Of a stretch of 64,000 bases of DNA, positions 1 through 64,000 are shown in pieces. The notes beneath the pieces are model-generated. The model searched no databases and was not told the DNA's origin. It saw only the letters and a list, made by a program, of their open reading frames with translations. The stretch comes from Streptomyces sp. SID10853 (GTDB lineage Bacteria > Actinomycetota > Actinomycetes > Streptomycetales > Streptomycetaceae): positions 1 through 64,000 of the forward strand of contig NZ_JAAGLN010000005.1 in NCBI RefSeq assembly GCF_010548145.1, in the 5' to 3' direction. Both the position numbers and the translations under genes were made by a program. Positions within the stretch are counted from its first letter, which is position 1; each line of letters starts with the position of its first letter.

Positions 1-2
1 AC

Positions 3-284
3 CGGCTCGCCGCCGACCTCGGCACCAGCCCCTTCGCCCTGCTGCGCGCCTTCCGGGCGGCGTACGGCATGCCGCCGCACACCTGGCTCACCGACGCGCG
101 GGTGCGCCGGGCCATGCACCTCCTGGAGGCGGGCACCACACCCGCGGAGACGGCGACCGCCGTCGGCTTCACCGACCAGCCGCATCTGAACCGGCATTTC
201 ACCCGGATCGTGGGGGTCCCACCGGGCGCGTACCAGCGAGAGCGCGCAAAAACGTACAAGACCGGGCGCGGTCGTACCTCGTAG
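3..284 (+). CDS. AraC-family transcriptional regulator, C-terminal part (5' truncated by window edge)
   Basis: The reading frame is open from the first bases of the window to a TAG at 282-284. The visible 93 residues form the double helix-turn-helix DNA-binding domain of AraC/XylS regulators: a first HTH (LAADLGTSPFALLRAFRAAYG) followed by the second, with the family signature pattern around TAVGFTDQPHLNRHFTRIVGVPPGAYQ. The effector-binding N-terminal domain lies outside the window. It ends only 10 bp before the azlC start on the same strand, so it probably controls, and may be co-transcribed with, the azlCD exporter genes; that link is inferred from position only. Confidence 0.88.
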   Translation, partial: RLAADLGTSPFALLRAFRAAYGMPPHTWLTDARVRRAMHLLEAGTTPAETATAVGFTDQPHLNRHFTRIVGVPPGAYQRERAKTYKTGRGRTS

Positions 285-294
285 CGTCAGCCGG

Positions 295-1197
295 GTGACA
301 AGGGAACAGACAGTACTCACGGACAACCGTGCAGAACCGGAACCGAGACCGGATTCGGCCGTCATCAGGGACGCGCTGGGCGTCGGTGTCGCGGTCGGGC
401 TCTCCGGGTTCGCCTTCGGCGTGACCTCGGCGGGCTCGGGTATGAGCCTGCTGCAGACCTGTGCCCTCAGCCTGCTGGTTTTCACCGGGGCCTCCCAGTT
501 CGCGCTGGTCGGCGCGCTGGCGGCGGGCGGCAGTCCGTTCGCGGCCGCCGCGGGCGCCTTCTTCCTCGGCGTCCGCAACACCTTCTACGGGCTGCGGCTC
601 TCCCAGCTGCTGGCCCTGCCGCGCGCGGTGCGGCCCTTCGCCGCGCACTGGGTGATCGACGAGACGACGGCCGTCACTCTCGCCCAGCCGACGCGGCGCG
701 CGGCCCGGATCGGGTTCACCGCCACGGGCCTGACCCTGTACGTGCTGTGGAACCTCACCACGCTGCTCGGCGCGCTGGGCGCGGAGGCGCTCGGCGACAC
801 CGCCGCCTGGGGCCTCGACGCGGCCGGGCCCGCGGTCTTCCTGGCGCTCCTCGCCCCCATGCTGCGGACGGCGACGGAGCGGGTGGTCGCCGGGCTCGCC
901 GTCGTCCTGGGGCTCGGACTGCTGCCGCTGCTGCCGGGCGGGGTCCCGGTGCTGGTCGCCGCGTTCGCGGCTCCGGCCGTGCTGTTCCTCAAGGGGCGTG
1001 CTGCCGGAGGTACGAGCGGCGCGGCGAACGGAAGGACACCGGAGAAGAGGGCACCCGGAAGAGAGGCACCCGGGAAGGACGTATCCGGGAAAGAGGCACC
1101 CGGGAAGGACGTATCCGGGAAAGAGGCACCCGGGAAGGACGTATCCGAGAAGGAGACACCGGAGAAGGAGACACCGGGGAAGGGGAAGGAAAGTTGA
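295..1197 (+). CDS. azlC: AzlC-family branched-chain amino acid exporter large subunit
   Basis: Inner-membrane protein of 300 residues matching AzlC, the large subunit of a two-component amino-acid exporter (branched-chain amino acids or analogues). The first ~235 residues hold several hydrophobic segments and the family-type stretch FAFGVTSAGSG near the N-terminus, with SQFALVGA and FFLGVRNTFYGLRLS after it. The GTG start 10 bp after the AraC gene is the only start that includes this whole region. The last ~65 residues are unusual: a hydrophilic Gly/Lys/Glu/Pro tail made from a 10-residue tandem repeat that I would not expect in AzlC. The stop overlaps the azlD start, so the pair should be translationally coupled. 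The exact substrate cannot be read from sequence. Confidence 0.85.
   Translation: MTREQTVLTDNRAEPEPRPDSAVIRDALGVGVAVGLSGFAFGVTSAGSGMSLLQTCALSLLVFTGASQFALVGALAAGGSPFAAAAGAFFLGVRNTFYGLRLSQLLALPRAVRPFAAHWVIDETTAVTLAQPTRRAARIGFTATGLTLYVLWNLTTLLGALGAEALGDTAAWGLDAAGPAVFLALLAPMLRTATERVVAGLAVVLGLGLLPLLPGGVPVLVAAFAAPAVLFLKGRAAGGTSGAANGRTPEKRAPGREAPGKDVSGKEAPGKDVSGKEAPGKDVSEKETPEKETPGKGKES
1061..1150 (+). repeat. 30-bp tandem repeat, three copies, inside azlC
   Basis: Three head-to-tail, nearly identical 30-bp units at 1061-1090, 1091-1120 and 1121-1150, followed by degenerate half-units to about 1185. The period is a multiple of three, so the reading frame is kept and the units encode repeats of the type GKEAPGKDVS. 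This looks like slippage expansion at the end of the gene rather than a functional DNA array. Confidence 0.9.
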
Positions 1198-1499
1198 GCG
1201 TCTGGATCGCGATCGGGGCGACGGTCGTCGGCTGCTACCTCGTCAAACTGCTCGGGCTGCTGGTGCCCGCGGGCACGCTCGAACGGCCGGTCGTCAAACG
1301 GCTGTCCTCGCTGCTCCCGGTCGCCCTGCTGGCGGCCCTCACCGCTCAGCAGACCTTCGGAAGCGGCCAGCACCTCACACTGGACGCCCGGGGCGCGGGG
1401 GTCGCGGCAGCGGCGCTCGCACTGGTACTGCGCGCCCCGTTTCTGGTCGTCGTCGGAGCCGCGGTCGTGGTCACCGCCGGGGTGCGCGCACTGGGCTGA
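1194..1499 (+). CDS. azlD: AzlD-family branched-chain amino acid exporter small subunit
   Basis: Small hydrophobic protein of about 101 residues with the AzlD layout: three to four membrane segments (WIAIGATVVGCYLVKLLGLL, LLPVALLAALTAQQTF, AGVAAAALALVL, FLVVVGAAVVVTAGVRAL) and the family-typical LPVALLAAL...QTF region. The likely start is the TTG at 1194, which overlaps the azlC TGA as TTGA; a run of GGGAAGGGGAAGGAAAG just upstream, within the azlC end, supplies the ribosome binding site. It works with AzlC as a two-protein exporter in the cytoplasmic membrane. Confidence 0.82.
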   Translation: MSVWIAIGATVVGCYLVKLLGLLVPAGTLERPVVKRLSSLLPVALLAALTAQQTFGSGQHLTLDARGAGVAAAALALVLRAPFLVVVGAAVVVTAGVRALG

Positions 1500-1586
1500 G
1501 CCGGCGTGCCGGATCCCCCGCCTGCGCGCCCCCGTGTGCCGTCGCACGCCCTGGGAGTGGGTGAGGGACCGAGGGAGGGGCGCGCG

Positions 1587-2501
1587 TCAGGCGACCTCGC
1601 GGCCGTGGGCCCGCAGCGTCAGCAGCGCCTGGACCGTCACCATGGGCCGCGCCTCGATCTGCGGACCCGGCGCCCAGGAACGCCAGTTGACGGGCCAGCC
1701 GCCGTCCTGTCGCTGCTCGTCCGCCAGGAAGTCCAGCGACCGGGACATCTCCTCGTCGGTGAACCAGCCACGGGCCAGCGAACCCGGCCCCCGCGCGTAG
1801 TCGTAAGGGAAATGCTGTTCCCCCGGCGCGTACCCCGGCGCGACCGGGTACGACGCGCGGTCCTCCGGATCCAGCACGGCCAGCCGCTGCTCCCGCACCT
1901 GCCGGCCCAGCCGGTCGGCCGCCGCCTCGGCCCGCGACCGGTCGGGGACACCGTCCAGGAAGGCGACCGCCGCCTGGATCTCGTACGGGTGGGAGTGCTC
2001 CAGCGCGTCGACCGCCTGCCAGCAGAAGTCGGTCGCCCGGAAGAGCCAGGCGTGCCAGACCTCGTTACGGTGCAGCACCCCCACCACGGGCCCGGTGGCC
2101 AGCAGCTCGCTCGGCGGGTCGTCGACGACCGGGATGAACGGCGCGCACGGATAGCCGCGCTGCGAGGGGTGGACCGCGGGCAGCGCCCCGTCCCTGGTGG
2201 ACACCTCGGTCAGATACCGGCACACCCGCTCCACCCGCATCCCGCCGCAGCGCCCTACGGAGTCGAGCACGTGCAGCGCGTGCGCCGTGTGCAGGGGCTG
2301 GCTCACCGGCCCGCGCAGATCGGGTTCGAGCCCGTGCCCGTACCCGCCGTCCTCGTTGAGGTGGGCGGCGAGCGCGGCCTCCACGGCATCGGCGCGCCCG
2401 TCGAGGAAGTGGTACGCGAACCTCCGCTGTTCCAGCACCCGGGCCGTCAGCCAGATGAAGTGCTCGGCACGTTCGAGAGGAGATGCTCCGGTTCCAGCCA
2501 T
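1587..2501 (-). CDS. Conserved protein with terpene cyclase/prenyltransferase-like alpha-toroid fold
   Basis: A 304-residue soluble protein with repeated helix-turn segments and motifs typical of the alpha/alpha toroid fold of squalene cyclase and prenyltransferase relatives: LNEDGGYGHGLEPDL near residue 50 and RQDGGWPVNW near residue 265. No DxDD or DDxxD catalytic motif is visible, so a cyclase or prenyltransferase activity is not supported. The ATG at 2501 follows a purine-rich stretch. It is convergent with azlD and divergent from the DUF3046 gene. Function unknown. Confidence 0.78.
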   Translation of the reverse strand: MAGTGASPLERAEHFIWLTARVLEQRRFAYHFLDGRADAVEAALAAHLNEDGGYGHGLEPDLRGPVSQPLHTAHALHVLDSVGRCGGMRVERVCRYLTEVSTRDGALPAVHPSQRGYPCAPFIPVVDDPPSELLATGPVVGVLHRNEVWHAWLFRATDFCWQAVDALEHSHPYEIQAAVAFLDGVPDRSRAEAAADRLGRQVREQRLAVLDPEDRASYPVAPGYAPGEQHFPYDYARGPGSLARGWFTDEEMSRSLDFLADEQRQDGGWPVNWRSWAPGPQIEARPMVTVQALLTLRAHGREVA

Positions 2502-2580
2502 GTTCCGAAGGTAGAGCGGAAAAAGCTCAGGGCAAGGGCGACGGGCGAGGCTGCACTCTCAGGGGCTGGATACTGAAGTC

Positions 2581-2775
2581 ATGCGGTTGACGATTTTCTG
2601 GGAGCGGATGGCGGAGCACTTCGGCGAGGCGTACGCCGACTCGTTCGCACGCGACCATGTGATGGCGGAGCTGGGCGGCCGTACGGTGCACGAGGCACTG
2701 GCCGCCGGCTGGGAGACGAAGGACGTCTGGCGGGGTGTCTGCGCGGCGGCGGGCATCCCCGAGGACCGGCGCTGA
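2581..2775 (+). CDS. DUF3046 family small protein
   Basis: A 64-residue protein that matches DUF3046: it begins MRLTIFWERMAEHFG, has the conserved ARDHVMAELGGRTVHEALAAG core and VWRGVCAAAGIP near the end. The family is almost confined to Actinobacteria and commonly sits a few genes upstream of recA, as here. No catalytic residues are apparent and its role is unknown. The gene is followed by about 270 bp without another gene. Confidence 0.88.
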   Translation: MRLTIFWERMAEHFGEAYADSFARDHVMAELGGRTVHEALAAGWETKDVWRGVCAAAGIPEDRR

Positions 2776-3042
2776 GCACCGGGGGCCAGGGGGCGTGCGG
2801 CCGCCCGTCACACGGGTACGCGAGACTGGGCGGGTGCGACCGGCCGGCTGTGCCGCCTACAGGCTGATCCACGTGCGGCCCGTGCCGCGTGCAGCCGTGC
2901 CGCCTGCTGTCTGTGCGACCGGCCTTGACGGACCCGGACATGACAGGCGGGCCATGACGGACCGGCCATGACAGCCCTGGCGCATGACCGGTCCGACCGG
3001 TCAACCGACCTGACCGCGACCTGACTGATGACCGACTGACCG
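2776..3042. other. Intergenic stretch with simple GACC/TGA-rich repeats before the permease gene
   Basis: No gene was found in these 267 bases. The second half (about 2984-3060) is a run of near-repeats built from GACCGACCTGACCGATGA-like words, and it continues into the start of the next gene, where it encodes the Thr/Asp-rich N-terminus. This makes the start codon of that gene uncertain. No clear hairpin terminator was seen. Confidence 0.6.
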
Positions 3043-4383
3043 ATGACCGACCTGACCGATGAGACTGCCGAGGACCAGATGACCCCGGACGAGACCGCCA
3101 CGGACCGGACGACCGGCGACCGGACGACCGCGGACCGGGCCCCCGGCGCCGCCCCGCCCTCTCCCGCCGCCGAGCCCGGCGGGCCCGCGACAGGAAGGGG
3201 CCGGGCGTCGATGCCCCGCTGGCTGCCGAAGGCGATGGTGCTCGCCCTCGCTCTCGTGGCCTGCTTCCAGCTGGGCAGCTGGGCGTTCTACCAGCTCATC
3301 GGCTTGCTGACGAATATCCTCATCGCGTTCTTCCTGGCTCTGGCGGTCGAGCCGGCGGTGGGGCGCATGGCGGCGCGCGGTATGCGCCGTGGTCTCGCCA
3401 CCTTCCTGGTCTTCTTCGGGGTGGCGCTCGCGGCCGCCGGATTCGTCTTCCTGCTCGGCTCGATGCTGGCCGGACAGATCGCTGACATGGTCGAGGAGTT
3501 CCCCAAGTACCTGGACCTGGTGATCAACTGGACCAACCACACCTTCCACAGCGAGCTGTCCCGGGTGCAGGTCCAGGACAGCGTGCTGCACTCGGACTGG
3601 CTGCAGAAGTACGTCCAGAACAGCGCGAGCGGTGTGCTCGACGTGTCGACCACTGTGCTGGGCGGCCTCTTCCGGCTGCTGACGATCTTCCTGTTCGCCT
3701 TCTACTTCGCGGCCGACGGGCCACGCCTGCGGCGCGCGCTGTGCTCCGTACTGCCGCCGTCGAAGCAGACCGAGGTGCTGCGGGCCTGGGAGATCGCGGT
3801 CGACAAGACCGGCGGCTACCTCTACTCGCGCGGTGTGATGGCGCTGATCTCCGGCGTCGCGCACTACGTCCTGCTGGTCGCGCTGAACGTGCCGTACGCC
3901 CCCGCGCTCGCGGTGTGGGTCGGTCTGGTCTCCCAGTTCATCCCGACCATCGGCACCTATCTGGCGGGCGCTCTGCCCATGCTGCTCGCCTTCACGGTGA
4001 ACCCCTGGTACGCGCTGTGGGTGCTGGTCTTCGTGGTGATCTACCAGCAGTTCGAGAACTACGGACTCCAGCCGAAGCTCACGGCGAAGGCCGTCGACAT
4101 CCACCCCGCGGTGGCCTTCGGCTCGGTCATCGCGGGGACCGCGCTGCTGGGGGCGGTCGGTGCGCTGATCGCCATCCCGGCGGTGGCGACCCTCCAGGCG
4201 TTCCTGGGGGCCTATGTGAAGCGGTACGACGTGACGGACGACCCGCGCGTCCACGGCAGGCGCGGACCGGGGAACGTACGCGGGCTCCGGGACCCGGCCG
4301 CGGTGCCCGCGAGGATCAGGAGCTCCCTGCTCCGGGGACGGATCCCGCGGCCGGGGAACAGCGACGAGGACACAGTCGGCTGA
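3043..4383 (+). CDS. AI-2E family (PerM/YdiK-type) transporter
   Basis: A 446-residue multi-pass membrane protein of the AI-2 exporter superfamily. After a hydrophilic, Thr/Asp/Ala/Pro-rich N-terminus (~60 residues) come the hydrophobic hairpin LPKAMVLALALVACFQLGSWAFYQLIGLLTNILIAFFLALAVEPAVGRMAARGMRRGLATFLVFF, a periplasmic-type helical region (residues ~145-210), and the C-terminal membrane bundle with the family-typical QFIPTIGTYLAGALPMLLAF and YQQFENYGLQPKLTAKAVDIHPAVAFGSVIAG. The substrate of this family is rarely AI-2 itself and cannot be assigned here. ATG 3043 lies in repeat DNA; the internal ATG 3211 would remove the disordered head. It precedes recA in the usual actinobacterial order. 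Confidence 0.87.
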   Translation: MTDLTDETAEDQMTPDETATDRTTGDRTTADRAPGAAPPSPAAEPGGPATGRGRASMPRWLPKAMVLALALVACFQLGSWAFYQLIGLLTNILIAFFLALAVEPAVGRMAARGMRRGLATFLVFFGVALAAAGFVFLLGSMLAGQIADMVEEFPKYLDLVINWTNHTFHSELSRVQVQDSVLHSDWLQKYVQNSASGVLDVSTTVLGGLFRLLTIFLFAFYFAADGPRLRRALCSVLPPSKQTEVLRAWEIAVDKTGGYLYSRGVMALISGVAHYVLLVALNVPYAPALAVWVGLVSQFIPTIGTYLAGALPMLLAFTVNPWYALWVLVFVVIYQQFENYGLQPKLTAKAVDIHPAVAFGSVIAGTALLGAVGALIAIPAVATLQAFLGAYVKRYDVTDDPRVHGRRGPGNVRGLRDPAAVPARIRSSLLRGRIPRPGNSDEDTVG

Positions 4384-4475
4384 CACGGTCGGCTGACCCG
4401 GCCGCTGGACCACGGCCGCGCCGAGGACGCGCCGGACACGGGGCCGGACTCGGGCCGGACACCCGCGTGGCGCGC

Positions 4476-4505
4476 TTGACAGTAAAATCGAACAGCCGTT
4501 CTTAT
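4476..4505 (+). promoter_or_regulatory. LexA (SOS) box within an upstream recA promoter
   Basis: A TTGACA -35-like element at 4476-4481 is followed by CGAAC-AGCC-GTTCT at 4489-4502, nine of ten positions of the Gram-positive/actinobacterial LexA consensus CGAAC-N4-GTTCG. The box overlaps the spacer and the -10 zone (about 4499-4505), so bound LexA would block this promoter. Confidence 0.75.
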
Positions 4506-4532
4506 GGGGTTCTGGCCCGGTACTCGGACGAG

Positions 4533-4565
4533 TTGTCGACTGTGTTGTCCACCGAGTTGTCCACA
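4533..4565 (+). promoter_or_regulatory. Three DnaA-box-like repeats at 12-bp spacing in the recA leader
   Basis: TTGTCGACT (4533), TTGTCCACC (4545) and TTGTCCACA (4557) are direct repeats exactly 12 bp apart. The third is a perfect match to the preferred Streptomyces DnaA box TTGTCCACA; the others differ by one to three bases. They lie between the SOS-boxed promoter and the RecA-NDp-type promoter. Binding by DnaA is inferred, not shown. Confidence 0.55.
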
Positions 4566-4588
4566 GGCGGGACGGGCTTCGGAGCCCA

Positions 4589-4611
4589 TTGTCAGTGGCA
4601 GGGGTTAGCGT
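4589..4611 (+). promoter_or_regulatory. RecA-NDp/PafBC-type damage promoter of recA
   Basis: TTGTCAGTG (4589-4597), an 8-base spacer, then TAGCGT (4606-4611) fit the TTGTCRGTG-N8-TAnnnT promoter known from S. rimosus and M. tuberculosis recA. In mycobacteria this element is used by the LexA-independent activator PafBC. The predicted start of transcription is near 4618, about 37 bases upstream of the recA ATG. Confidence 0.85.
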
Positions 4612-4654
4612 CATTGACGTGAAGCGATCGACTCAAGCAAATCGGGTGGAACCC

Positions 4655-5791
4655 ATGGCAGCAGGCAACGACCGCGAGAAGGCGCTGGACGCCGCTCTCG
4701 CCCAGATTGAACGGCAATTCGGCAAGGGCGCGGTCATGCGCCTGGGCGAGCGGCCCAACGAACCCATCGAGGTCATCCCCACGGGGTCGACCGCGCTCGA
4801 TGTCGCCCTCGGCGTCGGCGGACTGCCGCGTGGCCGGGTGGTCGAGGTGTACGGTCCGGAGTCCTCCGGCAAGACGACGCTGACGCTGCACGCGGTGGCG
4901 AACGCCCAGCGGCTCGGCGGCCAAGTGGCCTTCATCGACGCGGAGCACGCGCTGGACCCCGAGTACGCGAGGAAGCTCGGCGTCGACATCGACAACCTCA
5001 TCCTGTCCCAGCCGGACAACGGCGAGCAGGCGCTGGAAATCGTCGACATGCTGATCCGTTCCGGCGCGCTCGACCTGGTCGTCATCGACTCCGTCGCGGC
5101 TCTGGTGCCGCGTGCGGAGATCGAGGGCGAGATGGGCGACTCGCACGTGGGTCTGCAGGCCCGGCTGATGAGCCAGGCGCTCCGCAAGATCACCGGCGCG
5201 ATGAACCAGTCCAAGACCACCGCGATCTTCATCAACCAGCTCCGCGAGAAGATCGGCGTCATGTTCGGCTCTCCGGAGACCACCACCGGTGGCCGGGCGC
5301 TGAAGTTCTACGCCTCGGTCCGGCTCGACATCCGCCGGATCGAGACCCTGAAGGACGGCACCGACGCGGTCGGCAACCGCACCCGCGTGAAGGTCGTCAA
5401 GAACAAGGTTTCGCCGCCCTTCAAGCAGGCCGAGTTCGACATCCTCTACGGCCAGGGCATCAGCCGCGAGGGCGGTCTGATCGACATGGGCGTGGAGAAC
5501 GGCTTCGTACGCAAGGCGGGCGCCTGGTACACGTACGAGGGCGACCAGCTGGGACAGGGCAAGGAGAACGCGCGGAACTTCCTGAAGGACAACCCCGATC
5601 TCGCCAACGAGATCGAGAAGAAGATCCTGGAGAAGCTGGGCATCGGTGTCCGGCGGGAGGCCGAACTCGGAGCCGAGCCGGAGGCGGACGCCGCAGGCGC
5701 CGTTGTGGCCGACGAGGCAGCGAAGACGGTTCCCGCTCCGGCGGCCGGTGGCAAGGCCAAGGCGGCCAAGACCGCCGCGGCCAAGAGCTGA
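4655..5791 (+). CDS. recA: Recombinase RecA
   Basis: Homologous recombination protein and LexA co-protease, 378 residues. Walker A GPESSGKT is at residues 67-74, with [22 protein letters not shown] (Walker B and loop 1) and [30 protein letters not shown] (loop 2) in order, and an Ala/Lys-rich actinobacterial tail. ATG 4655 was chosen because GGTGGA lies five bases upstream and the protein then begins [15 protein letters not shown] like other Streptomyces RecA; an in-frame start at 4589 would sit inside the promoter. Expression should respond to damage by two routes, LexA and PafBC. recX follows three bases after the stop. Confidence 0.98.
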
Positions 5792-5794
5792 CCC

Positions 5795-6499
5795 GTGGTC
5801 CGGAGAACCGAATGGCCGGAGGCCAGGAACTCCGGGGGCGGGGACGGACACGGGGACAGCGGCTGCGGGGACGAGTACAGGGACAGCGACGGAGCCGGGG
5901 ACGGAGGAGCGGGACCGCGGCGCCAGCGGTCACAGCAGAGGCGGTCCCAGCGGACGCGGTCCCAGGACCAGGAACCGCAGAAGCCTCAGGACCCGGCGGA
6001 GCAGGCGCGGGCCATCTGCCTGCGCCTGCTCACCGGGACTGCACGCACCCGTAAGCAACTGGCCGAAGCACTGCAGAAGCGGGATATCCCCGACGAGGTG
6101 TCCGAGGAGGTGCTGTCCCGCTTCGAAGAGGTCGGGCTCATCAACGACGCGGCTTTCGCGGACGCCTGGGTGGAATCCCGCCACCATGGGCGGGGGCTCG
6201 CCAAGCGGGCGCTCGCTCGGGAGCTCCGTACGAAGGGCGTGGACTCCGCGCTCATTGAGGACGCCGTCGGACAGCTGGACTCCGAGCAGGAGGAGGAGAC
6301 CGCCAGGGAGTTGGTCACCCGCAGGCTCCGTTCGACCCGGGGACTGGAACGTGACAAACGGCTGCGCCGTCTCGCGGGCATGCTCGCCCGCAAGGGATAC
6401 CCGGAGGGTATGGCCCTGCGGGTGGTGCGGCGGGCGCTGGAGACGGAGGGCGAGGATCTGGCGGACCTGGAACACGGGGGGTTCCAGGACGACGGGTAG
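5795..6499 (+). CDS. recX: Regulatory protein RecX
   Basis: RecX binds RecA filaments and tunes their activity. The 234-residue product has the three-helix RecX repeats from about residue 70: ARAICLRLLTGTARTRKQLAEALQKRDIPDEVSEEVLSRFEEVGLINDAAFADAWVESR, followed by GRGLAKRALARELRTKGV and a third repeat ending in KGYPEGMALRVVRRAL. The first ~65 residues are a low-complexity Gly/Asp/Ser then Gln/Arg region encoded by GGGGAC-type near-repeats and not part of the fold. GTG 5795 begins three bases after recA, so the two are co-transcribed. A strong hairpin follows. Confidence 0.93.
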   Translation: MVRRTEWPEARNSGGGDGHGDSGCGDEYRDSDGAGDGGAGPRRQRSQQRRSQRTRSQDQEPQKPQDPAEQARAICLRLLTGTARTRKQLAEALQKRDIPDEVSEEVLSRFEEVGLINDAAFADAWVESRHHGRGLAKRALARELRTKGVDSALIEDAVGQLDSEQEEETARELVTRRLRSTRGLERDKRLRRLAGMLARKGYPEGMALRVVRRALETEGEDLADLEHGGFQDDG

Positions 6500-6510
6500 C
6501 CGGTCGGACC

Positions 6511-6560
6511 CACCGGCGCGCCTGCCGGGCGACGGCCGGCGCCCGGCAGGCGGACCGGTG
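6511..6560 (+). terminator. Strong hairpin terminator after recA-recX
   Basis: A perfect 13-bp stem pairs 6519-6531 with 6540-6552 around an 8-base loop, and is extended outward by CACCGG (6511-6516) against CCGGTG (6555-6560). There is no U-tract, as is usual in Streptomyces. Confidence 0.8.
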
Positions 6561-6589
6561 GCCATCAGCCCCCGACAGCCGGGCATCCG

Positions 6590-6668
6590 TGCGGCGGGTG
6601 GCACACGGACCGGTGACACGCGGACCGGTGACAGATGGCAGCTCGGTGACAGGTGGCAGGTGACAGCC
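6590..6668. repeat. Short direct repeats between recX and the rhodanese gene
   Basis: GCGGACCGGTG-type words recur at about 6551, 6605 and 6623, followed by GGTGACAG-type words up to 6665. No gene is present in this gap. It may be the remnant of slippage events; no regulatory role is apparent. Confidence 0.5.
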
Positions 6669-7241
6669 TCAGGGCCTGTCGACCGGGAGTCCGGCCGCGC
6701 GCCACGCCTGGAAGCCGCCGATGAGGTCGGTCGCCCGGTACAGGCCAAGCTGCCGCAGGGACGCTGCGGCGAGGGACGACGCGTATCCCTCGTTGCAGAT
6801 CACCACGGTCCGCAGACCGTGGCCGGTGGCCTCCGGCGCACGGTGGCTGCCCTGTGGATCGAGCCGCCACTCCAGCTCGTTGCGCTCGACCACCAGTGCC
6901 CCGGGGATCAGCCCGTCGCGCTTGCGCAGGGCCGCGTACCGGATGTCCACCAGCAGCGCCCCCTGAGCCGCGGCGTCGAAAGCCTCCCGGGGACCGATCC
7001 GGTCGAGCCCCGACCGGACTCGTTCCAGCAGTTCGTCCACAGAGAGCGGTTCGTCCACAGGGTGCCGTTCGGGCGCAGGGTGAGGTTCGGAAACAGGGTG
7101 CGGTTCGGAAACAGGGTGCGTCTCGGAAACGGAGTGCGGTTCGGGCGCGGGGAGCGTTTCGGAAACGGGGTGCGGTTCGGGCACGGGGATCTCAGACGTG
7201 GGGGTGGGCAGCGGTTCGGGCACGGGGTTGCTCATTCCCAT
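6669..7241 (-). CDS. Rhodanese-domain protein with repetitive Pro/Glu/Ser N-terminus
   Basis: The C-terminal ~115 residues form a single rhodanese (sulfurtransferase) domain: RSGLDRIGPREAFDAAAQGALLVDIRYAALRKRDGLIPGALVVERNELEW, then VVICNEGYASSLAAASLRQLG, with the persulfide-forming Cys in CNEGYAS, and GGFQAWRAAGLPV at the end. The first ~75 residues repeat the hexamer type PEPHPVSE and are probably disordered. The gene overlaps the end of the cysteine dioxygenase gene by 10 bases on the same strand, so they form an operon; together they suggest handling of cysteine-derived sulfur. Which acceptor it uses is unknown. Confidence 0.88.
   Translation of the reverse strand: MGMSNPVPEPLPTPTSEIPVPEPHPVSETLPAPEPHSVSETHPVSEPHPVSEPHPAPERHPVDEPLSVDELLERVRSGLDRIGPREAFDAAAQGALLVDIRYAALRKRDGLIPGALVVERNELEWRLDPQGSHRAPEATGHGLRTVVICNEGYASSLAAASLRQLGLYRATDLIGGFQAWRAAGLPVDRP
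7040..7205 (-). repeat. 18-bp coding repeats in the rhodanese gene
   Basis: A tandem array of about 18-bp units, based on GGTTCGGAAACAGGGTGC and a GGTTCGGGCGC variant, encodes six-residue repeats (PHPVSE and relatives). The frame is preserved. Two copies at its edge contain TCGTCCACA (7033-7041 and 7051-7059), which resemble DnaA boxes but follow from the coding repeat. Confidence 0.8.
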
Positions 7242-7771
7242 TCCCCGGGGCGCTCGACCTGTTCCAGGCGGAGGAGGGGGCCGCTGCGGCTGTAGCGGCG
7301 CATCAGCGGCAGCGGCGGATAGTAGGCATGCACCGAGACCGCGTGCTCGGCGGTCGATTCATTGAGCACCTGGTGCACATGGTGGGCGCCGAAGGCCCGC
7401 CCGGCGCCCGGAGTCAGCTGCCGGGTGCGGTCGACCCCGTCGGCGAGTTCGAGGGTCTTCCACCCTTCGGTGGGCAGCCGCGCGGCCAGGGAGTCCTCCT
7501 TGAGCACACCCGCCGCCGTGGCGAACGCGCCCCGGGAGCCGCCGTGGTCGTGCCAGCCGGTGCCGGTGCCGGGTGGCCAGCCGATCAGCCATGCCTCGCT
7601 CCCGCCCGGACCGTCCAGCCGGATCCAGGTGCGGCCCTCGGGGTCGAGCGGGAGCGAGCGGATGAGTTCGGAGTCGGCGGCGGTCCGGGTGACGAAGTCG
7701 AGGAGCCGGCTCGCGGTGGGCGCCGCCGTGCGCGCGGGCGCAGCGGCGGACAGGGGTGCGGAGAGAGACAT
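7232..7771 (-). CDS. Cysteine dioxygenase family protein
   Basis: A 179-residue cupin that oxidises L-cysteine to cysteine sulfinate, using non-haem iron bound by three histidines. The motif TGWHDHGGSRGAF gives His74 and His76, and HHVHQVLN supplies the third histidine, as in bacterial type I cysteine dioxygenases. ATG 7771 was chosen because GGACGG lies upstream and the protein then begins MSLSAPLSAAAPARTA; a longer frame to 7933 would run through the leader-peptide region. The short upstream leader with two Cys codons suggests that translation, and so cysteine supply, controls expression. The rhodanese gene follows in the same transcript. Confidence 0.87.
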   Translation of the reverse strand: MSLSAPLSAAAPARTAAPTASRLLDFVTRTAADSELIRSLPLDPEGRTWIRLDGPGGSEAWLIGWPPGTGTGWHDHGGSRGAFATAAGVLKEDSLAARLPTEGWKTLELADGVDRTRQLTPGAGRAFGAHHVHQVLNESTAEHAVSVHAYYPPLPLMRRYSRSGPLLRLEQVERPGEWE

Positions 7772-7859
7772 GATGACCGTCCGGAATGGTTCGCGGGTAC
7801 GCGCCGCGCGGCACCCCGGAACAGCACGGGGCGGCGCAGGCGCGAAGGGAAAGGGCGAA

Positions 7860-7907
7860 TCAGCTGGACGGACGACACGTGCAGCCCGCATAGCGGACGA
7901 GGTCCAT
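7860..7907 (-). CDS. Cysteine-containing leader peptide upstream of cysteine dioxygenase
   Basis: A 15-codon ORF, MDLVRYAGCTCRPSS, ends 88 bases before the dioxygenase start. In-frame GTG starts at 7931 or 7946 would extend it to a VRLWRRVHMDLVRYAGCTC form. That resembles the short R-R-H-V-D-L...C leader peptides found before sulfur genes in Streptomyces, where ribosomes stalling at Cys codons are thought to control the downstream gene. The downstream leader RNA contains a CCCCG/CGGGG hairpin. Assigned by pattern and position only. Confidence 0.62.
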   Translation of the reverse strand: MDLVRYAGCTCRPSS

Positions 7908-7978
7908 ATGGACCCTCCGCCACAGGCGCACATCGGTGTCGGTCACGCTCCGCAGTACACCATGTGCGCCTACGACGG

Positions 7979-9889
7979 TCAATTGACGTCCGCGGTGCTC
8001 TCCTCCCGGACCGCCGTCGCCGCCCCGCCCCGCGCGGCGTCGGCCGCTTCGTAGAGTTCGGCGGGGCGCACCCCGTTGAAGGCCGCCACCAGATGTCCGT
8101 CCGGACGTACCAGCAGCACCGTGTGTGCCGATGCGCCCGGATAGGTCTCGGCCACCAGGAGTTCGGCCTTGACCGGCAGCGCGCTCACCGCTGCGGCCAG
8201 CCTCGGCATGACGCCCGCCTTCATCCAGTGCCGCCGGTCCCACACCCCCGTACCCGGCGCGATCAGCACGACCAGCAGCTGCCCGCCCCCGAGCCGTTCA
8301 CGCAGCCGCACGGCCGTACCGTCCGGCGCCGTGACCCGTACATCGGCGACCGGCGCGCCGGTCCGGGTGCCCACCGCGGTCTGTGAGGGGGTGTGCGGGG
8401 GCGCCAGGGGCGAGTGGGAGTACACCGGGGGCGCGCCCAGCGCACCGCCGCCCAGATGGCCGTCCGCGAGCAGGGCGTCGTGTCCGCGTGCCCTGCCCGG
8501 CAGATACGCCCGCAGCCCACCGCCGCCGCGCAGTATCGGCAGTGACTGGTCAGCGGCGCGCAGCCGGGCGGCGACAGCTGTCCGGCGCTCTGCCTGGTAG
8601 CTGTCGAGCAGCAGCTCGGACGCCCCGTGGTGCCAGGTCTGTGCCAGCTTCCAGGCGAGGTTGTCGGCGTCCCGCAGCCCCTCGTCCAGCTCCTGGGTCC
8701 CGAGCGCGCCCAGCAGATGCGCCGCGTCGCCGGCCAGGAACGCCCGCCCCACCCGCCAGCGCCTGGCGAGCCGGTGGTGCAGGGTGTAGACGCCGGTGTC
8801 GATCAGCTCGTACGGGGGTGTCTCGCCGCCGCACCAGCCTGCCAGCGCGGCACGGACCCGCGCCACCAGCGCCTCGGGGGTGACCAGTTCGGCGCGTGGC
8901 GGCAGCAGCCAGTCGATCCGCCAGACGTCGTCCGGCAGCGGACGGGCCGTCACCTCTTCGCCTCCGGTCCGCCAGGGCGGCAGCCGGTGCAGCAACGCTT
9001 CGCCGGGCCAGGGCAGTTCGGTGCGCAGGGCGGCCACGGCGTGCCGCTCCACCGCGGTACGGCCGGGGAAGCGGATGCCGAGCAGTTTGCGGACGGTGGA
9101 CCGTGCGCCGTCGCAGCCGACCAGGTGGCTGCCGCGCCACCAGGTGCCCTGCGGGCCCGCCGTGTGCACGGTGACGCCGCTGCCGTCCTGTTCGACGGTG
9201 TCCACCCGGCTGCCGGTGACCAGCTTCACCTGTTGCCGCTTCGCCGCCGCGGCCCGCAGCCCGCGGGTCAGTGTGTGCTGGGGCAGATGGAACGGCGATG
9301 GCTCGCCCGGGCCGTGACCGGGGCCGTCGAAGCTGTCGTACTCCCTGTACTCCCTGTACTCCTTGTACGCCTCGTGTGCCTCGAACTCGTCGGCCGGACC
9401 CGCCCTGTTGGGCCCTCCGGAGCCCCTGGCGCCGTCGGAGCCATTGCTCTCGCCGGTCTCCCCAGCCCCGTGAAACCCGTGCGGGCCCACTGAGCCGGAT
9501 GGGGCGGCGGTGTCCGAAAGGGCGTCGAACCCACCCGGCCGACCGGCCGCACCGGGGCCGCCGATGCCACCGGCCGGGCCCTGGGCCGCCGATGTGCCGG
9601 GTCCGGTGGAGAACCGGCCCGGCTCGTCGAAAACGACCCGCTGCATCTGCTGGCTCCGCCTGACGGACCGCCAGGCGGTCCACCGCGCGGTCTCGCCCGG
9701 GGCCGTCGCGCAGCCGATCCGCCCCAGGAAGTCGGCGGTGTCCGGGCGCAGTACGACGGTACGCGCCGGGCGGGGGGCCTGCTCGCCGTCCCCCTCGTCG
9801 AGCACGACGGAGGGGACATCGCGGGCGGCGAGTGCCAGGGCCAGCGCGAGCCCGACCGGGCCCGCGCCGACGATGATCACCGGGTCCAC
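7979..9889 (-). CDS. FAD-dependent aromatic-ring monooxygenase (PheA/TfdB type)
   Basis: A 636-residue class A flavoprotein monooxygenase that would hydroxylate an aromatic substrate using NAD(P)H. It starts VDPVIIVGAGPVGLALALALAARDVP, the GxGxxG dinucleotide fold, and later has GCDGARSTVRKLLGI (DG motif) and FLAGDAAHLLGALGTQELDEGLRDADNLAWKL (GD motif). A thioredoxin-like C-terminal domain follows. GTG 9889 is preceded by GAGGGG. Residues ~105-210 are a Gly/Pro/Ala-rich, low-complexity insertion ending in EAYKEYREYREYDSFD, between the FAD-binding strand and PFHLPQHTLTRGL; I would not expect this in the family. Substrate unknown; the neighbours give no pathway. Confidence 0.87.
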   Translation of the reverse strand: MDPVIIVGAGPVGLALALALAARDVPSVVLDEGDGEQAPRPARTVVLRPDTADFLGRIGCATAPGETARWTAWRSVRRSQQMQRVVFDEPGRFSTGPGTSAAQGPAGGIGGPGAAGRPGGFDALSDTAAPSGSVGPHGFHGAGETGESNGSDGARGSGGPNRAGPADEFEAHEAYKEYREYREYDSFDGPGHGPGEPSPFHLPQHTLTRGLRAAAAKRQQVKLVTGSRVDTVEQDGSGVTVHTAGPQGTWWRGSHLVGCDGARSTVRKLLGIRFPGRTAVERHAVAALRTELPWPGEALLHRLPPWRTGGEEVTARPLPDDVWRIDWLLPPRAELVTPEALVARVRAALAGWCGGETPPYELIDTGVYTLHHRLARRWRVGRAFLAGDAAHLLGALGTQELDEGLRDADNLAWKLAQTWHHGASELLLDSYQAERRTAVAARLRAADQSLPILRGGGGLRAYLPGRARGHDALLADGHLGGGALGAPPVYSHSPLAPPHTPSQTAVGTRTGAPVADVRVTAPDGTAVRLRERLGGGQLLVVLIAPGTGVWDRRHWMKAGVMPRLAAAVSALPVKAELLVAETYPGASAHTVLLVRPDGHLVAAFNGVRPAELYEAADAARGGAATAVREESTADVN

Positions 9890-10019
9890 GGTGCGGCCCC
9901 TCGGACCCGTGCGGAGAAGTGGCTGATGACAGATAGAGCCCGGTGCGCGATCACAGAACGTATGCAACCCACTGCGGGTGCTTGCGTCAAGTGACGGCGG
10001 GACAGGGCGCAGCCACCAC

Positions 10020-10166
10020 CCCCGGTCAGCCCCAGGGGCCGCCACCGGTCAAGCCCCAGGGGCTGACCCCGGCCGAGCCATGAGGTCCGCCGCCGGTCAG
10101 TCCCAGGGCCCGCCCCCGGCCGAGCCCTGAAGGCCCGCCGCCGGTCAAGTCCAAGGGCCCGCCGCC
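10020..10166. repeat. GC-rich degenerate tandem repeat downstream of gluD
   Basis: Units of about 25-35 bp based on GGCCCGCCGCCGGTCA and CCCCGGCCGAGCC recur at least four times between the monooxygenase gene and the gluD stop. It lies in the gap and carries no gene; the two neighbouring genes are on the same strand. It may fold and act as a terminator for gluABCD. Confidence 0.6.
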
Positions 10167-10168
10167 GG

Positions 10169-11056
10169 TCAGACCCCGGCCGTGCCGCCCCCGACCGCGT
10201 CGGACGCGCCCGTCACCCCCGGGGGTACGGCCGCGGGCCCCACGGCGATCCCCGTCTTCGCCCGCCGCCCGCGCTTCTCGATCCAGGTGGCGAGCGCCGA
10301 GAGGAGCAGGCACATCGCCAGATAGATGGCACCGATGACGACGATCGTCGAGACGTACGGGTACTGCCCGTTGACCGGTGTGTTGCTGGCGATCAGGCGT
10401 GCGGTCGCCAGCAGCTCCGGATAGAGAATGATGTAGCCGAGCGAGGTGTCCTTCAGCGTGACGACCAGCTGGCTGATGATGGTCGGCAGCATCGCACGGA
10501 CGGCCTGCGGCATCAGCACCGTCGCCACCACCTGCGACTTCCGCATCCCCAGGGCGTACGCGGCCTCGCGCTGCCCCTTCGGTACGGAGTTGATGCCGGC
10601 CCTGAGCACCTCGGCCTGCACACAGCCGTTGTAGACGGCAAGGCCCAGCGCCAGCGCCCACATCGAGTAGTCGGTGAGGAACCCGACCCAGATCGCGTAG
10701 ATGGTGATCAGCAGCGGGATGGAGCGGAAGACCTCGATGAACGCGGTCGCCACCCACCGCACCGGACGGTGGTCGGAGAGCCGGCCGACGACCAGCACCA
10801 CACCCAGCACCAGCGACCCCGCCGCGCCCAGGGCGAACGCCTTGAGCGTGGCGACGACGGCGTCGGCGATGTTGGTACGGATGCCGCTGTAGTTGAAGAT
10901 GTCCCACATGCCGCCGTCGAGGTCCCCCTTGCTGGAGAGCCGTACGACGGCGACGACGATCAGCGCGACGATGGCCGCACTGCCGAGGACCGAGTAGATC
11001 CGGTTGCGTACGACGGCCTTGGGGCCGGGTGCGTCGTAGAGCACGCTGGCACTCAT
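10169..11056 (-). CDS. gluD: Glutamate ABC transporter permease GluD
   Basis: A 295-residue inner-membrane permease of the polar amino acid (HisM-type) family. It begins MSASVLYDAPGPKAVVRNRIYSVLG and carries the cytoplasmic EAA loop EAAYALGMRKSQVVATVLMPQAVRAMLPTI that contacts the ATPase. Five or so hydrophobic segments are visible. Its ATG overlaps the gluC stop by four bases (ATGA), so translation is coupled. It forms the membrane channel with GluC. The C-terminal ~35 residues are Gly/Pro/Ala-rich and probably not structural. Confidence 0.92.
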   Translation of the reverse strand: MSASVLYDAPGPKAVVRNRIYSVLGSAAIVALIVVAVVRLSSKGDLDGGMWDIFNYSGIRTNIADAVVATLKAFALGAAGSLVLGVVLVVGRLSDHRPVRWVATAFIEVFRSIPLLITIYAIWVGFLTDYSMWALALGLAVYNGCVQAEVLRAGINSVPKGQREAAYALGMRKSQVVATVLMPQAVRAMLPTIISQLVVTLKDTSLGYIILYPELLATARLIASNTPVNGQYPYVSTIVVIGAIYLAMCLLLSALATWIEKRGRRAKTGIAVGPAAVPPGVTGASDAVGGGTAGV

Positions 11057-11700
11057 CGGGCGACCTCCATACGGCTCTCGACGAGGCGGAAGATGCCGCT
11101 GATCGCGAAGGTGATGATCAGGTAGCCGATGGCGACCCAGATGAAGAGGGGGACGATCCCGTACCCCAGGTCGCTCATGGCCTTCTGCCAGCCGAAGAGT
11201 TCGGTGACGCTGAAGGCACCGGCGATGGCCGAGTTCTTGGTGAGCGCGATGATGATGCTGCTCAGCGGGGCGATGACGGTGCGCGTCGCCTGCGGCAGCA
11301 CGATCATCCGCAGGGTCTGGGCGAAGCTCAGACCGAGTGAGCGGGCCGCTTCGGCCTGGCCCACCGGGACCGTGCTGATCCCGGACCTGATGGCTTCGCA
11401 GACGAACGACGAGGTGTAGAAGCCGAGCGCGAGCGATGCCAGCAGGAAGGGACTCATCCCCGGGAAGAAGATCTCGGGGACCACGAAGGTGGCGACGAGG
11501 AAGAGCAGCGTCAGAGGGGTGTTCCGCAGGATCGTGACCCAGGCCGTCCCGAAGAACCGCAGCGGCGGCACGGGCGAGACCCGGAAGCCGGCGATGACGA
11601 TGCCGAGGACACAGGCGATGACCGTGCTGATGACGGTGATCTCCAGGGTTCCTATGAAGCCGTCGCGGAACGCCGAAAAGTGGTCGAAAAGTACGTTCAT
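11053..11700 (-). CDS. gluC: Glutamate ABC transporter permease GluC
   Basis: A 215-residue HisM-type permease: MNVLFDHFSAFRDGFIGTLEITVISTVIACVLG opens the first membrane helix, and EAARSLGLSFAQTLRMIVLPQATRTVIAPL is the EAA coupling loop. It pairs with GluD in the membrane. It lies 135 bases after gluB, a gap larger than elsewhere in the operon, and overlaps gluD by four bases. Confidence 0.92.
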   Translation of the reverse strand: MNVLFDHFSAFRDGFIGTLEITVISTVIACVLGIVIAGFRVSPVPPLRFFGTAWVTILRNTPLTLLFLVATFVVPEIFFPGMSPFLLASLALGFYTSSFVCEAIRSGISTVPVGQAEAARSLGLSFAQTLRMIVLPQATRTVIAPLSSIIIALTKNSAIAGAFSVTELFGWQKAMSDLGYGIVPLFIWVAIGYLIITFAISGIFRLVESRMEVAR

Positions 11701-11835
11701 GAGGTCTCCGCGTCGGCGGGCAGCAGCTGGAAGACAGGGGGCCTGGCGCCCCGTACCCGGGTACGGGGCGCTTCGGCGCTTACGGTCAGGCGGTACCGGC
11801 GGGCCGATGGGTTGCGGCGCGCGGTGCCCGGTGGA

Positions 11836-12756
11836 TCAGTAGCGCTCGACGGCCGGCGGCGCGACGTACGAGGATCCGGACAGGCCCAGGGTGGCGTCGT
11901 AGATCTTCTTGTACGTGCCGTCCTTGACGTGCTTCTCCAGGGCCGAGTCCATGAAGTCGCGCAGCGCCTTGTCGTTCTTGCCCATGCCGACCCCGTACGG
12001 CTCCTCGGTGAACGGCTTGCCGACCACCTGGAGCTTCTTCGGGTTCTGGGCCGCGTAGCCCTTGAGGATCGCGTCGTCGGTGGTGACCGCGTCGACCTGC
12101 TTCGTCAGCAGCTCCTGCACACAGTCGGAGTACTTGGCCAGCTCGGTGGTCTTCGCGCCGTACTTCGGCTTCTCGATCTCCGCGAGCGGGGTGGAGCCCT
12201 TGATCGAGCAGACCTTCTTGCCCTTCAGGGTCTCCGGACCCGTGATGGCCTTCTCGTCCTTGCGGACGAGCAGCGAGGCGCCCGCCTTGTAGTAGGGCCC
12301 GGCGAATCCGACGAGCTTCTTGCGCTCGTCGTTGATCGTGTACGTACCGACGAAGTAGTCGACCTGGCCCTTGGCGATCGCGGTCTCACGGATACCGGAG
12401 TCCACGGTCTTCCACTCGATCTGGTCCTTCGAGAAGCCCAGGTCCGCGGCGATCATCCGGGCGATCTCGACGTCGAAGCCGGAGCGCTCCTTGGTCGACT
12501 GGTCCTCGAAGCCGAGGTACGGCTGGTCGGCCTTCGCGCCGATCACCAGCTTGCCGCGCTTCTTGGCCTTCTTGAACGTGGGGGAGTCGAGGGAGACGTT
12601 CTTGGCGACCGTGTAAGTGGGGAGCTTGGGGGCGTCGGCGGCGCCGGGCTTCGCCGCGCCGTTGTCGCCGGCCGAGCCCGACTTGCCGCCGCAGGCGGTA
12701 CCGGTCAGAGCGAGCACGGCGATCGTCGCGAAGGCGGCGGACTTACGGAACTTCAT
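11836..12756 (-). CDS. gluB: Glutamate-binding lipoprotein GluB
   Basis: Substrate-binding protein of a polar amino-acid ABC importer, anchored outside the membrane as a lipoprotein. The signal peptide MKFRKSAAFATIAVLALTGTACGG ends in a lipobox with Cys at residue 22. The body is a type 2 periplasmic-binding fold: KLVIGAKADQPYLGFEDQSTKERSGFDVEIARMIAADLG, then DYFVGTYTINDERKKLVGFAGPYY. Two ATGs are possible; 12756 is preferred over 12765 because AGAGG sits directly against the upstream ATG but at a proper nine bases from this one. It precedes gluC and follows gluA. Confidence 0.93.
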   Translation of the reverse strand: MKFRKSAAFATIAVLALTGTACGGKSGSAGDNGAAKPGAADAPKLPTYTVAKNVSLDSPTFKKAKKRGKLVIGAKADQPYLGFEDQSTKERSGFDVEIARMIAADLGFSKDQIEWKTVDSGIRETAIAKGQVDYFVGTYTINDERKKLVGFAGPYYKAGASLLVRKDEKAITGPETLKGKKVCSIKGSTPLAEIEKPKYGAKTTELAKYSDCVQELLTKQVDAVTTDDAILKGYAAQNPKKLQVVGKPFTEEPYGVGMGKNDKALRDFMDSALEKHVKDGTYKKIYDATLGLSGSSYVAPPAVERY

Positions 12757-12799
12757 GCTGAACATCCTCTGTTTCGGCGCCCGTTGGACGTCTGTCTCA

Positions 12800-13594
12800 T
12801 CAGTGGTGAAGGATCTTCGACAGGAAGTCCTTGGCGCGGTCACTGCGGGGGTTGCTGAAGAACTGCTCCGGGACGGCCTCTTCGACGATCTTTCCGTCGG
12901 CCATGAAGACGACCCGGTTGGCCGCGGAGCGCGCGAATCCCATCTCGTGGGTGACGACGATCATCGTCATGCCGTCACGGGCCAGCTGCTGCATGACCTC
13001 GAGGACCTCATTGATCATCTCGGGGTCGAGCGCGGAGGTCGGCTCGTCGAAGAGCATGACCTTCGGGTCCATCGCCAGCGCCCTGGCGATCGCGACACGC
13101 TGCTGCTGGCCGCCGGAGAGCTGCGCGGGGAACTTGTCGGCCTGGGCACCGACACCCACCCGGTCCAGCAGCGCACGCGCCTTGTCCTCGGCGGCCTTCT
13201 TCTCGGTCTTGCGCACCTTGGTCTGGCCGAGCACCACGTTCTGCAGAACAGTCTTGTGCGCGAAGAGGTTGAACGACTGGAAGACCATGCCGACATCGGC
13301 ACGCAGCCTGGCCAGCTCCCGTCCCTCGGCGGGGAGGGGCTTGCCGTCGATCGTTATCGCGCCGGAGTCGACTGTCTCCAGACGGTTGATGGTGCGGCAC
13401 AGCGTGGACTTACCGGACCCCGAGGGCCCGATGACGACCACGACCTCGCCGCGCGCGATGGTCAGGTCGATGTCCTGGAGCACATGCAGCGCGCCGAAGT
13501 GCTTGTTGACGTTGCTCAGTACGACCAGGTCGTCCGCTACCGGCAGGGGGTCTTCGGCTGATTCGGCGGACTCGGTCACTGGCACTCCGCTCAT
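12800..13594 (-). CDS. gluA: Glutamate ABC transporter ATPase GluA
   Basis: A 264-residue ABC ATPase that energises glutamate import. It has Walker [11 protein letters not shown]-loop [11 protein letters not shown], signature [15 protein letters not shown], Walker [14 protein letters not shown] and H-loop VVTHEMGFA in canonical order. ATG 13594 begins [15 protein letters not shown], with GAGGAGGACGGAG upstream. It is the first gene of the gluABCD operon, 43 bases before gluB, and is transcribed away from gluR. Confidence 0.94.
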
Positions 13595-13910
13595 CGGCTG
13601 TTCGCTCCGTCCTCCTCGACCGCAAGTGCGGTCGTGGTTGGAAGGACAGTAATGAGGCGCTCCTACCAGCGTCATTACATCTGAGCGGAAATTGAGCATC
13701 ACGATCTGGTTGCACGTGGGCACGGGCCGGACACTCCTGGTGAAGGACGCCGTGATCCGGAGTACCGGGTGCGTAACGGAAACCGCCGGAATCCGGAACC
13801 CTCTTGACTGGTGCGGCGGCCATCGGCGTGGATGCCTGGATACGGCTGGATTCTGCCGGGGCACGGAACCGGATCCGGATCATCAGACGTACCGATAACG
13901 AGAGGGGCCC
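13595..13910. promoter_or_regulatory. Divergent gluA/gluR control region with inverted repeat
   Basis: The 316-base gap holds no gene and must contain both promoters. GTAATGA (13649-13655) and TCATTAC (13672-13678) form an inverted repeat, with GCGCT/AGCG extending the arms inward. It is 55 bases from the gluA start and is a candidate site for the neighbouring response regulator. Confidence 0.6.
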
Positions 13911-14600
13911 ATGAGACTGCTGCTCGTCGAGGACGACAACCACGTGGCCGCCGCCCTGTCCGCCGTACTGGCCAGGCACGGCTTCAAAGTCGTGCACGCC
14001 CGCAACGGCGAGGAGGCGCTCCGGTGCCTGCTGCCGGACGACCAGGAGCCCTTCGGCGTCATCCTGCTGGACCTCGGCCTGCCCGACCTGGACGGCTACG
14101 AGGTCTGCGGCAAGATCCGCAAGCGCACCGACACCCCGGTGATCATGGTGACCGCCCGGGCCGATGTGCGGTCCCGTATCCACGGCCTCAACCTCGGCGC
14201 CGACGACTACGTCGTCAAGCCCTACGACACGGGCGAACTGCTCGCCCGCATCCACGCCGTCAGCCGGCGCAAGAGCGCGGGCGACGACACCGGGCCGCTC
14301 CCGGCCGCCGCACTCCGGGTCGGCCCCGTCGAGATCCAGTTGCCCACCCGGCGCGTCAGCGTGGAGGGCGGCGAGATACAGCTCACCCGCAAGGAGTTCG
14401 ACCTGCTGGCGCTGCTCGCCCAGCGCCCCGGCGTCGTCTTCCGCAGGGAGCAGATCATCAGCGAGGTCTGGCAGACCAGCTGGGAGGGGACCGGCCGCAC
14501 CCTGGAGGTGCACGTCGCCTCGCTGCGCTCCAAACTGCAGCTGCCCGCCCTGATCGAGACCGTGCGCGGCGTCGGCTACCGCCTCGTCGTCCCGGCCTGA
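13911..14600 (+). CDS. gluR: OmpR-family response regulator GluR
   Basis: A 229-residue response regulator: receiver domain MRLLLVEDDNHVAAALSAVLARHG with the phospho-accepting Asp in VILLDLGLPDLDGYEV, Lys of the receiver in VVKPYDTGELLARI, and a C-terminal winged helix ending TLEVHVASLRSKLQLPALIETVRGVGYRLVVPA. GAGAGGGGCCC supplies the ribosome site before ATG 13911. In S. coelicolor the pair in this position is GluR/GluK, which senses glutamate and activates the divergent gluABCD operon; the same role is inferred here from gene order. Confidence 0.9.
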   Translation: MRLLLVEDDNHVAAALSAVLARHGFKVVHARNGEEALRCLLPDDQEPFGVILLDLGLPDLDGYEVCGKIRKRTDTPVIMVTARADVRSRIHGLNLGADDYVVKPYDTGELLARIHAVSRRKSAGDDTGPLPAAALRVGPVEIQLPTRRVSVEGGEIQLTRKEFDLLALLAQRPGVVFRREQIISEVWQTSWEGTGRTLEVHVASLRSKLQLPALIETVRGVGYRLVVPA

Positions 14601-14614
14601 GGCGCGTCGGGCCC

Positions 14615-16009
14615 GTGCGCGCACGACTGCTTCCGCTGCTCATCGTCCTCATGGCCGGGGTGCTGCTCGCGCTCGGCTTCCCGCTCGCGCTGAGCGTGGC
14701 GGCCGCCGCACAGCAGAAGGTGGTCGTCGACCGGATCGACGACACCGCGCGGATGGCCGAGGAGGCCCAGTTCGTCACCGAGATACCGGCCAGCGAACAG
14801 GAGCGGCACGACACCCTCCAGGAGGAGCTCGACCGCTACCAGACGGTGTACGGCATCCGGGCCGGCGTCTTCTACCGCGACCGCGTCGCCATGGCCGCGG
14901 CCCCGCGGTCCTGGCAGGTCCCGGTCAGTGGAGAGGGGCGGACCGCCTTCGAGGACGCGCTGGCCGGACGGCGCAGCCGGGACCCGGCGCAGATCTGGCC
15001 CTGGCAGCAGGGGCGGCTGATCGTCGCCTCGCCCGTCGTCAGGAACGGCGATGTGATCGCGGTGGTGGTCACCGACTCGCCCACCGACCAGATGCGTTCG
15101 CGCACCGTCCGCGGCTGGCTGCTCATCGGCGCGGGCGAGGCGGGGGCGATGCTGCTCGCCGTGGGCGCCGCCTTCCGGCTCACCGGCTGGGTGCTGCTTC
15201 CGGTACGGACCCTGGACGCCGCCACCCACGGCATCGCGACCGGGCTGATGAACTCACGCGTCGCCTCCGGCAGCGGCCCACCCGAACTGCGCCGTCTGGC
15301 ACGGTCGTTCAACGAGATGGCCGACAACGTCGAGGACGTGCTGGAGCAGCAGCGCGCCTTCGTGGCGGACGCCTCGCACCAGCTGCGCAACCCGCTCGCG
15401 GCGCTGCTGCTGCGGATCGAGCTGCTCGCCTTCGAACTCCCGGAGGGCAACGAGGAGATCGCTTCCGTACGCACCGAGGGCAAGCGCCTGGGCCAGGTAC
15501 TCGACGACCTCCTGGACTTGGCGCTGGCCGAGCACACGGCGGCGGAGCTGCGGGTCACCGACATTGCCGAGCTGGCGGCCGAGCGGGTCGCGGCCTGGCG
15601 CCCGGTCGCGGAGGCCAAGGGGGTCCGGCTCACCGAGGGGGGCTCCGCGGCGGTCACCGCCTGGGCCGACCCCGTCGCGCTCTCCAGCGCCCTGGACGCA
15701 GTGATCGACAACGCGCTGAAGTTCACCCCGGAGGGCGAGGAGGTGCGGGTCGAGACCGCTTCCGACGGCTCCTCGTCCCGGATCACGGTCGCCGACGGCG
15801 GACCGGGCCTCAGCCAGGACGAACTGGCCCGGATCGGCGACCGGTTCTGGCGCAGCGGCCGCCATCAGAACATCAAGGGCTCGGGCCTCGGTCTCTCCAT
15901 CTCGCGTGCCCTGCTGACGGCGGGCCGCGGCTCGATCGCCTACCGGCAGAACGAACCGCACGGGCTCCGGGTGACCGTGACGGTGCCGCGCACCGCGCCG
16001 GACAGCTGA
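14615..16009 (+). CDS. gluK: Sensor histidine kinase GluK
   Basis: A 464-residue membrane kinase. An N-terminal membrane helix (LLPLLIVLMAGVLLALGFPLALSVAAA) and a second one near residue 170 (GWLLIGAGEAGAMLLAVGAAF) flank an extracytoplasmic sensor of about 130 residues. Then come a HAMP-like linker, the H-box FVADASHQLRNPLAALLLRIELL, the N-box DAVIDNALKFTPEG, G1 VADGGPGLSQDE and G2 GSGLGLSISRAL. The GTG at 14615 starts 14 bases after gluR, so the two are co-transcribed. It is convergent with the TAXI gene, with eight bases between the stops. Confidence 0.9.
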   Translation: MRARLLPLLIVLMAGVLLALGFPLALSVAAAAQQKVVVDRIDDTARMAEEAQFVTEIPASEQERHDTLQEELDRYQTVYGIRAGVFYRDRVAMAAAPRSWQVPVSGEGRTAFEDALAGRRSRDPAQIWPWQQGRLIVASPVVRNGDVIAVVVTDSPTDQMRSRTVRGWLLIGAGEAGAMLLAVGAAFRLTGWVLLPVRTLDAATHGIATGLMNSRVASGSGPPELRRLARSFNEMADNVEDVLEQQRAFVADASHQLRNPLAALLLRIELLAFELPEGNEEIASVRTEGKRLGQVLDDLLDLALAEHTAAELRVTDIAELAAERVAAWRPVAEAKGVRLTEGGSAAVTAWADPVALSSALDAVIDNALKFTPEGEEVRVETASDGSSSRITVADGGPGLSQDELARIGDRFWRSGRHQNIKGSGLGLSISRALLTAGRGSIAYRQNEPHGLRVTVTVPRTAPDS

Positions 16010-16017
16010 CCGTACGG

Positions 16018-17013
16018 TCAGGGCTTGACCGACCGGTAGTAGCTCCGGGCGCCCTCGTCCAGCTTCAGCGGGTCCGTGTAGATCGCGGTCCGTACGTCGA
16101 CCAGCTGCGCGGCGTGCACCTGCATGCCGATGCGGTCGCGGCTGCGGATCACGCTGCGGGTGAAGCCCTCGGTCAGCTCCGGGTCCTCGCGGTCGGTGGT
16201 GACCAGAACGTTCGCAACCGCGATGGTGGGTACCGGGGCGCCGTTACGGGCCTGGCGGTAGGCGTCGGCCGGCATGACGGCCGAGCGGTAGTAGCGGGTG
16301 GTGCCGCCCGCCGCGTGCAGCCGGGTCACGAGATCGTCCAGCGGGACCAGCCGGATCGGATGGCGCGCCGCCAGATCACGTACGGCGTCCGTCGGCAGGC
16401 CACCCGACCAGAAGAACGCGTCGATCCTGCCCGCCGCAAGCAGCTCCGGGCTGGTGTCGATCCCCGCAGGTACGGCCGTGATGTCCTTGGCCGGATCGAG
16501 CCCGGCGGCCCGCAGCGCCCGGTCCGCTATCAGCCGCACACCGGAGCCGGGCTGGCCCACCGCGACCCGCTTGTGCCGCAGGTCGGCCGCGCGCCTGACC
16601 GTGGAGCTGTCGTCGACGGCGAGCTGCACGTAGTCGTCGTACAGCCGCGCGCAGCCGCGCAGCCGGCCGGCGCCCGGCTTGCCGTCCTCGATGTACTTCG
16701 CGATCGCGTCGGCGGTCGCGATGGTGAAGTCGGCCTGGCCCGTCGCCACCCTGGCGAGGTTCTGCTGGGAGCCCTCGCTGGGCTGGAGGCGGATGTCCAC
16801 TCCGGGCAGGTCGTGCGCGAGCGTGGGGCTGAGCAGCTTCCCGTAGAGCTGGTAGACACCGGTCCGCACACCCGTACTGAAGGTCACGGTCCCGCGCGGC
16901 GACGGCGGGCCGATGGGCAGCAGCCACCACATCAGCAGCCCGGCGGTCACCAGGACGGCCACCGTGCCCTGGAGGGCGCGACGGCGGCTGATGCGGGACA
17001 GGGCCTTGGGCAT
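16018..17013 (-). CDS. TAXI-family TRAP transporter solute-binding protein (orphan)
   Basis: A 331-residue secreted or membrane-anchored binding protein. The N-terminus (RRALQGTVAVLVTAGLLMWWLLPI) is a signal anchor without a lipobox. The body matches TAXI proteins: TVTFSTGVRTGVYQLYGKLLSPTL, QPSEGSQQNLARVATGQADFTIATADAIAKYIEDG, HKRVAVGQPGSGVRLIADRALRAAG and DAFFWSGGLPTDAV. TAXI proteins normally serve a DctM-type TRAP permease, but none is encoded nearby. The gene faces gluK tail to tail, so an accessory role to the sensor is a possibility, but only by position. Confidence 0.85.
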   Translation of the reverse strand: MPKALSRISRRRALQGTVAVLVTAGLLMWWLLPIGPPSPRGTVTFSTGVRTGVYQLYGKLLSPTLAHDLPGVDIRLQPSEGSQQNLARVATGQADFTIATADAIAKYIEDGKPGAGRLRGCARLYDDYVQLAVDDSSTVRRAADLRHKRVAVGQPGSGVRLIADRALRAAGLDPAKDITAVPAGIDTSPELLAAGRIDAFFWSGGLPTDAVRDLAARHPIRLVPLDDLVTRLHAAGGTTRYYRSAVMPADAYRQARNGAPVPTIAVANVLVTTDREDPELTEGFTRSVIRSRDRIGMQVHAAQLVDVRTAIYTDPLKLDEGARSYYRSVKP

Positions 17014-17196
17014 GCGCGCGATCCTGCCAGTTCACGCCCCCGGCGAACAGGGGAGTGGGACAGCGGACGGGCGGGCCGCTTGCCGCGCCGCCGGCCCCAC
17101 CGTCCGGAATTATTGAGTCCGGTTCATGGCTGTCACTATTGACCTTGATCACCAGCCGGCAGCCGATTGCCGCTGGACCGTGCCCCGGAGGCCGCA

Positions 17197-17856
17197 GTGA
17201 CGTCGAGCCGAACTGTCGGACAGATGATGTCGACCAATGTCGTACGGGTGCAGCGGGGAACGTTCCTCAAGGAGATCGCCCGGCTGCTCACCGAGCACCG
17301 TATTTCGGCCGTTCCCGTCGTGGACGACGACGACCGGCCGGTGGGCGTGGTCTCCGAGGCCGATCTGCTCCGCAAACAGCTGGGGCTGACCGCGCTGCTG
17401 CCCGCCCTCCGGCAGGAGCCCGACCAGCGCTCCAAGACCGAGGCGACCACCGCGGAAGGGCTGATGACCAGCCCGGCGGTGGTCGCGTACCCGGACTGGA
17501 CGATCGTCGAGGCCGGGTGGCTGATGCAGGCCAGGAGCGTCAAACGGCTGCCGGTCGTCGACGACACCGGCCGGCTGGCCGGTGTGATCAGCCGCAGTGA
17601 TCTCCTCCAGGTCTTCCTCCGCCGTGACCGCGCCATCCAGGAGGAAGTACTGGAAGGTGTCCTGACCCGGACCCTGGGCCTGTCGCCCTCCGCGATCACG
17701 GTGGACGTCAGCGACGGCCATGTCATGCTCAGCGGCCTGGTCGAGCGGCGGAGCGTGATTCCGGCCGCGGTGCGGCTGTGCCGCGGTGTGGACGGAGTGG
17801 TCGAGGTCTCCGAACGCCTGCAGTACGAGGTGGACGACAGCACCGGCGGGAGTTAG
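17197..17856 (+). CDS. CBS domain pair with C-terminal BON domain
   Basis: A 219-residue cytoplasmic protein with two CBS motifs in tandem: [54 protein letters not shown], and [56 protein letters not shown] domain follows ([38 protein letters not shown]). CBS pairs usually bind adenine nucleotides and BON domains membranes or other ligands. GTG 17197 is preferred over the upstream TTG because GGAGG lies five bases before it. Abundant in Streptomyces; function unclear. Confidence 0.88.
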
Positions 17857-17948
17857 CCGGACCGCCGCGGCGCCGGACGGAGCCCGGCGGGCCGGCCCCT
17901 CGTACGGCCGGGGCCCGGCCCACGCCCGGCACCGCCTACCCTGGTGAC

Positions 17949-19451
17949 ATGACCGCGCAGGACGCCCTGAACCGAAGTTACGAGATCCGCACCTACGGCT
18001 GCCAGATGAACGTCCACGACAGCGAACGGCTGTCGGGACTTCTGGAGGACGCCGGATACGTCCGCGCGCCGGAGGGCGCCGACGGGGATGCCGATGTCGT
18101 CGTCTTCAACACCTGCGCGGTGCGCGAGAACGCCGACAACAAGCTGTACGGCAACCTCGGCAGGCTCGCGCCGATGAAGACCAGGCGCCCCGGCATGCAG
18201 ATCGCCGTCGGCGGCTGCCTGGCCCAGAAGGACCGGGACACCATCGTCCGGCGCGCGCCGTGGGTCGATGTCGTCTTCGGCACCCACAACATCGGCAAGC
18301 TCCCGGTGCTGCTCGAGCGCTCCCGGATCGAGGGCGAGGCCCAGGTCGAGATCGCCGAGTCGCTCGAAGCGTTTCCCTCGACGCTGCCGACCCGCCGCGA
18401 GAGCGCGTACGCCGCGTGGGTCTCGATCTCCGTCGGCTGCAACAACACCTGCACCTTCTGCATCGTCCCGGCGCTGCGCGGCAAGGAGAAGGACCGCAGG
18501 CCCGGCGACATCCTCGCCGAGATCGAGGCGCTGGTGGACGAGGGCGTCTCGGAGATCACGCTGCTCGGCCAGAACGTCAACGCGTACGGCTCGGACATCG
18601 GCGACCGCGAGGCGTTCTCCAAGCTGCTGAGGGCCTGCGGGAAGATCGAGGGGCTGGAACGGGTCCGCTTCACCTCGCCGCACCCCCGTGACTTCACTGA
18701 CGACGTGATCGCGGCGATGGCCGAGACGCCGAACGTGATGCCCCAGCTCCACATGCCGATGCAGTCCGGTTCGGACACCGTCCTCAAGGCGATGCGCAGG
18801 TCCTACCGGCAGGAGCGTTTCCTCGGGATCATCGACAAGGTGCGGGCCGCCATCCCGCACGCCGCGATCTCCACCGACATCATCGTGGGCTTCCCCGGCG
18901 AGACGGAGGAGGACTTCCAGCAGACGATGCACGCGGTCCGCGAGGCGCGCTTCGCGCAGGCGTTCACCTTCCAGTACTCCAAGCGTCCCGGGACCCCGGC
19001 CGCGACCATGGAGGGCCAGGTCCCCAAGGAGGTCGTCCAGGAGCGCTACATGCGGCTCTCGGCGCTCCAGGAGGAGATCTCCTGGGAGGAGAACAAGACC
19101 CAGGTCGGCCGCACCGTGGACGTCATGGTCGCCGAGGGCGAGGGCCGCAAGGACGGCGCGACGCACCGCCTCTCCGGGCGCGCGCCCGACAGCAGGCTGG
19201 TGCACTTCACCAAGCCCGACACCGAGGTGCGCCCCGGCGATGTGGTGACGGTGGAGATCACTTACGCGGCCCCGCACCACCTCCTCGCCGAGGGCCCGGC
19301 CAAGGCGGTACGGCGCACCCGGTCCGGGGACGCCTGGGAGAAGCGCAACACCGTGGCGGCTGCCAAGCCTGCCGGTGTGATGCTCGGGCTGCCGGGCATC
19401 GGCGCTCCGGCACCGGAGCCCGCCGTGGCCGGAGGCTGTGGCTGCGACTAG
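17949..19451 (+). CDS. miaB: tRNA-2-methylthio-N6-dimethylallyladenosine synthase MiaB
   Basis: Radical-SAM methylthiotransferase that adds the 2-methylthio group to i6A37 of tRNAs, using two [4Fe-4S] clusters. The 500-residue protein has the three N-terminal cluster cysteines (YGCQMN at 18, NTCAVRE near 55, GGCLAQ), the radical SAM triad CNNTCTFC near residues 164-171, and a C-terminal TRAM domain ([16 protein letters not shown]...[18 protein letters not shown]). It ends in GGCGCD, a Cys-containing tail. ATG 17949 gives the family-typical start. It acts on the product of MiaA, encoded 1.6 kb downstream. Confidence 0.96.
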
Positions 19452-19538
19452 GGCCTTTCGTTCGGATCAGGCCGGATCAGTGCCCCCGCGAGCCGGGGCC
19501 TTGGCCGGTCGCCGGCCCGGCGGACTAGGCTGCGGATC

Positions 19539-20249
19539 ATGCTCGTAGCCGCCGCCGTGTGCCCCTGCCCGCCCCTGCTCGTGCCCGAGGTGGCCGCGGG
19601 TGCGGCGTCCGAACTCGACGCTGCCAGGGCAGCCTGCCTCGACGCCGTAGGGGTGCTCGCCGCGGCCCGGCCCGATCTGCTGATCGTCGTGGGACCCGCA
19701 GGTGCCGAGAGCCGGGGCCCGCACCCCGAGGGCGCCACCGGCTCGTTCAGCGGCTTCGGTGTGGACCTCCGGGTCAGGCTGGGTACGTCGGACGCCCGTG
19801 GCGGACGGGAACTCCCGCCCTCCCTGTCGGTCGCCGCCTGGCTGCTGAGCCGCGCGGAGTGGGCCGGCGCACCAGTCGAGGGGCTGGGCGTCGGCGAGCC
19901 GCTGGAGCCCGCACGCTGCCTGGCGGCCGGACGGGAACTGGCCGGCCGCGCCGAACGGGTCGCCCTGCTGGTCATGGGCGACGGCAGCGCCTGCCGCACC
20001 CTCAAGGCACCCGGTTACCTGGACGAACGCGCCGCCGGATTCGACGCCGCCGCCGCGCGGGCCCTGGGCACGGCGGATGTGGCAGCGCTGAAGGGCCTGG
20101 ACGCCGCGCTGGCGTACGAACTGCAGGCCGCGGGCCGTGCGCCCTGGCAGGTCCTCGCCGGTGCGGCCGAGGGCACGGAGCCGGGCGGACAGCTGCTCTA
20201 CGACGACGCTCCGTACGGGGTCGGGTACTACGTCGCCACCTGGTCCTGA
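19539..20249 (+). CDS. LigB/MEMO-like class III extradiol dioxygenase-fold protein
   Basis: A 236-residue protein starting MLVAAAVCPCPPLLVPEVA, the opening of the LigB-like proteins found between miaB and miaA in Streptomyces. VALLVMGDGSACRTLKAPGYLDERAAGFDAAAARALGTADVAALKGLD and the closing DDAPYGVGYYVATW are the conserved parts. In the enzymes the metal is held by histidines; the usual first HPP is replaced here by CPCPPLL, so catalysis is doubtful. ATG 19539 begins just after the miaB gap. Function unknown. Confidence 0.8.
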   Translation: MLVAAAVCPCPPLLVPEVAAGAASELDAARAACLDAVGVLAAARPDLLIVVGPAGAESRGPHPEGATGSFSGFGVDLRVRLGTSDARGGRELPPSLSVAAWLLSRAEWAGAPVEGLGVGEPLEPARCLAAGRELAGRAERVALLVMGDGSACRTLKAPGYLDERAAGFDAAAARALGTADVAALKGLDAALAYELQAAGRAPWQVLAGAAEGTEPGGQLLYDDAPYGVGYYVATWS

Positions 20250-20267
20250 GGACAGCCGGCTCCGAAA

Positions 20268-20314
20268 CGCGGCGGGCGGCCGTGGAGCGGGATGCTCCAC
20301 GACCGCCCGCCGCG
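20268..20314. terminator. Bidirectional terminator hairpin
   Basis: A 21-base arm (20268-20288) pairs with 20294-20314 around a five-base loop with a single mismatch. It lies between the stops of two convergent genes and would serve both. Confidence 0.85.
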
Positions 20315-20324
20315 CGGTGCCGGA

Positions 20325-20570
20325 TCAGGAAGCAGTGGGCGGCTTGGACGTACCGCCGTCGTCCTTGTGCGCGAGCCGCTCCAGGGCCTCCTTGGCCTTG
20401 CCGGTGCCCGACTCGATCTTGTCGCTGTACTTGCCGTTGGTCCGGGCGTCGACCGTGTGAGCGGCCTTGTCCAGCCCCTCCCCGATCTTGTCGCCGTGCT
20501 GCTCGGCCAGGTCGGAGACCTTTTCCTTGGCCGGTCCGAGCTTGGCTTTCACATTGTCCAGGAATCCCAT
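20325..20570 (-). CDS. MT0933-like small antitoxin family protein
   Basis: An 81-residue charged, helical protein: MGFLDNVKAKLGPAKEKVSDLAEQHGDKIGEGLDKAAHTVDARTNGKYSDKIESGTGKAKEAL. This is the pattern of the MT0933/Rv0909-type antitoxin family, in which it is paired with a small toxin in mycobacteria. No toxin gene is adjacent, and in Streptomyces such solitary copies are common, so an antitoxin function here is not supported beyond family resemblance. Confidence 0.78.
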   Translation of the reverse strand: MGFLDNVKAKLGPAKEKVSDLAEQHGDKIGEGLDKAAHTVDARTNGKYSDKIESGTGKAKEALERLAHKDDGGTSKPPTAS

Positions 20571-20599
20571 GGCCTACCTACTTCCCTCTGGAGGGCGGT

Positions 20600-20875
20600 C
20601 TACTTGCGAACGCCCTCGCCGGCTTCATTGTCCGCGGCCGCGGACGCGGACTGCTGACGCGGGATCTCCACACTCTCGACGGTACCGGCCGCGGCGTCCT
20701 CCGCGGGCGCCCCCGGCACGGGCTCGTCGGCCAGGTTCTCCGGCGCCGGCTCAGGGGCGGGCGCCTCGACCGGCTCCCCGGCCGGCTCCTGGCCCGGGGC
20801 TTCGGTGCCTGCTTCCACAGCCGGCTCCACGACTACGTCCTTCGTCTTCCGGCGAAACACTGCAAAAATACCCAT
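20600..20875 (-). CDS. Small acidic Pro/Glu/Ala-rich protein
   Basis: A 91-residue protein that starts MGIFAVFRRKTKDVVVEPAVEAG and continues with a Pro/Glu/Ala-rich low-complexity body ending QQSASAAADNEAGEGVRK. A basic, hydrophobic head on an acidic tail is seen in small Streptomyces proteins that databases often label gliding-motility protein; that label carries no evidence of function here. ATG 20875 was chosen because the family begins MGIF; the longer upstream frame has no ribosome site. It precedes the antitoxin-like gene by 30 bases on the same strand. Confidence 0.7.
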   Translation of the reverse strand: MGIFAVFRRKTKDVVVEPAVEAGTEAPGQEPAGEPVEAPAPEPAPENLADEPVPGAPAEDAAAGTVESVEIPRQQSASAAADNEAGEGVRK

Positions 20876-21057
20876 ATTCACTCCATAACGTACTCGTGTG
20901 AGCGAAATTCCTCGCCGCCCGGAGCGCCTGATTGCGCCGACCGGGGCCACCGGTCGAAAGCCGCCGGCCGGAACCTCGGAAGAGGAAACGAATCCGGGCA
21001 CCCGGCCGTCACGTAACTCATTCGGGGACAGGCCCCCGGGTTTGCGAGACTGAGCCT

Positions 21058-21996
21058 GTGAGAAGTGCAGCTCCCGCAGCGCGGGTCATCGCCGTCGTCG
21101 GTCCCACCGCGGCCGGAAAGTCCGATCTGGGCGTCGCCATCGCCCGGCATTTCGACGGCGAGGTGGTCAACGCCGACTCCATGCAGCTCTACCGGGGCAT
21201 GGACATCGGCACCGCCAAGCTGACCCTGGAAGAGCGCGGCGGTGTCCCGCACCACCTCCTGGACATCTGGAGCGTGACCGAGGCGGCCAGCGTCGCCGAG
21301 TACCAGCGGCTCGCCCGTGCGGAGATCGACCGGCTCCTCGCCGCGGGCCGGACGCCGGTCCTGGTGGGGGGCTCCGGGCTCTATGTCCGCGGGGCCATCG
21401 ACGCGCTGGAGTTCCCCGGCACCGACCCCGGCGTACGGGCACGGCTCGAGGAGGAGCTGGAGCGGCACGGCCCCGGAGCGCTCCACGACCGGCTGGCCGC
21501 CGCCGACCCGGAGGCCGCTGTGGCGATCCTGCCCAGCAACGGCCGCAGGATCGTCCGGGCCCTGGAGGTCATCGAGATCACCGGGAAACCCTTCACCGCC
21601 AATCTGCCGGGCCCCGACCCCGTCTACGACACGGTGCAGATCGGCGTCGACGTCGCCCGCCCCGAGCTGGACGAACGTATCGCCCTGCGCGTCGACCGGA
21701 TGTGGGACTCCGGCCTGGTGGACGAGGTCCGCGCGCTGGAGGCCCACGGGCTCCGCGAGGGGCGCACCGCATCGCGCGCCCTCGGCTACCAGCAGGTGCT
21801 CGCGGCGCTCGCGGGGGAGTGCACCGACGACGAGGCGCGCGCCGAGACCGTGCGCGCCACGAAGCGCTTCGCGCGCCGCCAGGATTCATGGTTCCGGCGT
21901 GATCCACGGGTGCACTGGCTCAGCGGCGCGGCCGCCGACCGGACGGAACTTCCCGGGCGGGCGCTGGCCTTGGTCGAACGGGCGGTCACAGCCTGA
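21058..21996 (+). CDS. miaA: tRNA dimethylallyltransferase MiaA
   Basis: Transfers a dimethylallyl group to A37 of tRNAs that read UNN codons, the step before MiaB. The 312-residue protein has the P-loop GPTAAGKSDLG at residues ~15-25, NADSMQLYRGMDIGTAKL, the substrate region VGGSGLYVRGAIDALEFPGTDP and the RASRALGYQQVLAAL motif. GTG 21058 gives the usual short lead before the P-loop. The following gene starts about 100 bases later. Confidence 0.95.
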   Translation: MRSAAPAARVIAVVGPTAAGKSDLGVAIARHFDGEVVNADSMQLYRGMDIGTAKLTLEERGGVPHHLLDIWSVTEAASVAEYQRLARAEIDRLLAAGRTPVLVGGSGLYVRGAIDALEFPGTDPGVRARLEEELERHGPGALHDRLAAADPEAAVAILPSNGRRIVRALEVIEITGKPFTANLPGPDPVYDTVQIGVDVARPELDERIALRVDRMWDSGLVDEVRALEAHGLREGRTASRALGYQQVLAALAGECTDDEARAETVRATKRFARRQDSWFRRDPRVHWLSGAAADRTELPGRALALVERAVTA

Positions 21997-22096
21997 TCAC
22001 GTGATGGCATCGGGACGCTCAGCCCGTCAGTTCGCGGTCGGGGGGCGTGCCATCATCGATTTGCGATCGACAGTGGAGTCCGAGTGGGGAGGGCGT

Positions 22097-22564
22097 GTGG
22101 CGATGGAGGCCGGCCCTCGCGACAGCGAACGCGACGTGGAACGTGCCGACGCCCCGGGACACCCCGAAGAGGGCCCGCGGCTCAGCCCCGACGGACCCGA
22201 CGCCCAGGACATCTCCGATGCGGCCCCCGAGGTCGAGGTCGAACTGCGGCCGCAGCGCAGGCTGCGCATCTGGCAGCTCGCCCCGATCGTGGTGCTGGCC
22301 GCCGTCGGATCACTGATGTTCGCGTTCCCGCTCGCCTTCGAGTTCGGTGACGGCGGCCCGGTGGTCGCCATGCTCGGGCTGCTGATCAGCTGCTGCGCCG
22401 CGGGCTGGGGCATGATGGCGGCCCGCCGCGTCGGCTACACCTGGCCCGGTCTGCCCGCCAGAGGCTCGGGGGCGCGCCCCGACTGGCGGATGGCCGGCCT
22501 CTACGTCCTGGCCTTCTGTGTGATCGTGGCGCTCGCCGTGGGGCGCGTGGCCCGGCTGCGCTGA
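22097..22564 (+). CDS. Conserved membrane protein between miaA and dapF
   Basis: A protein of about 155 residues with an acidic, disordered N-terminal half (residues 1-55) and three membrane helices: WQLAPIVVLAAVGSLMFAFPLAF, VVAMLGLLISCCAAGWGMMAARRVGY and MAGLYVLAFCVIVALAVGRV. GTG 22097 is chosen with GGGGAGGG upstream; the ATG at 22103 is the alternative. No known domain; conserved at this position in Streptomyces as I recall. Confidence 0.75.
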   Translation: MAMEAGPRDSERDVERADAPGHPEEGPRLSPDGPDAQDISDAAPEVEVELRPQRRLRIWQLAPIVVLAAVGSLMFAFPLAFEFGDGGPVVAMLGLLISCCAAGWGMMAARRVGYTWPGLPARGSGARPDWRMAGLYVLAFCVIVALAVGRVARLR

Positions 22565-22610
22565 GCGCACCCGGCCGCCCCGGTCCGGGCCCACCTCGTA
22601 CGATGGCGGG

Positions 22611-23510
22611 GTGACCACCTCGCAGATCGCCTTCCTCAAGGGCCACGGGACCGAGAACGACTTCGTGATCGTCCCCGACCCGGACAACGTCATCGACCTG
22701 TCCGCGTCCGCCGTCGCCGTGCTCTGCGACCGCCGGGCGGGGATCGGCGGCGACGGCCTGCTGCACGTCGTACGGTCAGCCGCGCACCCGGAGGCCCAGG
22801 CGATGGCCGGCGAGGCCGAGTGGTTCATGGACTACCGCAACGGAGACGGATCCACCGCCGAGATGTGCGGCAACGGCGTCCGTGTCTTCGCCCGGTACCT
22901 CCAGCGCGCCCAACTGGTGGAGGACGGGGGCCTGGCCATCGCGACGCGCGGCGGAGTGAAGCGGGTCCACCTCGCGAAGAACGGCGACATCACCGTCTCC
23001 ATGGGCCGGGCCGTGCTCCCCGCCGACGGGGTGACCGTCACGGTCGGCGACCGGGCCTGGCCCGCGCTGAACGTGAACATGGGCAATCCGCACGCCGTCG
23101 CCTTCGTCGACGACCTGGACGACGCCGGACCCCTGCTCTCCGTACCGCAGTTCGAGCCCGCGTCCGTCTACCCGGACGGTGTCAACGTCGAGTTCGTCGT
23201 GGACCGGGGCGAACGCCACGTCGCCATGCGGGTGCACGAGCGCGGCTCCGGCGAGACCCGGTCCTGCGGTACGGGCGCCTGCGCCGTCGCTGTCGCTGCG
23301 GCCCGCAGGGACGGCACCGACCCCGCGCTCACCGGCGAGCCCGTCACGTACACCGTCGACCTCCCCGGCGGACGTCTGGTGATCACGGAGCTGCCGGACG
23401 GCGGGATCGAGATGACGGGCCCCGCGGTGATCGTCGCCGAGGGCACCATCGACGGCCTGTTCAGGGAGACCGCCCTTTCACGCGGGGAAACGGAAACGGC
23501 CCCCTCCTAG
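22611..23510 (+). CDS. dapF: Diaminopimelate epimerase
   Basis: Converts LL- to meso-diaminopimelate for lysine and, in some actinobacteria, cell-wall synthesis. The 299-residue protein has the two catalytic cysteines in their motifs: AEMCGNGVRVFARY and GETRSCGTGACAVAVAAA. The start MTTSQIAFLKGHGTENDFVIVPD is the family N-terminus, from GTG 22611. It follows the membrane protein by 46 bases. Confidence 0.96.
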   Translation: MTTSQIAFLKGHGTENDFVIVPDPDNVIDLSASAVAVLCDRRAGIGGDGLLHVVRSAAHPEAQAMAGEAEWFMDYRNGDGSTAEMCGNGVRVFARYLQRAQLVEDGGLAIATRGGVKRVHLAKNGDITVSMGRAVLPADGVTVTVGDRAWPALNVNMGNPHAVAFVDDLDDAGPLLSVPQFEPASVYPDGVNVEFVVDRGERHVAMRVHERGSGETRSCGTGACAVAVAAARRDGTDPALTGEPVTYTVDLPGGRLVITELPDGGIEMTGPAVIVAEGTIDGLFRETALSRGETETAPS

Positions 23511-23649
23511 ACTTCGCTCGAATGGGTGATCCGTTTCACGCTGGGCGGGAGCGGGCGGGCACCACGTGGTGGGCTCGGTAGCATCAAGCACCGGCCCGGA
23601 GCGCCCAGTCGCAGCCAGTCCACCGCCGGTCGACACTGCCGGAGGTGCC

Positions 23650-25794
23650 ATGAGTGCAGAGGCCGCCAGCCCCAACGGTGCGTCCCCGGAGACCCGTCCG
23701 GTGGACAACCCGGGCCGCAGACGCGGCCGCGCCCGCATCGATCTGCGCAGACTGGGCCGTGCAGCACTGTTCGGGCCCGCCTCGCGCGGCGGGCTGCCCG
23801 ATGCCATCGGCCATGTCGCCGACGCGCACCGGGCGCACTTCCCCGATGCGGACCTCGCCGTCCTGCGCCGGGCGTACGTCCTTGCTGAAACGTCCCACCG
23901 CGGTCAGATGCGCAAGAGCGGCGAGCCCTACATCACGCATCCCCTCGCGGTGACCCTGATCCTCGCCGAACTCGGCGCCGAGACCACCACATTGACCGCA
24001 TCGCTCCTGCACGACACCGTCGAGGACACCGAGGTGACGCTCGATCAGGTGCGTGCGGGATTCGGCGACGAGGTCTGCTATCTGGTCGACGGCGTGACCA
24101 AACTGGAGAAGGTCGACTACGGGGCCGCCGCCGAGCCCGAGACCTTCCGCAAGATGCTGGTGGCCACCGGCGACGACGTCCGGGTCATGTCGATCAAGCT
24201 CGCCGACCGGCTGCACAACATGCGCACGCTCGGCGTGATGCGCCCCGAGAAACAGGTCAGGATCGCCAAGGTCACCAGTGACGTCCTGATCCCGCTGGCC
24301 GAACGGCTCGGTGTACAGGCGCTCAAGACCGAGCTGGAGGATCTGGTCTTCGCGATCCTGCACCCGGCGGAGTACGAGATCACCCGTGCCCTCATCGCCG
24401 CCCAGGACGCGGCCGCCGACCCGCTCGCCGTCATCGCCGACGACGTCAGAAGGGTCCTGAGGGACGCGGGCATCGCCGCCGAAGTCCTCATCAGGCCACG
24501 CCACTTCGTCTCCGTCCACCGGGTCAGGACGAAACGCGGCGAGCTGTGCCCCACCGACTTCGGCCGGCTCCTGGTGCTCGTCGGTGAGGACGCCGACTGC
24601 TACGGAGCACTGGGCGAGCTGCACACCTGTTTCACACCGGTCGTCTCCGAGTTCAAGGACTTCATCGCCTCGCCCAAGTTCAACCTCTACCAGTCGCTGC
24701 ACACAGCCGTCGCCACGCCCGGCGGGGACGTCGCCGAAGTCCTCATCCGCACCCACCTGATGCACAAGGTCGCCGAGGCCGGGGTCGTCGCGCTCGGCAA
24801 CCCGTACGTGCCGCTCGACGGCCCGCAGTCCGCCGCCACCATCGCCCGCGCCGCCGCCGGCACCACGGACGGCGAACGCGCCGACCCCACCCGTCCCGGC
24901 TGGCTCTCCAGGCTCCTCGCATGGCAGGAGTCGGCGCCCGACCCCGACACGTTCTGGTCCACCCTCCGCGCCGACCTCGCGCAGGACCGGGAGATCACGG
25001 TCTTCAGGGCCGACGGCGGCACCCTCGGCCTGCCCGCGGGGGCGAGCTGTGTGGACGCCGCCTACGCCCAGCACGGCGAGAAGGCACACGCCTGCATCGG
25101 CGCCCGGGTCAACGGCCGTCTGGCGACGCTCAGTACGGTGCTCAGCGACGGCGACACGGTCCAGCTGCTGCTCGCCGAGGACACCGCGTCCGGGCCCTCA
25201 CCCGACTGGCTCGGCCACGTACGCACCCCGGCCGCGCGCATCGCGATCACCGGCTGGCTCGACGCCCACCCGGAAGGCACCGCCGTGCCCGCGGCGGCAC
25301 CCAGGCCGAGCGCATCGGTGACCGGCGGGGCGATGCGCAGAGCGGCCGCCGGAGCCGTCGTGGGCGTGCCGAACGCGACAGTACGGCTGGCCGGCTGCTG
25401 TACGCCGGTGCCGCCCGACGCCGTCACCGGATTCACCGTGCGGGGCGGCGCCGTCACCGTCCACCGCGAAGGGTGCCCTTCGGTGACCAGGATGCTGTCC
25501 CTGGGGCGGCCGCCCGTCGAGGTCAACTGGGGTGCGACGGGCGACTGCAGAGTCACCCTGGTCGCCGAGGCATTCGGACGGCCGCAGCTGCTCGCCGACC
25601 TCACCGAGGCCATCGCGACAGCGGGTGTCGCGGTCGTCTCGGCCACCGTGGAACCGCCGTCCGAGCAACGCGTACGCCACACCTACACGCTGCAACTCCC
25701 GGACGCGGCCGGGCTCCCCGCCCTGATGCGCACCATGCGGGACGTGCCGGGCGTCTACGACGTGAGCCGCGCCCAGCACCCCGCCACCGCCTGA
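23650..25794 (+). CDS. rshA: RelA/SpoT homologue RshA with altered synthetase motifs
   Basis: A 714-residue long RSH protein. Order: HD hydrolase domain (HRGQMRKSGEPYITHPLAVTLILAEL, SLLHDTVEDTEVTLD, KLADRLHNMRTLGVM), synthetase-fold domain (SEFKDFIASPKFNLYQSLHTAVATPGGDVAEVLIRTHLMHKVAEAGV), TGS (EITVFRADGGTLGLPAGASCVDAAY), a zinc-finger-like region (LAGCCTPVPPDAVTGFTV), then ACT. The HD motif is intact, so (p)ppGpp hydrolysis is likely. In the synthetase region the GRxKxxxSIxxKM loop reads IRPRHFVSVHRVRTK, so its conserved Gly and Lys are lost. ATG 23650 with GGAGGTGCC upstream. This is the second-RSH type (RshA) of Streptomyces. Confidence 0.87.
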   Translation: MSAEAASPNGASPETRPVDNPGRRRGRARIDLRRLGRAALFGPASRGGLPDAIGHVADAHRAHFPDADLAVLRRAYVLAETSHRGQMRKSGEPYITHPLAVTLILAELGAETTTLTASLLHDTVEDTEVTLDQVRAGFGDEVCYLVDGVTKLEKVDYGAAAEPETFRKMLVATGDDVRVMSIKLADRLHNMRTLGVMRPEKQVRIAKVTSDVLIPLAERLGVQALKTELEDLVFAILHPAEYEITRALIAAQDAAADPLAVIADDVRRVLRDAGIAAEVLIRPRHFVSVHRVRTKRGELCPTDFGRLLVLVGEDADCYGALGELHTCFTPVVSEFKDFIASPKFNLYQSLHTAVATPGGDVAEVLIRTHLMHKVAEAGVVALGNPYVPLDGPQSAATIARAAAGTTDGERADPTRPGWLSRLLAWQESAPDPDTFWSTLRADLAQDREITVFRADGGTLGLPAGASCVDAAYAQHGEKAHACIGARVNGRLATLSTVLSDGDTVQLLLAEDTASGPSPDWLGHVRTPAARIAITGWLDAHPEGTAVPAAAPRPSASVTGGAMRRAAAGAVVGVPNATVRLAGCCTPVPPDAVTGFTVRGGAVTVHREGCPSVTRMLSLGRPPVEVNWGATGDCRVTLVAEAFGRPQLLADLTEAIATAGVAVVSATVEPPSEQRVRHTYTLQLPDAAGLPALMRTMRDVPGVYDVSRAQHPATA

Positions 25795-25847
25795 CCGGTA
25801 TCCCGCCCGGCGCCCGTCGGCACGACCGCCTGACGACACGTTCGGGT

Positions 25848-25871
25848 GGCCCGGCGCGCTGCGCCGGGGCC
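25848..25871 (+). terminator. Hairpin after rshA
   Basis: GGCCCGGCGC (25848-25857) pairs with 25861-25871 with one bulged G and a three-base loop, 54 bases after the rshA stop. Confidence 0.55.
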
Positions 25872-25900
25872 TGCGCGGCAGGGGCTGATAGCCGTAGTCC

Positions 25901-27382
25901 ATGCTGTTCATCTCCCGGCGCACGCGAGCCGTGCTGCTCGCGACCGCATCGGCGACCCTCGTCGCCGCCACGCTGCCCGCACCCGTCCCCCTCGGTATCG
26001 GCGACCCGCTCTTCCCACACCTGGGCAACCCGGGGTATGACGTCCTCTCGTACGACATCGGCCTCACCTACCCCGGCAGCAACACCAGACCGCTGGAGGC
26101 CGTCACCACGATCGACGCCAGGACCACGGCGTCACTGCGGCGCATCAACCTCGACTTCGCCCGCGGCACCGTCCACTCCGTGGAGGTGAACGGCAGGCGG
26201 GCCGGCTTCGCCTCCGCCGACGAGGACCTGGTCGTGACCCCGCGCAGCGCGGTCGGCGCCGGACGCCCGCTGCGGATCACCGTGCGGCACACCAGCGACC
26301 CGCGCGGCGCGGCGGACGGCGGCTGGATCAGGACCCCCGACGGTCTGGCCATGGCCAACCAGGCGGACGCCGCCCACCGGGTCTTCCCCTGCAACGACCA
26401 CCCCAGCGACAAGGCGTTCTTCACCTTCCGGATCACCGCGCCGCGGAAACTGACCGTCGTCGCCAACGGCCTGCCGGGACCGCGCACCACCCGGGCCGGG
26501 CGCACCACCTGGACCTACCGCACCCGTCACCCCATGGCCACCGAACTGGCCCAGGTGTCGATCGGGGACTCGGCCGTCCTCCACAGGACCGGCCCGCACG
26601 GACTGCCGGTCCGCGACGTCGTACCGGCGGCCGACCGCAAGAAACTCGAACCCTGGCTGCGGAAGACACCCGCCCAGCTGGCCTGGATGGAGTCGAAGGC
26701 CGGACGCTTCCCCTTCGAGACGTACGGGGTTCTCATCGCCGACACGGACACCGGCTTCGAGCTGGAGACCCAGACCCTGTCGCTCTTCGAACGGCGGATG
26801 TTCACCGGGGAGTCCTTCCCGGAGTGGTACGTCGACTCCGTCATGGTCCATGAGCTCGCCCACCAGTGGTTCGGCGACAGCGTCTCGCCGCACAGCTGGT
26901 CCGATCTCTGGCTGAACGAGGGCCACGCCACCTGGTACGAAGCGCTCTACGCGGACGAGCACGACGGGAAGCCGCTGGACACCCGGATGCGCGACGCCTA
27001 CCGCCAGTCCGACGGCTGGCGGGCGAGCGACGGCCCGCCGGCCGCTCCCAAGCCCCCCGTGCAGGGGCAGAAGATCAGCATCTTCCGCCCGGTGGTCTAC
27101 GACGGCAGCGCGCTCGTGCTCTACGCGCTGCGCCAGGAGATCGGCGCGGCAGCCTTCTCGGCGGTGGAGCACGGCTGGGTCAGCGACTACCGCGACAAGT
27201 CGGCCACCAGCGCCGACTTCGCCGCACTCGCCTCACGGGTGTCAGGACGCGACCTCTCGGGATTCTTCCGGGGCTGGCTGTACGGGAAGAAGACCCCGCC
27301 CATGCCGGGCCACCCGGACTGGCGCAGCGCCGCGCCGTCGAAGCAGAGCGCCGCCCCGCCTACGAAGGCGCACAAGGGCTGA
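25901..27382 (+). CDS. Secreted M1-family zinc metallopeptidase
   Basis: A 493-residue aminopeptidase-like protein. The signal peptide is MLFISRRTRAVLLATASATLVAATLPAPVPLG. The catalytic domain has HELAHQWFGD near residues 316-325 with the third zinc ligand in NEGHATWYEAL about 18 residues later, the HExxH-18-E pattern. The exopeptidase motif GxMEN is replaced by TGFELETQTLSLF, so the usual N-terminus-binding Glu lies in a modified context. It lacks the large C-terminal helical domain, as do the ~500-residue secreted Streptomyces members. Likely extracellular peptide hydrolysis. The hflX gene follows. Confidence 0.9.
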   Translation: MLFISRRTRAVLLATASATLVAATLPAPVPLGIGDPLFPHLGNPGYDVLSYDIGLTYPGSNTRPLEAVTTIDARTTASLRRINLDFARGTVHSVEVNGRRAGFASADEDLVVTPRSAVGAGRPLRITVRHTSDPRGAADGGWIRTPDGLAMANQADAAHRVFPCNDHPSDKAFFTFRITAPRKLTVVANGLPGPRTTRAGRTTWTYRTRHPMATELAQVSIGDSAVLHRTGPHGLPVRDVVPAADRKKLEPWLRKTPAQLAWMESKAGRFPFETYGVLIADTDTGFELETQTLSLFERRMFTGESFPEWYVDSVMVHELAHQWFGDSVSPHSWSDLWLNEGHATWYEALYADEHDGKPLDTRMRDAYRQSDGWRASDGPPAAPKPPVQGQKISIFRPVVYDGSALVLYALRQEIGAAAFSAVEHGWVSDYRDKSATSADFAALASRVSGRDLSGFFRGWLYGKKTPPMPGHPDWRSAAPSKQSAAPPTKAHKG

Positions 27383-27530
27383 AACCCGGGTGACGGACGT
27401 GAGCGCACCATGTCACTATCGACGCGTCGGCGGCGCTGGCGGACCCGGTGCGGCCTCAGGGAATCATCGGCGGCCGTCACGCGTTGTGACTGACGAACGA
27501 AACTTTCTACCGGTTCGACGTAAGGATCCA

Positions 27531-29048
27531 ATGACCTCCTCTTCTTCCACTTCCCAGGACGCGCACGAGCAGGAAGCGCACGAGCACGAAGCCCAGAGCT
27601 TCAACGAGAGCCTTCGGGCCGATGCCCTGATGGAAGAGGACGTCGCCTGGAGCCACTCGATCGACGGTGAGCGGGACGGCGATCAGTACGACCGCTCGGA
27701 GCGCGCCGCCCTCCGGCGGGTGGCCGGTCTCTCCACCGAGCTCGAAGACGTCACCGAGGTCGAGTACCGGCAGCTGCGCTTGGAGCGCGTCGTGCTGGTC
27801 GGCGTCTGGACCTCGGGCACCGCACAGGACGCGGAGAACTCCCTCGCGGAGCTGGCGGCCCTCGCAGAGACAGCGGGCGCGCTCGTCCTCGACGGCGTGG
27901 TGCAGCGCCGGGACAAGCCGGACCCCGCCACCTACATCGGGTCGGGCAAGGCGCAGGAGCTGCGGGACATCGTGCTCGAATCGGGCGCGGACACCGTGGT
28001 CTGTGACGGTGAGCTCAGCCCCGGCCAGCTGATCCACCTGGAAGACGTCGTCAAGGTCAAGGTCGTGGACCGCACGGCGCTGATCCTGGACATCTTCGCC
28101 CAGCACGCCAAGTCCCGGGAGGGCAAGGCGCAGGTCGCACTCGCGCAGATGCAGTACATGCTGCCCAGGCTGCGCGGCTGGGGCCAGTCGCTCTCCCGGC
28201 AGATGGGCGGCGCCGGTGCGGGCGGCGGTGGCGGTATGGCCACGCGTGGTCCCGGTGAGACCAAGATCGAGACGGACCGGCGCCGGATCCGCGAGAAGAT
28301 GGCGAAGATGCGCCGGGAGATCGTGGAGATGAAGACCGGGCGCGACATCAAGCGCCAGGAACGCAAGCGCCACAGGGTGCCGTCGGTCGCTATCGCCGGG
28401 TACACCAACGCCGGCAAGTCCTCCCTGCTGAACCGGCTGACGGGCGCGGGGGTGCTGGTGGAGAACTCCCTGTTCGCCACCCTGGACCCGACCGTCCGCA
28501 AGGCCGAGACACCGAGCGGACGGCTCTACACGCTCGCGGACACCGTCGGATTCGTCCGGCATCTGCCGCACCACCTGGTCGAGGCGTTCCGCTCCACCAT
28601 GGAGGAGGTCGGCGAGTCCGACCTGATCCTGCACGTGGTGGACGGTGCGCACCCGGCTCCGGAGGAGCAGCTCGCAGCCGTACGCGAGGTGATCAGGGAG
28701 GTCGGGGCCACCGATGTGCCGGAGATCGTAGTGATCAACAAGGCGGACGCGGCCGACCCCCTCGTCCTGCAGCGGCTGCTGCGCATCGAGCGCCGCGCCA
28801 TCGCGGTGTCGGCCCGCTCGGGACAGGGCATCGTCGAACTGCTCGCGCTGATCGACGAACAGCTGCCCCGGCCGCAGGTCGCGGTGGAGGTGCTCGTGCC
28901 CTACACACACGGACAGCTCGTCGCCCGTGCGCACTCCGACGGCGAGGTCATCTCCGAGGAGCACACCCCGGAGGGCACTCTGCTGAAGGCACTGGTGCAC
29001 GAGGAACTGGCCGCCGATCTGGCGCCCTACGTACCCGTGGCTTCCTGA
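27531..29048 (+). CDS. hflX: Ribosome-associated GTPase HflX
   Basis: A 505-residue GTPase of the HflX family that binds and splits stalled ribosomes. The N-terminal HflX domain (VLVGVWTSGTAQDAENSLAELAALAETAGALVLDGVVQRRDKPDPATYIGSGKAQEL) and the Gly-rich linker GGAGAGGGGGMATRGPGETKIETDRRRI are canonical. The G domain begins near residue 288: G1 GYTNAGKSSLLN, G3 DTVGFVRHLPHHLV, G4 INKADAAD. ATG 27531 is preceded by TAAGGATCCA. An acidic His/Glu/Ser N-terminal tail precedes the fold. Confidence 0.95.
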   Translation: MTSSSSTSQDAHEQEAHEHEAQSFNESLRADALMEEDVAWSHSIDGERDGDQYDRSERAALRRVAGLSTELEDVTEVEYRQLRLERVVLVGVWTSGTAQDAENSLAELAALAETAGALVLDGVVQRRDKPDPATYIGSGKAQELRDIVLESGADTVVCDGELSPGQLIHLEDVVKVKVVDRTALILDIFAQHAKSREGKAQVALAQMQYMLPRLRGWGQSLSRQMGGAGAGGGGGMATRGPGETKIETDRRRIREKMAKMRREIVEMKTGRDIKRQERKRHRVPSVAIAGYTNAGKSSLLNRLTGAGVLVENSLFATLDPTVRKAETPSGRLYTLADTVGFVRHLPHHLVEAFRSTMEEVGESDLILHVVDGAHPAPEEQLAAVREVIREVGATDVPEIVVINKADAADPLVLQRLLRIERRAIAVSARSGQGIVELLALIDEQLPRPQVAVEVLVPYTHGQLVARAHSDGEVISEEHTPEGTLLKALVHEELAADLAPYVPVAS

Positions 29049-29118
29049 CGCACGCCAGGAGCGCTCCGCTCCGGCGCGCCGCGGAGCTTGCGGTGCGTCC
29101 GCCCGTACGCACAACGGC

Positions 29119-29161
29119 CGAGGGCCCGTCGTTCTCCCCTCGGGGGAACGACGGGCCCTCG
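29119..29161. terminator. Perfect 16-bp hairpin terminator after hflX
   Basis: 29119-29134 pairs perfectly with 29146-29161, loop 11 bases. It lies in the gap between convergent hflX and a protease gene. Confidence 0.88.
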
Positions 29162-29167
29162 CCCATT

Positions 29168-29208
29168 GCCGGCTGTACGGCCGGTGGACCGCCGACCGTA
29201 CAGCCGGC
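29168..29208. terminator. Second hairpin, facing the protease gene
   Basis: GCCGGCTGTACGG (29168-29180) pairs perfectly with CCGTACAGCCGGC (29196-29208), ending seven bases from the stop of the minus-strand protease. The two genes thus have back-to-back terminators. Confidence 0.82.
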
Positions 29209-29214
29209 GCGCCC

Positions 29215-30396
29215 TTACTGGTTCGCGTACCGGTCGCTCATCGCCCGGTAGAGCTGCTCCGCACCCTGGCCGAGCCGCGGGCCCGCCAGCCAGCCCGAGG
29301 TGACCGGACCTATGGAGGTGTTGGAGACCAGCTCCGACTTGCCGTCAGGGCCGGCGATGAACCAGCCACCGCCCGACGAACCACCGGTCATGGTGCAGCC
29401 GATGCGCCACATCGCCGGTGTACCGGGACCGACGGACAGCCGGCCCGGCCGGTCGACGCACTTGTTCATCAGCTGCCCGTTGAACGGCGGGGCCGCCGGG
29501 TAACCCCAGGCGCCCATCGCGGAGATGCCGCTGGGCGCGGGGGCGTTGAAGTCGACCGTCAGCGCATTGCCGACGGTCTCCTCCAGGGACTTGCCCCCGT
29601 TCTCCGGCTTCACATGGAGCAGGGCGTAGTCGTACGCCGCTCCCTGGCCGCCGGCGGGGCCCCCGTCCTTGATCCAGGCGTTGGACGTCATGGCCCAGTC
29701 CGCCCAGTAGTCGCCGTACGGGGCGACCTCCTGCGGCTGCGCGTTCCGCAGCTGGGCGACCGACTTGCCCTGGTCGTTGTAGGACGGCACGAACATGATG
29801 TTCCGGTACCAGCCGCCCTTGCCGCCCGCGTGGACACAGTGACCGGCCGTCCACACCAGATTGGACTTGCCCGGGTGCTCCGGGTCCTTGACGACCGTGC
29901 CCGAGCAGACCATGGAGCCTTCGGGGGAGTCGAAGAAGACCTTCCCGACGGGCGCCGCGTACCGGTGGTACGGGCGCTTCTCCTCCTGGGCCTTGACCGG
30001 GGCGGGCTCGGGGTCGGTCACGTTCTGATCGCCCGAACTGTCGCCGTAGGCCATGGTCTTCTGCGGATCCTTGGCCGTCTTCATCCGGTCGGGCTTCCAC
30101 AGCCCCTTGATCACCGGATTGGCGAAGTCCTTGGCATCACGGAGCCACTTGTCCTTGTCCCAGTTCTTCCACTGGCCGCTCTTCCACTTCGCCAGATCGA
30201 CGCCGTGGCGCTTGAGAGCGTCCGCCACACCGGCCGCGGCGTCGGCACCGGACGACGCCGGTGCCGCCGTGGACGCCGAGGAGCTGTCGGCCGCCGGAGC
30301 AGCCGCCTTGTCGTCACCGCCGCCACACGCGGTGGCCGTCAGCGCAAGGGCTGCGGCCACCCCGGTAGCGGTCAGTATCGGACGGATGGATCGCAT
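29215..30396 (-). CDS. Trypsin-like serine protease lipoprotein (copy 1)
   Basis: A 393-residue lipoprotein: signal peptide MRSIRPILTATGVAAALALTATACGGG with Cys at residue 24. A conserved spacer (KRHGVDLAKWKSGQWKNWDKDKWLRDAKDFANPVIKGLWKPDRM) follows, then a chymotrypsin-fold domain with the triad in WTAGHCVH, YDYALLHV and GGSSGGGW. It should act outside the membrane. ATG 30396 is the only start that gives a signal peptide. It is a tandem paralogue of the next gene, 96 bases away, with the same spacer and domain order. Substrate unknown. Confidence 0.9.
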   Translation of the reverse strand: MRSIRPILTATGVAAALALTATACGGGDDKAAAPAADSSSASTAAPASSGADAAAGVADALKRHGVDLAKWKSGQWKNWDKDKWLRDAKDFANPVIKGLWKPDRMKTAKDPQKTMAYGDSSGDQNVTDPEPAPVKAQEEKRPYHRYAAPVGKVFFDSPEGSMVCSGTVVKDPEHPGKSNLVWTAGHCVHAGGKGGWYRNIMFVPSYNDQGKSVAQLRNAQPQEVAPYGDYWADWAMTSNAWIKDGGPAGGQGAAYDYALLHVKPENGGKSLEETVGNALTVDFNAPAPSGISAMGAWGYPAAPPFNGQLMNKCVDRPGRLSVGPGTPAMWRIGCTMTGGSSGGGWFIAGPDGKSELVSNTSIGPVTSGWLAGPRLGQGAEQLYRAMSDRYANQ

Positions 30397-30492
30397 GGAG
30401 CTGTTCCCCCTGATGGTGCATGAACGTTGTCGTTGTCTGCCTGACACCGGTTGGCGGGACACCTGCGTGCAGGTGTGGAACCGGGGCCGCGT

Positions 30493-31713
30493 CTACTGGC
30501 CCGCGTACTTCTTGCTGACCGAGTCGTAGACACCCTTGGCCACCTTGCCGAGGCGCGGACCCGCCAGCCAGCCTGCGGTCACCGGGCCTATGGAGGTGTT
30601 GGACACCAGCGCGGGCTTGCCGTCGGCGCCCTTGGCGATCCAGCCACCGCCGGAGGAACCGCCGGTCATGGTGCACCCGACGCGGTACATCGTCGGGTCG
30701 GCAGCCGACAGCGAGAGACGGCCCGGCCGGTCGGAGCACTGGAACAGCTTCTGGCCGTCGAACGGCGGCGCAGCGGGGTAACCGGTCGCCGTCAGGCTCG
30801 GGATCTTGGGCACGGCAGGCGCGTTGAAGTTCACCGGAAGCGCGCCACCGACCGTCTCCTCCAGGGACTTGGTGCTGCCCTTCTCCGGAGTGACGTGCAG
30901 AACCGCGAAGTCGTACGGGGCACCCTGGCCGCCGGTGGGGCCGCCGTCGTTGATCCACTGCTCGGAGGTCTGGGCCCAGTCCGCCCAGAAGACGCCGTAC
31001 GGGGCGACTTCCTCCTTCTTGGCGTTCTGCAACTGGGCGGCGGACTCACCGCTGTTGTTGTACGAGGGAACAAAGGCGATGTTCCGGTACCAGCCGCCCT
31101 TCTTGCCGGCGTGCACGCAGTGACCGGCCGTCCACACCAGGTTGGACTTCCCGGGGTGTGCGGGGTCCTCCACGACCGTAGCGGAGCAGACCATCGAGCC
31201 CTCGGGGCTGTCGAAGAAGACCTTGCCCGCCTCAGGGATGCTCTGGTGGTACGGCGCGTTCACGCCCTGCGCGGTCACCGGCGACGGAGTCGGGTCGGTC
31301 ACCCCCTTGTCACCCGAGATGTCGTTGTCGACGGGCTTCTCCGGGGGCTTGGAGGCGTGCCGCATCCTGGACGGGTCCCAGAGCCCGGAGATGACCGGAT
31401 TGACGAAGTCCTGCGCCTCACGCAGCCACTTGTCCTTGTTCCAGTCCTTCCACTCGCCGTGCTTCCACTTGTCCAGATCGATGCCGTGCTTCTTGAGCGC
31501 GTTCCGCACGTTGTCCGGTATGACCACCTTGCCGTCCGAGGACGACGACGTGGTGGCAGCCGGTTTGTTGCTCGCGTTGTCGTCGCCGGGACCACAGGCG
31601 GTCACGGTCAGGGCGAGAGCCGCCGTGAGGCCAACCGCGGCCATGGCGGGGAGGGTTCGCCGTGATGCGCGCCTCCCGCGGCGTTCGGTGGAAGTCGGGC
31701 GTAGCGATCGCAT
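30493..31713 (-). CDS. Trypsin-like serine protease lipoprotein (copy 2)
   Basis: A 406-residue paralogue of the downstream gene. The signal peptide runs MRSLRPTSTERRGRRASRRTLPAMAAVGLTAALALTVTACGPG, with a lipobox Cys near residue 40; its N-region is longer and very Arg-rich, compatible with Tat export. The spacer KKHGIDLDKWKHGEWKDWNKDKWLREAQDFVNPVISGLWDPSRM and the triad motifs WTAGHCVH, YDFAVLHV and GGSSGGGW match copy 1 closely. ATG 31713 is the correct start; the open frame continues far upstream only as a shadow of the siderophore genes. Confidence 0.9.
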   Translation of the reverse strand: MRSLRPTSTERRGRRASRRTLPAMAAVGLTAALALTVTACGPGDDNASNKPAATTSSSSDGKVVIPDNVRNALKKHGIDLDKWKHGEWKDWNKDKWLREAQDFVNPVISGLWDPSRMRHASKPPEKPVDNDISGDKGVTDPTPSPVTAQGVNAPYHQSIPEAGKVFFDSPEGSMVCSATVVEDPAHPGKSNLVWTAGHCVHAGKKGGWYRNIAFVPSYNNSGESAAQLQNAKKEEVAPYGVFWADWAQTSEQWINDGGPTGGQGAPYDFAVLHVTPEKGSTKSLEETVGGALPVNFNAPAVPKIPSLTATGYPAAPPFDGQKLFQCSDRPGRLSLSAADPTMYRVGCTMTGGSSGGGWIAKGADGKPALVSNTSIGPVTAGWLAGPRLGKVAKGVYDSVSKKYAGQ

Positions 31714-32037
31714 GTGGTGATTCCCCCTGGTACTTCGGACTGGGACTCCGGGCTGGGACTCCGGAGCCGGACTTCGGAACATCCGGAACAACGGATTTCG
31801 GCACTGTGGAACTGTGCGGGACCAAAGTGCGGGCCCCACTATGCCGGTGCCGATGTGGACGGCATAAGGCAGGGCAGTGGTTCCGCCGCCCAAATGACCT
31901 TCCAGCCCGGCCGTGATTCCCGGGCGACTTCGTCGTTGGTACGGACGGGGGGCCTTTGGGCTGCGTTCAGTGCCGGGGCGACGGTCGTGTGACGAGCGGC
32001 GCCACGGCTGATCCGTACAGCGGGAGGACCGACAGCA
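31714..32037. other. Divergent gap between protease and siderophore genes
   Basis: These 324 bases carry no gene. 31740-31765 holds two copies of CTGGGACTCCGG 14 bases apart, and GGACTTCGGAA/CATCCGGAA words follow. No 19-bp iron box of the TTAGGTTAGGCTAACCTAA type was seen before the siderophore operon, which is noteworthy for such genes. Confidence 0.5.
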
Positions 32038-33498
32038 GTGGCCGTGACCGAAACCGCACCGTCGGCGGTGACGACAGCGCATGCGGGGATCCTGCGCCGG
32101 CAGTCGATGCGTGAATCCGCGGCCCGCACCTACGCGCGGTCGCTGCCGATCGTTCCGGTACGCGCCCGCGGGCTGACCATCGAGGGTGCGGACGGGCGCC
32201 GCTATCTCGACTGCCTGTCCGGGGCGGGGACCCTGGCGCTCGGGCACAACCATCCGGTCGTCCTCGAAGCGATCAAGAAGGTGATCGACTCGGGAGCGCC
32301 CCTGCAGGTGCTGGATCTCGCAACGCCGGTCAAGGACGCTTTCATCACAGAGCTGTTCGAGACACTGCCGCGCGCCTTCGCGGACCGAGCCCGGGTTCGG
32401 TTCTGCGGTCCGGCCGGTACGGACGCGGTGGAAGCGGCTCTCAAGCTCGTCCGCACAGCCACCGGCCGCAGCGGGATCCTCGCCTTCACCGGTGCCTGCC
32501 ACGGTATGACGGCCGGTGCGCTTGCGGTGTCCGGCGGAGCCCGCGATGCGCGGGTGACCCGGCTTCCGTATCCGCAGGACTACCGCTCCCCGTTCGGCGT
32601 CGGCGGCGCCCTCGGCTCGGAGCTCGCCGCTGACTGGACCGAGAATCTGCTCGACGATCCCAGGAGCGGAGCCGTGCAGCCGGCCGGGATGATCCTCGAA
32701 CCGGTGCAGGGCGAGGGCGGGGTGATCCCCGGACCGGACAGCTGGATGCGCCGGATGCGGAAGATCACCGCCGACCGGTCCATTCCGCTCATCGCGGACG
32801 AGGTACAGACCGGGGTCGGCCGCACCGGTGCCTTCTGGGCCGTCGAGCACAGCGGAATCGTGCCCGACGTGATGGTGATGTCCAAGGCCATCGGCGGTTC
32901 CCTCCCGCTCGCTGTCATCGTCTACCGCTCGGAACTGGACTGCTGGGAGCCCGGAGCCCACGCGGGTACCTTCCGCGGCAATCAGCTCGCCATGGCCGCC
33001 GGTGCCGCGACCCTCGCCCATGTCCGTGAGAACCGCCTGGCCGAGCGAGCAGCCGACCTGGGCGCGCGAATGATCGCCAGGCTGCGGGGTCTGGCCGCCG
33101 ACCACCCGGTCATCGGGGACGTCCGCGGCCGGGGCCTGATGATCGGCCTGGAGTTCGTCGACCCGGAAACCGCCGGTAGGACCAAATCCGCCGAAGCCAT
33201 AGAGGCCCTGGAGGCCACCGAAGCCACCGAGGCCGCAGGCGTCGCGCATCCCCCGGGCCCCGGCGCCGCGGGCCCCTCGCCTGCTGACCACGTGGTCGCG
33301 GCCGCCGTGCAGCGGGAGTGTCTGGCCAGGGGGCTCATTGTCGAACTCGGCGGCCGTCACACAAGCGTCGTGCGGCTGCTGCCTCCCCTCACCCTCACCG
33401 ACGAGCAGGCGGAGGCGGTTCTGGACCGGCTGGCCGATGCCCTGTCCGCCGCCGAACGCGCCATCCATGGCCGTCGTGAAAAACGTGTCCCGCACTGA
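32038..33498 (+). CDS. Class III aminotransferase, diaminobutyrate-forming type (siderophore operon)
   Basis: A 486-residue PLP aminotransferase related to 2,4-diaminobutyrate-2-oxoglutarate transaminases. MRESAARTYARSLPIVPVRARGLTIEGADGRRYLDCLSGAGTLALGHNHP is the diagnostic opening of that group. GPAGTDAVEAALKLVRTATG, IADEVQTGVGRTGAFWA and the PLP lysine in VMSKAIGGSLPLAV complete the site. Residues ~383-415 are a Glu/Ala/Thr-Pro/Gly low-complexity insert (EALEATEATEAAG). It starts at GTG 32038 and leads the operon; it probably makes L-2,4-diaminobutyrate from aspartate semialdehyde for siderophore assembly. The usual partner decarboxylase is not present. Confidence 0.87.
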   Translation: MAVTETAPSAVTTAHAGILRRQSMRESAARTYARSLPIVPVRARGLTIEGADGRRYLDCLSGAGTLALGHNHPVVLEAIKKVIDSGAPLQVLDLATPVKDAFITELFETLPRAFADRARVRFCGPAGTDAVEAALKLVRTATGRSGILAFTGACHGMTAGALAVSGGARDARVTRLPYPQDYRSPFGVGGALGSELAADWTENLLDDPRSGAVQPAGMILEPVQGEGGVIPGPDSWMRRMRKITADRSIPLIADEVQTGVGRTGAFWAVEHSGIVPDVMVMSKAIGGSLPLAVIVYRSELDCWEPGAHAGTFRGNQLAMAAGAATLAHVRENRLAERAADLGARMIARLRGLAADHPVIGDVRGRGLMIGLEFVDPETAGRTKSAEAIEALEATEATEAAGVAHPPGPGAAGPSPADHVVAAAVQRECLARGLIVELGGRHTSVVRLLPPLTLTDEQAEAVLDRLADALSAAERAIHGRREKRVPH

Positions 33499-33541
33499 AG
33501 CCACCTCCCCCCATTCCCCCCGGCCGCGCAAGGAAGCACCC

Positions 33542-35485
33542 GTGAACCCCACGCCCGACCCCGATGCCCCCGAGACCGGTGACCCCGCAGTCCCCAACAG
33601 CCGTGCGGCAGGTCCGCTGTCGGCCCACCCGTCCCGGGCCGACGCCCTCACCGTCGGCCCGGTGTCGACCGGTTCGCTCTCGGCCGGCCCGGAAACGGTG
33701 CCGCGCCAGATGAGGGCGGACCGTACCCCGGACGGTCACCCGGCACCCGGTCTCTTCGAGGACCCCGTCGACGCACCCGATCCCAGCGCGGCCGCCGAAG
33801 CCGCGGCCGTGGAGAACCTGCTCCGCTGCTGGGTGCGGGAGAAGAACCTGTCCGCGCCCACCGGGCGCACCCTGCGCATCCCCCTGAACGCCAGTGGTAT
33901 CGCGCTGCTCGTCCCTGTCCTGTACTGGTCGGTCACCGGCTGGCACCGGTTCGGCAAGCCGGTGATCGAGGGCGGATCGATCGGCGCACCACGCGCCGAC
34001 GCCGTCACCGTCGCCGCTCTGCTCGGCAGGGAGGCCGGACAGAGCGACAGCACCGAACTCGTCGGCAGGGTCGCCGACTCGGTGAACCGGACCGCCGTCT
34101 TCATCACGGAGCGCCGCCGGAGCCCCGAGCCGTCCAGTGAGGCGGACCCCTTCCTCACCGCCGAGCAGTCTCTCCTGCTCGGCCACCCGCTGCACCCCAC
34201 ACCGAAGAGCCGCGAGGGTCTCTCGGACGCCGAATTCAGCCTGTACTCTCCCGAGTTGCACGGCTCCTTCGCCCTGCACTGGATGGCAGTCGACCGGTCC
34301 GTACTCGCGCAGGACTCGGCGTGGACCGAGGGAGGACGCACCCTGCCCGCCGCCCGGCTGACCGCCCGGCTCTCGGGCGGTGTCCAGCACCCCGACAACA
34401 CGGCCCTGCTGCCGCTCCACCCCTGGCAGGCCCGGGACCTGGCCCACCGGCCCGCGGTGGCCTCCCTCCTCGACGCGGGCCTGCTGCACGACCTCGGCCG
34501 GCACGGCGACCGCTGGTATCCCACCTCGTCCGTACGCACCGTCCACAGGCCGGGCGGCGAAGCGATGCTGAAGCTGTCCCTGAGGGTCCGCATCACCAAC
34601 TCCCGCCGGGAGAACCTCCGCAAAGAACTCCACCGCGGGGTGGAGGTCCACCGGGTCCTGCGCAGCGGCCTCGGCGGGGAATGGCAGGCGGCCCACCCCG
34701 GCTTCGACATCATCCGTGATCCGGCCTGGCTGGCCGTGAACACCCCTGAGGGCGAACCGCTTCCCGGCTTCGATGTCGTCCTGCGCCACAATCCGTTCGG
34801 TGTCAACGACGACGCCGTCTGCGTCGCCGGTCTCACCGCGGTCCACCCCCGCCCCGGCGCAGCCGCCATGCGTTCGCGTCTCGCCGACATCGTGACCGCG
34901 CTCGCAGCCAGGACCGGGCGGTCCACCGGAGCTGTCGCCACCGAGTGGTTCCTGCGCTATCTCGACCACGTCGTACGCCCGGTGCTGTGGCTGGACGGCA
35001 CCGCGGGCATCGCACTCGAAGCCCATCAGCAGAACACCATCGTCATCCTCGGCCCCGGAGGCTGGCCCGTCGGCGGCCGCTACCGCGACAACCAGGGCTA
35101 CTACTTCCGGGAGTCCCACCGCACTGCGCTGGAGAAGCGCCTTCCCGGCATCGGGGCCGTCAGCGACACATTCGTGGCCGACGACGTCACCGACGAACGC
35201 TTCGCCTACTACCTCGCCATCAACAACGTCTTCGGACTGATCGGCGCTTTCGGCTCCCAGCAACTCGCCGACGAGCGGCTGCTGATCGCGGCCTTTCGGC
35301 AGTTCCTCGCCCGGGCGACCGCACTCGGTTCTCCTTTGCCCGCTCAACTTCTGGACACCCCCGTCCTGCGTACCAAAGCCAACCTGCTGACCCGGCTCCA
35401 CGGGCTCGACGAACTCGTCGGTCCGGTCGACACCCAGTCCGTATACGTCCGTCTCTCCAACCCCCTTCACCCCACTGGGGCATGA
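33542..35485 (+). CDS. IucA/IucC family siderophore synthetase (first)
   Basis: A 647-residue NRPS-independent siderophore (NIS) synthetase that joins a carboxylate such as citrate to an amine or hydroxylamine through an adenylate. GTG 33542 has AAGGA upstream; the first ~110 residues are low-complexity. The IucA/C fold then runs from PTGRTLRIPLNASGIALL, with the HPWQARD motif, KLSLRVRITNSRRENLRKELHRGVEVHRVL, and EAHQQNT plus DNQGYYFRESH towards the end. It lies 43 bases after the aminotransferase. Class within the NIS family was not resolved. Confidence 0.88.
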   Translation: MNPTPDPDAPETGDPAVPNSRAAGPLSAHPSRADALTVGPVSTGSLSAGPETVPRQMRADRTPDGHPAPGLFEDPVDAPDPSAAAEAAAVENLLRCWVREKNLSAPTGRTLRIPLNASGIALLVPVLYWSVTGWHRFGKPVIEGGSIGAPRADAVTVAALLGREAGQSDSTELVGRVADSVNRTAVFITERRRSPEPSSEADPFLTAEQSLLLGHPLHPTPKSREGLSDAEFSLYSPELHGSFALHWMAVDRSVLAQDSAWTEGGRTLPAARLTARLSGGVQHPDNTALLPLHPWQARDLAHRPAVASLLDAGLLHDLGRHGDRWYPTSSVRTVHRPGGEAMLKLSLRVRITNSRRENLRKELHRGVEVHRVLRSGLGGEWQAAHPGFDIIRDPAWLAVNTPEGEPLPGFDVVLRHNPFGVNDDAVCVAGLTAVHPRPGAAAMRSRLADIVTALAARTGRSTGAVATEWFLRYLDHVVRPVLWLDGTAGIALEAHQQNTIVILGPGGWPVGGRYRDNQGYYFRESHRTALEKRLPGIGAVSDTFVADDVTDERFAYYLAINNVFGLIGAFGSQQLADERLLIAAFRQFLARATALGSPLPAQLLDTPVLRTKANLLTRLHGLDELVGPVDTQSVYVRLSNPLHPTGA

Positions 35486-35523
35486 CCCGACCGATAGCTG
35501 AGCAGAGAAAGAGGAGCGTGGCC

Positions 35524-36252
35524 GTGCCCTCCACGGATGCGAGCACCGACACCGGGTCAGAACCTGTCCCGCGGACCGACGACGGGGCCGAGGACACCCT
35601 CGATCTGCAGCTGCCCGAGGATCTGCTGTCGCTGCTGCGCACCGGGGACCCGTGGCCCGTCGACCCCAGCCCCCCGGGAGGCGAGCTGTTGGACGGCCCC
35701 GGTGCCTGGAAGCCCGTCTCCACCCCGGTAGGCGTCTTCCAGCTCGTGCCCGTGGACATCGAACGCGACCTCTCTCTCCTCAGCCACTGGATGAACGACC
35801 CCGCCGTCGCCGCCTTCTGGGAACTCTCGGGCCCCGAGTCCGTCACCCGCGCGCACCTGCGTCCCCAGCTGGACGGCGACGGCCGGAGCGTCCCCTGCCT
35901 CGGAGTGCTCCAAGGCACCCCGATGAGCTACTGGGAGATCTACCGCGCCGACCTCGATCCGCTCGCCCGGCACTATCCGGCCCGCCCCCACGACACCGGT
36001 CTGCACCTGCTGATCGGTGGCGTCGCCGACCGCGGGCGAGGCACCGGCACCACCCTGCTGCGTACCGTTTCCGACCTCGTACTGGACAACCGCCCCCAAT
36101 GCCCCCGGGTCGTGGCCGAGCCCGACCTGCGCAACACCCCTTCCGTATCGGCCTTTCTCGGCGCTGGATTCCGCTATGCGGCCGAAGTCGACCTCCCCGA
36201 CAAACGGGCGGCCCTGATGATCCGCGACCGCGCCTTCCGCGACCTGATGTGA
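35524..36252 (+). CDS. GNAT acyltransferase of siderophore type (IucB-like)
   Basis: A roughly 242-residue acetyl/acyltransferase. The C-terminal half is the siderophore GNAT fold: LSHWMNDPAVAAFWELSGPESVTRAHLRPQL, VLQGTPMSYWEIYRADLDPLARHYPARPHDTGLHLLIGGVADRGRGTGTTLLRTVSDLVL and RVVAEPDLRNTPSVSAFLGAGFRYAAEVDLPDKRAALM. In aerobactin-like pathways such enzymes acylate an N-hydroxylated diamine. The start is uncertain: ATG 35482 overlaps the preceding stop (ATGA), but GAGGAG at 35511-35516 fits GTG 35524 best. Confidence 0.82.
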   Translation: MPSTDASTDTGSEPVPRTDDGAEDTLDLQLPEDLLSLLRTGDPWPVDPSPPGGELLDGPGAWKPVSTPVGVFQLVPVDIERDLSLLSHWMNDPAVAAFWELSGPESVTRAHLRPQLDGDGRSVPCLGVLQGTPMSYWEIYRADLDPLARHYPARPHDTGLHLLIGGVADRGRGTGTTLLRTVSDLVLDNRPQCPRVVAEPDLRNTPSVSAFLGAGFRYAAEVDLPDKRAALMIRDRAFRDLM

Positions 36253-36377
36253 ACAGCTCCCGACGACCACCCGCAGCGAAAACACCCCGTGCTCCTGTCC
36301 GTACATCCCTGCCCCTGACGACCTGCTGCTTTTGATACACCGCCCGCCCCGAATCGGTTCCACCCCGAGGAGTCCCC

Positions 36378-38183
36378 GTGCTGAACCCGTCTGCTGGCTT
36401 CGACTCCGAAGCAGAACCGAAGCTGCTCGCCCCCGCCGAGCTGAACCCCGAGAACTGGGACCGCGCGGCCCGCCGCCTTCTCGCCAAGATGCTCAGCGCC
36501 TTCGCCTACGAGGAGATCGTCGAGCCGGTGGCGCGGACCGGCGGTCATCACACGCTCACGCTCGACGACGACCTGCCGCTGACCTTCCGGGCCCGGCGTG
36601 GCGCCTACGGGCACTGGCACATCGACCCCGACACCATCGCGCTCCAGGGCGAACCCTTCAGCGACCCGCTCCGCTTCCTCGTCCTGGCCCGCAGGCTCCT
36701 CGAACTGGACGGAGCGACGCTCGGGCACCTGGTCCGTGAGCTCACCACCACTCTCGCCGCCGACGCGCGCATCGACCACACCGCGCTCTCCGCCGCCGAA
36801 CTCGCCGAACTCGACTACGCGCAGCTGGAAGGCCATCAGACCGGCCACCCGTGGCTCGTTCTCAACAAGGGCCGGATCGGATTCTCGGCCGCCGACGCCG
36901 CCCGCTGGACCCCCGAGTCCCGCAGGCCCGCCCGGCTGCCGTGGATCGCGGTCAGCACGGACCTCGCGCAGTACCGGGGCGTCACCGGGCTCGCCACGCC
37001 CGACCGGCTCTACCGGCGGGAACTCGACGCCGGCGTCCGGGAGTCCTTCGCCGCCGAGTTAAGGGCCCGTGGGCTGGACCCGGACGGATATCTCTACCTC
37101 CCCGTGCACCCCTGGCAGTGGGACGAAGTGATCCTCCCCCTCTATGCGCCGGCCATCGCCCACCACCGGATCGTCCCACTCCACGCCGATACCGATCCCC
37201 GTCTGCCGCAGCAGTCCATCCGCACCTTCCTCAACCTGGCACACCCCGAGCGGCACACCGTGAAACTGCCGCTGTCCATCCTCAACACCCTGGTCTGGCG
37301 CGGTCTCCCCACCGAGCGCACGCTCGCCGCTCCGGCCGTCACCGCCTGGGTCCAGGGGCTGCGGGACAGCGACGCGTTCCTGCGCGACGAGTGCGGGGTC
37401 ATCCTGCTGGGAGAAGTCGCGTCCGTCGCGGTGGAGCACCCGCTGTACGACCAGCTCCCCGAAGTCCCGTACCAGTACCGGGAACTCCTCGGCGCCATCT
37501 GGCGTGAGCCGCTCGGCGTGCAGCTGGCCGCCGGTGAGGGGGCCCGTACGCTCGCCTCCCTGCTGCACACCGACGTCCAGGGACGCTCCTTCACCGCGGA
37601 GCTCGTCGCCAGGTCGGGACTCGCACCCACCGTCTGGCTCGGGCGGCTCTTCGCCGCGCTGCTTCCTCCGCTGCTGCGCTTCCTCTACCGCTACGGCACG
37701 GTCTTCTCCCCGCACGGTGAGAACGCCATCGTCGTCTTCGACAGCCACGATGTCCCGGTCCGGCTGGCGATCAAGGACTTCGTCGACGACGTCAACATCA
37801 GCGCCGAGCCGCTCCCGGAGCACGACGCGATGCCCGACGATGTCCGGGACGTCCTGCTGACCGAGGAACCGGCCTTCCTGACGCAGTTCATCCACTCCGG
37901 ACTCTTCATCGGGGTGTTCCGGTACCTCGCGCCCCTCTGCGAAGATCAACTAGGAGTGCCGGAGGCTGAATTCTGGCGGCTGGTACGTGCTGAGATCCTC
38001 CGCCATCAAGCCCGCTTCCCCGAGCTGAAGGAACGCTACGAGACCTTCGACCTGCTGACCGCGCGGATCGAGCGGCTCTGTCTGAACCGCAACCGGCTCC
38101 ACCTCGACGGCTACCGCGACCGTCCGAACCGGCCGCACGCCGCCGTGCACGGGACGGTCGCCAACCCTCTGCACGAGGTGTGA
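36378..38183 (+). CDS. IucA/IucC family siderophore synthetase (second), with a TTA codon
   Basis: A 601-residue NIS synthetase. GTG 36378 has GAGGAG upstream. Motifs: GGHHTLTLDDDLPLTFRARRGAYGHWHID, GHPWLVLNKGRIGFS, YLYLPVHPWQWDEVILPLYAPAIAHHRIVPL, KLPLSILNTLVWRGLPTERT, and the catalytic-core SPHGENAIVVF with IKDFVDDVNISAEPLPEHD. It is the last gene of the operon. Leu codon TTA at 37059-37061 (in AAELRARG) is the only TTA I found among the genes of this window, so translation would need the bldA tRNA. The stop lies seven bases before the promoter of the helicase gene. Confidence 0.9.
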   Translation: MLNPSAGFDSEAEPKLLAPAELNPENWDRAARRLLAKMLSAFAYEEIVEPVARTGGHHTLTLDDDLPLTFRARRGAYGHWHIDPDTIALQGEPFSDPLRFLVLARRLLELDGATLGHLVRELTTTLAADARIDHTALSAAELAELDYAQLEGHQTGHPWLVLNKGRIGFSAADAARWTPESRRPARLPWIAVSTDLAQYRGVTGLATPDRLYRRELDAGVRESFAAELRARGLDPDGYLYLPVHPWQWDEVILPLYAPAIAHHRIVPLHADTDPRLPQQSIRTFLNLAHPERHTVKLPLSILNTLVWRGLPTERTLAAPAVTAWVQGLRDSDAFLRDECGVILLGEVASVAVEHPLYDQLPEVPYQYRELLGAIWREPLGVQLAAGEGARTLASLLHTDVQGRSFTAELVARSGLAPTVWLGRLFAALLPPLLRFLYRYGTVFSPHGENAIVVFDSHDVPVRLAIKDFVDDVNISAEPLPEHDAMPDDVRDVLLTEEPAFLTQFIHSGLFIGVFRYLAPLCEDQLGVPEAEFWRLVRAEILRHQARFPELKERYETFDLLTARIERLCLNRNRLHLDGYRDRPNRPHAAVHGTVANPLHEV

Positions 38184-38189
38184 CCCCGA

Positions 38190-38212
38190 TTGTCAGTGCT
38201 GCACCGTAGGGT
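38190..38212 (+). promoter_or_regulatory. RecA-NDp/PafBC-type promoter of the DinG-like helicase
   Basis: TTGTCAGTG (38190-38198), an 8-base spacer and TAGGGT (38207-38212) match the consensus completely. The predicted start of transcription is about three bases before the ATG at 38222, so the mRNA is nearly leaderless. Confidence 0.87.
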
Positions 38213-38221
38213 GGTTCCGCT

Positions 38222-40192
38222 ATGACGAAGCCCTCCCTCCCCGAGCTCCTGCACGCCGCCGTCACCGCTGTGGGCGGTACGGAGCGGCCCGGCCAGGTCA
38301 CCATGGCCGAGGCTGTTGCCGAAGCCGTTGACGACAACGCCCACCTGCTGGTCCAGGCCGGCACCGGTACCGGAAAGTCGCTGGGGTATCTGGTCCCCGC
38401 GCTGGCCCACGGTGAGCGCGTCGTGGTGGCCACCGCGACGCTCGCACTCCAGCGGCAGCTCGTGGAGCGGGACCTCCCGCGTACGGTCGAAGCCCTGCAC
38501 CCACTGCTGCGGCGGCGGCCTCAGTTCGCCATGCTGAAGGGGCGGTCGAACTACCTGTGTCTGCACCGCCTCCATGAGGGCGTGCCGCAGGAAGAGGACG
38601 ACGGGCTGTTCGACCAGTTCGAGGCGGCTGCGCCCACCAGCAAGCTCGGCCAGGACCTGCTGCGTATGCGGGACTGGGCGGACGAGACGGAGACGGGCGA
38701 CCGTGACGATCTCACTCCGGGCGTCTCCGACCGTGCCTGGGGCCAGATCTCGGTCTCCTCGCGGGAATGTCTCGGGGCGAGCAAATGCGCCTACGGCGCC
38801 GAGTGCTTCGCCGAGGCGGCGCGCGAGCGGGCCAAGCTCGCCGACGTCGTCGTGACCAACCACGCCCTGCTTGCCATCGACGCGATCGAGGGCGCGCCGG
38901 TCCTCCCGCAGCACGAGGTGCTGATCGTGGACGAGGCCCATGAGCTGGTCTCGCGGGTCACCGGAGTCGCCACGGGCGAGCTCACTCCGGGCCAGGTCAA
39001 CAGGGCTGTAAGGCGTGCTGCGAAGCTCGTCAACGAGAAAGCGGCGGACTCGCTCCAGACCGCTTCCGAGACCTTCGAACGGGTGATGGAGCTGGCGCTC
39101 CCCGGCCGGCTTGAGGAGATCCCGGAGGACCTCGGATATGCGCTGATGTCCCTGCGGGACGCGGCCCGAACGGTCATCTCGGCCATCGGCGCCACCCGGG
39201 ACAAGTCCGTGCAGGACGAGGACGTCGTACGGAAGCAGGCACTGGCGTCCGTCGAGTCCATCCACGATGTCGCCGAGCGGATCACTCTCGGATCGGAGTA
39301 CGACGTCGTCTGGTACGAGCGTCATGACCGTTTCGGCGCTTCGCTGCGGGTCGCTCCGCTCTCCGTTTCGGGGCTGCTCCGGGAGAAGCTCTTCGCCGAG
39401 CGCTCGGTGGTCCTCACCTCGGCGACGCTGAAATTCGGCGGCGATTTCAACGGGGTGGGTGCTTCGCTCGGACTCTCCCCCGAGGGCACGGAAGGGGAGG
39501 ACGCCCCGCAGTGGAAGGGCCTGGATGTCGGCTCGCCCTTCGACTATGCGAAGCAAGGCATTCTGTATGTCGCCAAACACCTCTCGGCACCTGGCCGGGA
39601 GGGATCGCGTACGGACATGCTGGACGAGCTCGCTGAACTGGTCGAGTCGGCGGGCGGCCGCACGCTCGGTCTCTTCTCGTCCATGAGGGCCGCGCAGGCA
39701 GCCGCCGAGGAGCTGCGCAGCAGGCAGGACAGGCGAGTGCTGCTCCAGGGCGAGGAGACACTCGGTGAGCTGATCAAGAATTTCGCGGCCGACCCGGAGA
39801 CCTGCCTCTTCGGAACGCTGTCGCTCTGGCAGGGAGTCGATGTGCCGGGGCCCAGCTGCCAGCTCGTGGTGATGGACCGTATTCCCTTCCCGCGCCCGGA
39901 CGACCCGCTGATGAGCGCGCGGCAGAAGGCGGTCGAGGAGGGCGGTGGCAATGGGTTCATGGCCGTTGCCGCGACGCATGCCGCTCTGCTCATGGCGCAG
40001 GGCGCCGGCCGGCTGGTCAGGGCAATGGGGGACCGCGGTGTCGTCGCGGTGCTGGATCCCCGGCTGGCCACCGCGCGCTACGGCAGCTATCTGAGGGCTT
40101 CGCTGCCCGACTTCTGGTTCACCACGGACCGTAATCAGGTCCGTCGGTCACTGGCCGCGATCGACGCGGTGGCCAAGGAGACCGGCCAGTAG
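38222..40192 (+). CDS. DinG/XPD-type ATP-dependent DNA helicase
   Basis: A 656-residue superfamily 2 helicase. Walker A is QAGTGTGKSLGYLVPAL, the DEAH box IVDEAHELVSRV, motif III/IV VVLTSATLKFGG, and motif VI region SLWQGVDVPGPSCQLVVMDRIPFPRPDDPL with AQGAGRLVRAMGDRGVVAVLDPR. Four cysteines near residues ~115-200 (NYLCLHR, RECLGASKCAYGAECFAEA) fit the iron-sulfur cluster of DinG/XPD. It should unwind damage-related structures such as R-loops or forks. The PafBC-type promoter 10 bases upstream indicates damage induction. It is convergent with lexA. Confidence 0.92.
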   Translation: MTKPSLPELLHAAVTAVGGTERPGQVTMAEAVAEAVDDNAHLLVQAGTGTGKSLGYLVPALAHGERVVVATATLALQRQLVERDLPRTVEALHPLLRRRPQFAMLKGRSNYLCLHRLHEGVPQEEDDGLFDQFEAAAPTSKLGQDLLRMRDWADETETGDRDDLTPGVSDRAWGQISVSSRECLGASKCAYGAECFAEAARERAKLADVVVTNHALLAIDAIEGAPVLPQHEVLIVDEAHELVSRVTGVATGELTPGQVNRAVRRAAKLVNEKAADSLQTASETFERVMELALPGRLEEIPEDLGYALMSLRDAARTVISAIGATRDKSVQDEDVVRKQALASVESIHDVAERITLGSEYDVVWYERHDRFGASLRVAPLSVSGLLREKLFAERSVVLTSATLKFGGDFNGVGASLGLSPEGTEGEDAPQWKGLDVGSPFDYAKQGILYVAKHLSAPGREGSRTDMLDELAELVESAGGRTLGLFSSMRAAQAAAEELRSRQDRRVLLQGEETLGELIKNFAADPETCLFGTLSLWQGVDVPGPSCQLVVMDRIPFPRPDDPLMSARQKAVEEGGGNGFMAVAATHAALLMAQGAGRLVRAMGDRGVVAVLDPRLATARYGSYLRASLPDFWFTTDRNQVRRSLAAIDAVAKETGQ

Positions 40193-40288
40193 TGGTCAGC
40201 AGCGGAATGGTCAGCAGCCGTCAGTAGGGTGCGCGGACCAGACGCGCGGGGAAAATGAGGTCCGGAGAAAGGGGTCCTCCGGAGAAAG

Positions 40289-40327
40289 CAGGGCCCCGGA
40301 ACCGGCGCAGTGAGTTCCGGAGCCCTG
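40289..40327. terminator. Shared terminator between helicase and lexA
   Basis: A 14-base arm (40289-40302) pairs with 40314-40327 with one mismatch and an 11-base loop, in the gap between the two convergent genes. Confidence 0.82.
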
Positions 40328-40346
40328 TCCAGGGCCGACGCGGTAC

Positions 40347-41141
40347 TCACACGCGTCGGAGCACAGCCACCACCTTGCCGAGGATGGTGGCTTCGTCACC
40401 GGGGATCGGCTGGTAGGCGGCATTGTGCGGCAGCAGCCAGACATGGCCGTCCTCGCGCTTGAAGCGCTTGACCGTGGCCTCGCCTTCCAGCATGGCCGCC
40501 ACGATGTCGCCGTTCTCCGCGACGGGCTGGCGGCGCACCGTGACCCAGTCGCCGTCACAGATGGCGGCCTCGATCATGGAGTCGCCCACGACCTTCAGGA
40601 CGAAGAGCTCGCCGTCGCCGACCAGCTGCCGGGGGAGCGGGAAGACGTCCTCGACCGACTCCTCGGCCAGGATCGGCCCACCGGCGGCGATCCGGCCGAC
40701 CAGCGGCACATACGACGCGGCGGGCTTGCCCGTGGTGTCGGTGGTCTGGGTGCTCGGCTGGTCCGAGCCCCTGACCTCGTACGCCCGGGGACGGTGCGGG
40801 TCCCGGCGCAGGAAGCCCTTGCGCTCCAGGGCCATGAGCTGATGGGCGACGGACGAGGTGCTGGACAGCCCGACCGCCTGACCGATCTCGCGCATCGACG
40901 GCGGATACCCACGCCGCTGCACGGAGTCCCTGATCACCTCGATCACCCGCCGCTGCCGGTCCGTGAGCCCTGAGCTGTCCGCCCGGATACCGGGAGGCCG
41001 TCCGGGCAGCGAGCGTGTGGGGCGCGGGGGCAGCTGGCCCTCCGGGTCCGTGGCTGCGTCATTCATGGCATGCACCGGCTCGAGTCGGTTCTGCGAACGG
41101 TCCTGGGCGGTGATGGTGGCGGTGTCTGCGGTCGTGGTCAC
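40347..41141 (-). CDS. lexA: SOS repressor LexA
   Basis: A 264-residue repressor of SOS genes. A ~55-residue disordered head precedes the winged-helix domain [64 protein letters not shown]. The self-cleavage site A153-G154 lies in [14 protein letters not shown], and the catalytic Ser ([14 protein letters not shown]) and Lys ([10 protein letters not shown]) follow. GTG 41141 has AGAGGGG eight bases upstream; the frame extends beyond but past the SOS box. Cleavage is stimulated by RecA, encoded 35 kb away. Its own SOS box is 69 bases upstream. Confidence 0.96.
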
Positions 41142-41209
41142 GTCGTCGGCCCCTCTCGAGATGTTCTCTCCCTGGTTGGACAACGGTAGTGGGTTTCGAA
41201 AGGTTGCGC

Positions 41210-41223
41210 CAAACACACGTTCG
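41210..41223 (-). promoter_or_regulatory. LexA (SOS) box upstream of lexA
   Basis: Read on the minus strand, CGAAC-GTGT-GTTTG fits CGAAC-N4-GTTYG fully, including the RNRY centre of the Bacillus-type box. It lies over a TTGGCG -35-like element whose -10 would be TACCGT, giving autorepression of lexA. Confidence 0.8.
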
Positions 41224-41772
41224 AGTGAAAAAATGAAATATCCTTCACATGAGCGTGGTAGCGGGTGTATGAGCGACAGTCGCGGTCGAAACCGGGGCCG
41301 AAAGGTGATCCCGTCCTGCCGAAAGGCAATTCGGTCGATTACGGTACCGTCCGCCGCTGGTGTCCGGAGCTGCGGGTCCGGCCGCGGGGTGGCCGGTCCC
41401 GAGTGTCGCAACCCGGGAATCGCTCGGTCGCCGTCCGTACTCCGGTCGCGGCCGCCCGTCGCTGCCCCTCCTGTGCCGTCCCTCCTGGGGTGCTGTCGGC
41501 CGGTGACTTCCGGGAGGGCCGGGATCCGGCCGCCGAAGCGCTTCCCGTACCCTCTTGCGAGCCGGACTGCTCGGCGGCCGGGTGCGACACGCGCTGCTGT
41601 GAAAGCGGAGCTGAACCCCAGATCTAGTGGTTGGATTGAAACAGCCGCCCAGAAGTTGTGGTCCCTGGTCCCTCGCGTCCCGGGTCATCGCCTATGCTTG
41701 GTGCTGCTTCGAGGGGCTCGATCCGGCCCCGGCGAGGCTATTCAGTCGTACCGCGAAGGAGGCTCGGGAACC
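41224..41772. other. Divergent lexA/nrdR gap with candidate NrdR box
   Basis: No gene was found in these 549 bases. At 41615-41631, ACCCCAGATCTAGTGGT matches the NrdR-box core A-A-T-C-T-A-G-T-G at most positions and is centred on AGATCT. It lies about 140 bases before nrdR, where autoregulation by NrdR is expected. A second box 31 bases away, usual for NrdR, was not obvious. Confidence 0.45.
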
Positions 41773-42285
41773 ATGCACTGCCCCTTCTGCAGGCACCCTG
41801 ACAGCCGCGTCGTCGACAGCCGCACCACGGACGACGGCACGTCGATCCGGCGGCGCCGGCAGTGTCCCGACTGCTCCCGCCGTTTCACGACGGTCGAGAC
41901 GGCTTCGCTGATGGTGATCAAGCGCAGCGGGGTCACCGAACCGTTCAGCCGTACGAAGGTCATCTCGGGCGTGCGGAAGGCGTGCCAGGGACGGCCGGTC
42001 ACCGAGGACGCCCTCGCCAAACTCGGCCAGCAGGTCGAGGAGGCGCTGCGCGCCACCGGGGGCGCCGAGCTCACCACTCACGACGTCGGGCTGGCCATAC
42101 TCGGCCCGTTGCAGGAACTCGACCTTGTCGCGTATCTGCGCTTCGCGTCCGTCTACCGGGCTTTCAACTCGCTCGAAGACTTCGAGGCCGCCATCGCGGA
42201 ACTCCGCGACGCGCAGCCCCCCGCAGTGGGATGCGAGTGCGGAGGGGCCCCCGCGGTCCCCGTGCCCGCCACTGCCACCGACTGA
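41773..42285 (+). CDS. nrdR: Ribonucleotide reductase repressor NrdR
   Basis: A 170-residue transcriptional repressor of ribonucleotide reductase genes. An N-terminal zinc ribbon ([11 protein letters not shown]...[13 protein letters not shown]) is followed by the ATP-cone that senses ATP/dATP ([29 protein letters not shown]). The C-terminal ~22 residues are Pro/Ala-rich with two Cys (GCECGG), an addition seen in Streptomyces. ATG 41773 has GAAGGAGG eight to fifteen bases upstream. nrdJ lies 125 bases downstream on the same strand. Confidence 0.95.
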
Positions 42286-42313
42286 CCCTCCGGGGCAGGC
42301 GGACAGAGACCTG

Positions 42314-42338
42314 CCTGTGGTGCTTCCTGCGCCACAGG
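42314..42338 (+). other. Hairpin between nrdR and nrdJ
   Basis: CCTGTGG (42314-42320) pairs with CCACAGG (42332-42338), loop 11. It could be an attenuator or weak terminator. I see no cobalamin riboswitch elements in this 125-base gap. Confidence 0.45.
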
Positions 42339-42410
42339 TGTCAGACAGACACAGTGCCATGGGAAGAACTGGGCACTTTTGGGCGTTTTAGCCCGCATAT
42401 GGGAGGCGGC

Positions 42411-45293
42411 ATGACAGAGACGGCGAGCGGCCCGGCACGAGGTTCCCGTACGAAGGGCGCCAAGGCGGCTGCTAATCGGCAGGGGCTGCGCAGCGAGCGC
42501 ATCCACACCACTCCCGGTGTGCATCCGTACGACGAGGTCGTCTGGGAGCGCCGCGATGTCGTCATGACCAACTGGCGCGACGGCTCGGTCAACTTCGAGC
42601 AGCGTGGCGTCGAGTTCCCCGACTTCTGGTCGGTGAACGCGGTCAACATCGTCACCAGCAAGTACTTCCGCGGAGCTGTCGGCGCGGACAACCGTGAGAA
42701 CAGCCTCAAGCAGCTCATCGACCGTGTGGTGAAGACGTACCGCAAGGCCGGCGAGGAGAACGGTTACTTCGCCTCCCCGGCGGACGCCGAGCTCTTCGAC
42801 CACGAGCTCACGTACGCGCTGCTCCACCAGGTCTTCAGCTTCAACTCGCCGGTCTGGTTCAACGTCGGCACGGCTCAGCCCCAGCAGGTCAGCGCCTGTT
42901 TCATCCTGTCGGTCGACGACTCCATGGAGTCCATCCTCGACTGGTACAAGGAAGAGGGGATGATCTTCAAGGGCGGCTCGGGCGCCGGCCTGAACCTCTC
43001 CCGTATCCGCTCCTCCAAGGAGCTGCTCTCCTCCGGCGGCAACGCGTCGGGTCCGGTCTCCTTCATGCGCGGGGCCGACGCCTCCGCGGGAACGATCAAG
43101 TCGGGCGGTGCCACCCGCCGCGCGGCCAAGATGGTCGTCCTCGACGTCGACCACCCGGACGTCGAAGCCTTCATCGAGACCAAGGTGAAGGAGGAGGAGA
43201 AGATCCGCGCCCTGCGCGACGCGGGCTTCGACATGGACCTCGGCGGCGACGACATCACGTCCGTCCAGTACCAGAACGCGAACAACTCGGTCCGCGTGAA
43301 CGACGAGTTCATGCACGCGGTCGAGTCCGGCTCCCCGTTCGGCCTGCGCTCGCGCATGACCGGCGAGGTCATCGAGAAGGTCGACGCCAAGGCGCTCTTC
43401 CGCAAGATGGCCGAGGCCGCGCACGTCTGTGCCGACCCCGGGATCCAGTACGACGACATCATCAACCGGTGGCACACCTCGCCCGAGACGGGCCGGATCA
43501 CCGCGTCCAACCCGTGCAGCGAGTACATGCACCTGGACAACTCGTCGTGCAACCTCGCCTCGCTCAACCTCATGAAGTTCCTGCGCGACGACGACCAGGG
43601 CAACCAGTCGTTCGACGCCGAGCGCTTCGCCAAGGTCGTCGAGCTGGTCATCACCGCGATGGACATCTCGATCTGCTTCGCCGACTTCCCCACCGAGAAG
43701 ATCGGCGAGACGACCCGCGCCTTCCGTCAGCTGGGCATCGGCTACGCCAACCTCGGCGCGCTCCTCATGGCGACCGGCCACGCGTACGACAGTGACGGCG
43801 GCCGCGCACTGGCCGGCTCCATCACCTCGCTGATGACCGGTACCTCGTACAAGCGGTCCGCGGAGCTCGCCGCGGTCGTCGGCCCGTACGACGGTTACGC
43901 CCGCAATGCGGACGCCCACAAGCGCGTCATGAAGCAGCACTCGGACGCCAACGCGTCGGCCAAGCGCACCGATGACCTGGACAGCCCGGTCTGGGCCGCT
44001 GCCACTGAGGCATGGCAGGACGTTCTGCGCCTCGGTGAGAAGAACGGTTTCCGCAACGCGCAGGCGTCGGTGCTGGCACCGACCGGCACCATCGGCCTGA
44101 TGATGGACTGCGACACCACGGGCGTCGAGCCGGACCTGGCCCTGGTCAAGTTCAAGAAGCTCGTCGGCGGCGGCTCGATGCAGATCGTGAACAACACGGT
44201 CCCCAAGGCCCTCAAGCGCCTCGGTTACCAGCCGGAGCAGGTCGAGGCGATCGTCGCCCACATCGCCGACCACGGCAATGTCGTCGACGCCCCCGGCCTC
44301 AAGCTGGAGCACTACTCGGTCTTCGACTGCGCCATGGGCGAGCGCTCCATCGCTCCCATGGGGCACGTGCGGATGATGGCGGCCGCTCAGCCGTTCCTGT
44401 CCGGTGCCATCTCCAAGACGGTCAACATGCCGGCGTCCAGCACGGTCGAGGACGTCGAGGAGATCTACCTCCAGGGCTGGAAGCTCGGCACCAAGGCGCT
44501 CGCCGTCTACGTCGAGAACTCCAAGGTCGGCCAGCCGCTCTCGGCCAAGTCCAAGTCCGCCGACGACGCCGAGAAGGCGGAGCCGAAGACCGAGAAGGTC
44601 ATCGAGTACCGTCCGGTCCGCAAGCGCCTGCCGAAGGGCCGTCCCGGCATCACCACCTCCTTCACGGTGGGTGGCGCCGAGGGGTACATGACCGCCAACT
44701 CCTACCCGGACGACGGTCTCGGTGAGGTCTTCCTGAAGATGTCCAAGCAGGGGTCCACCCTCGCGGGCATGATGGACGCCTTCTCGATCGCGGTCTCGGT
44801 CGGTATGCAGTACGGCGTCCCGCTGGAGACGTACGTCTCGAAGTTCACCAACATGCGCTTCGAGCCTGCCGGTATGACGGACGACCCCGACGTGCGGATG
44901 GCGCAGTCGATCGTCGACTACATCTTCCGCCGTCTGGCGCTCGACTTCCTGCCCTTCGAGACGCGTTCCGCGCTGGGCATCCACTCGGCGGCGGAGCGCC
45001 AGCGTCACCTGGACACCGGGTCGTACGAGCCGGGCGACGACGACGTCGATGTGGAGGGCCTGTCCCAGTCCGCACCGCGCCAGGCCGAGGCGCCGAAGGC
45101 GGCTTCACCGCAGCCGGAGGCCGCTGCGGAGGTGCCCGCTCCCAAGCAGGCGCACAACTCGACGGAACTGATGGAGATCACGCTGGGCCTGAACGCCGAT
45201 GCCCCGCTCTGCTTCTCCTGCGGTACGAAGATGCGCCGTGCGGGCAGCTGCTACCTCTGCGAGGGATGCGGTTCGACCAGCGGCTGCAGCTGA
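42411..45293 (+). CDS. nrdJ: Vitamin B12-dependent (class II) ribonucleotide reductase NrdJ
   Basis: Makes deoxyribonucleotides in a reaction that uses adenosylcobalamin, so it needs no oxygen. At 960 residues it is of normal length. The N-terminal part has NSPVWFNVG, SACFILSVDDSM and GGSGAGLNLSRIRSSKELL; the active-site loop includes NPCSEYMHLDNSSCNLASLNLMKF; the C-terminus is a Cys ribbon, CFSCGTKMRRAGSCYLCEGCGSTSGCS, likely the redox-active swinging tail. A Pro/Glu/Ala-rich linker precedes it (residues ~885-935). ATG 42411 has GGGAGGCGGC upstream. Repression by NrdR is expected. Confidence 0.97.
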   Translation: MTETASGPARGSRTKGAKAAANRQGLRSERIHTTPGVHPYDEVVWERRDVVMTNWRDGSVNFEQRGVEFPDFWSVNAVNIVTSKYFRGAVGADNRENSLKQLIDRVVKTYRKAGEENGYFASPADAELFDHELTYALLHQVFSFNSPVWFNVGTAQPQQVSACFILSVDDSMESILDWYKEEGMIFKGGSGAGLNLSRIRSSKELLSSGGNASGPVSFMRGADASAGTIKSGGATRRAAKMVVLDVDHPDVEAFIETKVKEEEKIRALRDAGFDMDLGGDDITSVQYQNANNSVRVNDEFMHAVESGSPFGLRSRMTGEVIEKVDAKALFRKMAEAAHVCADPGIQYDDIINRWHTSPETGRITASNPCSEYMHLDNSSCNLASLNLMKFLRDDDQGNQSFDAERFAKVVELVITAMDISICFADFPTEKIGETTRAFRQLGIGYANLGALLMATGHAYDSDGGRALAGSITSLMTGTSYKRSAELAAVVGPYDGYARNADAHKRVMKQHSDANASAKRTDDLDSPVWAAATEAWQDVLRLGEKNGFRNAQASVLAPTGTIGLMMDCDTTGVEPDLALVKFKKLVGGGSMQIVNNTVPKALKRLGYQPEQVEAIVAHIADHGNVVDAPGLKLEHYSVFDCAMGERSIAPMGHVRMMAAAQPFLSGAISKTVNMPASSTVEDVEEIYLQGWKLGTKALAVYVENSKVGQPLSAKSKSADDAEKAEPKTEKVIEYRPVRKRLPKGRPGITTSFTVGGAEGYMTANSYPDDGLGEVFLKMSKQGSTLAGMMDAFSIAVSVGMQYGVPLETYVSKFTNMRFEPAGMTDDPDVRMAQSIVDYIFRRLALDFLPFETRSALGIHSAAERQRHLDTGSYEPGDDDVDVEGLSQSAPRQAEAPKAASPQPEAAAEVPAPKQAHNSTELMEITLGLNADAPLCFSCGTKMRRAGSCYLCEGCGSTSGCS

Positions 45294-45329
45294 TTCTGGG
45301 CACCGCTGAGGCATAGATTGCCTGGTCAG

Positions 45330-45361
45330 GGCGGTGGAGTCGGTCTTGAGGCTCCACCGCC
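45330..45361 (+). terminator. Terminator after nrdJ
   Basis: GGCGGTGGAG (45330-45339) pairs perfectly with CTCCACCGCC (45352-45361), 12-base loop, 37 bases after the nrdJ stop. Confidence 0.82.
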
Positions 45362-45489
45362 TTCGGCGCATGTGACGCCTGGCTGTTGTGTTTGATGCAA
45401 AGCGCTGCCGCGTCGAGGGCTTGTCGCTGCGATCGCTGTCGTGGCATCCTCCGGGACATGATCAAGAGAATCGAGTCCCCCGTCCGCCG

Positions 45490-46608
45490 ATGAGCGAGAC
45501 GACCGGGATAGGACTGCCCGGATCACCGACAACACTGTTCGACCATGCCCTCCGGCTGCATCAGCTGGCTCCGGGGGAGCCGCTTCATCGCGACGGGGAG
45601 CCGTACCCCGACGACGGGTCGCACCGTCACCGGAAAGGCCCGCGAGTACCTGAGGACCGGCGCTCGGTCGGCAAGGACGCGGCGTTCATCCTCGATGCAC
45701 ATTTCGCGCGGGCCTCTGCCCTTCCGGGTGCATTGGCCGATGCCTTCCACGACGTCTACATCCCAATCCACCCCAACGAGCACATCGCCGCTGCAGCCGA
45801 GCAGGCGGACAGAGAGCGCGTTCGCCAAACGGGCCGCTGGCTGGTGCGACATGGCACCGACCGATGCTCGGTCACCGTGGGACTGGCCCTGCTCGCTGCC
45901 GTGGGAACAGCCGATGACATCCCGTTGATTCAAACGATCGGCCTGCTCTCCAACCGCTTCGGGCCACTGGCGGCGCATGCTTTCGAGAGTCGGCCAGGAG
46001 GAGTTGAGGCCCTGCTCTGGCTTGCCGAGCGAGTCACCGGCTGGGGACGCGTCTATGTCGTCGAAGCTCTCTGCAGACTCGACGACCCGGCTGCCCGACC
46101 GTGGCTGCTTCGCAGGGCCTGCGACGGCGACTTCCTCAACGGATATTTCGCCGGCCAGGTCGCCACAGTCGCCAGACTCCATGAGGCGCTTGCAGACCTT
46201 GATACCGACAGCGAGATGGTCGACCACATCGGTCGACTGCTCCATCTGATGAGCGACTGCGGGGGAATGGGGCTCACCCTCGCTCACTACCCCCATTCGA
46301 GAGCGGTCCTAGAAGCTCATGCTCGCCATGTCGGTGCGCTCAGCCCGACGATCGAGCGCTACTTTACGGCCGCGGTGCTCACTCAACACCTGACCACGGA
46401 GCCTCCCGAGGCTGCGGGGTGCACTGCGACTCAGCAGGAAGCGCTCCGAGAGACGTACCTCGAAGTCCTCGACCGAGAGGAGTGGACCGAGACGGCACGC
46501 GCCGGGTTCACGGCGGATGACAACCGGATGCGATGGCTCGCCGACCACCGGGCGCCGCGGTTGAGGCTGCGTGCGTTCCCCGATCGAGAGCCGGATGCCG
46601 AGGAATAG
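45490..46608 (+). CDS. Hypothetical helical-repeat-like protein of lower GC
   Basis: A 372-residue protein that I do not recognise. It begins MSETTGIGLPGSPTTLFDHALRLHQL from ATG 45490; an in-frame start at 45388 is possible but would cross the region just after the nrdJ terminator. Alpha-helical segments such as VGLALLAAVGTADDIPLIQTIGLLSNRFGPLAAHAF and GWGRVYVVEALCRLDDPAARPWLLRRAC suggest a HEAT-like, protein-interaction fold. No catalytic motif. By eye its base composition is less GC-rich, with more A/T at third positions than its neighbours, which suggests a more recent arrival. Confidence 0.65.
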   Translation: MSETTGIGLPGSPTTLFDHALRLHQLAPGEPLHRDGEPYPDDGSHRHRKGPRVPEDRRSVGKDAAFILDAHFARASALPGALADAFHDVYIPIHPNEHIAAAAEQADRERVRQTGRWLVRHGTDRCSVTVGLALLAAVGTADDIPLIQTIGLLSNRFGPLAAHAFESRPGGVEALLWLAERVTGWGRVYVVEALCRLDDPAARPWLLRRACDGDFLNGYFAGQVATVARLHEALADLDTDSEMVDHIGRLLHLMSDCGGMGLTLAHYPHSRAVLEAHARHVGALSPTIERYFTAAVLTQHLTTEPPEAAGCTATQQEALRETYLEVLDREEWTETARAGFTADDNRMRWLADHRAPRLRLRAFPDREPDAEE

Positions 46609-46706
46609 CGCACATCAGGAATAAGTGCCCTCCGCCAGTACAGCGGACGGCGCCGCGTCGGATCCAGGTCCTGCGTAGCCCGCGCGCACAGCTGAGCAGT
46701 GGCTCA

Positions 46707-46742
46707 CCGAAGGGGACCGGCCCGCAGGCCGGTCCCCTTCGG
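46707..46742 (+). terminator. Perfect 16-bp hairpin terminator
   Basis: 46707-46722 pairs perfectly with 46727-46742 around a CGCA loop, about 100 bases after the hypothetical gene. Confidence 0.87.
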
Positions 46743-47207
46743 CGTCCCCGCACACCCGGTGCCGCGACGCCCGCCCGGACACGGCGCCGGAACGGAGGCC
46801 GCATCCTTGTGGCTTCTGCCAGTACGACGGTGTGCCGGGGGGCGCGGAAGACTGCCCGCCAGAGGCCGCGGAGTGCCCCGGGAACGGGAGCGGGGCCGTG
46901 GTCACAGGCATCGTGACGCACAGGGGGACAGCAGGGTGAGCGTGCAGAGGACCGGCAGCCGCTCGGAGTGCGCTACGAGGTGGGCGGTGTGTCCGGACTG
47001 CGGCCCGTCGAGCAGCCGGCCGGGCATCCCGGGGCGCTCCGCCCCGGGCGCGGAAGAGGGTGAACAGACCGCTGTGGCCGCCTGGATGACCGGTTTCCTT
47101 GGCTATCTGACCGGCATTGAAAGCGCTGCGGATGTTTACGGCAGCTGATCGGGGTGTGGTCCACAGGACCATGACCGACGTCACTCTCCTGGCCGTACGA
47201 TGGCGCG
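46743..47207. other. Gene-poor gap before the YdbC-like gene
   Basis: No convincing gene. A short frame from GTG 46936 to 47148 with CxxC-like residues exists but has no recognisable family or codon support. The promoter of the next gene is probably in the last 100 bases. Confidence 0.4.
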
Positions 47208-47813
47208 GTGCTGGTCAAGTGGATTCGCTGCACGGTGACAGACCCCAGAGGGTTCGAACAGGGGCAGCGGAGGTGGGCGGGGCTGCTGGGTGAGCCGGGA
47301 TTCCGGGGACAGGGGGGCGGTTGGAGCCGCAGTCGGCAGAGCGTGGCGAATGTCTTCGCCTTCTGGGAGAGCCGGCCGTTCTACGACTCGTTCATGGCCC
47401 GTGCGCACGACAGGCTCGCTGCGGCTCAGGCCGGCACGTTCAAGGACATGCAGGCCAAACTCTTCGAGTACCGCTTCGACGTGAGAACGGGGTTCGAACC
47501 CCGCTTCGCCGACGCGGATGTGGTCAGGGTCGCGCACTGCCGGGTGCACGCCGAGCGGGCCGAGCACTTCGCGCTGATGCAGGAGAAGGTCTGGAACCCG
47601 GCGATGGCGGGCTCGCCCGGGATGCTGCGCGGGATGTTCGGGGAGGCGCCCGGTGACGAGTTCCTCGTGCTCTCGATGTGGCAGTCCGCGGCCGAGCGCG
47701 GCAAATACCGGCCGGAGCGCATCGAGCGGCTGTCGCTGCGGGCCCGGACCGACGCGGATGTGGCAGCGCTGACGGGCGACGTCGTACAGCTGGAACCGTC
47801 CTGGACGGTATAG
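47208..47813 (+). CDS. YdbC/DUF4937-type protein
   Basis: A 201-residue protein made of two ferredoxin-like halves. It starts VLVKWIRCTVTDPRGFEQGQRRWAGLLGEPGFRGQGGGWSR, the DUF4937/YdbC opening, and the second half (VRVAHCRVHAERAEHFALMQEKVWNPAMAGSPGMLRGMFGEAPGDEFLVLSMWQS) resembles antibiotic-biosynthesis monooxygenase dimers. Function unknown. GTG 47208 was chosen because the family begins M/V-L-x-K-W-I. Confidence 0.78.
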   Translation: MLVKWIRCTVTDPRGFEQGQRRWAGLLGEPGFRGQGGGWSRSRQSVANVFAFWESRPFYDSFMARAHDRLAAAQAGTFKDMQAKLFEYRFDVRTGFEPRFADADVVRVAHCRVHAERAEHFALMQEKVWNPAMAGSPGMLRGMFGEAPGDEFLVLSMWQSAAERGKYRPERIERLSLRARTDADVAALTGDVVQLEPSWTV

Positions 47814-47867
47814 CCGCAGAGGGGGGGCATCGGGGCACCCGGCATCGATCCGATCTAGTGTCTTGGC

Positions 47868-48527
47868 ATGGCACGACCACAACGCATCGTTCTTGTCCGG
47901 CACGGGGAGTCGGAGGGAAACGCCGATGACACGGTGTACGAGCGCGAACCCGACCACGCCCTGAAGCTCACCCCGAGCGGCTGGAGCCAGGCGGAGGAGA
48001 CCGGGGCGCGGCTGCGTGAGCTGTTCGGGCGCGAACCCGTGAGCGCCTATGTCTCGCCCTACCGCCGTACCCACGAGACCTTCCGCGCCTTCGGTCTCGA
48101 TCCGGACCTGGTACGGGTGAGGGAGGAGCCGAGGCTGCGCGAGCAGGACTGGGGGAACTGGCAGGACCGTGACGACGTGCGGCTGCAGAAGGCGTACCGC
48201 GATGCCTACGGTCACTTCTTCTACCGCTTCGCGCAGGGGGAGTCCGGGGCCGATGTCTACGACCGTGTCGGGTCGTTCCTGGAGAGCCTCCATCGGAGCT
48301 TCGAGGCGCCCGACCATCCGCCGAACGTCCTGCTGGTCACTCATGGGCTGACGATGAGGCTCTTCTGTATGCGCTGGTTCCACTGGTCGGTCGCCGAGTT
48401 CGAGGCGCTGTCCAACCCGGGGAACGGGGAGTCCAGGACGCTGGTGCTGGGGGAGGACGGCAAGTACACGCTGGATCGGCCTTTCGACCACTGGCGCGTA
48501 CCGGAGCCGTACGGCGTCACCGGTTAG
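47868..48527 (+). CDS. Histidine phosphatase family protein
   Basis: A 219-residue phosphoglycerate-mutase-like phosphatase with the RHG motif LVRHGESEGN at residues ~9-18, PYRRTHETF, and the second catalytic histidine in VLLVTHGLTMRLFCMRW. It probably acts on a small phosphorylated metabolite; the substrate is not evident. It lies 54 bases after the YdbC-like gene and 12 bases before the ADP-ribosylglycohydrolase, so the latter two are likely one transcript. Confidence 0.9.
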   Translation: MARPQRIVLVRHGESEGNADDTVYEREPDHALKLTPSGWSQAEETGARLRELFGREPVSAYVSPYRRTHETFRAFGLDPDLVRVREEPRLREQDWGNWQDRDDVRLQKAYRDAYGHFFYRFAQGESGADVYDRVGSFLESLHRSFEAPDHPPNVLLVTHGLTMRLFCMRWFHWSVAEFEALSNPGNGESRTLVLGEDGKYTLDRPFDHWRVPEPYGVTG

Positions 48528-48539
48528 AGTGGAGGTGAG

Positions 48540-49469
48540 ATGACCGCTGACTCCGCTTTTCACCCCGTTTCCGGGTCTCTTGCCGACGCTTTCGGACGGG
48601 CTCGGGCCAGCCTGCGCGGCCTCTCCGTCGGAGATGCCCTGGGATCCCGGTTCTTCGAGCCCGACAACTATCCGCTGCTGGCCCGCCGTGAGGTGCCCGT
48701 GGGCCCCTGGCGGTGGACCGACGACACCGAGATGGCCTGTTCCGTACTGGCTGTTCTGGTCGCCGAAGGCCGGATCGACCAGGACGCACTCGCCGCTTCC
48801 TTCGCCGCGCACCACGACGTCGACCGGGACTACGGTCCTGCGGTCAACCGGATGCTGCGGCTGGTCGGAGAAGGGGGCGACTGGCGGGAACTGGCCAGTG
48901 CCGTCTTCAACGGCCAGGGCTCCTGGGGGAACGGCGCCGCGATGCGGATCGCGCCACTCGGAGCCTGGTACGCACACGATCCGGAGCAGGCCACCCATCA
49001 GGCCGAGATCTCCGCGTACACGACACATCAGCACCGGGAAGCGGTAGTGGGGAGCATGGCGGTGGCCGCCGCTGCTGCTCTGGTGGCCGGTCCCGCGGGG
49101 CCTCCGTCGGCCGCCGATCTGCTGGACGGCGTGATCGCACTCGTCCCGCGCAGTGCCGTGGGGGCGGGGCTGCGCAGGGCCAAGGACATGCTGGACTACG
49201 ACGACGCGGGTACGGTCGCCGCGGTGCTGGGCTGCGGCCGGCGGACCACCGCGCACGACACGGTGCCGTTCGCCCTGTGGTCGGCCGCGCGGGGCCTGGG
49301 CGATTTCGAGCGGACCTTCTGGACGACGGCACAGGTGGGCGGCGACATCGACACGACCTGTGCGATCGCGGGCGGCGTCGTGGCTGCGGGAGCCGGCGGT
49401 GTGCCGCCCGCCGGGTGGCTGGAGCGGACCGAGGAACTTCCCGTGTGGGCGCCGTCGCGCCTGCCGTGA
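48540..49469 (+). CDS. ADP-ribosylglycohydrolase family protein
   Basis: A 309-residue DraG-type hydrolase that would remove ADP-ribose from proteins or nucleic acids. Metal-site motifs are GDALGSRFFEPDN, RWTDDTEMACSVLAVL (Thr-Asp-Asp) and GGDIDTTCAIAGGVVAAGAG. ATG 48540 has GGAGGTGAG directly upstream. It follows the histidine phosphatase closely. No ADP-ribosyltransferase partner is nearby, so the target is unknown. Confidence 0.92.
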   Translation: MTADSAFHPVSGSLADAFGRARASLRGLSVGDALGSRFFEPDNYPLLARREVPVGPWRWTDDTEMACSVLAVLVAEGRIDQDALAASFAAHHDVDRDYGPAVNRMLRLVGEGGDWRELASAVFNGQGSWGNGAAMRIAPLGAWYAHDPEQATHQAEISAYTTHQHREAVVGSMAVAAAAALVAGPAGPPSAADLLDGVIALVPRSAVGAGLRRAKDMLDYDDAGTVAAVLGCGRRTTAHDTVPFALWSAARGLGDFERTFWTTAQVGGDIDTTCAIAGGVVAAGAGGVPPAGWLERTEELPVWAPSRLP

Positions 49470-49887
49470 CGTGACGGAGTGCGCGGCCATCGGCCATGTC
49501 CAAGGGCCGTGAACGCGTTCTTCTCCGCGGCGGAGTTTGCGCTGTGTGCCGTGGTTCCCGAATGCGATGGTCTCTCACTGAACGGGTGCATGAACTCGCG
49601 GCCAGGCGCCCCGTCGTGCGTCCGATCGGTTCCTCAAGGAGGTTGTGCGACCCTGGAATCAAGCGTAGTGGTGTGCAGTTCGACACGGGCGTGCGCTCCG
49701 GTACGCGAGGGATCTCCGGGCCGACAGCGCATCGGCGAAGGTGCGCGTATGCAAATCCGTGGACGTCGGCGCTGCCCGGATCGCCGACGCTGTGAGGGCG
49801 GCGCTGCCGCGTCGCCGATGCCACTGAATCCGAGGGCGGTACCGGGGTGTCGCAGGAGGTGTCCGGCGGCGTACCCTGACTGGCGCC
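49470..49887. other. Intergenic stretch before rnhB
   Basis: Nothing recognisable as a gene in 418 bases. TACCCT at 49872-49877, with a GTGTCG-like -35 element 18 bases upstream, places a possible start of transcription at the rnhB ATG, suggesting a leaderless mRNA. Confidence 0.4.
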
Positions 49888-50601
49888 ATGCCGTACGAAC
49901 CACCCACGCACACCGTCGAGCGCTCACTGCGCGCCACGACGGGTGCCAAGACCGTCGCCGGCGTCGACGAGGTCGGACGCGGGGCCTGGGCCGGCCCTGT
50001 CACCGTCTGCGCCGCAGTCACCGGACTGCGGCGACCGCCGCCCGGACTCACCGACTCCAAGCTGATCACTCCCAAGCGCCGCACGGAGCTGGCCGGGGTG
50101 CTGGAGTCCTGGGTCACCGCCTTCGCACTCGGGCATGCCTCTCCGCAGGAGATCGATGACCTGGGGATGACGGCGGCGCTGCGGCTCGCCGCCGTACGGG
50201 CGCTCGATGTGCTTCCCGTCCGCCCCGACGCGGTGATCCTCGACGGCAAGCACGACTACCTCGGCGTTCCCTGGCGCGTCCGTACGGTGATCAAGGGCGA
50301 CCAGTCCTGTGTCGCTGTCGCGGCCGCTTCGGTGATCGCCAAGGTGCGCAGGGACGCGATGATGGCGGAGCTCGCCTCGGCGGAATCCGATGTGTGCGAG
50401 GGGTTCGCCTTCGAGAACAACGCGGGCTATCCCTCACCTGTGCACAAAGCGACGCTGGCGGAGCGGGGGCCCACACCGCACCACCGGCTCTCCTGGTCCT
50501 ATCTCGACGGGCTGCCCCAGTGGCGGCACTTGAAGAAGATCCGTCCACTCGCGGAGGCCGTCGCGCTGGAAACCGGGGGCCAACTCGGCTTCGACTTCTG
50601 A
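49888..50601 (+). CDS. rnhB: Ribonuclease HII
   Basis: Cuts RNA in RNA-DNA hybrids and at single ribonucleotides in DNA. The 237-residue protein has the DEVGRG motif in [62 protein letters not shown] and [26 protein letters not shown] in canonical order. ATG 49888 is the first start before the fold. Confidence 0.95.
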
Positions 50602-50697
50602 ACTTTCAGTGCACCGGCGGAGGCAACTCCGTCCGGATCGCACTGACGTGCCCACCCGGTGGTGCCTCGTGTGCCGCCGTTTGATAGACATCCATTC

Positions 50698-51360
50698 ATG
50701 CCTCTCATCCCCGAGGAGTCTCAGATTCACGAGAGTGCCCAGGGTCCCCGCGTAGCTCCGGCCGCCGGCCGTACTGCGTCGACCCCTCGTCCCGTACCCG
50801 GACCGCGTCCCGCGGCCGTACCACGCCCCGCTCGTCCGGGGCCCCGTCCTGCTGCCAGGCCCGCGCCCACCGCGCCTCCCGCGCAGCGGACATCCTCTTC
50901 CCAGCGTTCGGACAACCGGCCGGGCAACCGTCCGGATGCCCGGCCAGAGACCCCCGCGGGAGACTCTTCCGCCCCGCAGATCCAGCTGATCCCCGCTTCG
51001 GCGGACGGTGCGCTGGACGCGGCGGAGGAAGCGGTCGATCTGCTGCTCGACACCGGTCGCACACCGGGCGATGTCCTGGTGTTCACCACCGGCGATCAGC
51101 ATCCGTGGGCGGCGCACGAGCTGTCCTTCGGTGAAGCGGCCTACTGGGCGCAGCACGATGCCCGCGAGGACGTTTTCTACGCGGGTGCCGACGCGGTGAG
51201 CAGGGCCAAGGCCCGGCCCGTCGTGGTGGTGGCGCTCAACGGCGGAACCGATGAGTCCGTGGCCCAGGTGCTGCCTGCGGCCAGGGAGTTCGCCGGAGCC
51301 CTGCTGATCGTCTGCGGCGATCCGCAGCGCGTCAACACCGTGCTCGGCGCCGGCGTCTGA
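50698..51360 (+). CDS. Hypothetical with Pro-rich head and UvrD-C-like tail
   Basis: A 220-residue protein. Residues 1-95 are Pro/Arg/Ala-rich and repetitive. The remaining part (GDVLVFTTGDQHPWAAHELSFGEAAYWAQHDAREDVFYAGADAVSRAKARPVVVVALNG) resembles the C-terminal lobe of UvrD-like/NERD helicases, which carry a TTG-x-HP...YW...D-x-VFYG pattern. The ATPase core is absent, so a stand-alone partner or regulatory domain is possible. It is 96 bases after rnhB. Otherwise unrecognised. Confidence 0.62.
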   Translation: MPLIPEESQIHESAQGPRVAPAAGRTASTPRPVPGPRPAAVPRPARPGPRPAARPAPTAPPAQRTSSSQRSDNRPGNRPDARPETPAGDSSAPQIQLIPASADGALDAAEEAVDLLLDTGRTPGDVLVFTTGDQHPWAAHELSFGEAAYWAQHDAREDVFYAGADAVSRAKARPVVVVALNGGTDESVAQVLPAAREFAGALLIVCGDPQRVNTVLGAGV

Positions 51361-51374
51361 ACCGTACGTCCCGT

Positions 51375-51411
51375 CCGCCCGGCCGTCTCCCGTGAGGAGC
51401 AGGCCGGGCGG
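51375..51411. terminator. Hairpin between convergent hypotheticals
   Basis: CCGCCCGGCC (51375-51384) pairs perfectly with GGCCGGGCGG (51402-51411), loop 17 bases. Confidence 0.7.
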
Positions 51412-51500
51412 TGGCATGTCCGGGTACGTCCACCGGCCGTCGCACCTCGGTGAGCCTGGTTCCGCTGCGGCGGTTGCCGGCCGCACTCCAGGCCGCGCGT

Positions 51501-52133
51501 TCAGCGGGCCGCGACCCGTCGGAGCGCGGCGGGCGCACCCGAACGGAGTGCTGCCGGGGGCGTGTCGGCGGTGCTGCGGCCGATGCCGGCCGGACGGGAC
51601 AGCAGGTTGGGCCGGCGCCCGCCGCGTCCTTCGCCGAGTACCTGCCAACCGCCACGGGTGAGCGTGATGTACGCGCCGCAGCGCAGCCCGTGCAAAGTGC
51701 AGGCATCACGCAGCCCCCACATCCAGGCGCCGTCCTCCTCGGTCCATCGTTCGTCCCCCTCGCGGCAGTAGAGCAGTACGGCGGTGCGAACCGGCGTACG
51801 CCGGCGCAGGTCATGGGGGACGATGCGGCGCAGATGGTCGAGAAGCGCGTTGCGGAGGACCCAGCCGTCCGTCGGCTGGGCATGGCGGGTGAACGAGGCG
51901 CTGGCGACCAGCCGTTCCTCGTGGTTGAGGACGGCCACGACGGCGGTCGAAGCGCTGGGGCGGTGCCTGGAATGCAGGCCGACCACGACGTCGCGCGGGC
52001 TGCGGAGCAGGGGGATGCCCGCGGCAGCCCACTCGGCAGGTTCGAGCAGGCGCCCGGTCCTGTGGCCCGAGTCGGCGGACTTGAAGGTGGAAGAGGGTGT
52101 CAGGGCTGCGGACGGAGCGAATCCGAAGGTCAC
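51501..52133 (-). CDS. Conserved hypothetical protein with JAB/RadC-like pattern
   Basis: A 210-residue protein of unknown function. GTG 52133 is well supported by GGGAGGACC immediately upstream. The middle (RDVVVGLHSRHRPSASTAVVAVLNHEERLVASASFTRHAQPTDGWVLRNALLDHLRRIVPHDL) alternates beta strands and a long helix, recalling JAB/RadC folds, but the metal-binding HxH-x7-S-x2-D motif is not present. The C-terminal ~40 residues are basic and low in complexity. It faces the preceding gene and diverges from the RecQ-like gene. Confidence 0.62.
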   Translation of the reverse strand: MTFGFAPSAALTPSSTFKSADSGHRTGRLLEPAEWAAAGIPLLRSPRDVVVGLHSRHRPSASTAVVAVLNHEERLVASASFTRHAQPTDGWVLRNALLDHLRRIVPHDLRRRTPVRTAVLLYCREGDERWTEEDGAWMWGLRDACTLHGLRCGAYITLTRGGWQVLGEGRGGRRPNLLSRPAGIGRSTADTPPAALRSGAPAALRRVAAR

Positions 52134-52508
52134 GGTCCTCCCTTCGCATACGCGCCCATGAAGCGGGCAGGGCGGGTGAGGCGCACCGGGGCACAACCCT
52201 TCCGGACCTCGGGAGGACCGTGCGGGGGAGCAGTCCCAATTCTTCCTGCCGGACGGGCGGGCGGCAACGAGCAATTCATGCGACGGACGAGAATCTTCGG
52301 GTATGACCCGCATATCCCTGCCCAGGGGCGTCACGGGCGACGCTTTTCGTCCCGCCTGTTGTCCTGTCTGAACGGCGTGGAGCGGTGGTTCCGGGCGGGT
52401 ACGGGGAGCTGACCTGGGCAGACGCGCTGACCGGTGCCGGCCGGGTCGCGGCCCGCGGATGCCGGCAGTCCCTGAACGAGCCTTCGCCACGGTGGATGGA
52501 TTGGCCGA
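52134..52508. other. Divergent gap before the RecQ-like gene
   Basis: No gene was identified in 375 bases. It contains the start region of the minus-strand hypothetical, and its right end runs into the damage promoter of the helicase. Confidence 0.4.
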
Positions 52509-52531
52509 TTGTCAGTGGCATCGGGTTGCAT
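52509..52531 (+). promoter_or_regulatory. RecA-NDp/PafBC-type promoter of the RecQ-like helicase
   Basis: TTGTCAGTG (52509-52517) and an 8-base spacer precede TTGCAT (52526-52531), which differs from TAnnnT by one base. The predicted start of transcription falls at the ATG of 52539, so the transcript would be leaderless. Confidence 0.75.
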
Positions 52532-52538
52532 GGGGGAC

Positions 52539-54686
52539 ATGGACCATCTGGAGCTCCGCACCGAAGCCGACACCATCCTCGCTGAGCTCGTCGGTGACCC
52601 GGGGGGCTCGGCGAGGCTGCGGGAGGACCAGTGGCAGGCGGTGGCGGCCCTGGTGGAGGAGCGCCGGCGTGCGCTGGTGGTGCAGCGCACCGGCTGGGGA
52701 AAGTCGGCGGTGTACTTCGTGGCCACCGCCCTGCTGCGCCGGCGCGGCGCCGGGCCGACAGTGATCATTTCGCCGCTGCTGGCGCTGATGCGGAACCAGG
52801 TCGAGTCGGCGGCGCGGGCCGGAATCCAGGCGCGCACCATCAATTCCGCCAACCCGGAGGAATGGGAGACGATCTACGGAGAGGTCGAGCGCGGCGAGAC
52901 CGACGTCCTCCTCGTCAGTCCGGAACGGCTGAACTCCGTGGACTTCCGCGATCAGGTGCTGCCCAGGCTGGCGGCCACGACCGGTCTGCTGGTCGTGGAC
53001 GAGGCGCACTGCATCTCCGACTGGGGCCACGACTTCCGTCCCGACTACCGCCGGCTGCGGGCGATGCTGGCCGAGCTGCCCGCCGGGGTGCCGGTGCTGG
53101 CCACGACGGCGACCGCCAACGCGCGGGTGACGGCGGACGTGGCGGAGCAGCTGGGCACCGGCACGGGCGAGGCGCTGGTCCTGCGCGGCCGGCTGGACCG
53201 GGAGAGCCTGCGGCTCGGGGTGGTCCAGCTGCCGGACGCCGCGCACCGTCTGGCGTGGCTCGCCGAACACCTGGATGACCTTCCGGGTTCCGGAATCGTC
53301 TACACCCTCACCGTCGCCGCGGCCGAGGAGGCCACCGCGTTCCTGCGCCAGCGCGGCTTCAAGGTGGCCTCGTACACCGGGAAGACGGAGAACGCCGACC
53401 GGCTGCAGGCCGAGGTCGACCTCAAGGAGAACCGGGTCAAGGCCCTGGTGGCGACATCGGCGCTCGGCATGGGGTACGACAAGCCTGACCTGGGCTTCGT
53501 GGTGCATCTGGGCTCGCCCTCGTCGCCGATCGCCTACTACCAGCAGGTGGGGCGTGCGGGGCGTGGTGTGGCGCACGCCGATGTGCTGCTGCTGCCGGGC
53601 AGGGAGGACGAGGCCATCTGGCGGTATTTCGCGGATACGGCCTTCCCGCCCGAGACCCAGGTGCGACAGACCCTCGCGGCGCTCACCGAAGCGGGCCGGC
53701 CGCTGTCCGTGCCGGCTCTGGAGGCGGCTGTGGATCTCCGGCGCAGCCGGCTGGAGTCGATGCTGAAGGTGCTGGATGTCGACGGCGCGGTGAAGCGGGT
53801 GAAGGGCGGCTGGACGGCCACCGGAGCCGAGTGGGTGTACGAGGCGGACCGCTATGCGTGGGTCGCCAAGCAACGGGCCGCCGAGCAGCAGGCCATGCGG
53901 GACTACGCGAGCACGTCCCAGTGCCGGATGGAGTTCCTGCGCCGGCAACTGGACGACGAGGGGGCGGTCCCGTGCGGCCGTTGTGACAACTGCGCGGGAG
54001 CCTGGGCCGATTCCGCTGTCTCGGCGGAGGTGCTGACGGGGGCGGCGAAGGAACTGGACCGTCCCGGGGTCGAAGTCGAGCCGCGCAGGATGTGGCCGAC
54101 CGGGATGCCCGCGCTGGGCATCGACCTCAAGGGGCGTATCCCGGCCAAGGAGCAGTGCGCCACGGGGCGAGCGCTGGGGCGGCTCTCCGACATCGGCTGG
54201 GGCAACCGGCTGCGCCCGCTGCTGGCGGAGACCGCACCTGACGGGCCGGTTCCCGACGATGTCCTGCGGGCAGCGGTGGCGGTCCTCGCTGACTGGGCGC
54301 GCTCCCCGGGCGGCTGGGCGTCGAACACCCCGGACGCCGCCCCCCGGCCGGTGGGCGTCGTCGCTGTGCCGTCCCTGTCCCGGCCGCAACTGGTCGGTTC
54401 CCTCGCTCAGGGGATTGCGGCCGTGGGCCGTCTTCCCTTCCTCGGCACCCTGACGTACACGGAGCCGGACGGTGCGCACGCGGCGCGCCGCAGCAACTCC
54501 GCCCAACGGCTGAGGGCGCTGTCCGGCGCCTTCAGCGTCCCGGAGGGGGTGGCCGGTGCCTCCGGTCCTGTCCTCCTCGTGGACGACTACACCGACTCGG
54601 GCTGGACCCTCGCGGTCGCTGCCCGGCTTCTCCGCCAGGCCGGCAGCGAGCAGGTCCTTCCGTTGGTCCTCGCAGCGGCGGGCTGA
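52539..54686 (+). CDS. RecQ-like DNA helicase with C-terminal phosphoribosyltransferase-like domain
   Basis: A 715-residue superfamily 2 helicase. It has Walker A RTGWGKSAVYFVATAL, the DEAH box VVDEAHCISDWGHDFRPDYRRL, TTATANARVTADV, and the second domain ATSALGMGYDKPDLGFVVHLGSPSSPIAYYQQVGRAGRG. RecQ-type zinc cysteines follow (CRMEFLRRQLDDEGAVPCGRCDNCAG). Residues ~590-715 are an addition: VGVVAVPSLSRPQLVGSLAQGIAAVGRLP and VLLVDDYTDSGWTLAVAARLLRQAGSEQVLPLVLA, the PRPP-loop pattern of phosphoribosyltransferases. ATG 52539 fits the promoter best; 52530 is also in frame. Confidence 0.88.
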   Translation: MDHLELRTEADTILAELVGDPGGSARLREDQWQAVAALVEERRRALVVQRTGWGKSAVYFVATALLRRRGAGPTVIISPLLALMRNQVESAARAGIQARTINSANPEEWETIYGEVERGETDVLLVSPERLNSVDFRDQVLPRLAATTGLLVVDEAHCISDWGHDFRPDYRRLRAMLAELPAGVPVLATTATANARVTADVAEQLGTGTGEALVLRGRLDRESLRLGVVQLPDAAHRLAWLAEHLDDLPGSGIVYTLTVAAAEEATAFLRQRGFKVASYTGKTENADRLQAEVDLKENRVKALVATSALGMGYDKPDLGFVVHLGSPSSPIAYYQQVGRAGRGVAHADVLLLPGREDEAIWRYFADTAFPPETQVRQTLAALTEAGRPLSVPALEAAVDLRRSRLESMLKVLDVDGAVKRVKGGWTATGAEWVYEADRYAWVAKQRAAEQQAMRDYASTSQCRMEFLRRQLDDEGAVPCGRCDNCAGAWADSAVSAEVLTGAAKELDRPGVEVEPRRMWPTGMPALGIDLKGRIPAKEQCATGRALGRLSDIGWGNRLRPLLAETAPDGPVPDDVLRAAVAVLADWARSPGGWASNTPDAAPRPVGVVAVPSLSRPQLVGSLAQGIAAVGRLPFLGTLTYTEPDGAHAARRSNSAQRLRALSGAFSVPEGVAGASGPVLLVDDYTDSGWTLAVAARLLRQAGSEQVLPLVLAAAG

Positions 54687-54788
54687 CGCGGGGGCGGCCC
54701 CGGCCTGGCTGCCGCCGAACCGGCAGATCGGGTGCCCGCTCCACGTGAGCTCTCCGGGTACCCACTCGCGAGTGTTCCCAGCACCGAA

Positions 54789-54836
54789 AAGGCCCCCGCT
54801 CGTCCACCGTGGGGGTGGGGACGCTGCAGGGGCCTT
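54789..54836. terminator. Terminator between helicase and carboxypeptidase
   Basis: AAGGCCCC (54789-54796) pairs with GGGGCCTT (54829-54836); the 32-base loop contains a further CGTCC/GGACG arm. Located between convergent genes. Confidence 0.6.
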
Positions 54837-54926
54837 CGGGGTACCGCACCGGTGGGCACGGTGCACAACACAGTGCCGGGCGCTGTCTGCTCAGCGGGTG
54901 ACTTCGGTGACCGAATCAGTGGCGAA

Positions 54927-55994
54927 TCAGTGGGCGAAGCCCCAGTCGAGCATCTTGGTGGCGTCGTCGAACCGCGCCTTGTCAGTGGTGTCCCCGAGGA
55001 CCACACCGACCAGAGTGCGGTTGTCACGCTTGGCGGCGAAGACGACGCAGTAGCCGTCCTCCGGGCCGCTGCCGGTCTTGACGCCCAGGGCTCCGTCGTA
55101 GCTGCCCAGCAGCTCGTTGGTGGTGTTCCAGGTGTAGTACCGGGTGTGGCCGTTGGCCGCCGGAGCCTCCGTCTTGTACTGCTTGTCCTTCACGATGTCG
55201 GCGAACACCGGCTGCAGCATTGCGCGCTGGCCGAGCTTGGCCAGGTCACGGGCGTTGCTGTGGTTGTTGCCGTGCGAGATGCCGTCGAAGGTGTCGAAGT
55301 GCGTGCCGGTCAGGCCCAGCTGCTGCGCTTCGACGTTCATCTGGTTCACGAAGTCGGCGATCCGCGCGTCCTGGGTGTCGCCGGCGCCGAAGTTGTCGGC
55401 CAGCGCCATTGCGGCGTCGTCGCCGGACGGGATCAGCATGGCGTGCAGCATCTGCTCGACCGTCAGAGTGTCGCCGGTCTGCAGGTCGGCGGTGCTGCCG
55501 CCGGCCTTCTGCACGTAGTCCCGGTAGTCCTGCTTGACCACGACCGGCCGGTTCAGCCACTCCGGGTGCTTGAGCACCACCAGGGCGGTCATGATCTTGG
55601 TGGTGCTCGCCATCGGCACGCTCTCGTCGGCCTTGGCCCCGGCCCACATCTCCCGCTCCTGGCTGCCGTCGCGGGCGTCCAGCAGATAGGCGTGATCGGC
55701 GCTGATGCTGGGGACGGCCTGGTCCTTCGGGTCCTGCGTGCCGGCGGCCCGGGCCTTGACGGAGTGCTGTGCCGTCTGGGCAGGCTGGGACTGCTGCGCG
55801 GCCTGCTTCTGTCCGGCCGGAGCCGTGGCCTCGCTGCCGCCCTGGCCGTTGTCGTCGGCGGAGTGCGTGGCACCGGGGGTGGCTGCCTCGGCGAGGCCAC
55901 CGGCGGTGATCGGCAGGGCGACTCCGACGAGGGCGGCCGTCGCGATCCGGACCCCGGTGCGGTGTATCCGGTTGGGGCGGGCGTGGGAACCCAT
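54927..55994 (-). CDS. D-alanyl-D-alanine carboxypeptidase (low-molecular-weight PBP, S11)
   Basis: A 355-residue secreted cell-wall enzyme that trims peptidoglycan stem peptides. The signal peptide is MGSHARPNRIHRTGVRIATAALVGVALPITAGGLAEA. A Gln/Ser/Thr/Pro-rich linker (~60 residues) precedes the transpeptidase fold, with SxxK in MASTTKIM, the second motif as SGD (IPSGDDAAMALA) and KTG in GVKTGSGPEDGY. ATG 55994 has AAGGG seven bases upstream. The promoter region contains two perfect palindromes. Confidence 0.92.
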   Translation of the reverse strand: MGSHARPNRIHRTGVRIATAALVGVALPITAGGLAEAATPGATHSADDNGQGGSEATAPAGQKQAAQQSQPAQTAQHSVKARAAGTQDPKDQAVPSISADHAYLLDARDGSQEREMWAGAKADESVPMASTTKIMTALVVLKHPEWLNRPVVVKQDYRDYVQKAGGSTADLQTGDTLTVEQMLHAMLIPSGDDAAMALADNFGAGDTQDARIADFVNQMNVEAQQLGLTGTHFDTFDGISHGNNHSNARDLAKLGQRAMLQPVFADIVKDKQYKTEAPAANGHTRYYTWNTTNELLGSYDGALGVKTGSGPEDGYCVVFAAKRDNRTLVGVVLGDTTDKARFDDATKMLDWGFAH

Positions 55995-56068
55995 GAACGT
56001 CCCTTCTCCCGGCGTGGGCACGCCGGCAGGTAGTAGAAACTCGGTTTATACCGAACCTACTTGCGCGA

Positions 56069-56102
56069 TGACAGTGACTGTCAAGCTGGCTATGTCATAG
56101 CC
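56069..56102 (-). promoter_or_regulatory. Twin palindromes over the carboxypeptidase promoter
   Basis: TGACAGTGACTGTCA (56069-56083) and GGCTATGTCATAGCC (56088-56102) are each perfect 7-1-7 palindromes, four bases apart. On the minus strand TTGACA (56084-56079) is a good -35 element and overlaps the first palindrome, so both are candidate operators. Confidence 0.6.
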
Positions 56103-56486
56103 ACGTAACGAGGTCCACCGCTGTGGAGATGTTGTGGAAGTGCCTGGTGGGGCCAGTGACTCCACTCGCGCATGGTGGCCGTACGACTCCCCTGGGGCAT
56201 CGGTGCTCCCGACTGGGTGTGCTCCCGGGCCGCCCGCCAACTCGCGGATGAACGAACAGTTTTGCGGCTCGCTCTGCTGCTCGCTCTGCGGTGCGGCCGG
56301 TGTGCGGTGGCGAGTGACGGGGGTGTGGCGTGGCGTGGGCCCATGCCCTCGGGGACGAGCGGTGTGAGTTGGCATGGCGTCATGTAACCCGAGCGAACCG
56401 ACAACACGCGAACGAGACGTCCGGCCTGTGGATAACTGTTATCCACAGGGGTCGCGGAGCCGTGCGGATCGCGGGATCTTCGAGCC
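56103..56486. other. Gap with a DnaA-box palindrome upstream of the DUF4192 gene
   Basis: No gene seen. At 56425-56449 a perfect 12-1-12 palindrome, with the right arm GTTATCCACAGG, contains two TTATCCACA DnaA boxes head to head. It is 38 bases before the DUF4192 start. Confidence 0.6.
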
Positions 56487-57782
56487 ATGAAAACGCACGA
56501 CGAATCCAACGGTCCTTCGCCCGTCCAGGAACAGGTCACACTGCGCGGCCCTGCCGAACTCGCCGACGCACTGCCCTATCTGCTGGGATTCCACCCGACC
56601 GACTCGGTCGTGATGGTCGCGCTGCACGGCCCGCGCGGCCGTTTCGGCGGACGGCTCAGGCTCGGGATCCCCCGCTCGCCCCAGGAGTGGCAGCCGGTCG
56701 CCGACCAGCTCGCCGACGGGCTGGTCACCGGCAGCGAGAAGCGGGGCAGGCGGCCGGAGGGCATCATCGTCTTCCTGTGCCAGGACCCGGGCCAGGGGGA
56801 GACCCCGGCGGACGTCATGGAGCGGCTGCGCCCGTTCGCCCAGCATCTGCGTACGGCGTGCGGCGCCCGGGACGTGCCCGTGCCCGAAGCCCTCTGCATC
56901 TCCGACGGGAGGTTCTTCTCGTACTGCTGCCCGGACACCCGGTGCTGCCCGCCGGACGGCAACCCTCTGGCCCTGCCCGGCACTTCGGTGATGGCCGCGG
57001 CCGCGGCGTACGCCGGGATCCAGGTGCGAGGGTCCCTCCAGGAGATGGAAGCCAGGCTGGCCCCACGGCAGCCACCTCGCACGGCCACGCAGGAACGCGC
57101 ACTGGACGAGGCGGCAGGTGCTCTGGTGCCGCGAATCCTGGCCGGCACCGACCGCGAACAGGTCGGACAGGAGACCCTGGACGCGGCCCGGCGGCTCGTC
57201 CGCCGCATCGGACGGACGCCGCAGGCTCCGGGCTGGGCCGAGGCCGATGCGGCAGACGACGAACTCATCGCCGACGAGGAGGCGGCTCTGGTTCTCCTCG
57301 GGCTCCAGGACCGCACCACCCGTGACCGTGCGGCCGAGTGGATGGAAGGGCCGTCCACGGGACCGGTCTTGCGTCTCTGGCGTGCCCTGGCCCGCCGCTG
57401 TGTCGGCCCGTACGCCGAATATGCCGCGGCGCCCCTGACCCTTGCCGGTTGGGTGGCCTGGTCGACGGGGGACGAACCGGGCGCCCGGGTGGCCCTCGGG
57501 CGGGCTCTCGCCCTCGATCCCGACTACGTCTTTGCCCGGCTGCTTCACCAGGCGTGCAACGAAGGTCTCGATCCCGAGGCGCTGCGGCACTGTCTGCGGC
57601 GGGAGCGGAGCAACCGGTTGACGGCGGGAAAACCATCCGCGCAGAGCGGCCGTCCTGCCCGTCCCGGGCCGCCGGGCGTCCGCCAGGACCCTCCCGCCGG
57701 GACCGTCCGGCCGGGGACACCGGCCGGACGCGGCCGTCCGCGCCGCCGCAGCGGTCAGCGCGGGACGAGGACCGGACGATGA
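56487..57782 (+). CDS. DUF4192 domain protein
   Basis: A 431-residue protein of the actinobacterial DUF4192 family: VTLRGPAELADALPYLLGFHPTDSVVMVALHGPRGRFGGRLRLGIP is its defining start, and LRLWRALARRCVGPYAEYAAAPLTLAGWVAWSTGDEPGARVALGRALALDPDYVFARLLHQACNEGLDPE, a TPR-like stretch, its end. The last ~60 residues are a basic Pro/Gly/Arg tail. Function unknown. The following frame begins at an ATGA overlap, though a better ribosome site lies further on. Confidence 0.85.
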   Translation: MKTHDESNGPSPVQEQVTLRGPAELADALPYLLGFHPTDSVVMVALHGPRGRFGGRLRLGIPRSPQEWQPVADQLADGLVTGSEKRGRRPEGIIVFLCQDPGQGETPADVMERLRPFAQHLRTACGARDVPVPEALCISDGRFFSYCCPDTRCCPPDGNPLALPGTSVMAAAAAYAGIQVRGSLQEMEARLAPRQPPRTATQERALDEAAGALVPRILAGTDREQVGQETLDAARRLVRRIGRTPQAPGWAEADAADDELIADEEAALVLLGLQDRTTRDRAAEWMEGPSTGPVLRLWRALARRCVGPYAEYAAAPLTLAGWVAWSTGDEPGARVALGRALALDPDYVFARLLHQACNEGLDPEALRHCLRRERSNRLTAGKPSAQSGRPARPGPPGVRQDPPAGTVRPGTPAGRGRPRRRSGQRGTRTGR

Positions 57783-57904
57783 GAGCGGGACACAGGTACG
57801 GGCGTGACCCGGTCGTGTCCGGCGCCGTTCATCCGGGTGGCGGTGTGCGGCGGTCCGCGCCGGGAGCTCCGCCGCAACCGGCCGTAGCGCTCAGGAGGCG
57901 GAAG

Positions 57905-59941
57905 ATGGCTCTCAGCGTCCCTTCAGGAACCCGTGGGGCGGCCGGGAGCCGTGCCACGGCGCCCACTCCCGGACAGGTGTCCGCAGCCCCGCACCGGCGG
58001 GGAGAACTGCCCTCGGTGCACAATGCGTTGATCTGTGTGGGCCTTCCGGGGCTTGCGATTTCACCCGGTCACGGGCAGCTCACCGGTCAGGGCTTCGACG
58101 GCTTCTACCAGTCGGGGCGACGGCTCGTCTCCCGCTGCCAGGTGCGGGTGGCCGGGCGTGAACCGGTAGCCGTCCAGGGCAGGTTGATCGGAGCCGGCCG
58201 GGCCAGGTTCACGGCTGTGGTGCGGCTGCCTGGTGCGGCGGGGCCCGATCCCGAGCTGTTCGTGGAGCGTCTGCGCTCGGCCGACGGCACCGAGCGGATC
58301 ACCCTGCGCAGTGCCTCGGACCGGACACTGCGGATTCCGGTGGAGATCACTCTCGGCACGGACCTGGCATTCCTGGGAGCGGTCGCGGCCGGCTCTCCGG
58401 GGACGGAACTGCCCGCCGGTGTCCATGGAGCCGGTCTTCGCTGGACGGGAGACGGCGGCGACGCCGTTGTCACGGCAAGCCCGCCACCGGATGACGCCCT
58501 GGCCGCCACAGGGCTGCTCGGCTGGCAGCTCGAACTGCCTCCGGGAGGTTCCAGGGACATCGAGCTCCGAATCCGTACCGATACGCCGTCCCGCCCGGCG
58601 GGCCCTCTGCGCGGAGGCGTGCTGTCCCCGGCGAGCGCACACGGCGACGACTCCCGGGTGGAGACGCTGATGCGTACCAGTCTGGAGGACCTGCGCGCGA
58701 TGCTGGTCCGCGACCCGGGGCATCCAGCCGATATCTACCCGGCGGCGGGCGTGCCGTGGCGGTGCGGGTTCGCGCCCGCTGAGATCCTCTGGACCGCCCG
58801 GATGGCGTTGCCGCTCGGCACCCGTCTCGCTGCGGCCGCGCTGCGCCAACTCGGCCGTTCCCAGCTCGGGGGGACCGGATCCGGCGCAGGACGTATCCCC
58901 GGGCCTCTCCGGGACGCGGGCCCCCATCTGCCGCCCAGCTGCACCGGAGTGGAGGCGACACTGCTCTTTCCTGTGCTGCTGGCGGAGGCCAGGCGCTGGG
59001 GGCTGCCCGAGCGGGAGGTGGCGGAACTGCTCCCCGCAGCGGAGCACTGTCTTGCGTGGCTCCGCTCGGCGGCCGACGAGGACGGCCTGCTCGGTGAGGC
59101 CGGCGCGGGGGGCCTGCAACGCGCGGAGACCCAGGCACACGCCCACCGAGCCGCGGTTCTGGGGGCGGAGCTGCTCGACGAGTGCGGCCGTCCGGGCGCG
59201 GACCGGTGGCGTGAGTGGGCGGGCCGGCTGCGGAGAGGATTCCGGCAGACGTTCTGGATCGAGGACCGGGCAGGGGGAAGACCCGCGGCCGCACGTACCC
59301 CCGACGGCCGGCCGGTCCCGCAGCTGGGTGCCGGAGCGGCCCATCTTCTGGACACCGGGCTGCTGGGAGGTGGCAGATTCGCGGAGGGGCTGCTGGACAA
59401 GGTGCAGACCGAGCAGGTCGCCAGGCTGCTGGGCGGCCCGGCGATGGATTCTGGCTGGGGACTCCGCAGTCTCGGAGCCAGGGAGCAGGGCCACAATCCG
59501 TTCGGGCACCGGGGTGGCGCGGTGCGCGTGCACGAGACGGCTCTCGCGGTAGCGGGGCTTGCGGCAGCGGGCTTCGAGAAAGAGGCGTGCTCGCTGCTCG
59601 GCGGAGTGCTCGCCGCGGCCGACGCCTTCGGCCACCGGCTTCCCGAGATGTACGCCGGAGTGCAGAGAACCGACGACAGCGTCCCCCTCCCGCACCCGGC
59701 GGCCTGTCGCCCGGCGGCCGTGTCCGCGGCTGCCGGGATCCATCTGCTGATGAGTCTTGCGGGCGTCCGTCCCGATGTTCCGGCGGGCATGGTCGCACTC
59801 CGTCCGGTCAGCAGCGCCCCGCTCGGCGCGATCCAGTTGACGGGCCTTGCGGTGGCGGGGGAGCCCTTCTCGGTTCGCGTCAGCAGGCTGGGTCTCGGGA
59901 TGGTCGAGGAGGCCGCTGCAGGACTCCAACTGGGCATGTGA
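57905..59941 (+). CDS. Glycogen debranching enzyme-like protein
   Basis: A 678-residue protein. N-terminal beta domain of the debranching-enzyme type: [49 protein letters not shown]. The C-terminal half is an (alpha/alpha)6 glycosidase-like barrel: [67 protein letters not shown], and [44 protein letters not shown]. Catalytic acidic residues could not be fixed. ATG 57905 with AGGAGG eight bases upstream is preferred; ATG 57779 overlaps the DUF4192 stop and is the alternative. Confidence 0.8.
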
Positions 59942-60004
59942 GCGGGCGTGAGGAGCGCCGGAGTACGGGTGAATTGGAGAACACTGTGGATGCCGAAGGG
60001 CGTG

Positions 60005-60029
60005 TTTATCGTCAGAGAGACGACTATGA
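60005..60029 (+). promoter_or_regulatory. Candidate NrtR operator
   Basis: TTTATCGTC (60005-60013) and GACGACTATGA (60019-60029) form an imperfect inverted repeat around TCGTC-AGAGA-GACGA, eight bases before the Nudix regulator start, fitting autoregulation by this family. Confidence 0.45.
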
Positions 60030-60036
60030 TCATGTC

Positions 60037-60807
60037 ATGCCCCCCTACGACCCGTCGGCCTTTCCGCCCTTCGCTGTCACCGTCGATCTGGTCGTGCTCA
60101 CAGTGCGCAGTCATGCGCTGTGCGCACTGGCTGTACGCCGTGGAGAGGCGCCCTTTCAGGGCCGGTGGGCGCTGCCCGGCGGCTTCGTCAAGACCGACGA
60201 AGACCTGGGCGCAGCCGCCGCGCGTGAGCTCGCGGAGGAGACGGGGCTGTGCGCCCTCGATCCCTCGGCCCCGGTCCCGGCTCCCGGTTACGGCGCACAT
60301 CTTGAACAACTGGGCACCTACGGAGACCCGAAGCGCGACCCTCGCATGAGAGTCGTCAGCGTGGCCCATCTGGCACTCGCGCCCGATCTGCCCGCGCCCC
60401 GGGCCGGTGGTGACGCCCACAGTGCCCGGTGGGCCCCCGTCGAGGTCCTGCTCGGCCAGGACGGCGCAGCCGTCAGGGCCGGCGAGCCGCCCGAGCCGCT
60501 CGCCTTCGACCATGCGCGGATCCTCGCGGACGGTGTGGAGAGGGCCCGGTCGAAGATCGAGTACTCCTCGCTGGCCACCGCCTTCTGCCCCCAGGAGTTC
60601 ACGGTCGGGGAGCTGCGCCGGGTGTACGAGGCGGTGTGGGGCGTGGTCCTGGATCCCCGTAATTTCCACCGCAAGGTCACCGGTACGCCAGGCTTCCTGG
60701 TGCCCTCGGGCGGCACCACGACCCGCCAGGGCGGTCGGCCCGCACAACTGTTCAGGGCGGGAGGTGCGACGCTGCTCAACCCCCCGATGCTTCGCCCGGA
60801 GGTCTGA
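60037..60807 (+). CDS. NrtR-type Nudix regulator
   Basis: A 256-residue protein with an N-terminal Nudix domain ([12 protein letters not shown]... [32 protein letters not shown], a Nudix box GxGx5-Ex7-REUxEE-like pattern) and a C-terminal winged helix ([47 protein letters not shown]) as in NrtR regulators. NrtR proteins sense ADP-ribose or related nucleotides and repress NAD genes. No NAD gene is adjacent here. ATG 60037 gives [17 protein letters not shown]. Confidence 0.85.
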
Positions 60808-60907
60808 GAATCACTGCCACGCTGCACTAAAAGTCTGAAATGTCGCGTTATCTTGCTCCGGTAGCCGCCCATGCCGCCCGGCGGCCCTGCTACCCGCGAG
60901 AGAAGCG

Positions 60908-62821
60908 ATGCTCCAGGCCATCGGACTCACCAGCCACCCCCGCCGGGATCTGCCGCCCGCGGTGGACGATCTGACCTTCGACGCTGCCCCGGGCCAGATC
61001 ACCGCACTGCTCGGCCCTCCGGACGCCGGCAAGACCACAGCCCTGCGACTGATGCTCGAACTCGACCAGGGGCGTGGCATCACCTACTTCCGGGGTCTCC
61101 CGCTGCACCGGATCGCCCGCCCGGCCGCCGAAGTGGGCACCCTGCTCGGTGATGTGCCCGGGAATCCCGCGCGAACCGTACGCGGACAACTGCGCATGCT
61201 CTGCGCCGCCACCGGAGTGCCGGCATCGCGCGCCGACGAACTCCTCGAAGCGGTGGATCTCGTGAGCCTCGCGGATGAGCGGCTCGGCACGCTCTCTCGC
61301 GCCATGGACCGCAGGCTCGGCCTCGCCGTGGCCCTGCTCGCCGATCCGCAGACGCTGGTCCTGGACGAACCCGTCGAAGGTCTCTCGGCGCGGGACAGCG
61401 GCTGGCTCTTCGGGCTGTTGCGCGACCACGCGGCCCAGGGCGGCACGGTCCTGTACACCACAAGCGACCCCAAATCGGCGGCCCGTACGGCCGACCATGT
61501 CGTCACCATCGAAGCCGGACGGCTCGTGGCGGACCAGGAAGGAGCCGAGTTCGCCCGTACCCGGCTCCGGCCCCGGGTCGCGGTGCGCACGCCCCACACC
61601 GCGCGCCTCGCCGGTCTGCTCGGCCGCGAGGCCCGCGAGGGGCACCGCTCCGTCGAAGTCGTCACCGAGGGCGGCAGCAGGCTCTCCGTCTACGGCAGTA
61701 GCTGTGCGGAGATCGGCGAGGCGGCGTTCCGGCACGGGGTGCTGATCCATCAGCTTGCCGATGAGACAGGCGACATGGGGCCGGGGGGCGAGACCGTCGC
61801 GCCGGCCTCCGGTGTGTCCGGCTCCGAGCCTGTCGAGTCGGAGCCTGCCGGACGTCGGCCCCTCCATCCTGAAGCCCTCGGTCGAGACGGCTCCTTCGGT
61901 GACGCATTGGATCTCGGGCCTTTCGACTCCGCGATTCCGGCCGCCGACGCCCCCGTACTCGCGGCCCGGTCCGTGCTTCCGGAGATCGATTCGCTGATCG
62001 AGGCGCGATCCGAACTCTCCGAGCAGCAGCCGGTGATCACTCCGCTCGCGCTCAGGGGCCCGGTCAGGCCGCTGCGTTATGAGCTGCGGCGACTGTTCGG
62101 CGTCCGGACGGCGCTTCTCGTCGTGAGCGTCGTCCTCGCCGTTTCCGTAGCCCTGTCCGTGCTGCTCGCCAGGACCGGAGGGACGCCGCTCTCCCATCTC
62201 CTGATGGCATGGCCAGGCCCGCTTCCGCTGCCGCCCGCGGCTTTCGCTGCCGGTCTGCTCGGCGCTCTGGCATTCGGTGACGAGTTCCGGTATCCGGCGC
62301 TCGCCGTCGGCCGCGGTGGTGTCCCGAGGCGCTTCGGCCTGCTGGTCGCCAAGCTCGCAGTGTCGGGCGGGACGGCGTTCCTGCTGGCACTGCTCACGGC
62401 TGCCGCAGACGCGGGAACGCTCCGCCTTGTGTACGGCGGAGACTTGGCCGGTATCCCGCCCAACTGGCTCTCGCTGGCCGTTGGTTGGGTGGGCCTCACG
62501 GTGGGCTGCGCCTGGGCCGGGCTGCTGGGCGCGGGGGTGTTCAAGAGTACGACCGCAGGGCTGGCCGCCGTCCTGTCGGTCCCCGTCGCCGTCGTGCCGC
62601 TGATGCGGGCGGCCCTGGCGGCGCCCGCAGCCCGCTCGGTCGCCGGGCTCCCCGCCAGGCTCCGCGAAGTCGCCGGGGTCTGGCCAGGCGAGGCCGACCG
62701 CTGGCTCGTCGGGGTGCTCAGGCTCCTTTCGCAGCCCGTCGGCGCGGCCCTCGTGCTCTCGCTCGCAGCCCTGCTGTGCGCATTTCTGTTCACGGGCCTT
62801 CGGGGCAGGGCTCGTTGGTGA
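60908..62821 (+). CDS. ABC transporter ATPase fused to a permease domain, degenerate ATPase motifs
   Basis: A 637-residue fusion. The N-terminal ~270 residues are an ABC ATPase with Walker A GPPDAGKTT and Walker B TLVLDEPVEGLS, but the signature region reads LGTLSRAMDRRLGLAVALLADPQ (no LSGGQ) and the H-loop reads LYTTSDPKS with no histidine. A Pro/Glu/Ala-rich linker follows, then a C-terminal part with about six membrane helices (RTALLVVSVVLAVSVALSVLL, PAAFAAGLLGALAFGDEF, LAVSGGTAFLLALLTAAADAG, SLAVGWVGLTVGCAWAGLLGAGVF, VGAALVLSLAALLCAFLF), like ABC-2 permeases. ATG 60908. Substrate unknown. Confidence 0.8.
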   Translation: MLQAIGLTSHPRRDLPPAVDDLTFDAAPGQITALLGPPDAGKTTALRLMLELDQGRGITYFRGLPLHRIARPAAEVGTLLGDVPGNPARTVRGQLRMLCAATGVPASRADELLEAVDLVSLADERLGTLSRAMDRRLGLAVALLADPQTLVLDEPVEGLSARDSGWLFGLLRDHAAQGGTVLYTTSDPKSAARTADHVVTIEAGRLVADQEGAEFARTRLRPRVAVRTPHTARLAGLLGREAREGHRSVEVVTEGGSRLSVYGSSCAEIGEAAFRHGVLIHQLADETGDMGPGGETVAPASGVSGSEPVESEPAGRRPLHPEALGRDGSFGDALDLGPFDSAIPAADAPVLAARSVLPEIDSLIEARSELSEQQPVITPLALRGPVRPLRYELRRLFGVRTALLVVSVVLAVSVALSVLLARTGGTPLSHLLMAWPGPLPLPPAAFAAGLLGALAFGDEFRYPALAVGRGGVPRRFGLLVAKLAVSGGTAFLLALLTAAADAGTLRLVYGGDLAGIPPNWLSLAVGWVGLTVGCAWAGLLGAGVFKSTTAGLAAVLSVPVAVVPLMRAALAAPAARSVAGLPARLREVAGVWPGEADRWLVGVLRLLSQPVGAALVLSLAALLCAFLFTGLRGRARW

Positions 62822-62981
62822 CCGTCCCGGCCCACTTCTCGGCGCCTTGCAAGCAACTCACAGAGGAATGCCCGGGTTCTTTCCGATAAGGCGTCAATTG
62901 CAGGGAGGTCGATGATCACCCTTTCGTGTGCTTTTCACCAAAGACCTCAAGGGGGGCTCGAGGCGCGCCGACAAAGGATGC

Positions 62982-63869
62982 GTGACTACCCTTGCGCATT
63001 CCATGATGACCACCGCCCGCTCTGCCGAGTCCGGCCTCGCAGGTTCGGGTGAACTCGACCGCTATCCGTACGCAGAAGCACCCGGTGCCGGCCGTGCCGG
63101 AGCTCCTTCCTGGGGCGGCGGCGATACCGAGATGGGCAGGGCGGGCCGGCGGGCGACGGGCAGTCGTGGCCGCGGTCTGCACGGCCAGCTGGTTCAGCAG
63201 CTCGGCCAGATGATTGTCTCCGGCGACCTCGGTGCCGACCGTCCACTGGTTCCCGAGGAGATCGGCCAGCGCTTCGAGGTGTCCCGCACGGTGGTGCGGG
63301 AGTCGCTGCGTGTTCTTGAGGCCAAGGGCCTGGTCAGCGCCCGCCCCAATGTCGGCACCCGGGTCCGCCCGGTCAGTGACTGGAATCTGCTGGACCCGGA
63401 CATCATCGAATGGCGGGCGTTCGGGCCGCAGCGTGACGACCAGCGACGTGAGCTGAGCGAGCTGCGCTGGACGATCGAGCCGCTGGCCGCACGCCTGGCC
63501 GCCGGCCATGGACGTGAGGACATGCAGCAGCGCCTTGCGGACATGGTCGAGATCATGAGCCACGCTCTGGCCCAGGGCGATGCGGTCACCTTTTCCCGTG
63601 CCGATGCCGAATTCCACGCCCTGCTGATCCAGCTCGCGGGCAACCGGATGCTGGAGCACCTCTCGGGCATCGTCGCGGGAGCCCTTCAGGTGTCGGGTGG
63701 CCCCGTCACAGGGTGTGACCGGCCCACGGAGATCTCTCTCGTCCATCACGCGCGGATCGCTGACGCGCTCGCCGCGAACGACCCGCAGGCCGCAGAGGCG
63801 GCGATGCGTCAACTGCTGACCGTCCACCCGGAGGTGGAGCGCGTCGTTCCCGCGCCGCGCGTGCACTGA
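62982..63869 (+). CDS. FadR/GntR-family transcriptional regulator
   Basis: A 295-residue repressor type. A ~70-residue N-terminal Gly/Ala/Ser-rich head precedes the GntR winged helix (GLHGQLVQQLGQMIVSGDLGADRPLVPEEIGQRFEVSRTVVRESLRVLEAKGLVSARPNVGTRVRP). The FCD ligand domain follows, with ELRWTIEPLAARLAAGHG and DAEFHALLIQLAGNRMLEHLSG and the histidine in EISLVHHARIADALAANDPQAAEAAMRQLL. GTG 62982 has AAAGGATGC upstream. A hairpin follows. Target genes unknown. Confidence 0.88.
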   Translation: MTTLAHSMMTTARSAESGLAGSGELDRYPYAEAPGAGRAGAPSWGGGDTEMGRAGRRATGSRGRGLHGQLVQQLGQMIVSGDLGADRPLVPEEIGQRFEVSRTVVRESLRVLEAKGLVSARPNVGTRVRPVSDWNLLDPDIIEWRAFGPQRDDQRRELSELRWTIEPLAARLAAGHGREDMQQRLADMVEIMSHALAQGDAVTFSRADAEFHALLIQLAGNRMLEHLSGIVAGALQVSGGPVTGCDRPTEISLVHHARIADALAANDPQAAEAAMRQLLTVHPEVERVVPAPRVH

Positions 63870-63906
63870 TCGCGGGGTGCGGCCGGTGTGTGCGCCCGAA
63901 CCCGGT

Positions 63907-63935
63907 GCCGCCGGATCTTCGGGGGGTCCGGCGGC
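63907..63935 (+). terminator. Terminator after the FadR-type gene
   Basis: GCCGCCGGA (63907-63915) pairs perfectly with TCCGGCGGC (63927-63935), loop 11 bases. Confidence 0.75.
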
Positions 63936-63947
63936 ATAATTGTGGGT

Positions 63948-64000
63948 ATGCGTCCCTTGGGGAGTCGTATGTCGCAAATGGAGTGTGACTCGGGCCACGT
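63948..64000 (+). CDS. Possible start of a further gene (cut by window end)
   Basis: An ATG at 63948, preceded by a CATAAT -10-like hexamer (63935-63940), opens a frame MRPLGSRMSQMECDSGH that runs off the window. Too short to classify; other in-frame ATGs at 63969 and 63978 are equally possible. Reported only because the frame is still open at the edge. Confidence 0.3.
   Translation, partial: MRPLGSRMSQMECDSGH

Follow-up and report, generated by a model that had tools for sequence, protein, structure and literature searches.

A Candidate RecA-NDp-Type Promoter with a Variant -10 Hexamer and a Leaderless Layout Before a recQ-like Gene of Streptomyces

Layout of the recQ Upstream Region

The window, which here means the whole stretch of 64,000 nucleotides of Streptomyces DNA that was analysed, carries a gene for a RecQ-like protein (recQ below). 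The elements found directly before this gene are as follows.

52509..52517, + strand: upstream box TTGTCAGTG, a -26 element of the RecA-NDp/PafBC type, with the core TGTCAG at 52510-52515
52518..52525, + strand: spacer GCATCGGG, 8 bases between box and hexamer
52526..52531, + strand: -10-like hexamer TTGCAT, a recQ-specific variant of TANNNT
52532..52538, + strand: GGGGGAC, the 7 bases from the hexamer to the start codon
52539..54686, + strand: recQ-like gene, 715 aa, with its ATG as the predicted transcription start (leaderless)

Direct reading of the sequence gives TTGTCAGTG at 52509-52517, followed by 8 bases, TTGCAT, 7 bases and the ATG at 52539, exactly the arrangement before recQ that a preliminary description of this DNA had reported (52509-52541). 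The TGTCRG core box of RecA-NDp/PafBC-dependent promoters lies on the coding strand (TGTCAG, 52510-52515), and its distance to the -10 is that of the class, TTGTCRGTG-N8 or, counted from the core, TGTCRG-N10. The TANNNT -10 of these promoters is present at recA and dinG and is replaced at recQ by TTGCAT, which departs from it at a single position, the second base.

In leaderless genes, the -10 element lies 6-8 nt before the start codon. The distance in the window is 7 nt, and there is no Shine-Dalgarno sequence at a working distance, as the G run upstream of recQ stops 2 nt short of the ATG, which is too close for Shine-Dalgarno function. A leaderless start of recQ is a well-supported prediction from the sequence. 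Another ATG at 52530, in frame with ATG 52539, may provide an alternative start in the window.

Sister Sites and Distribution of the Motif

Two further sites with the same architecture are located in the window, each ahead of a gene for a DNA-processing protein.

4589..4611, + strand: site before recA, TTGTCAGTG-N8-TAGCGT, the same bipartite pattern
4667..5791, + strand: recA, ATG at 4667
38190..38212, + strand: site before the DinG/YoaA-like helicase gene, TTGTCAGTG-N8-TAGGGT, with the ATG 9 nt further
38222..40192, + strand: DinG/YoaA-like helicase gene (dinG below), ATG at 38222

The promoter type that had been proposed as common to the recA, DinG-like and recQ genes is thus present before all three (sites at 4589, 38190 and 52509). 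The bare 9-mer TTGTCRGTG occurs five times in the window and the bipartite form TTGTCRGTG-N8-TNNNNT three times; the 9-mer copies at 54979 (+ strand, antisense within a D-Ala-D-Ala carboxypeptidase gene) and at 45524-45532 (- strand) are both without a -10-like hexamer at N8. When 2000 first-order Markov windows of the same composition were simulated, 31 bipartite sites appeared in total and no window held three. The window's own genome (7.77 Mb, 521 contigs) contains 22 matches to the bipartite pattern, against 2 for the reversed control pattern, and the claim that three copies exceed chance is upheld at both scales. In the stricter TANNNT form the counts are 18 against 0 in this genome and 2504 against 9 over 101 Streptomyces genomes, the own genome included and S. 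venezuelae not among them by name. All 101 sampled genomes possess sites, from 9 to 44 each with a median of 22. The spacing is equally strict: with the gap allowed to vary from N4 to N12 in four genomes, 94 of 96 matches had exactly N8, and the reversed control gave 7. Chance coincidence is ruled out by the window simulation, the genome and genus excess, and this strict N8 spacing. The same figures replace one part of the preliminary description, in which the three genes formed a small local regulon; what is found instead is a genome-wide set of 22 sites, with counterparts in every sampled Streptomyces genome.

Replication, repair or nucleotide genes follow 12 of the 22 own-genome sites, namely rarA, ruvC, thyX, rpsF (with ssb behind it), ung, dnaX, a DEDDh exonuclease gene, recA, dinG/yoaA, recQ, the gene of an AlkZ-like glycosylase, and uvrB. 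The remaining 10 precede genes for a SWIM-domain protein, a DrrA-like ABC ATPase, an ABC permease, an ECF sigma factor, PhoH, a WGR protein, a short-chain dehydrogenase (just below the cut-off) and three proteins without a recognised family. Start codons for the 22 sites were set by inspecting the open frames, and three doubtful sites (L009, L012 and L022) were counted as non-repair. At an assumed background share of 5% for such genes, the binomial probability of 12 of 22 is near 1e-10. The preliminary description had staked its argument on the motif not being just as frequent away from repair genes, and the genome-wide scan, with 12 sites before replication or repair genes and 10 elsewhere, leaves that argument standing.

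In 9 of the 22 sites, the hexamer is followed by the assigned start codon after 6-9 nt, which makes the leaderless layout common in this set. One such site is canonical, TTGTCAGTG-N8-TATCGT with the ATG 7 nt on, and belongs to the AlkZ-like DNA glycosylase gene (contig 500, L019 1501-1533). At another (contig 44, L004 1501-1533), a daunorubicin-resistance-type ABC ATPase gene stands behind TTGTCAGTG-N8-TCTGAT-N7-ATG, leaderless in layout and with a -10 that does not begin with TA; this site is a possible link from the damage response to drug efflux, to judge by the sequence. The exact motif becomes sparse outside the class, with any match in 53 of 198 genomes of the phylum, compared with 87 of 118 in the class.

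Conservation Before recQ in Relatives

The recQ footprint was followed in 80 relatives (76 named Streptomyces, which is the ground for assigning the window to this genus, two Actinacidiphila, and Kitasatospora and Wenjunlia as the rest), and counts refer to 79 loci, as one (L084) is without upstream sequence. In 79 of 79, TTNNAT lies 6-7 nt before an in-frame ATG, where the count was anchored on an in-frame ATG at most 240 bases upstream of the aligned start and then required TTNNAT; against the background of all ATGs in the 80 loci on both strands, 83 of 8970 have TTNNAT at this distance, a figure that includes the 79. The leaderless layout predicted earlier for recQ is thus repeated in every locus counted. 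The hexamer is TTGCAT in 53 loci, TTGTAT in 19, TTACAT in 4 and another form in 3, and it is separated from the ATG by 6 bases in 53 and by 7 bases in 26. These two distances put the hexamer in different frames relative to the gene, so its conservation is not that of a coding sequence. Conserved coding through the element from ATG 52530 or from a TTG upstream is rejected for most relatives on the same ground.

The upstream box is conserved in position. TGTC is found in the exact register in 70 of 79 loci, among them 49 of the 52 that make up the more distant of two recQ lineages, and a box match of at least 7/9 is found at register 0 in 60 of 79 and in none of the 79 at the eight other registers (-6, -4 to -1, +1 to +3). 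The fourth spacer position is T in 75 loci and the fifth is C in 70, both nearly fixed, and at 8 or more bases upstream of the box all alignment columns have 0.61 bits or less. One of the column alignments was anchored on TTGNAT itself and is circular for those columns; another was anchored on the box together with T, A and T of the hexamer. A leaderless promoter would be expected to give such a comparative picture. Nine of the 79 loci have lost TGTC and kept TTNNAT, six of these belonging to the closer lineage (27 loci), so that the hexamer is either independent of the box in places or has another role. This loss is the strongest point against universal control of recQ by PafBC.

The promoters of the three genes were compared in 31 genomes of the genus, the own genome included, giving 30 loci for each gene. 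At recA, the full box and TAGCGT are present in 30 of 30. At dinG, the box matches 9/9 in 20 loci and 8/9 in 10, with TAGGGT in 23 and TAGGCT in 7. The recQ box is less conserved than either, with 9/9 in 6 loci, 8/9 in 10 and at most 7 in 14, and its hexamer is TTGCAT, TTGTAT or TTGGAT in 29 of 30, the exception (L182) having its best score at an unrelated place and being counted as not TTNNAT. The second -10 position is T in all 79 recQ loci, while TAGNNT is found in 30 of 30 recA and 30 of 30 dinG loci. A pattern built on the recQ form, NTGTCRGNG-N8-TTGYATGG, occurs once each in 47 of 101 genomes with one control match overall, and in all 14 of the 47 in which recQ was located it lies at recQ.

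The preliminary description had treated TTGCAT as a hexamer one base away from the consensus. The mismatch is real, but it is more than a mere mismatch, being a fixed feature of recQ (79 of 79). The TT-type -10 is a fixed recQ property in the relatives examined, across two lineages about 75% identical. Because the hexamer was compared with the -10 consensus and differs from it, recQ is not filed as a canonical member of the class; its promoter is best called a fixed variant working like the class.

Relation to Known Promoter Classes and the PafBC Regulator

The RecA-NDp promoter is traced to Ahel 2002 and Gamulin 2004 (via PMC2375139, PMC5087735 and PMC8223512), and the S. rimosus recA promoter is quoted as TTGTCAGTGGCN6TAGggT (PMC2375139). 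It shares with the sites described here the TTGTCAGTG box, the 8-base spacing and the place before repair genes, and the window's recA and DinG-like sites match it with TAGNNT included. The recQ site differs from it in having TTGCAT for TAGggT and its ATG at the predicted start. A RecA-NDp promoter is also described before SCO6735, a gene reported as UV-inducible (PMC5087735). The SIGffRid set of recA-like motifs in S. coelicolor comprises 67 genes, including homologues of dinG, recQ, ung and uvrB; in the accessible text of that paper, variant -10 elements and leaderless starts are not discussed (PMC2375139). Its recQ homologue is possibly the counterpart of the gene described here, this genome having a second RecQ-like match, 39% identical.

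In Mycobacterium tuberculosis, the PafBC motif is TGTCGG, TGTCAG or TGTCAC followed by N10 and TANNNT (PMC8151990), and PafBC, activated by single-stranded DNA, adapts the housekeeping sigma factor to promoters with a -26 motif (PMC11804915). According to the accessible parts of PMC8151990, PMC11804915 and PMC6789036, the mycobacterial promoter and the recQ site have in common the TGTCRG core, a distance of 10 bases from it to the -10, and a genome that encodes PafB and PafC; they differ at the second -10 base, which is T at recQ. A demonstration of PafBC dependence in Streptomyces was not found in those parts of the mycobacterial literature. For S. venezuelae, Stratton et al. 2022 wrote that, judging from an initial search, the PafBC motif of M. 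smegmatis did not seem to be conserved, and the RecA/LexA-independent damage response of Streptomyces is left open in the accessible text (PMC9380542). The strict spacing, the excess of 2504 over 9 and the presence of sites in 101 of 101 genomes make this open Streptomyces question directly testable and supply a list of genes for the purpose.

Both PafBC subunits are encoded in the window's own genome, close to the Pup ligase gene.

L109 7613-8716 and 6640-7650, - strand: two adjacent WYL proteins, PafB and PafC by their best PDB matches
L109 10298-11659, - strand: pafA (Pup ligase), about 1.6 kb from pafB/pafC, with an FKBP-type isomerase frame between

For the WYL pair, the top PDB matches are chains of 7p5x, 9fnd and 6sj9, labelled PafC, PafBC or "transcriptional regulator-like protein". 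The entry 6sj9 is named PafBC in the match table, and 7p5x is presumably the mycobacterial PafBC complex. Across 118 genomes of the class, at least two sites are found in 60 of the 104 that have a PafC match, compared with 1 of the 14 that lack one; genome size, completeness and kinship confound this comparison. The single PafC-less genome with at least two sites is 78% complete, and 24 of the 104 have no exact site. The association is confounded but suggestive.

Taken with the layout and conservation described above, this leads us to read the recQ site as a promoter of the RecA-NDp (PafBC-dependent) kind in leaderless layout, with a probability of roughly 0.7. Its standing as a damage promoter is drawn from likeness to the RecA-NDp/PafBC class, and we likewise infer the acting factors (PafBC and HrdB), induction by damage, the exact transcription start and a low basal activity. 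Under this proposal, single-stranded DNA arising after DNA damage would activate the PafB-PafC heterodimer, and PafB would read the TGTCAG box about 26 bases upstream and hold the housekeeping holoenzyme with sigma HrdB on a promoter without a normal -35. The holoenzyme would then open the DNA at TTGCAT, and transcription would begin on the A of ATG 52539 or on a neighbouring base, so that the mRNA is leaderless. With T in place of the usual A at the second -10 position, the recQ promoter is expected to have little strength of its own and to depend more heavily on the activator. As a natural variant, this -10 should report how far an activator can offset the loss of the usual A.

The new point here is the T fixed at the second -10 position of recQ; the promoter class, and a motif list with a recQ homologue, are already in print. 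No description of the TT-type -10 of recQ was found in the literature searched, whose reach ended short of subscription papers and supplements. The search likewise returned no published data on mitomycin or damage induction of Streptomyces recQ, and no paper joining recQ, Streptomyces and leaderless genes.

A wider interpretation, which is possible although we would not bet on it, is a genus-wide PafBC regulon in which recQ, as a fusion of a helicase with a phosphoribosyltransferase-like domain, would be driven by a fixed promoter variant peculiar to it (second -10 base T, spacer TC, leaderless start). Selection would maintain this variant so that RecQ is made only when the activator is engaged, and the variant would persist in both recQ lineages, which are about 75% identical.

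Alternative Explanations

The same promoter class might be read by an alternative (ECF) sigma factor of the SCO4895/SLIV_13900 type instead of HrdB with PafBC. Among S. lividans start sites is a class in which a 12-nt spacer separates TGTC from TANNNT and replication and repair genes are over-represented, and about 20% of S. lividans genes are leaderless (PMC6742748). The authors credit the class to that alternative sigma factor and note no peak for a 12-nt spacer in the S. coelicolor HrdB regulon (PMC6742748). As far as the accessible text goes, the class resembles the sites described here in TGTC plus 12 bases plus -10, in its replication and repair enrichment and in the frequency of leaderless genes, and it differs in its -10, TANNNT, and in having a sigma factor and not PafBC as the authors' cause; it looks like the same promoter class. 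One of the 22 own-genome sites does precede a SigX5-type ECF sigma gene, but a sigma gene behind such a promoter can equally be a target. Moreover, the PafBC motif of M. tuberculosis has the same box, spacing and -10, the genome carries pafB and pafC close to pafA, and S. lividans promoters in general have a TANNNT -10; we consider control by such a sigma factor unlikely.

About as improbable is a second alternative, that the TTGYATGG preceding the ATG is conserved independently of the box, as a weak constitutive promoter or the site of another factor; TGTC would then be an addition that varies with lineage, and in many species the gene would not respond to damage. The hexamer region is indeed more conserved than the box in both lineages, the spacer T and C are nearly fixed as well, and the nine loci that keep TTNNAT without TGTC fit such an element. 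Against this stand the exact register of TGTC in 70 of 79 loci, including 49 of 52 in the more distant lineage, the failure of the box to reach 7/9 at any of the eight other registers tested, and the fall of conservation to 0.61 bits or less from 8 bases upstream of the box outward.

Membership of recQ in the LexA SOS regulon is very improbable, for although lexA lies within the window and an SOS-like box is present upstream of recA at 4488-4503, TCGAACNNNNGTTCGA with up to 3 mismatches is absent from the 500 bases upstream of 52539, its nearest upstream match lying at 51786 with 3 mismatches. The recA-side box, TCGAACAGCCGTTCTT with 2 mismatches, is 163 bases before recA, near the position of the S. 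venezuelae recA SOS box, which is reported at -162 (PMC9380542); recA may therefore be under both LexA and a RecA-NDp promoter. The reading of the recQ site as a promoter of the RecA-NDp (PafBC-dependent) kind is the one retained.

The RecQ-like Protein and Its Lineages

The RecQ family is defined by a DEAD and Helicase_C core with a RecQ zinc-binding region, and the window's protein has all of these (PF00270, PF00271 and PF16124), PF16124 scoring 26.3 against a cut-off of 25 and TIGR00614 reaching 224.6 bits against a cut-off of 219.8. Structural comparison of the model (mean pLDDT 68) returns RecQ catalytic cores, for example 4q48_B with Z 31.6, rmsd 3.1 and 386 aligned residues. An HRDC domain is found in many, though not all, RecQ members. 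Pfam gives no HRDC row for this protein at E up to 0.001, and a missing row is not proof of a missing domain.

The C-terminal part (54024-54683, + strand) resembles a type I phosphoribosyltransferase domain. The Pfam Pribosyltran model stays below its cut-off there, with 21.1-22.8 of 26.3 bits. Among the structural matches listed for this part (model mean pLDDT 69), adenine and other phosphoribosyltransferases predominate, together with PRPP amidotransferase, PRPP synthetase and PurR; the best is 5vjn_A (Z 9.3, rmsd 3.2, 138 aligned), and Helicobacter pylori ComF reaches Z 8.5. On these models, the C-terminus looks like a type I phosphoribosyltransferase-like domain. A literature search found no paper on a RecQ with a phosphoribosyltransferase domain in Actinobacteria.

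SCO5815 is presumably the S. coelicolor counterpart of the window's recQ-like gene. SCO5815 is included in the HrdB regulon list of PMC6344877 and in an expression table of PMC3897704, which is not from a damage experiment.

The two recQ lineages are about 87% and 75% identical to the window's recQ, and both lie near dinG; in several genomes compared, the orientation of recQ relative to dinG is opposite between them. In one genome (G028, contig 986, L173), a 5'-truncated recQ of the second lineage (residues 126-713) stands head-to-head just upstream of a complete first-lineage copy, a pair that suggests either replacement at one locus or a fragmented assembly.
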